Shown here: positions 1-10,088 of the stretch, in pieces | Position numbering within the stretch: the stretch's first letter is position 1 | How the letters are laid out: the number at the start of each line of letters is the position of its first letter | From: Candidatus Eiseniibacteriota bacterium | Lineage (GTDB): Bacteria > JAFGKV01 | Assembly (NCBI GenBank): GCA_025453925.1 | Contig: JALOPK010000094.1 | Coordinates: 1-10,088 of the forward strand | Length of the DNA: 10,088 bases | Direction of reading: 5' to 3' | Position numbers and translations under genes: made by a program | Notes under the pieces: model-generated | Told to the model about the DNA's origin: nothing | The model's database searches: none | The model's input: only the letters and a program-made list of their open reading frames with translations

Positions 1-604
1 AGGGTTTCTGGCTGAGCAACCGCTCGTGCTCGACGACCGCCCGCTGCTCCGGCGAGAGTACGGTCATTGGCCCCTGCCGGCCCGCCTGCAGTTCGGAGGC
101 GATCCGGCAGAACGCTTCAATCTCCGGGGAGGTTCCCCCGGCCGTGGCTTTCGCCTTCTTGGTCAACTGCTCCCGCCGCCGTTCCACGGTCTCGAGATCG
201 GCAAGGGCCAATTCCGTGTCCACGAGATGAAGGTCGGCCACGGGATTGGTCGAACCCCCCGCCCGCGCCACGGTGGGATTTCGAAAGCAGCGGACGACGT
301 GGAGAATCGCATCCACGTTGCGGATATCATCCAGGAAACGATTGCCGAGGCCCTCTCCCGCATGGGCGCCGCTCACGAGCCCCGCGATGTCGACCACCTC
401 CAGGGTGGTGGGCTTGACCTCCTCAGGCGAGAGAACAGCGGCAAGTCGCATCAACCGCGGGTCCGGGACGGGGACTGCCGCGATGTTTCGCTGGATGGTG
501 CAGAAAGGGTAGTTGTGCGCAGGCGCCCCCGCCGCCGTCAGGGCATTGAACACGGTGGTCTTGCCGGCATTGGGCAGACCGACAAGCCCGAGAGATGTGG
601 CCAA
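1..604 (-). CDS. ychF: Redox-regulated/ribosome-associated P-loop ATPase YchF (OLA1 family), 3' end cut by window edge
   Basis: This is the N-terminal 201 residues of a YchF/OLA1 protein; the family is usually about 360 residues, so the C-terminal part (rest of the G domain, TGS domain) lies off the left edge. Visible are the P-loop GLPNAGKT (residues 9-16), the G3 motif DIAGLV (72-77) followed by the family hallmark GAHAGEGLGNRFLDDIR, and a charged helical coiled-coil insertion from about 125 to 175. Family members hydrolyse ATP rather than GTP and bind ribosomes in the cytoplasm; the deciding NxxE motif is outside the window. I chose a TTG start because it is preceded by GAGG at a spacing of 6 and gives Met plus five residues before the first strand (LVGLP), exactly as in relatives. 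An in-frame ATG at 631 has no ribosome binding site and would add nine odd residues. It has its own promoter at 670-698. Confidence 0.95.
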   Translation of the reverse strand, partial: MATSLGLVGLPNAGKTTVFNALTAAGAPAHNYPFCTIQRNIAAVPVPDPRLMRLAAVLSPEEVKPTTLEVVDIAGLVSGAHAGEGLGNRFLDDIRNVDAILHVVRCFRNPTVARAGGSTNPVADLHLVDTELALADLETVERRREQLTKKAKATAGGTSPEIEAFCRIASELQAGRQGPMTVLSPEQRAVVEHERLLSQKP

Positions 605-669
605 GAAGCACCTCGAAACGCTGGCAAGCATTCGATCGACGGGGCAGAAGGGTATAGGGGAATCGCAGC

Positions 670-698
670 AAGATAGGCACGGGGCCGGCCATTGTCAG
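670..698 (-). promoter_or_regulatory. Sigma70-like promoter of ychF
   Basis: On the minus strand, CTGACA (698-693) and TATCTT (675-670) are separated by exactly 17 bases. Each hexamer is one or two mismatches from consensus. Transcription would begin near 663, giving a leader of about 60 bases to the TTG start at 604. It sits 11 bases past the stop of the upstream small gene, so ychF need not depend on read-through. Confidence 0.55.
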
Positions 699-708
699 CG
701 GGCGGCGT

Positions 709-951
709 TCAGGTTGACACCCGCGCCGTGAGTTTCCCACCCAGCAGTGTTACGAGCCGGTACCTGACCTTCGACGGGCGTGACGCCGAGGTGCCTTGAA
801 GGCGGTGAATGGCCCGGGCTAGCCTGCCCGCCGGCAGTGCACAGGTCACCTCGACCGCGTGCCCGCCCTCCAGACGGGGTGAGACCTGGGGGGAGACCGG
901 ATCGCCTGCCGAGGCCAGGATCAGCAACGCAACCACGTAAGCGTGTAGCAT
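709..951 (-). CDS. Small predicted exported protein, 80 residues, unknown function
   Basis: An 80-codon gene whose start is fixed by a near-perfect AGGAGG six bases before the ATG. The N-terminus (residues 1-15) is a short hydrophobic stretch, YVVALLILASA, ending in a plausible signal peptidase I site (ASA-GD), so the mature protein would be about 65 residues outside the cytoplasm. The mature part is rich in alternating hydrophobic and polar residues (33-39 and 61-79), as in beta strands, with one cysteine at 37. It looks faintly like the front half of DUF4390-type exported proteins (strand, short helix, then a YRL strand), but I would not assign it on this. It is divergent from the GYD gene and upstream of ychF on the same strand, separated from it by that gene's own promoter. 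It could also be a truncated remnant of a longer protein. Confidence 0.6.
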   Translation of the reverse strand: MLHAYVVALLILASAGDPVSPQVSPRLEGGHAVEVTCALPAGRLARAIHRLQGTSASRPSKVRYRLVTLLGGKLTARVST

Positions 952-1050
952 GTATGACCTCCTATGTGGTTTGTACCGGTGAAGGCGATAGCGGGTTCCC
1001 GCGCCCGGTCGTGTCCCGAGTGGATGCGCCGGTCTGAGGGCGCATTTCAC

Positions 1051-1079
1051 TTGCGGGAGAGCCAATCTCGGCGTAGCGT
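1051..1079 (+). promoter_or_regulatory. Possible promoter for the GYD-domain gene
   Basis: TTGCGG (1051-1056) and TAGCGT (1074-1079) lie 17 bases apart, 52 bases before the start codon of the GYD gene. The match to sigma70 consensus is modest. It lies in the 179-bp gap between two divergent starts; no equally good promoter was seen for the leftward small gene. Confidence 0.3.
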
Positions 1080-1130
1080 ATGTTCATTGGTGACTAGCGT
1101 TTGCCTCGGTCCTCAGACAGGAGGAATCCA

Positions 1131-1427
1131 ATGCCCACCTACGTCCTGATGACAAAACTGGGGCCGGATCTCGTCAAGGAGATGAAGCACCGTCGCGAGA
1201 TCGGCCGGGAGTGGCGCAAGCGCGTGAGGGAACTGTGCCCGAACGTCAAGTTCATCGCACACTACGCCCTCTTGGGTGCCTACGACTTCCTCGACATCTT
1301 CGAGGCGGCCGATGAGGAGGATGCTACTCTGGTGTCCATGGTAAGCCGTTCCGCGGGCGCCGTCAGCGCGGAGAGCTGGACGGCTATCCCCTACGCGAAG
1401 TTCCTGGAACTCGCCGACAGGATCTGA
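1131..1427 (+). CDS. GYD-domain protein, 98 residues
   Basis: The whole 98-residue protein matches the layout of the GYD family (Pfam GYD): an opening strand (PTYVLMTKL, 2-10), a helix with many charged residues (13-34), a strand leading into the signature GAYDFLDIFEA (49-59), then a helix and a final strand and helix. It resembles a ferredoxin-like alpha/beta fold; proteins of this family are small, cytoplasmic and of unknown biochemical role. The ATG has AGGAGG six bases upstream, which decides the start against an upstream in-frame TTG at 1101. It stands alone: a divergent small gene lies to the left and a convergent gene to the right, so it is probably monocistronic, ending at the hairpin at 1442-1467. 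Confidence 0.85.
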   Translation: MPTYVLMTKLGPDLVKEMKHRREIGREWRKRVRELCPNVKFIAHYALLGAYDFLDIFEAADEEDATLVSMVSRSAGAVSAESWTAIPYAKFLELADRI

Positions 1428-1441
1428 CGAGCGAAGATCCT

Positions 1442-1467
1442 GCCGGCCTGCGGCAAAACGGGCCGGC
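1442..1467 (+). terminator. GC-rich hairpin after the GYD gene
   Basis: GCCGGCC (1442-1448) pairs perfectly with GGCCGGC (1461-1467) around a 12-base loop, starting 14 bases after the GYD stop codon. There is no T tract, so it is a candidate for a non-canonical terminator or RNA 3'-end stabiliser only. The rest of the 1428-1663 gap between the two convergent genes shows no convincing gene. Confidence 0.35.
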
Positions 1468-1663
1468 GCTACGTGCCGCACCTGTCCTGGAAGCGTGACA
1501 CCGCGGGTGCCCTGCCAAGGGGCCGTGGCTCATCGGGGGACTGGAGTCCTGAGCATGCCCGGCGAGAGAGGGGAGCTGCCCATTGCGACAGGTCACCGGC
1601 AGGTACCGCCGCGAGACGGGATGCATCAGGCAGAGCATGCCCGCGCACCATCCGGACCACGCC

Positions 1664-2563
1664 TCAGAGCACCCTCCGGTCCCGTTGCGCCCGGAGGATT
1701 GTTTTCTGGGCAGCGAGAAGCAGGCCCTCCAGATCCTTGCCGTCCCGAGGGAAGCCGACTATCGCGGTATCGATGGCCACCGCAGCGCGAGTGGGGTCCG
1801 GGCGCCTTTGGCGCTCCTTCTCGACCAGCTTCATCACCCGCTCCTGGGCGACCTTGGCCGCGTCAGGAGTTGTCTCCGTGAGCAAGACGCACAGCGCTCC
1901 GCCCGGCACAAGCCCCACGTGATCACCGCCGCGCACCGACCGACACACCGTCTCGGCGTAGTACTCCCACACGGACGAATCCACCGCGCCGCCGGGGCGT
2001 TGCGCGGTCCCGCCTTGCCTCGGGCGCTCGTCCGAGAAGTCTATGAGGAGAAGCGTCATGGGGCGTTGGGTTCTCCGGCTTCGCCACATCTCGCCTTCCA
2101 GCACGCGCCGGAAGCTCTCCTCGGCCCACAACGACACGGTCTGGCCGTCCACCTGCAGTCCCGCCTGCAGACGCATGCCCGCAAGCTGCTTCTCGAGCAC
2201 CTGCACTGTTGCCCTGAGTTCTTCGATGGTCTTCTTTTGCTCGGCAGCGGCTTTCAGGAGGTCGTGCGACGTGATGTGCGATACGGAGAGAGCCCGCGCG
2301 GGCGATGGGCCCGGCGGTGAGAGCGCCGTCGACGGTGGCGGGCGAAGGATGTTTGCAGACGGGGCCCCGGGTGAGCGGAGAGCCACTGATGCCAACGCTC
2401 CGGCACCGATGAGCGCGATCAGACCAGCCGATACTCTCAGCAACGCCGAAGCGGCCCACTCATCCGGAGCGACCAGAAGAAACGATGCGAGCAGGAACAG
2501 GAAGACCGCTGCCGCCGGCCATCCAGTCTTCTGCAGTACATGTCGGAAGTTCGATTCCCTCAA
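1664..2563 (-). CDS. Membrane protein with coiled coil and degenerate GGDEF-like domain
   Basis: A 299-residue protein. Residues 16-32 and 43-62 are hydrophobic and likely form two membrane helices with a short loop. A Pro/Ser/Ala-rich linker (63-95) is followed by a probable coiled coil (97-132, with LKAAAEQKKTIEELRATVQV). Residues about 146-295 follow the pattern of a diguanylate cyclase: a helix with ExFRRxLExE and an R-x-R-R-x-x-R-P segment, the strand LLLIDFSD (171-178), a long helix, RSVRGGDHVGLVPGGALCVLLTE (209-230) where GGDEF should sit, and a final helix ending in LLLAAQKTILRAQ. The signature is PGGAL instead of GGDEF, so catalysis is unlikely and a sensory or scaffolding role is more plausible. 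The TTG start is supported by GGGAGG six bases upstream and a promoter at 2595-2623. It is divergent from nadE. Confidence 0.8.
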   Translation of the reverse strand: MRESNFRHVLQKTGWPAAAVFLFLLASFLLVAPDEWAASALLRVSAGLIALIGAGALASVALRSPGAPSANILRPPPSTALSPPGPSPARALSVSHITSHDLLKAAAEQKKTIEELRATVQVLEKQLAGMRLQAGLQVDGQTVSLWAEESFRRVLEGEMWRSRRTQRPMTLLLIDFSDERPRQGGTAQRPGGAVDSSVWEYYAETVCRSVRGGDHVGLVPGGALCVLLTETTPDAAKVAQERVMKLVEKERQRRPDPTRAAVAIDTAIVGFPRDGKDLEGLLLAAQKTILRAQRDRRVL

Positions 2564-2594
2564 AGCATCCCTCCCGCGCCTGGTGAATCCCGTC

Positions 2595-2623
2595 AGAATA
2601 CCGCAGTCCTTCCCCGAGTGCAA
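2595..2623 (-). promoter_or_regulatory. Sigma70-like promoter of the GGDEF-like membrane protein gene
   Basis: On the minus strand, TTGCAC (2623-2618) and TATTCT (2600-2595) are separated by 17 bases. The expected start near 2588 leaves a leader of about 25 bases that contains the GGGAGG site used by the TTG start at 2563. This supports the chosen start, since the open frame itself runs far upstream into nadE. The opposing nadE promoter must lie in the same 120-bp gap but no clear match was found. Confidence 0.5.
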
Positions 2624-2683
2624 CCACGATGTTTTCTGGATGCAAGCGGGCGGCCTCCATCGTCGCCCGCGCGGAGGTTTCGC

Positions 2684-4396
2684 ATGCCCGTGTTGAGAGT
2701 CGCGATGGCGCAGTTGAACCAGACCGTTGGCGACCTCGGAGCCAATGCCGCGGCAATTGCGCGTGCTGCGGGGGAAGCCGAGTCCTGCGGCGCCCAGATC
2801 ATGGTGTGTCCGGAACTCAGCATCCCCGGATACCCCCCGGAAGACCTGATCCTGAAGCCATCGTTCGTGTCGGCCAACCTCGATGCGCTCCGGCGGCTGT
2901 CGTCCGGTATCGGTGCGATGCCAGTGGTGGTCGGCTTCCTCGATCTCGATGCGGGCGATGTGTTCGACGCCGCCGCAGTGCTGCAGCATGGGCGGATTGC
3001 AGGTGTGTACCGCAAGAACAAACTCCCCAACTACGGCGTGTTCGACGAGAAGCGATACTTCACCCCGGGATCGGGAGGTCTCGTACTCGATACCGGCCCC
3101 CTACGGATCGGGGTTACCATCTGCGAAGACATCTGGCTCGCGGATGGTCCCCACCTCGAGGAGGCTCGAAGCGGCGCCACGGTCATCGTCAATCTGAGCG
3201 CATCCCCCTACCACCGAGGGAAGTGGCGGCAGCGCCGGCACTTGATCTCGGCCAGGGCGAGGGAAGCCGATGCGGCCGTGGTGTACGCGAATCTGGTGGG
3301 CGGCCAGGATGAACTCGTGTTCGATGGATTCAGCATGGCTGCCGACCGCGAGGGGCGCATCCTGGCCCAGGCCGTGGGATTCACGGAGCAGCTCCTGATC
3401 GTCGACCTCCCGGCCGGAGAGCGGCCGCCGGGACTCGACGCATCGCCCGGCGTCCGGCGCGTATCCCTTGTGCTTCCCGCGCATCCCGGCGCCATGCGCG
3501 CCTCCCCTGCCATCCTGTGCCCGACCTCTGCCGAGGAGGAAATCCACGAGGCGCTGGTGCTGGCAACTCGCGACTATGTCATCAAGAATGGGTTCACCGA
3601 TGTCCTGATCGGTGTGTCGGGCGGCGTGGACTCGGCCTTGGTCGCGTCTATCGCGGTGGACGCGCTCGGTCCTCATCACGTGCATGGTCTGTTCATGCCC
3701 AGTCGGTTCACATCGCCGGAGAGCCGTGAGGATGCCGAGGCACTCTGCCGCAACCTGGGGGTGACGCTCCAGACAGTTGCCATCGACCAGGCAATGGGCG
3801 TCTACCGTGAGCTTCTCGCTCCGCTGTTCGTGGGGCGGGAGGAAGACATCACCGAAGAGAACATTCAGGCGCGGATCAGGGGAAACCTTCTGATGGCGCT
3901 CTCCAACAAGCTGGGGCACTTGGTTCTGACGACCGGCAACAAGAGCGAGATGGCGTGCGGCTATGCGACCCTCTACGGCGACATGGCCGGCGGCTTTGCG
4001 GTGATCAAGGATGTGCTGAAGACCATGGTATTCAGAATCGTGGCCTACCGCAACGCAAAGGCCGCGGGCCCGTGGCTCCCTCCCCGGCTGCTCACCAAGG
4101 CGCCCAGTGCCGAGCTGCGTCCAAACCAGAGGGACTCCGACAGCCTTCCTCCCTATGACGTGCTCGACCCAATCCTCGAGGCCTATGTGGAGGAGGATCT
4201 CCCGGTGGAGAGCATCGTGTCACGAGGATTCCCCAGGGAGGTCGTGCGGCGCGTCACCCGCCTGGTGGATCGAGCCGAGTACAAACGCCGACAGGCGCCG
4301 CCGGGCGCGAAGATCACCTCCAAGGCGTTCGGCCGTGATCGCAGGCTGCCCATCACAAACCGGTTCTTCGACAACGGCGAGTCAAGCTGCTCATGA
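2684..4396 (+). CDS. nadE: Glutamine-dependent NAD+ synthase
   Basis: NadE amidates nicotinic acid adenine dinucleotide with ATP and glutamine to NAD+, the last step of NAD synthesis, in the cytoplasm. The 570 residues carry both domains of the long form. The N-terminal nitrilase-type glutaminase (about 1-260) has the catalytic triad Glu44 (CPELSIPGYPPEDL), Lys111 (RKNKLPNYGVFDEKRYF) and Cys147 (TICEDIW). The C-terminal synthetase (about 285-560) has the ATP pyrophosphatase loop SGGVDS (312-317), the ENIQARIRGNLLM segment (392-404), TTGNKSEMACGYATLYGD (416-433) and the conserved tail KAPSAELRPNQRDSDSLPPYDVLD (472-495). Nothing essential is missing. The ATG at 2684 has GGAGG six bases upstream; a longer open frame to 2540 would run through the opposing promoter and lacks such a site. 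A radical SAM gene follows after 43 bases, probably cotranscribed. Confidence 0.97.
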   Translation: MPVLRVAMAQLNQTVGDLGANAAAIARAAGEAESCGAQIMVCPELSIPGYPPEDLILKPSFVSANLDALRRLSSGIGAMPVVVGFLDLDAGDVFDAAAVLQHGRIAGVYRKNKLPNYGVFDEKRYFTPGSGGLVLDTGPLRIGVTICEDIWLADGPHLEEARSGATVIVNLSASPYHRGKWRQRRHLISARAREADAAVVYANLVGGQDELVFDGFSMAADREGRILAQAVGFTEQLLIVDLPAGERPPGLDASPGVRRVSLVLPAHPGAMRASPAILCPTSAEEEIHEALVLATRDYVIKNGFTDVLIGVSGGVDSALVASIAVDALGPHHVHGLFMPSRFTSPESREDAEALCRNLGVTLQTVAIDQAMGVYRELLAPLFVGREEDITEENIQARIRGNLLMALSNKLGHLVLTTGNKSEMACGYATLYGDMAGGFAVIKDVLKTMVFRIVAYRNAKAAGPWLPPRLLTKAPSAELRPNQRDSDSLPPYDVLDPILEAYVEEDLPVESIVSRGFPREVVRRVTRLVDRAEYKRRQAPPGAKITSKAFGRDRRLPITNRFFDNGESSCS

Positions 4397-4439
4397 GCAG
4401 TCGCGCTGACGACGGGCACGGGCGCCGGAGGTCTGTGCC

Positions 4440-6182
4440 ATGATCCCGAAGGGAGCCTCGAGACACGCGGGAGACGACGATTCCCCGCTCTCTGCCCTTG
4501 CCGTCGCAGCGCCGGGCCTGGGCGCCCTTCTGCGGCACGTCAGGCTCTTCTCGTCCGACGGCCCGGTGGAGGTTGCCGGGATACGGATCCGGCCGTCGAT
4601 GCCCGAGTCGACCGGTGAGGTCGGGTATGATGACCCCGCGGTGTATCGGAGGACCAGCGCGGTTGTCTACTCGGTGGCCGCGCTCCTCTCACTGATTCTC
4701 CGTCGCGTGGTCGTCACGGACGGGACCGGCGTCGAGAGGGAGATCGTGGGCTTCGCCTTTCGCGATCAAGCGGCCTGGCGGGAGAGGACACCGTACGACC
4801 CCAACGAGCTGCTCCAGTACGTCGCGGGTCCGTGCCGCATCGCCTGCGAGTTCTGCTACCTGAAGGGCAATCCGCCGGCCCTGCGCCGCATACACACCAT
4901 GATCTCCGATCGCGAATTCGCCTATCGTCTCGCCCTCTTCAACCATGGCCAGCGCATATTTCCGAAGTCCGTGCTCTCCACCGACGAGCAGACCACCAGC
5001 CCGCGGCTGCTCCCGGCTCTCCGGGCCGTCCGGGCGGTAACCGATGCGCCGGTCTTCATCGAGACCAATGGAGTGTCTCTGACCCGGAATCTGCTGGAAA
5101 GACTCGCTCTCGAGAAGCCGGTGTTCGTCAATGTCTCCGTGAACACCATGGACCGGCGGCTTCGATGGGATCTGATGCATGACCGGAGGCCCGGACGGGT
5201 ACGGCAGGCGCTGGAATTGCTGCGCGAGACGGGCATTCCTTATTCCACCAGCATAGTGCCGTGGCATGACATCCCTCTCGACGACGTTGAGGAGACAACT
5301 CGCCTCGCTGCCTCCCTCGGCGCGGGGCACATCCGTGTCCGGCTCCCGGGGTATACGTCGCATTTCGCCCCGGAGCAGCTCTTCGATCTGGACACCCTGT
5401 GGCCGGCCGTCATCGAGCGGCTGGCGCGGATCCGTCCCGAGGTGGGATGCCCGATTCTGGTGGAACCGGGGAAGTACGAGCAGCTGTACGCCTTTGACAG
5501 GTGGGAGCTTCCGGTCGTGCTGGGGGTAGTCCCGGGCTCGCCCGCGTTCGAGGCCGGCGTCCGACGCGGAGACTATCTCACCGCGGTGAATGGCATTCCC
5601 ATGTTCTGGCGATCCGATGGGTTCGGGGCTCTCGTGCGGCTCATGGTGAACCGCAAGGACCTGAGGATGCGCCTTCTGCGGAACGGCCAGCGGCTCGAGT
5701 GCGGCATCCGCTTCACCGAACGGGATGCATACCCCTACATGGCCGCTGACCATCGATCGCCCTACGGGATCTTCATGTGTGACGACATCGATCGCGACGC
5801 CATGAACCGGCTCAAGTCTTTGCTGGCGGACGCGAAGGCCCGGACGCCCGTGCTCGTGACGTCTCGGCTCATGGAGCGCTCGGCCCGAGACCTTCTGCGC
5901 ATGTTCGACGTGGAGAGGGGGTTCCCCACTCTCCGACTGGCGGTGATACCCAACCGCTACTTCGGAGGCAACATCTTCATGGGAGATCTCCTGGTCACGG
6001 ACGATGTGATCGGGTTCATCAGGGCGGAGGCCTCCCGCGGCGAGCGGCCGGACCTCGTAATCCTTCCCAGCTCAGCGTTCAATGAACACGGGAGGGACCT
6101 GGTGGGAGTCTCGTACCGGAGGATCGAGCATATGACCGGCGTCAGGGCAGTACTGCTGTCCACCCGGATGATCACGCAGTAG
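4440..6182 (+). CDS. Radical SAM protein with PDZ domain and DUF512-like C-terminus
   Basis: A 580-residue protein. Residues 1-125 are unassigned, with a hydrophobic helix at about 73-88. The radical SAM core begins at Cys132-x3-Cys136-x2-Cys139 (CRIACEFCYLKG), the site of a [4Fe-4S] cluster, and continues through FIETNGVSLT (206-215), NVSVNTMD (231-238) and STSIVPWHDIP to about 345. A PDZ domain follows at about 358-422 (LGVVPGSPAFEAGVRRGDYLTAVNGIPM). The tail (about 440-578) has GGNIFMGDLLVTDDVIGFI (509-527) and PDLVILPSSAFNEHGRDLVG, like the GN-FFG-VTV-GLLTG and closing segments of DUF512. Known DUF512 proteins place PDZ first, so this order is different. Substrate is unknown. GGAGG lies eight bases before the ATG; nadE ends 43 bases upstream, so cotranscription is likely. 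A periplasmic role is not suggested, as there is no signal peptide. Confidence 0.85.
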   Translation: MIPKGASRHAGDDDSPLSALAVAAPGLGALLRHVRLFSSDGPVEVAGIRIRPSMPESTGEVGYDDPAVYRRTSAVVYSVAALLSLILRRVVVTDGTGVEREIVGFAFRDQAAWRERTPYDPNELLQYVAGPCRIACEFCYLKGNPPALRRIHTMISDREFAYRLALFNHGQRIFPKSVLSTDEQTTSPRLLPALRAVRAVTDAPVFIETNGVSLTRNLLERLALEKPVFVNVSVNTMDRRLRWDLMHDRRPGRVRQALELLRETGIPYSTSIVPWHDIPLDDVEETTRLAASLGAGHIRVRLPGYTSHFAPEQLFDLDTLWPAVIERLARIRPEVGCPILVEPGKYEQLYAFDRWELPVVLGVVPGSPAFEAGVRRGDYLTAVNGIPMFWRSDGFGALVRLMVNRKDLRMRLLRNGQRLECGIRFTERDAYPYMAADHRSPYGIFMCDDIDRDAMNRLKSLLADAKARTPVLVTSRLMERSARDLLRMFDVERGFPTLRLAVIPNRYFGGNIFMGDLLVTDDVIGFIRAEASRGERPDLVILPSSAFNEHGRDLVGVSYRRIEHMTGVRAVLLSTRMITQ

Positions 6183-6387
6183 AGAGCCAGATCGAGTGCA
6201 CCTCAGACTCGCCTACGAAACGAAATCCATCGGGGGACACGTCGCCTCCCGCCGACGTGAGGACTACCACATCGAGCAGTGTCTGGAGCTGCTCACGCAC
6301 CAGGGAGACATGCGGGGGGACTGCTGGGTCAGCCGGAGGAAGATCCTCATCCTTCAGGAGCCCGATCTTGAACGTGAAGTCATCCAT
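6172..6387 (-). CDS. Orphan 71-residue protein convergent with the radical SAM gene
   Basis: A 71-codon gene with AGAGG five bases before the ATG. Its last 11 bases overlap the end of the radical SAM gene on the other strand. The product is acidic and probably cytoplasmic: no signal peptide or membrane segment, an N-terminal strand-like stretch (DDFTFKIGLL, 2-11), a proline-rich turn (17-24), a likely helix (28-39) and a strand VVVLTSAGG (40-48). I do not recognise the family. The protein-like composition and ribosome binding site favour a real gene, but its short length and the fact that it lies opposite other possible frames keep this moderate. Confidence 0.5.
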   Translation of the reverse strand: MDDFTFKIGLLKDEDLPPADPAVPPHVSLVREQLQTLLDVVVLTSAGGDVSPDGFRFVGESEVHSIWLSTA

Positions 6388-6899
6388 GTCGTCCTCTCAC
6401 GAAGTAGGAACACTGAGGGTTCTTCTCAATGCGATGAAGGTATGAGCCGGACGTCGACGGGGCCAGGCGCCTCGTTCAGGCGCTCCCCCGCCGGGGTCCG
6501 GGCAGTGAGATCCCGAGCACGCCCGCGGGAGTGAATCGCCCCACCAGACAGGCGGCATCCCGGGTCGCCCGAATGAAGGGCCCGTAACCCGGCGATGCCC
6601 GGATGGCATGGGCTTTGATCCGCCATGGCATGCAGCGTGCCCTCTGCGTGGTGGTTCGCCAGAGGCAGGGAGTGCCACGCGAACTCATGCCGTGCATCCG
6701 GATCCGGTTCAGGAAAGGCGGGCCGATGCCCGGATGGGGCAGGGCGCCGAAGAACAAGCGGGAGGGCGATTCTGCGCGCTGTCGTTGAATCGCAGAGGCA
6801 ATGACACGGCTTGCGCGGCAACGAGGCGCGCCATTCCTTACGTCAGTTCGCTCCTTTGATTGGGAACGCGAGACTCCGACTCTCACCTCGGAGGGGACC
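6388..6899. other. Intergenic region of about 510 bp without a convincing gene
   Basis: Several overlapping open frames exist here on both strands, but none has a Shine-Dalgarno site, and their products are Arg/Pro/Ala-rich low-information sequences typical of GC-rich non-coding DNA. It should hold the promoters for the leftward 71-codon gene and the rightward lipoprotein gene; no clear sigma70 pair was found for either. It contains a 13-bp direct repeat (6594 and 6725) and a small inverted repeat near 6464-6480 (GCGCC-7-GGCGC). No tRNA or recognisable RNA gene was seen. Confidence 0.5.
6594..6737. repeat. 13-bp direct repeat, two copies
   Basis: GATGCCCGGATGG occurs at 6594-6606 and again at 6725-6737, 131 bases apart start to start, inside the gene-free region upstream of the lipoprotein gene. 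Such a pair could be a regulator site or chance in GC-rich DNA; nothing else in the sequence decides it. Confidence 0.35.
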
Positions 6900-7643
6900 A
6901 TGAAGATCCGATGTGATGCGCTGATCGTGACGTCAGTCGCCGTGGCGTTGGTCACCGGCTGCGCGGTGAACCCTCACCTCGTGTACCGCATGAACCCCGT
7001 GGCGGATGAGACGGTGTGGCTCCAGGGGACGCAGTATGCGAGGGTCGACAGCGGTCCCTTCGCGGTGGTGAGCGCCTTTGATCGGTCGTATCGAGGCCAT
7101 GCGATCTTCGATGTGGAGATCTCAAGCCGTTGTTCGACGGCCGTGACCGTGTCTCCTGAATTCATCCATTGCTACTGGCTCCGCGACCCGGAAGGCGGAG
7201 TCGCGGGCACGCCTCAGTTCGCGGTGGATCCGGAGCGGGTTCTCGCGCAGACGGAGTTGGCGCTCTCACGTGAAGAAGCATCTTACGGGTCGGCGACGGG
7301 AATCGATGCGACGCTCACCCTGATGGACCTCTTCGTGGATCTCGCCACCGTGGGAACGAAGACGAGGGAACAGCGTGAGGATGAGAGGGAAGACGGGGAA
7401 GCCGAGGATGCCGAACGGACCAGGCGCGACACGGTTCACCGAACCAGAATGACCGACCTCTCTGAGCTCCGCAGGACATGGGAAGTGGAGGCCCTCCGCA
7501 CGACCACCCTTCCCCCGGGGTTCTCGGTGCGGGGCCGGGTTCACATTCCCGTCCCGAAGCCGGAGCCCTTTCTCCGACTGTGTATCCCCCTCGGTGACGT
7601 GACCGTCTGCCAGATCTTCGAGATACGCTACCAGCGACCCTGA
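6900..7643 (+). CDS. Predicted lipoprotein, 247 residues, unknown function
   Basis: The N-terminus is a lipoprotein signal: short basic start, hydrophobic core and lipobox V-T-G-C with the lipidated cysteine at 21, so the mature protein is membrane-anchored outside the cytoplasm. Residue 22 is Ala, not Asp, which in Gram-negative bacteria would favour outer-membrane sorting. The mature part begins with probable beta strands (38-100). It is interrupted at about 154-183 by a very charged Glu/Arg/Asp stretch likely to be a helix or disordered, and ends with a beta-rich segment (205-245) containing LPPGFSVRGRVHIP, a pattern seen at the end of Ig-like lipoprotein domains. Cys78 and Cys91, and Cys228 and Cys237, could form disulfides. 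The start has GGAGG five bases upstream. It appears to be a single gene, convergent with the methyltransferase. I do not recognise the family. Confidence 0.8.
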   Translation: MKIRCDALIVTSVAVALVTGCAVNPHLVYRMNPVADETVWLQGTQYARVDSGPFAVVSAFDRSYRGHAIFDVEISSRCSTAVTVSPEFIHCYWLRDPEGGVAGTPQFAVDPERVLAQTELALSREEASYGSATGIDATLTLMDLFVDLATVGTKTREQREDEREDGEAEDAERTRRDTVHRTRMTDLSELRRTWEVEALRTTTLPPGFSVRGRVHIPVPKPEPFLRLCIPLGDVTVCQIFEIRYQRP

Positions 7644-7651
7644 CCGAGCCG

Positions 7652-7683
7652 GCCCGCCGCCCTTCAACTAGCCTGTGGCGGGC
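7652..7683. terminator. Possible bidirectional hairpin between convergent genes
   Basis: GCCCGCC (7652-7658) pairs with GGCGGGC (7677-7683) around an 18-base loop that contains the stop codon of the methyltransferase gene. It lies just after the lipoprotein stop in a 24-bp convergent gap. There is no T tract in either direction, so this is a weak candidate. Confidence 0.25.
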
Positions 7684-8468
7684 GACCCCTCAGGATCCGG
7701 CGCATCGCCGCGCTCTCCGCGATGCGCGAGGTGCACCGCCACCACGCCGCCCAGCAGCAATCGGAACTCGATCGGCCCGAAACCGGCGTCGTGCATCACG
7801 GCTGCCAGATCACTCGCATGGGGAAACCGGAGGATGGTGCGGGCCAGGTAGGCATAGGGAGAGGAGGTGCCGCTCACCAAGGCACCCAAGGGATGCACCG
7901 CGAGGCGAACGTAGAGGTGGAACAGCTGGCGCACGAGCCGGTGGCGGGGTTGGCTTGTCTCCAGCACGACCAGGCGGCCTCCCGGCCGCAACACCCGGCG
8001 GATTTCGGCGAATGCCTCCGCCAGTGATTCCCTGCTCAGCCGGAGGTTGCGCGTGGCGAATGACACGGTGGCCAGGTCGGCTATCCCCGACGGGAACGGC
8101 AAGGCGGGCAATGCGGCGCAGGTCCACGCCATTGGCGTCCCGCCGCGGGCACGGATGGCCTGGCGCAGCATCCGGTGTGAGAAGTCGACGCCGATGACGC
8201 TGCAGGATGACGGCACCAACCGGCGCAGCAGGAACGCCATCTCGCCGGTGCCCGTGCACACATCGAGGCATACCTTCTCGTCGCCGCGCACCGCGGCCCG
8301 GGCTGCTGCCCGCCTCCAGCGGACGTCCATGCCCAACGTCAGTACATGGTTTGCCAGTTCGTACGTGTGGGGGATCATGCCGAACATACACCGAATGGCC
8401 CCGCGTGACGGCTCCGCGGGCTGCGGAACAGAAGCGTGGGTGCCGGAGCGCCTGCGGGGAGCCGTCAT
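7668..8468 (-). CDS. MenG/UbiE-family quinone C-methyltransferase-like protein
   Basis: Members of this family methylate demethylmenaquinone or a ubiquinone precursor with S-adenosylmethionine. With the start used here it has 266 residues. Family features in order: a substrate-side N-terminal segment MFGMIPHTYELANHVLTLGMDVRWRR (28-53), SAM motif I VCLDVCTGTGEMA (66-78), the acidic strand end IGVDFS (92-97), the diagnostic SFATRNLRL (136-144), the segment EIRRVLRPGGRLVVLETSQP (155-174), and the C-terminal HPLGALVSGTSSPYAYLARTILRFP (192-216) with GGVVAVHLAHR (240-250). Menaquinone is the likely substrate, but this is inferred from family only. Another ATG at 8498 overlaps the upstream gene's stop by 8 bp and would add ten residues; neither start has an ideal ribosome binding site (AGGGG is only three bases before 8468). 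It is probably translated from the same mRNA as the CDP-alcohol transferase. Confidence 0.85.
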   Translation of the reverse strand: MTAPRRRSGTHASVPQPAEPSRGAIRCMFGMIPHTYELANHVLTLGMDVRWRRAAARAAVRGDEKVCLDVCTGTGEMAFLLRRLVPSSCSVIGVDFSHRMLRQAIRARGGTPMAWTCAALPALPFPSGIADLATVSFATRNLRLSRESLAEAFAEIRRVLRPGGRLVVLETSQPRHRLVRQLFHLYVRLAVHPLGALVSGTSSPYAYLARTILRFPHASDLAAVMHDAGFGPIEFRLLLGGVVAVHLAHRGERGDAPDPEGSPATG

Positions 8469-8490
8469 GCTCCCCTGCCCGGTTCCACGA

Positions 8491-9147
8491 TCAGGCATCG
8501 CGTTTGAGTTGCCGCGGGAGATACTTGTCAAAGAGATAGGTGCGCCCGTCATAGAGGACGGGCAGGCCCCTGAAGAGGTTGAATGCAACCATGATCCAGA
8601 CCAGGACGACGGTCACCCGCGCGAATGCCTGATGAAACGGCGGGGCAAGCCATGTGGCGCCGTCCGCCCTCGCCTGCCGGAACGCCAGGCAAAGCCCCAG
8701 CAGGACGAACACGACGACCTTCAGCACACCGTACACCGCCCGGCTGAACCGCGAAGAGGTAAGAAACCGGGTGAAGGGCGAACGCATCATGGTCTTGTCG
8801 CCAAAGGGCGTTCTCCCTTCCTTGCTGAAGGCCACCGTCCGGAGAGTATCGACGAGGAAGCTCCTCGTCACGAAGATCAGGGGGACCCAGAAGCTGACCA
8901 CGCCCACTGCCGCGTAGAAGATGAGGTAAATGTGCTCGACGATGCGGTCTCCCGTGATATCGAACAGCGCACCCACTTCACTGGCGGCGCCCAACTTCCT
9001 GGCCACGTATCCGTCCAGGGAATCCAACCAGATGACGAGAACGGTGAGTGCCACAGCCGCCATTCGGAGCGCGAAGCCGCCCTGGAACATGGCGACAACC
9101 ACGAACGCCAGGAGAATCCGTCCGAGAGTGATGAGATTGGCTGCCAT
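8491..9147 (-). CDS. CDP-alcohol phosphatidyltransferase family protein (PgsA-like)
   Basis: An integral membrane enzyme of 218 residues that transfers a phospho-alcohol group from a CDP-linked donor. The complete family signature D-x2-DG-x2-AR-x8-G-x3-D-x3-D is present: Asp42, Asp45-Gly46, Ala49-Arg50, Gly59, Asp63 and Asp67, including all metal-binding aspartates. Hydrophobic helices lie at about 8-20, 28-42, 70-93, 140-156 and 176-192. The N-terminus (ANLITLGRILLA) resembles the opening of phosphatidylglycerophosphate synthases, but the middle and C-terminus differ enough that the acceptor alcohol (glycerol-3-phosphate, inositol or other) cannot be named. GGAGG lies four bases before the ATG. 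A promoter is at 9209-9237, and the methyltransferase gene follows closely, so this is probably the first gene of the operon. Confidence 0.88.
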   Translation of the reverse strand: MAANLITLGRILLAFVVVAMFQGGFALRMAAVALTVLVIWLDSLDGYVARKLGAASEVGALFDITGDRIVEHIYLIFYAAVGVVSFWVPLIFVTRSFLVDTLRTVAFSKEGRTPFGDKTMMRSPFTRFLTSSRFSRAVYGVLKVVVFVLLGLCLAFRQARADGATWLAPPFHQAFARVTVVLVWIMVAFNLFRGLPVLYDGRTYLFDKYLPRQLKRDA

Positions 9148-9192
9148 TCTACCTCCACGGGGTTGTCATCGGAGGGCGGGCCATGCCCGGCC

Positions 9193-9208
9193 GCACCCGG
9201 CAGGGTGC
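9193..9208 (-). promoter_or_regulatory. Perfect hairpin/palindrome at the expected transcription start
   Basis: GCACCC and GGGTGC form a 6-bp perfect inverted repeat around a 4-base centre, abutting the -10 box of the promoter at 9209-9237. It covers the expected +1, so it could be an operator or an RNA stem at the extreme 5' end of the transcript. Nothing shows which. Confidence 0.35.
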
Positions 9209-9237
9209 AGTTTACACCGGGGGTCCGCCCGGACCAA
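9209..9237 (-). promoter_or_regulatory. Sigma70-like promoter of the CDP-alcohol transferase/methyltransferase operon
   Basis: On the minus strand, TTGGTC (9237-9232) and TAAACT (9214-9209) are 17 bases apart. The expected start near 9202 leaves about 55 bases before the ATG at 9147. The edge of the -35 box and the spacer contain the palindrome GGTCC-GGGC-GGACC (9222-9235), which a repressor could use. Confidence 0.5.
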
Positions 9238-9370
9238 GACGGTTCAGCGACGCGGCGGATGCCGCCTGATGAGCGGGCGATCGCGACGTCGAAGGGCTGT
9301 GCCGAAACCTGCGCCGTGAACCATTCTGGCCATTGGCGGGAATAGACGATCGCCGGCACGCGGGCCCTCA

Positions 9371-9389
9371 ACGGGAGGGAAGCTCCCGT
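9371..9389 (-). terminator. Hairpin just after the sulfatase stop codon
   Basis: A perfect 7-bp stem (ACGGGAG with CTCCCGT) encloses a 5-base loop, starting 3 bases past the sulfatase TGA. No U tract follows on the minus strand (the next bases are TGAGGG), so it is not a canonical intrinsic terminator, but its position fits transcript 3'-end formation or stabilisation. Confidence 0.4.
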
Positions 9390-9392
9390 CGA

Positions 9393-10088
9393 TCAGGGCT
9401 CCAGTACGTACCCGGCAGCCTCGAGTTGGCGGCGAAGCTCGAGCGACAGAGGCTGTGCATAGGCCGCCTCGTCAGGAGCCGAAGGGTGGACCGCGCGCAA
9501 GGCCCACCGAAGATGGTCGGCCAGGCTGTCTGCCCGGGCTGTCTGCCCCCCGGACAAATCATCATGCTCGCCGGCGTCGTGCCTCAGGTCGTACAACTCC
9601 CGCGAGAGGGGATAGTTGAAACAGGGGTAGTGCCGTGAAAACGGGAGTGGAGGCTGCAGGAGCGGTTCGATGAGCTTGACGCCATCCGCTATGAGGCATC
9701 CCCTGATGCGGAGATCCCGCCTGGCGTCGCGCTGAATGGCGAGTATCGGCACCGGCCGCCTGATCACGCTCCCCCGCATCCCCTCAACCAGGCTTACCCC
9801 GTCAACCTGCATCGTCAGCGGAAGCCCGAGGAGGTCCGCAACGGTAGGAACCAGGTCAACGAGGCTCACCTCCTGGTCGATCGCCTGCCATCCCGAGGGA
9901 CTCCATCGGGGATCGAACACCATAAGAGGAACATCCAGGATCTCTCCGTACAGGGAGTGCCCGTGCCGGGAGAATCCGGGGAAATGATCCCAAAACTCCT
10001 CACCGTGATCGCTGAGGATGACCACGACAGTGCGCTCGAGGAGACCCTGCTCCTGCGCGAGGAGGAGGAGGTCGGCGGTGGCATCGCA
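9393..10088 (-). CDS. Sulfatase / alkaline phosphatase superfamily hydrolase, N-terminus cut by window edge
   Basis: The last 231 residues of a sulfatase-family protein; the start, including the active-site formylglycine/threonine region, lies beyond the right edge. The visible part holds the second metal-binding block: VVILSDHGEEFWDH (22-35) followed by RHGHSLYGEILDVPLMVFDP (41-60), with Asp27, His28 and His42 or His44 as likely ligands. Then come the usual QEVSLVDLVPTVADLLGL (72-89) and DGVSLVEG (96-103) motifs, the ELYDLRHDAGEHDDLS block (164-179) and a C-terminal helix ending in LRRQLEAAGYVLEP. Members hydrolyse sulfate esters or transfer or remove phospho groups such as phosphoglycerol and phosphoethanolamine; the substrate cannot be inferred from this half. 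The gene on the left (phosphatidyltransferase) has its own promoter 245 bases downstream. Confidence 0.9.
   Translation of the reverse strand, partial: CDATADLLLLAQEQGLLERTVVVILSDHGEEFWDHFPGFSRHGHSLYGEILDVPLMVFDPRWSPSGWQAIDQEVSLVDLVPTVADLLGLPLTMQVDGVSLVEGMRGSVIRRPVPILAIQRDARRDLRIRGCLIADGVKLIEPLLQPPLPFSRHYPCFNYPLSRELYDLRHDAGEHDDLSGGQTARADSLADHLRWALRAVHPSAPDEAAYAQPLSLELRRQLEAAGYVLEP

Follow-up and report, generated by a model that had tools for sequence, protein, structure and literature searches.

A radical SAM protein subfamily with an internal PDZ domain and a predicted cobalamin-binding DUF512-type domain

The protein encoded at positions 4440–6182 of the window, the whole 10,088-nucleotide stretch of DNA analysed here, is predicted to be a B12-dependent radical SAM enzyme and has an unusual domain order. 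Sequence and model comparisons confirm the order N-terminal region, radical SAM core, PDZ domain and DUF512 domain, which is kept in the window protein and 32 further homologues. With a probability of roughly 0.55, the protein is a class 2 cobalamin-dependent radical SAM methylase (class 2 denoting a C-terminal, CFeSP-like cobalamin domain) in which the PDZ domain, placed between the core and the cobalamin domain, docks a polypeptide. The parts are known, and no description of this order, of the N-terminal modules N1 and N2 or of a mutase-linked radical SAM enzyme was found in the open-access literature.

Table 1 Features of the window gene and separate N1 frames of relatives
Feature	Residues	Coordinates	Strand	Basis
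Whole gene, N1-N2-radical SAM-PDZ-DUF512 protein	580 aa	4440..6182	+	Pfam, family alignment, VIA-align, profile-profile comparison
N1 module, degenerate copy	~17-57	4488..4610	+	Family alignment; boundaries approximate
N2 module, homologous to N1	~66-113	4635..4778	+	hhalign; always fused to radical SAM core
Radical SAM core	~126-345	4815..5474	+	PF04055 132-289; fold match to 9cg2, Mmp10, SuiB
CX3CX2C [4Fe-4S] motif	C132/C136/C139	4833..4856	+	32/32 family rows covering motif
Conserved acid, likely SAM-binding ('GGE'-like) position	E183	4986..4988	+	31/33 rows
PDZ domain, RseP/DegP-like	~355-447	5502..5780	+	PF17820; RseP PDZ profile match; VIA-align
Candidate PDZ carboxylate-binding loop	Y442-G443-I444	5763..5771	+	Alignment; family consensus HLGIIF
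DUF512 / predicted cobalamin-binding domain	~448-576	5781..6167	+	PF04459 on isolated domain; hhalign
N-x-x-F-G-G-N-I-F-M-G-D-L motif	505-517	5952..5990	+	Profile alignments
Separate upstream N1 frames (relatives)		L028:1891-2160, L029:1188-1457, L030:3114-3368, L079:9047-9391, L080:4192-4476, L085:4784-5077		

The reading frame opens with ATG, and its GC content by codon position (0.67/0.46/0.81) is as usual for coding genes in this DNA. Pfam searches with the whole protein place the Radical_SAM domain (PF04055) at residues 132–289 (E = 4e-14) and PDZ_6 (PF17820) at residues 359–391 (E = 8e-9), both above cut-off; the former contains the CX3CX2C cluster site that the initial annotation had read at residues 132–139. 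The likely role of E183 in SAM binding is read from its position. The PDZ domain also matches the RseP PDZ domain in a profile comparison, and its candidate carboxylate-binding loop may be compared with L72-G73-I74 of csDUF512 from Clostridium sporogenes (PMC11659888).

The DUF512 domain (PF04459) is found at residues 443–564 of the whole protein with 23.5 bits, just below the gathering cut-off of 25 bits, and the isolated C-terminal piece scores 27.7 bits, above it. The score of the window protein thus ranges from 23.5 to 27.7 bits with the stretch used, and other family members score 20–23.6 bits in the genome search. This low score is best read as divergence of the domain and not as a different identity, because the isolated domain passes the cut-off and the C-terminal pieces of 27/27 family members match PF04459. 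In profile-profile comparison (hhalign) of the family with canonical DUF512 proteins, the C-terminal domain falls on DUF512 (probability 97.6%, E = 3.7e-12), and window residues 357–425 fall on the canonical N-terminal PDZ domain (target 14–78, probability 96.2%, E = 2e-9). As these are two separate matches, the changed order is not an error of domain boundaries, a concern attached to the original proposal that the PDZ domain sits between the core and a DUF512-like tail; both the position and the tail assignment hold.

Fold comparisons agree with this order. The AlphaFold models of the full protein (pLDDT 55.5) and of residues 115–580 (pLDDT 58.8) were used for fold-level agreement only, and the placement of domains in three dimensions from either model was abandoned at these values. 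Foldseek searches with these low-confidence models return both solved DUF512 structures as best matches (PDB entries 9cg1 and 9cg2), with the methyl-coenzyme M reductase arginine methylase Mmp10 (PDB entry 7qbs) among the next best. In VIA-align comparisons with the model of pLDDT 58.8, the best whole-chain match around the PDZ domain is pfDUF512 from Pyrococcus furiosus (9cg2; model positions 14–462, Z-score of 13.6), Mmp10 covers positions 25–462 (Z-score of 13.0) and RseP PDZ1 covers positions 241–334 (Z-score of 11.0), equivalent to residues 355–448 of the protein.

DUF512 has been shown to bind cobalamin (Wang et al. 2024, PMC11659888), which is why the window protein is predicted to be a B12-dependent radical SAM enzyme, class 2 by its C-terminal DUF512-type domain. 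With SAM, four DUF512 proteins turn OHCbl into MeCbl, and they also cleave it to 5'-dA (PMC11659888, PMC13331322); a 2025 review groups DUF512 proteins with Mmp10 as class 2 cobalamin-dependent radical SAM enzymes (PMC13331322). In sequence-profile alignments, window residue L517 aligns with L366 of csDUF512, the leucine under the corrin ring (its number verified by counting), and is invariant in 27/27 members. This lower-face leucine and an N-x-x-F-G motif are common to the window protein and to csDUF512 and canonical PF04459 proteins.

Published DUF512 members carry the PDZ domain first or have none: csDUF512 (9cg1) is PDZ–radical SAM–DUF512 and pfDUF512 is radical SAM–DUF512 (PMC11659888). 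csDUF512 and the canonical PF04459 proteins are alike in carrying all three domains within one chain, and their N-terminal PDZ domain completes a short radical SAM barrel, whereas in the window protein the PDZ domain stands between the two halves. The csDUF512-type feature, a PDZ domain directly before the cluster loop, is absent here, the PDZ domain following the core. pfDUF512 shares the order of core then cobalamin domain and the F-F-G-G-N-I motif, but lacks PDZ, N1 and N2 and has only weak sequence similarity to the window protein. Mmp10, a polypeptide methylase, likewise has a radical SAM domain followed by a C-terminal four-stranded cobalamin domain, but has no PDZ domain and no significant sequence match. 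By profile score (134 bits), the nearest relative without a PDZ domain is the PDZ-less sister encoded in genome G040 (L154:9221-10357), which also lacks the N modules.

A scan of species genomes recovered five relatives of the window protein, and a search profile was built from seven sequences. This profile gave 13 matches, 12 of them true homologues, in 245 genomes from the class of a Dehalococcoidia metagenome-assembled genome (MAG), and 20 matches, 19 of them true, in 297 genomes from the phylum to which G043 belongs (labelled Deltaproteobacteria; NCBI lineage Myxococcota). Among 386 broadly sampled genomes there were five matches, including the window's own protein and one PDZ-less sister. 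A match in G219, weak and limited to the radical SAM domain, was rejected as a homologue. In an alignment of 33 rows, the order C-X3-C-X2-C, PDZ, G-G-N holds for every protein covering the motifs. Conservation of the three cysteines and the tail motif among proteins with this order had been proposed as a check in the initial annotation.

The homologues with an internal PDZ domain differ from the canonical proteins in further respects and are, by these sequence features, a distinct subfamily, as had been suggested from the unusual order. Canonical DUF512 proteins score 90–254 bits against PF04459 (in a separate sample) and the subfamily below 32 bits. The distance from the first cysteine to the GGN motif is 264–276 residues in 23/24 canonical proteins (in the remaining one an additional match lies upstream), 377–409 residues in the subfamily and 283 in the PDZ-less sister. 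A D[DE]D[YF]R sequence (the DxD motif; DDD in csDUF512-type proteins, where it follows the cluster loop) lies within 45 residues of the cluster motif in 22/24 canonical proteins versus 0/33 of the subfamily, and N1 and N2 are absent from the canonical proteins.

The 125 extra N-terminal residues noted in the initial annotation are present, but the region is not without assignment, as it holds two homologous copies of one module of about 42 residues (N1 against N2: probability 97.3%, E = 2e-11, hhalign). Six genomes from the Dehalococcoidia class (Table 1) have N1 as a separate frame of about 85–115 codons directly upstream of the enzyme gene. In the deep branch G846 it is a gene of its own immediately downstream (L152:9820-10062), and elsewhere in the family it is fused to the enzyme; in the window protein it is barely recognisable. 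This split-or-fused pattern suggests that N1 is a small subunit. The one stand-alone N1 searched against Pfam (L152) had no match. In-frame TGA and TAG codons in the G146 and G160 homologues, considered as recoding, fall in the stretch that separates the stand-alone N1 gene from the main gene and resemble normal stop codons.

In about 18 loci from two phyla, comparison of gene neighbourhoods places the homologue beside, or directly between, the genes of an acyl-CoA mutase large subunit (PF01642) and a B12-binding small subunit (PF02310). These mutase-linked loci, from Deltaproteobacteria and Dehalococcoidia, also carry genes for CoA-transferase III, enoyl-CoA hydratase and MmgE/PrpD. The linked mutases are of a long type (about 590 residues) and, by alignment, retain the arginine that in methylmalonyl-CoA mutase binds the distal carboxylate; this suggests that the long mutase acts on a dicarboxylic acyl-CoA. 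The long mutase occurs in 11/12 Dehalococcoidia-class genomes with the enzyme versus 10/233 without (Fisher p about 1e-12) and in 16/19 G043-phylum genomes with the enzyme versus 14/278 without (p about 1e-15), p-values that overstate the association, since linked mutases served to build the mutase profile and the genomes are related. The direct adjacency of the genes is independent of that profile. The long mutase with a separate B12-binding subunit was seen at L017:5323-11435, L067, L068, L069, L075, L076 and L082-L086, and some of these operons also carry FabK-like and AMP-ligase genes. No cobalamin riboswitch was detected at the gathering threshold near the gene in eight loci (window and relatives).

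As a class 2 methylase, the enzyme would act as follows. Cob(I)alamin, held base-off above L517, would be methylated by SAM, and a second SAM would be cleaved at the [4Fe-4S] cluster to give a 5'-deoxyadenosyl radical. This radical would take a hydrogen from the substrate, and the resulting carbon radical would receive the methyl group of methylcobalamin (C-methylation). The PDZ domain, just ahead of the cobalamin domain, would meanwhile hold the C-terminus of a polypeptide partner. A peptide or protein is the most probable substrate, by analogy with Mmp10; this is favoured because of the PDZ domain, the Mmp10 parallel and the gene context of the PDZ-less sister and of the G846 copy. The gene of the sister has a PqqD gene on one side and a SPASM radical SAM gene on the other, and genes for a SPASM radical SAM protein, an MFS transporter and a peptidase-like protein precede that of the deep-branching, PDZ-bearing homologue of G846, settings typical of peptide maturation. 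We infer, as the initial annotation had proposed, that the PDZ domain binds a partner peptide and that the enzyme modifies this partner, which is consistent with the gene context.

Two further loci descriptions concern these branches. In the G040 locus (L154:8897-11482), the gene for the PDZ-less radical SAM-DUF512 protein comes after that for PqqD and before a SPASM radical SAM gene, and HPr-kinase-like and PRMT-like genes follow. This is possibly a peptide-maturation cluster of an undescribed kind in which a class 2 cobalamin radical SAM enzyme takes part. The G846 locus (L152:4372-10062) encodes SPASM radical SAM, MFS transporter, peptidase-MA-like, radical SAM-PDZ-DUF512 and N1 proteins, with no mutase, and likewise resembles a peptide-maturation locus.

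A possible, though doubtful, alternative is that a small acyl-CoA is methylated or rearranged as a pathway step of the mutase/CoA-transferase/enoyl-CoA hydratase/PrpD operon, the PDZ domain only holding the enzymes together. The operons of the relatives do consist of CoA-thioester enzymes and could point equally well to an acyl-CoA substrate, and five to six Dehalococcoidia have an enoyl-CoA hydratase gene immediately before the homologue, including cases with no neighbouring mutase; however, the PDZ-less sister and the G846 copy sit among peptide-maturation-type genes instead of CoA enzymes, and CoA-pathway genes are missing from the neighbourhood of the window copy, as is a mutase from its genome.

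For the favoured reading of a polypeptide methylase, the acyl-CoA mutase is the leading candidate for the substrate in the relatives with mutase operons. The full proposal, that this B12-dependent radical SAM enzyme C-methylates the B12-dependent mutase, with the PDZ domain on the mutase C-terminal tail and a small N1 subunit helping, is speculative and on balance unlikely. A C-terminus of the form [ST]-x-hydrophobic is found in 13/18 adjacent versus 6/37 non-adjacent long mutases (naive p = 1.4e-4), an association confounded by shared ancestry; among phylogenetically independent pairs, two are for, one is against and five are uninformative, which is not significant. PDZ docking on the mutase tail is on that account kept as a lead only. 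If true, one B12 enzyme would modify another, and Mmp10-like protein methylation would extend outside methanogenesis.

The role of the relatives may not be transferable to the window copy, given its divergence (about 30–38% identity, no C-terminal cysteine and a degenerate N1) and the lack of a mutase in its genome. No PF01642 mutase was found in this genome (a MAG 82% complete), on which ground the copy is classed as a divergent orphan. Its neighbours, encoding NAD+ synthase, a UbiE-like methyltransferase and CDP-alcohol phosphatidyltransferase, give no functional hint. That it is a decaying or re-purposed orphan which has lost the family reaction is rather improbable. Such a fate would fit its branch, which at 3.09 is the longest among PDZ-bearing rows of a tree that gives it no firm position, the missing mutase and degenerate N1, the replacement of the C-terminal cysteine (C-x-x-I-[YF]-D in 28/30 family rows) by threonine at residue 575 (6162-6164), and the absence of a homologue from the one same-genus genome; against it, the 580-residue frame is intact with coding-like GC, and the three cysteines, E183, the PDZ core, GGN and L517 are all retained. 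Least probable is a mutase accessory factor (repair, reactivation or cobalamin delivery) that uses radical SAM chemistry for cofactor repair and is no methylase: several loci (L017, L067-L069 and L086) do have the gene placed after that of the large mutase subunit and before that of the small one, and enzyme and mutase are both B12 proteins, but long mutases occur without the enzyme in the same groups (the 14 and 10 genomes above) and homologues occur with no mutase nearby or, as for the window, in the genome.

Cobalamin binding is predicted for about 6,000 DUF512 enzymes, and a substrate is known only for the related Mmp10. The role of the PDZ domain in DUF512 enzymes is an open question in both the 2024 paper (PMC11659888) and the 2025 review (PMC13331322), the latter calling it unknown and reporting apparently no other radical SAM enzymes with a PDZ domain. 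The subfamily adds a second placement and shows that the PDZ domain is a movable module, and the mutase operons and the separable N1 subunit provide concrete partners for testing.

Two minor observations concern the window and its genome. A YchF-type GTPase fragment lies at window positions 2-694 on the reverse strand, and in L029, L079 and L080 the gene next downstream of the homologue, on the other strand, also encodes YchF, probably by coincidence. The window genome further encodes a canonical PDZ-radical SAM-DUF512 protein (L001, G000:C444:1-3472; ORF 704-2023, 115.7 bits), and therefore both architectures coexist in one organism.
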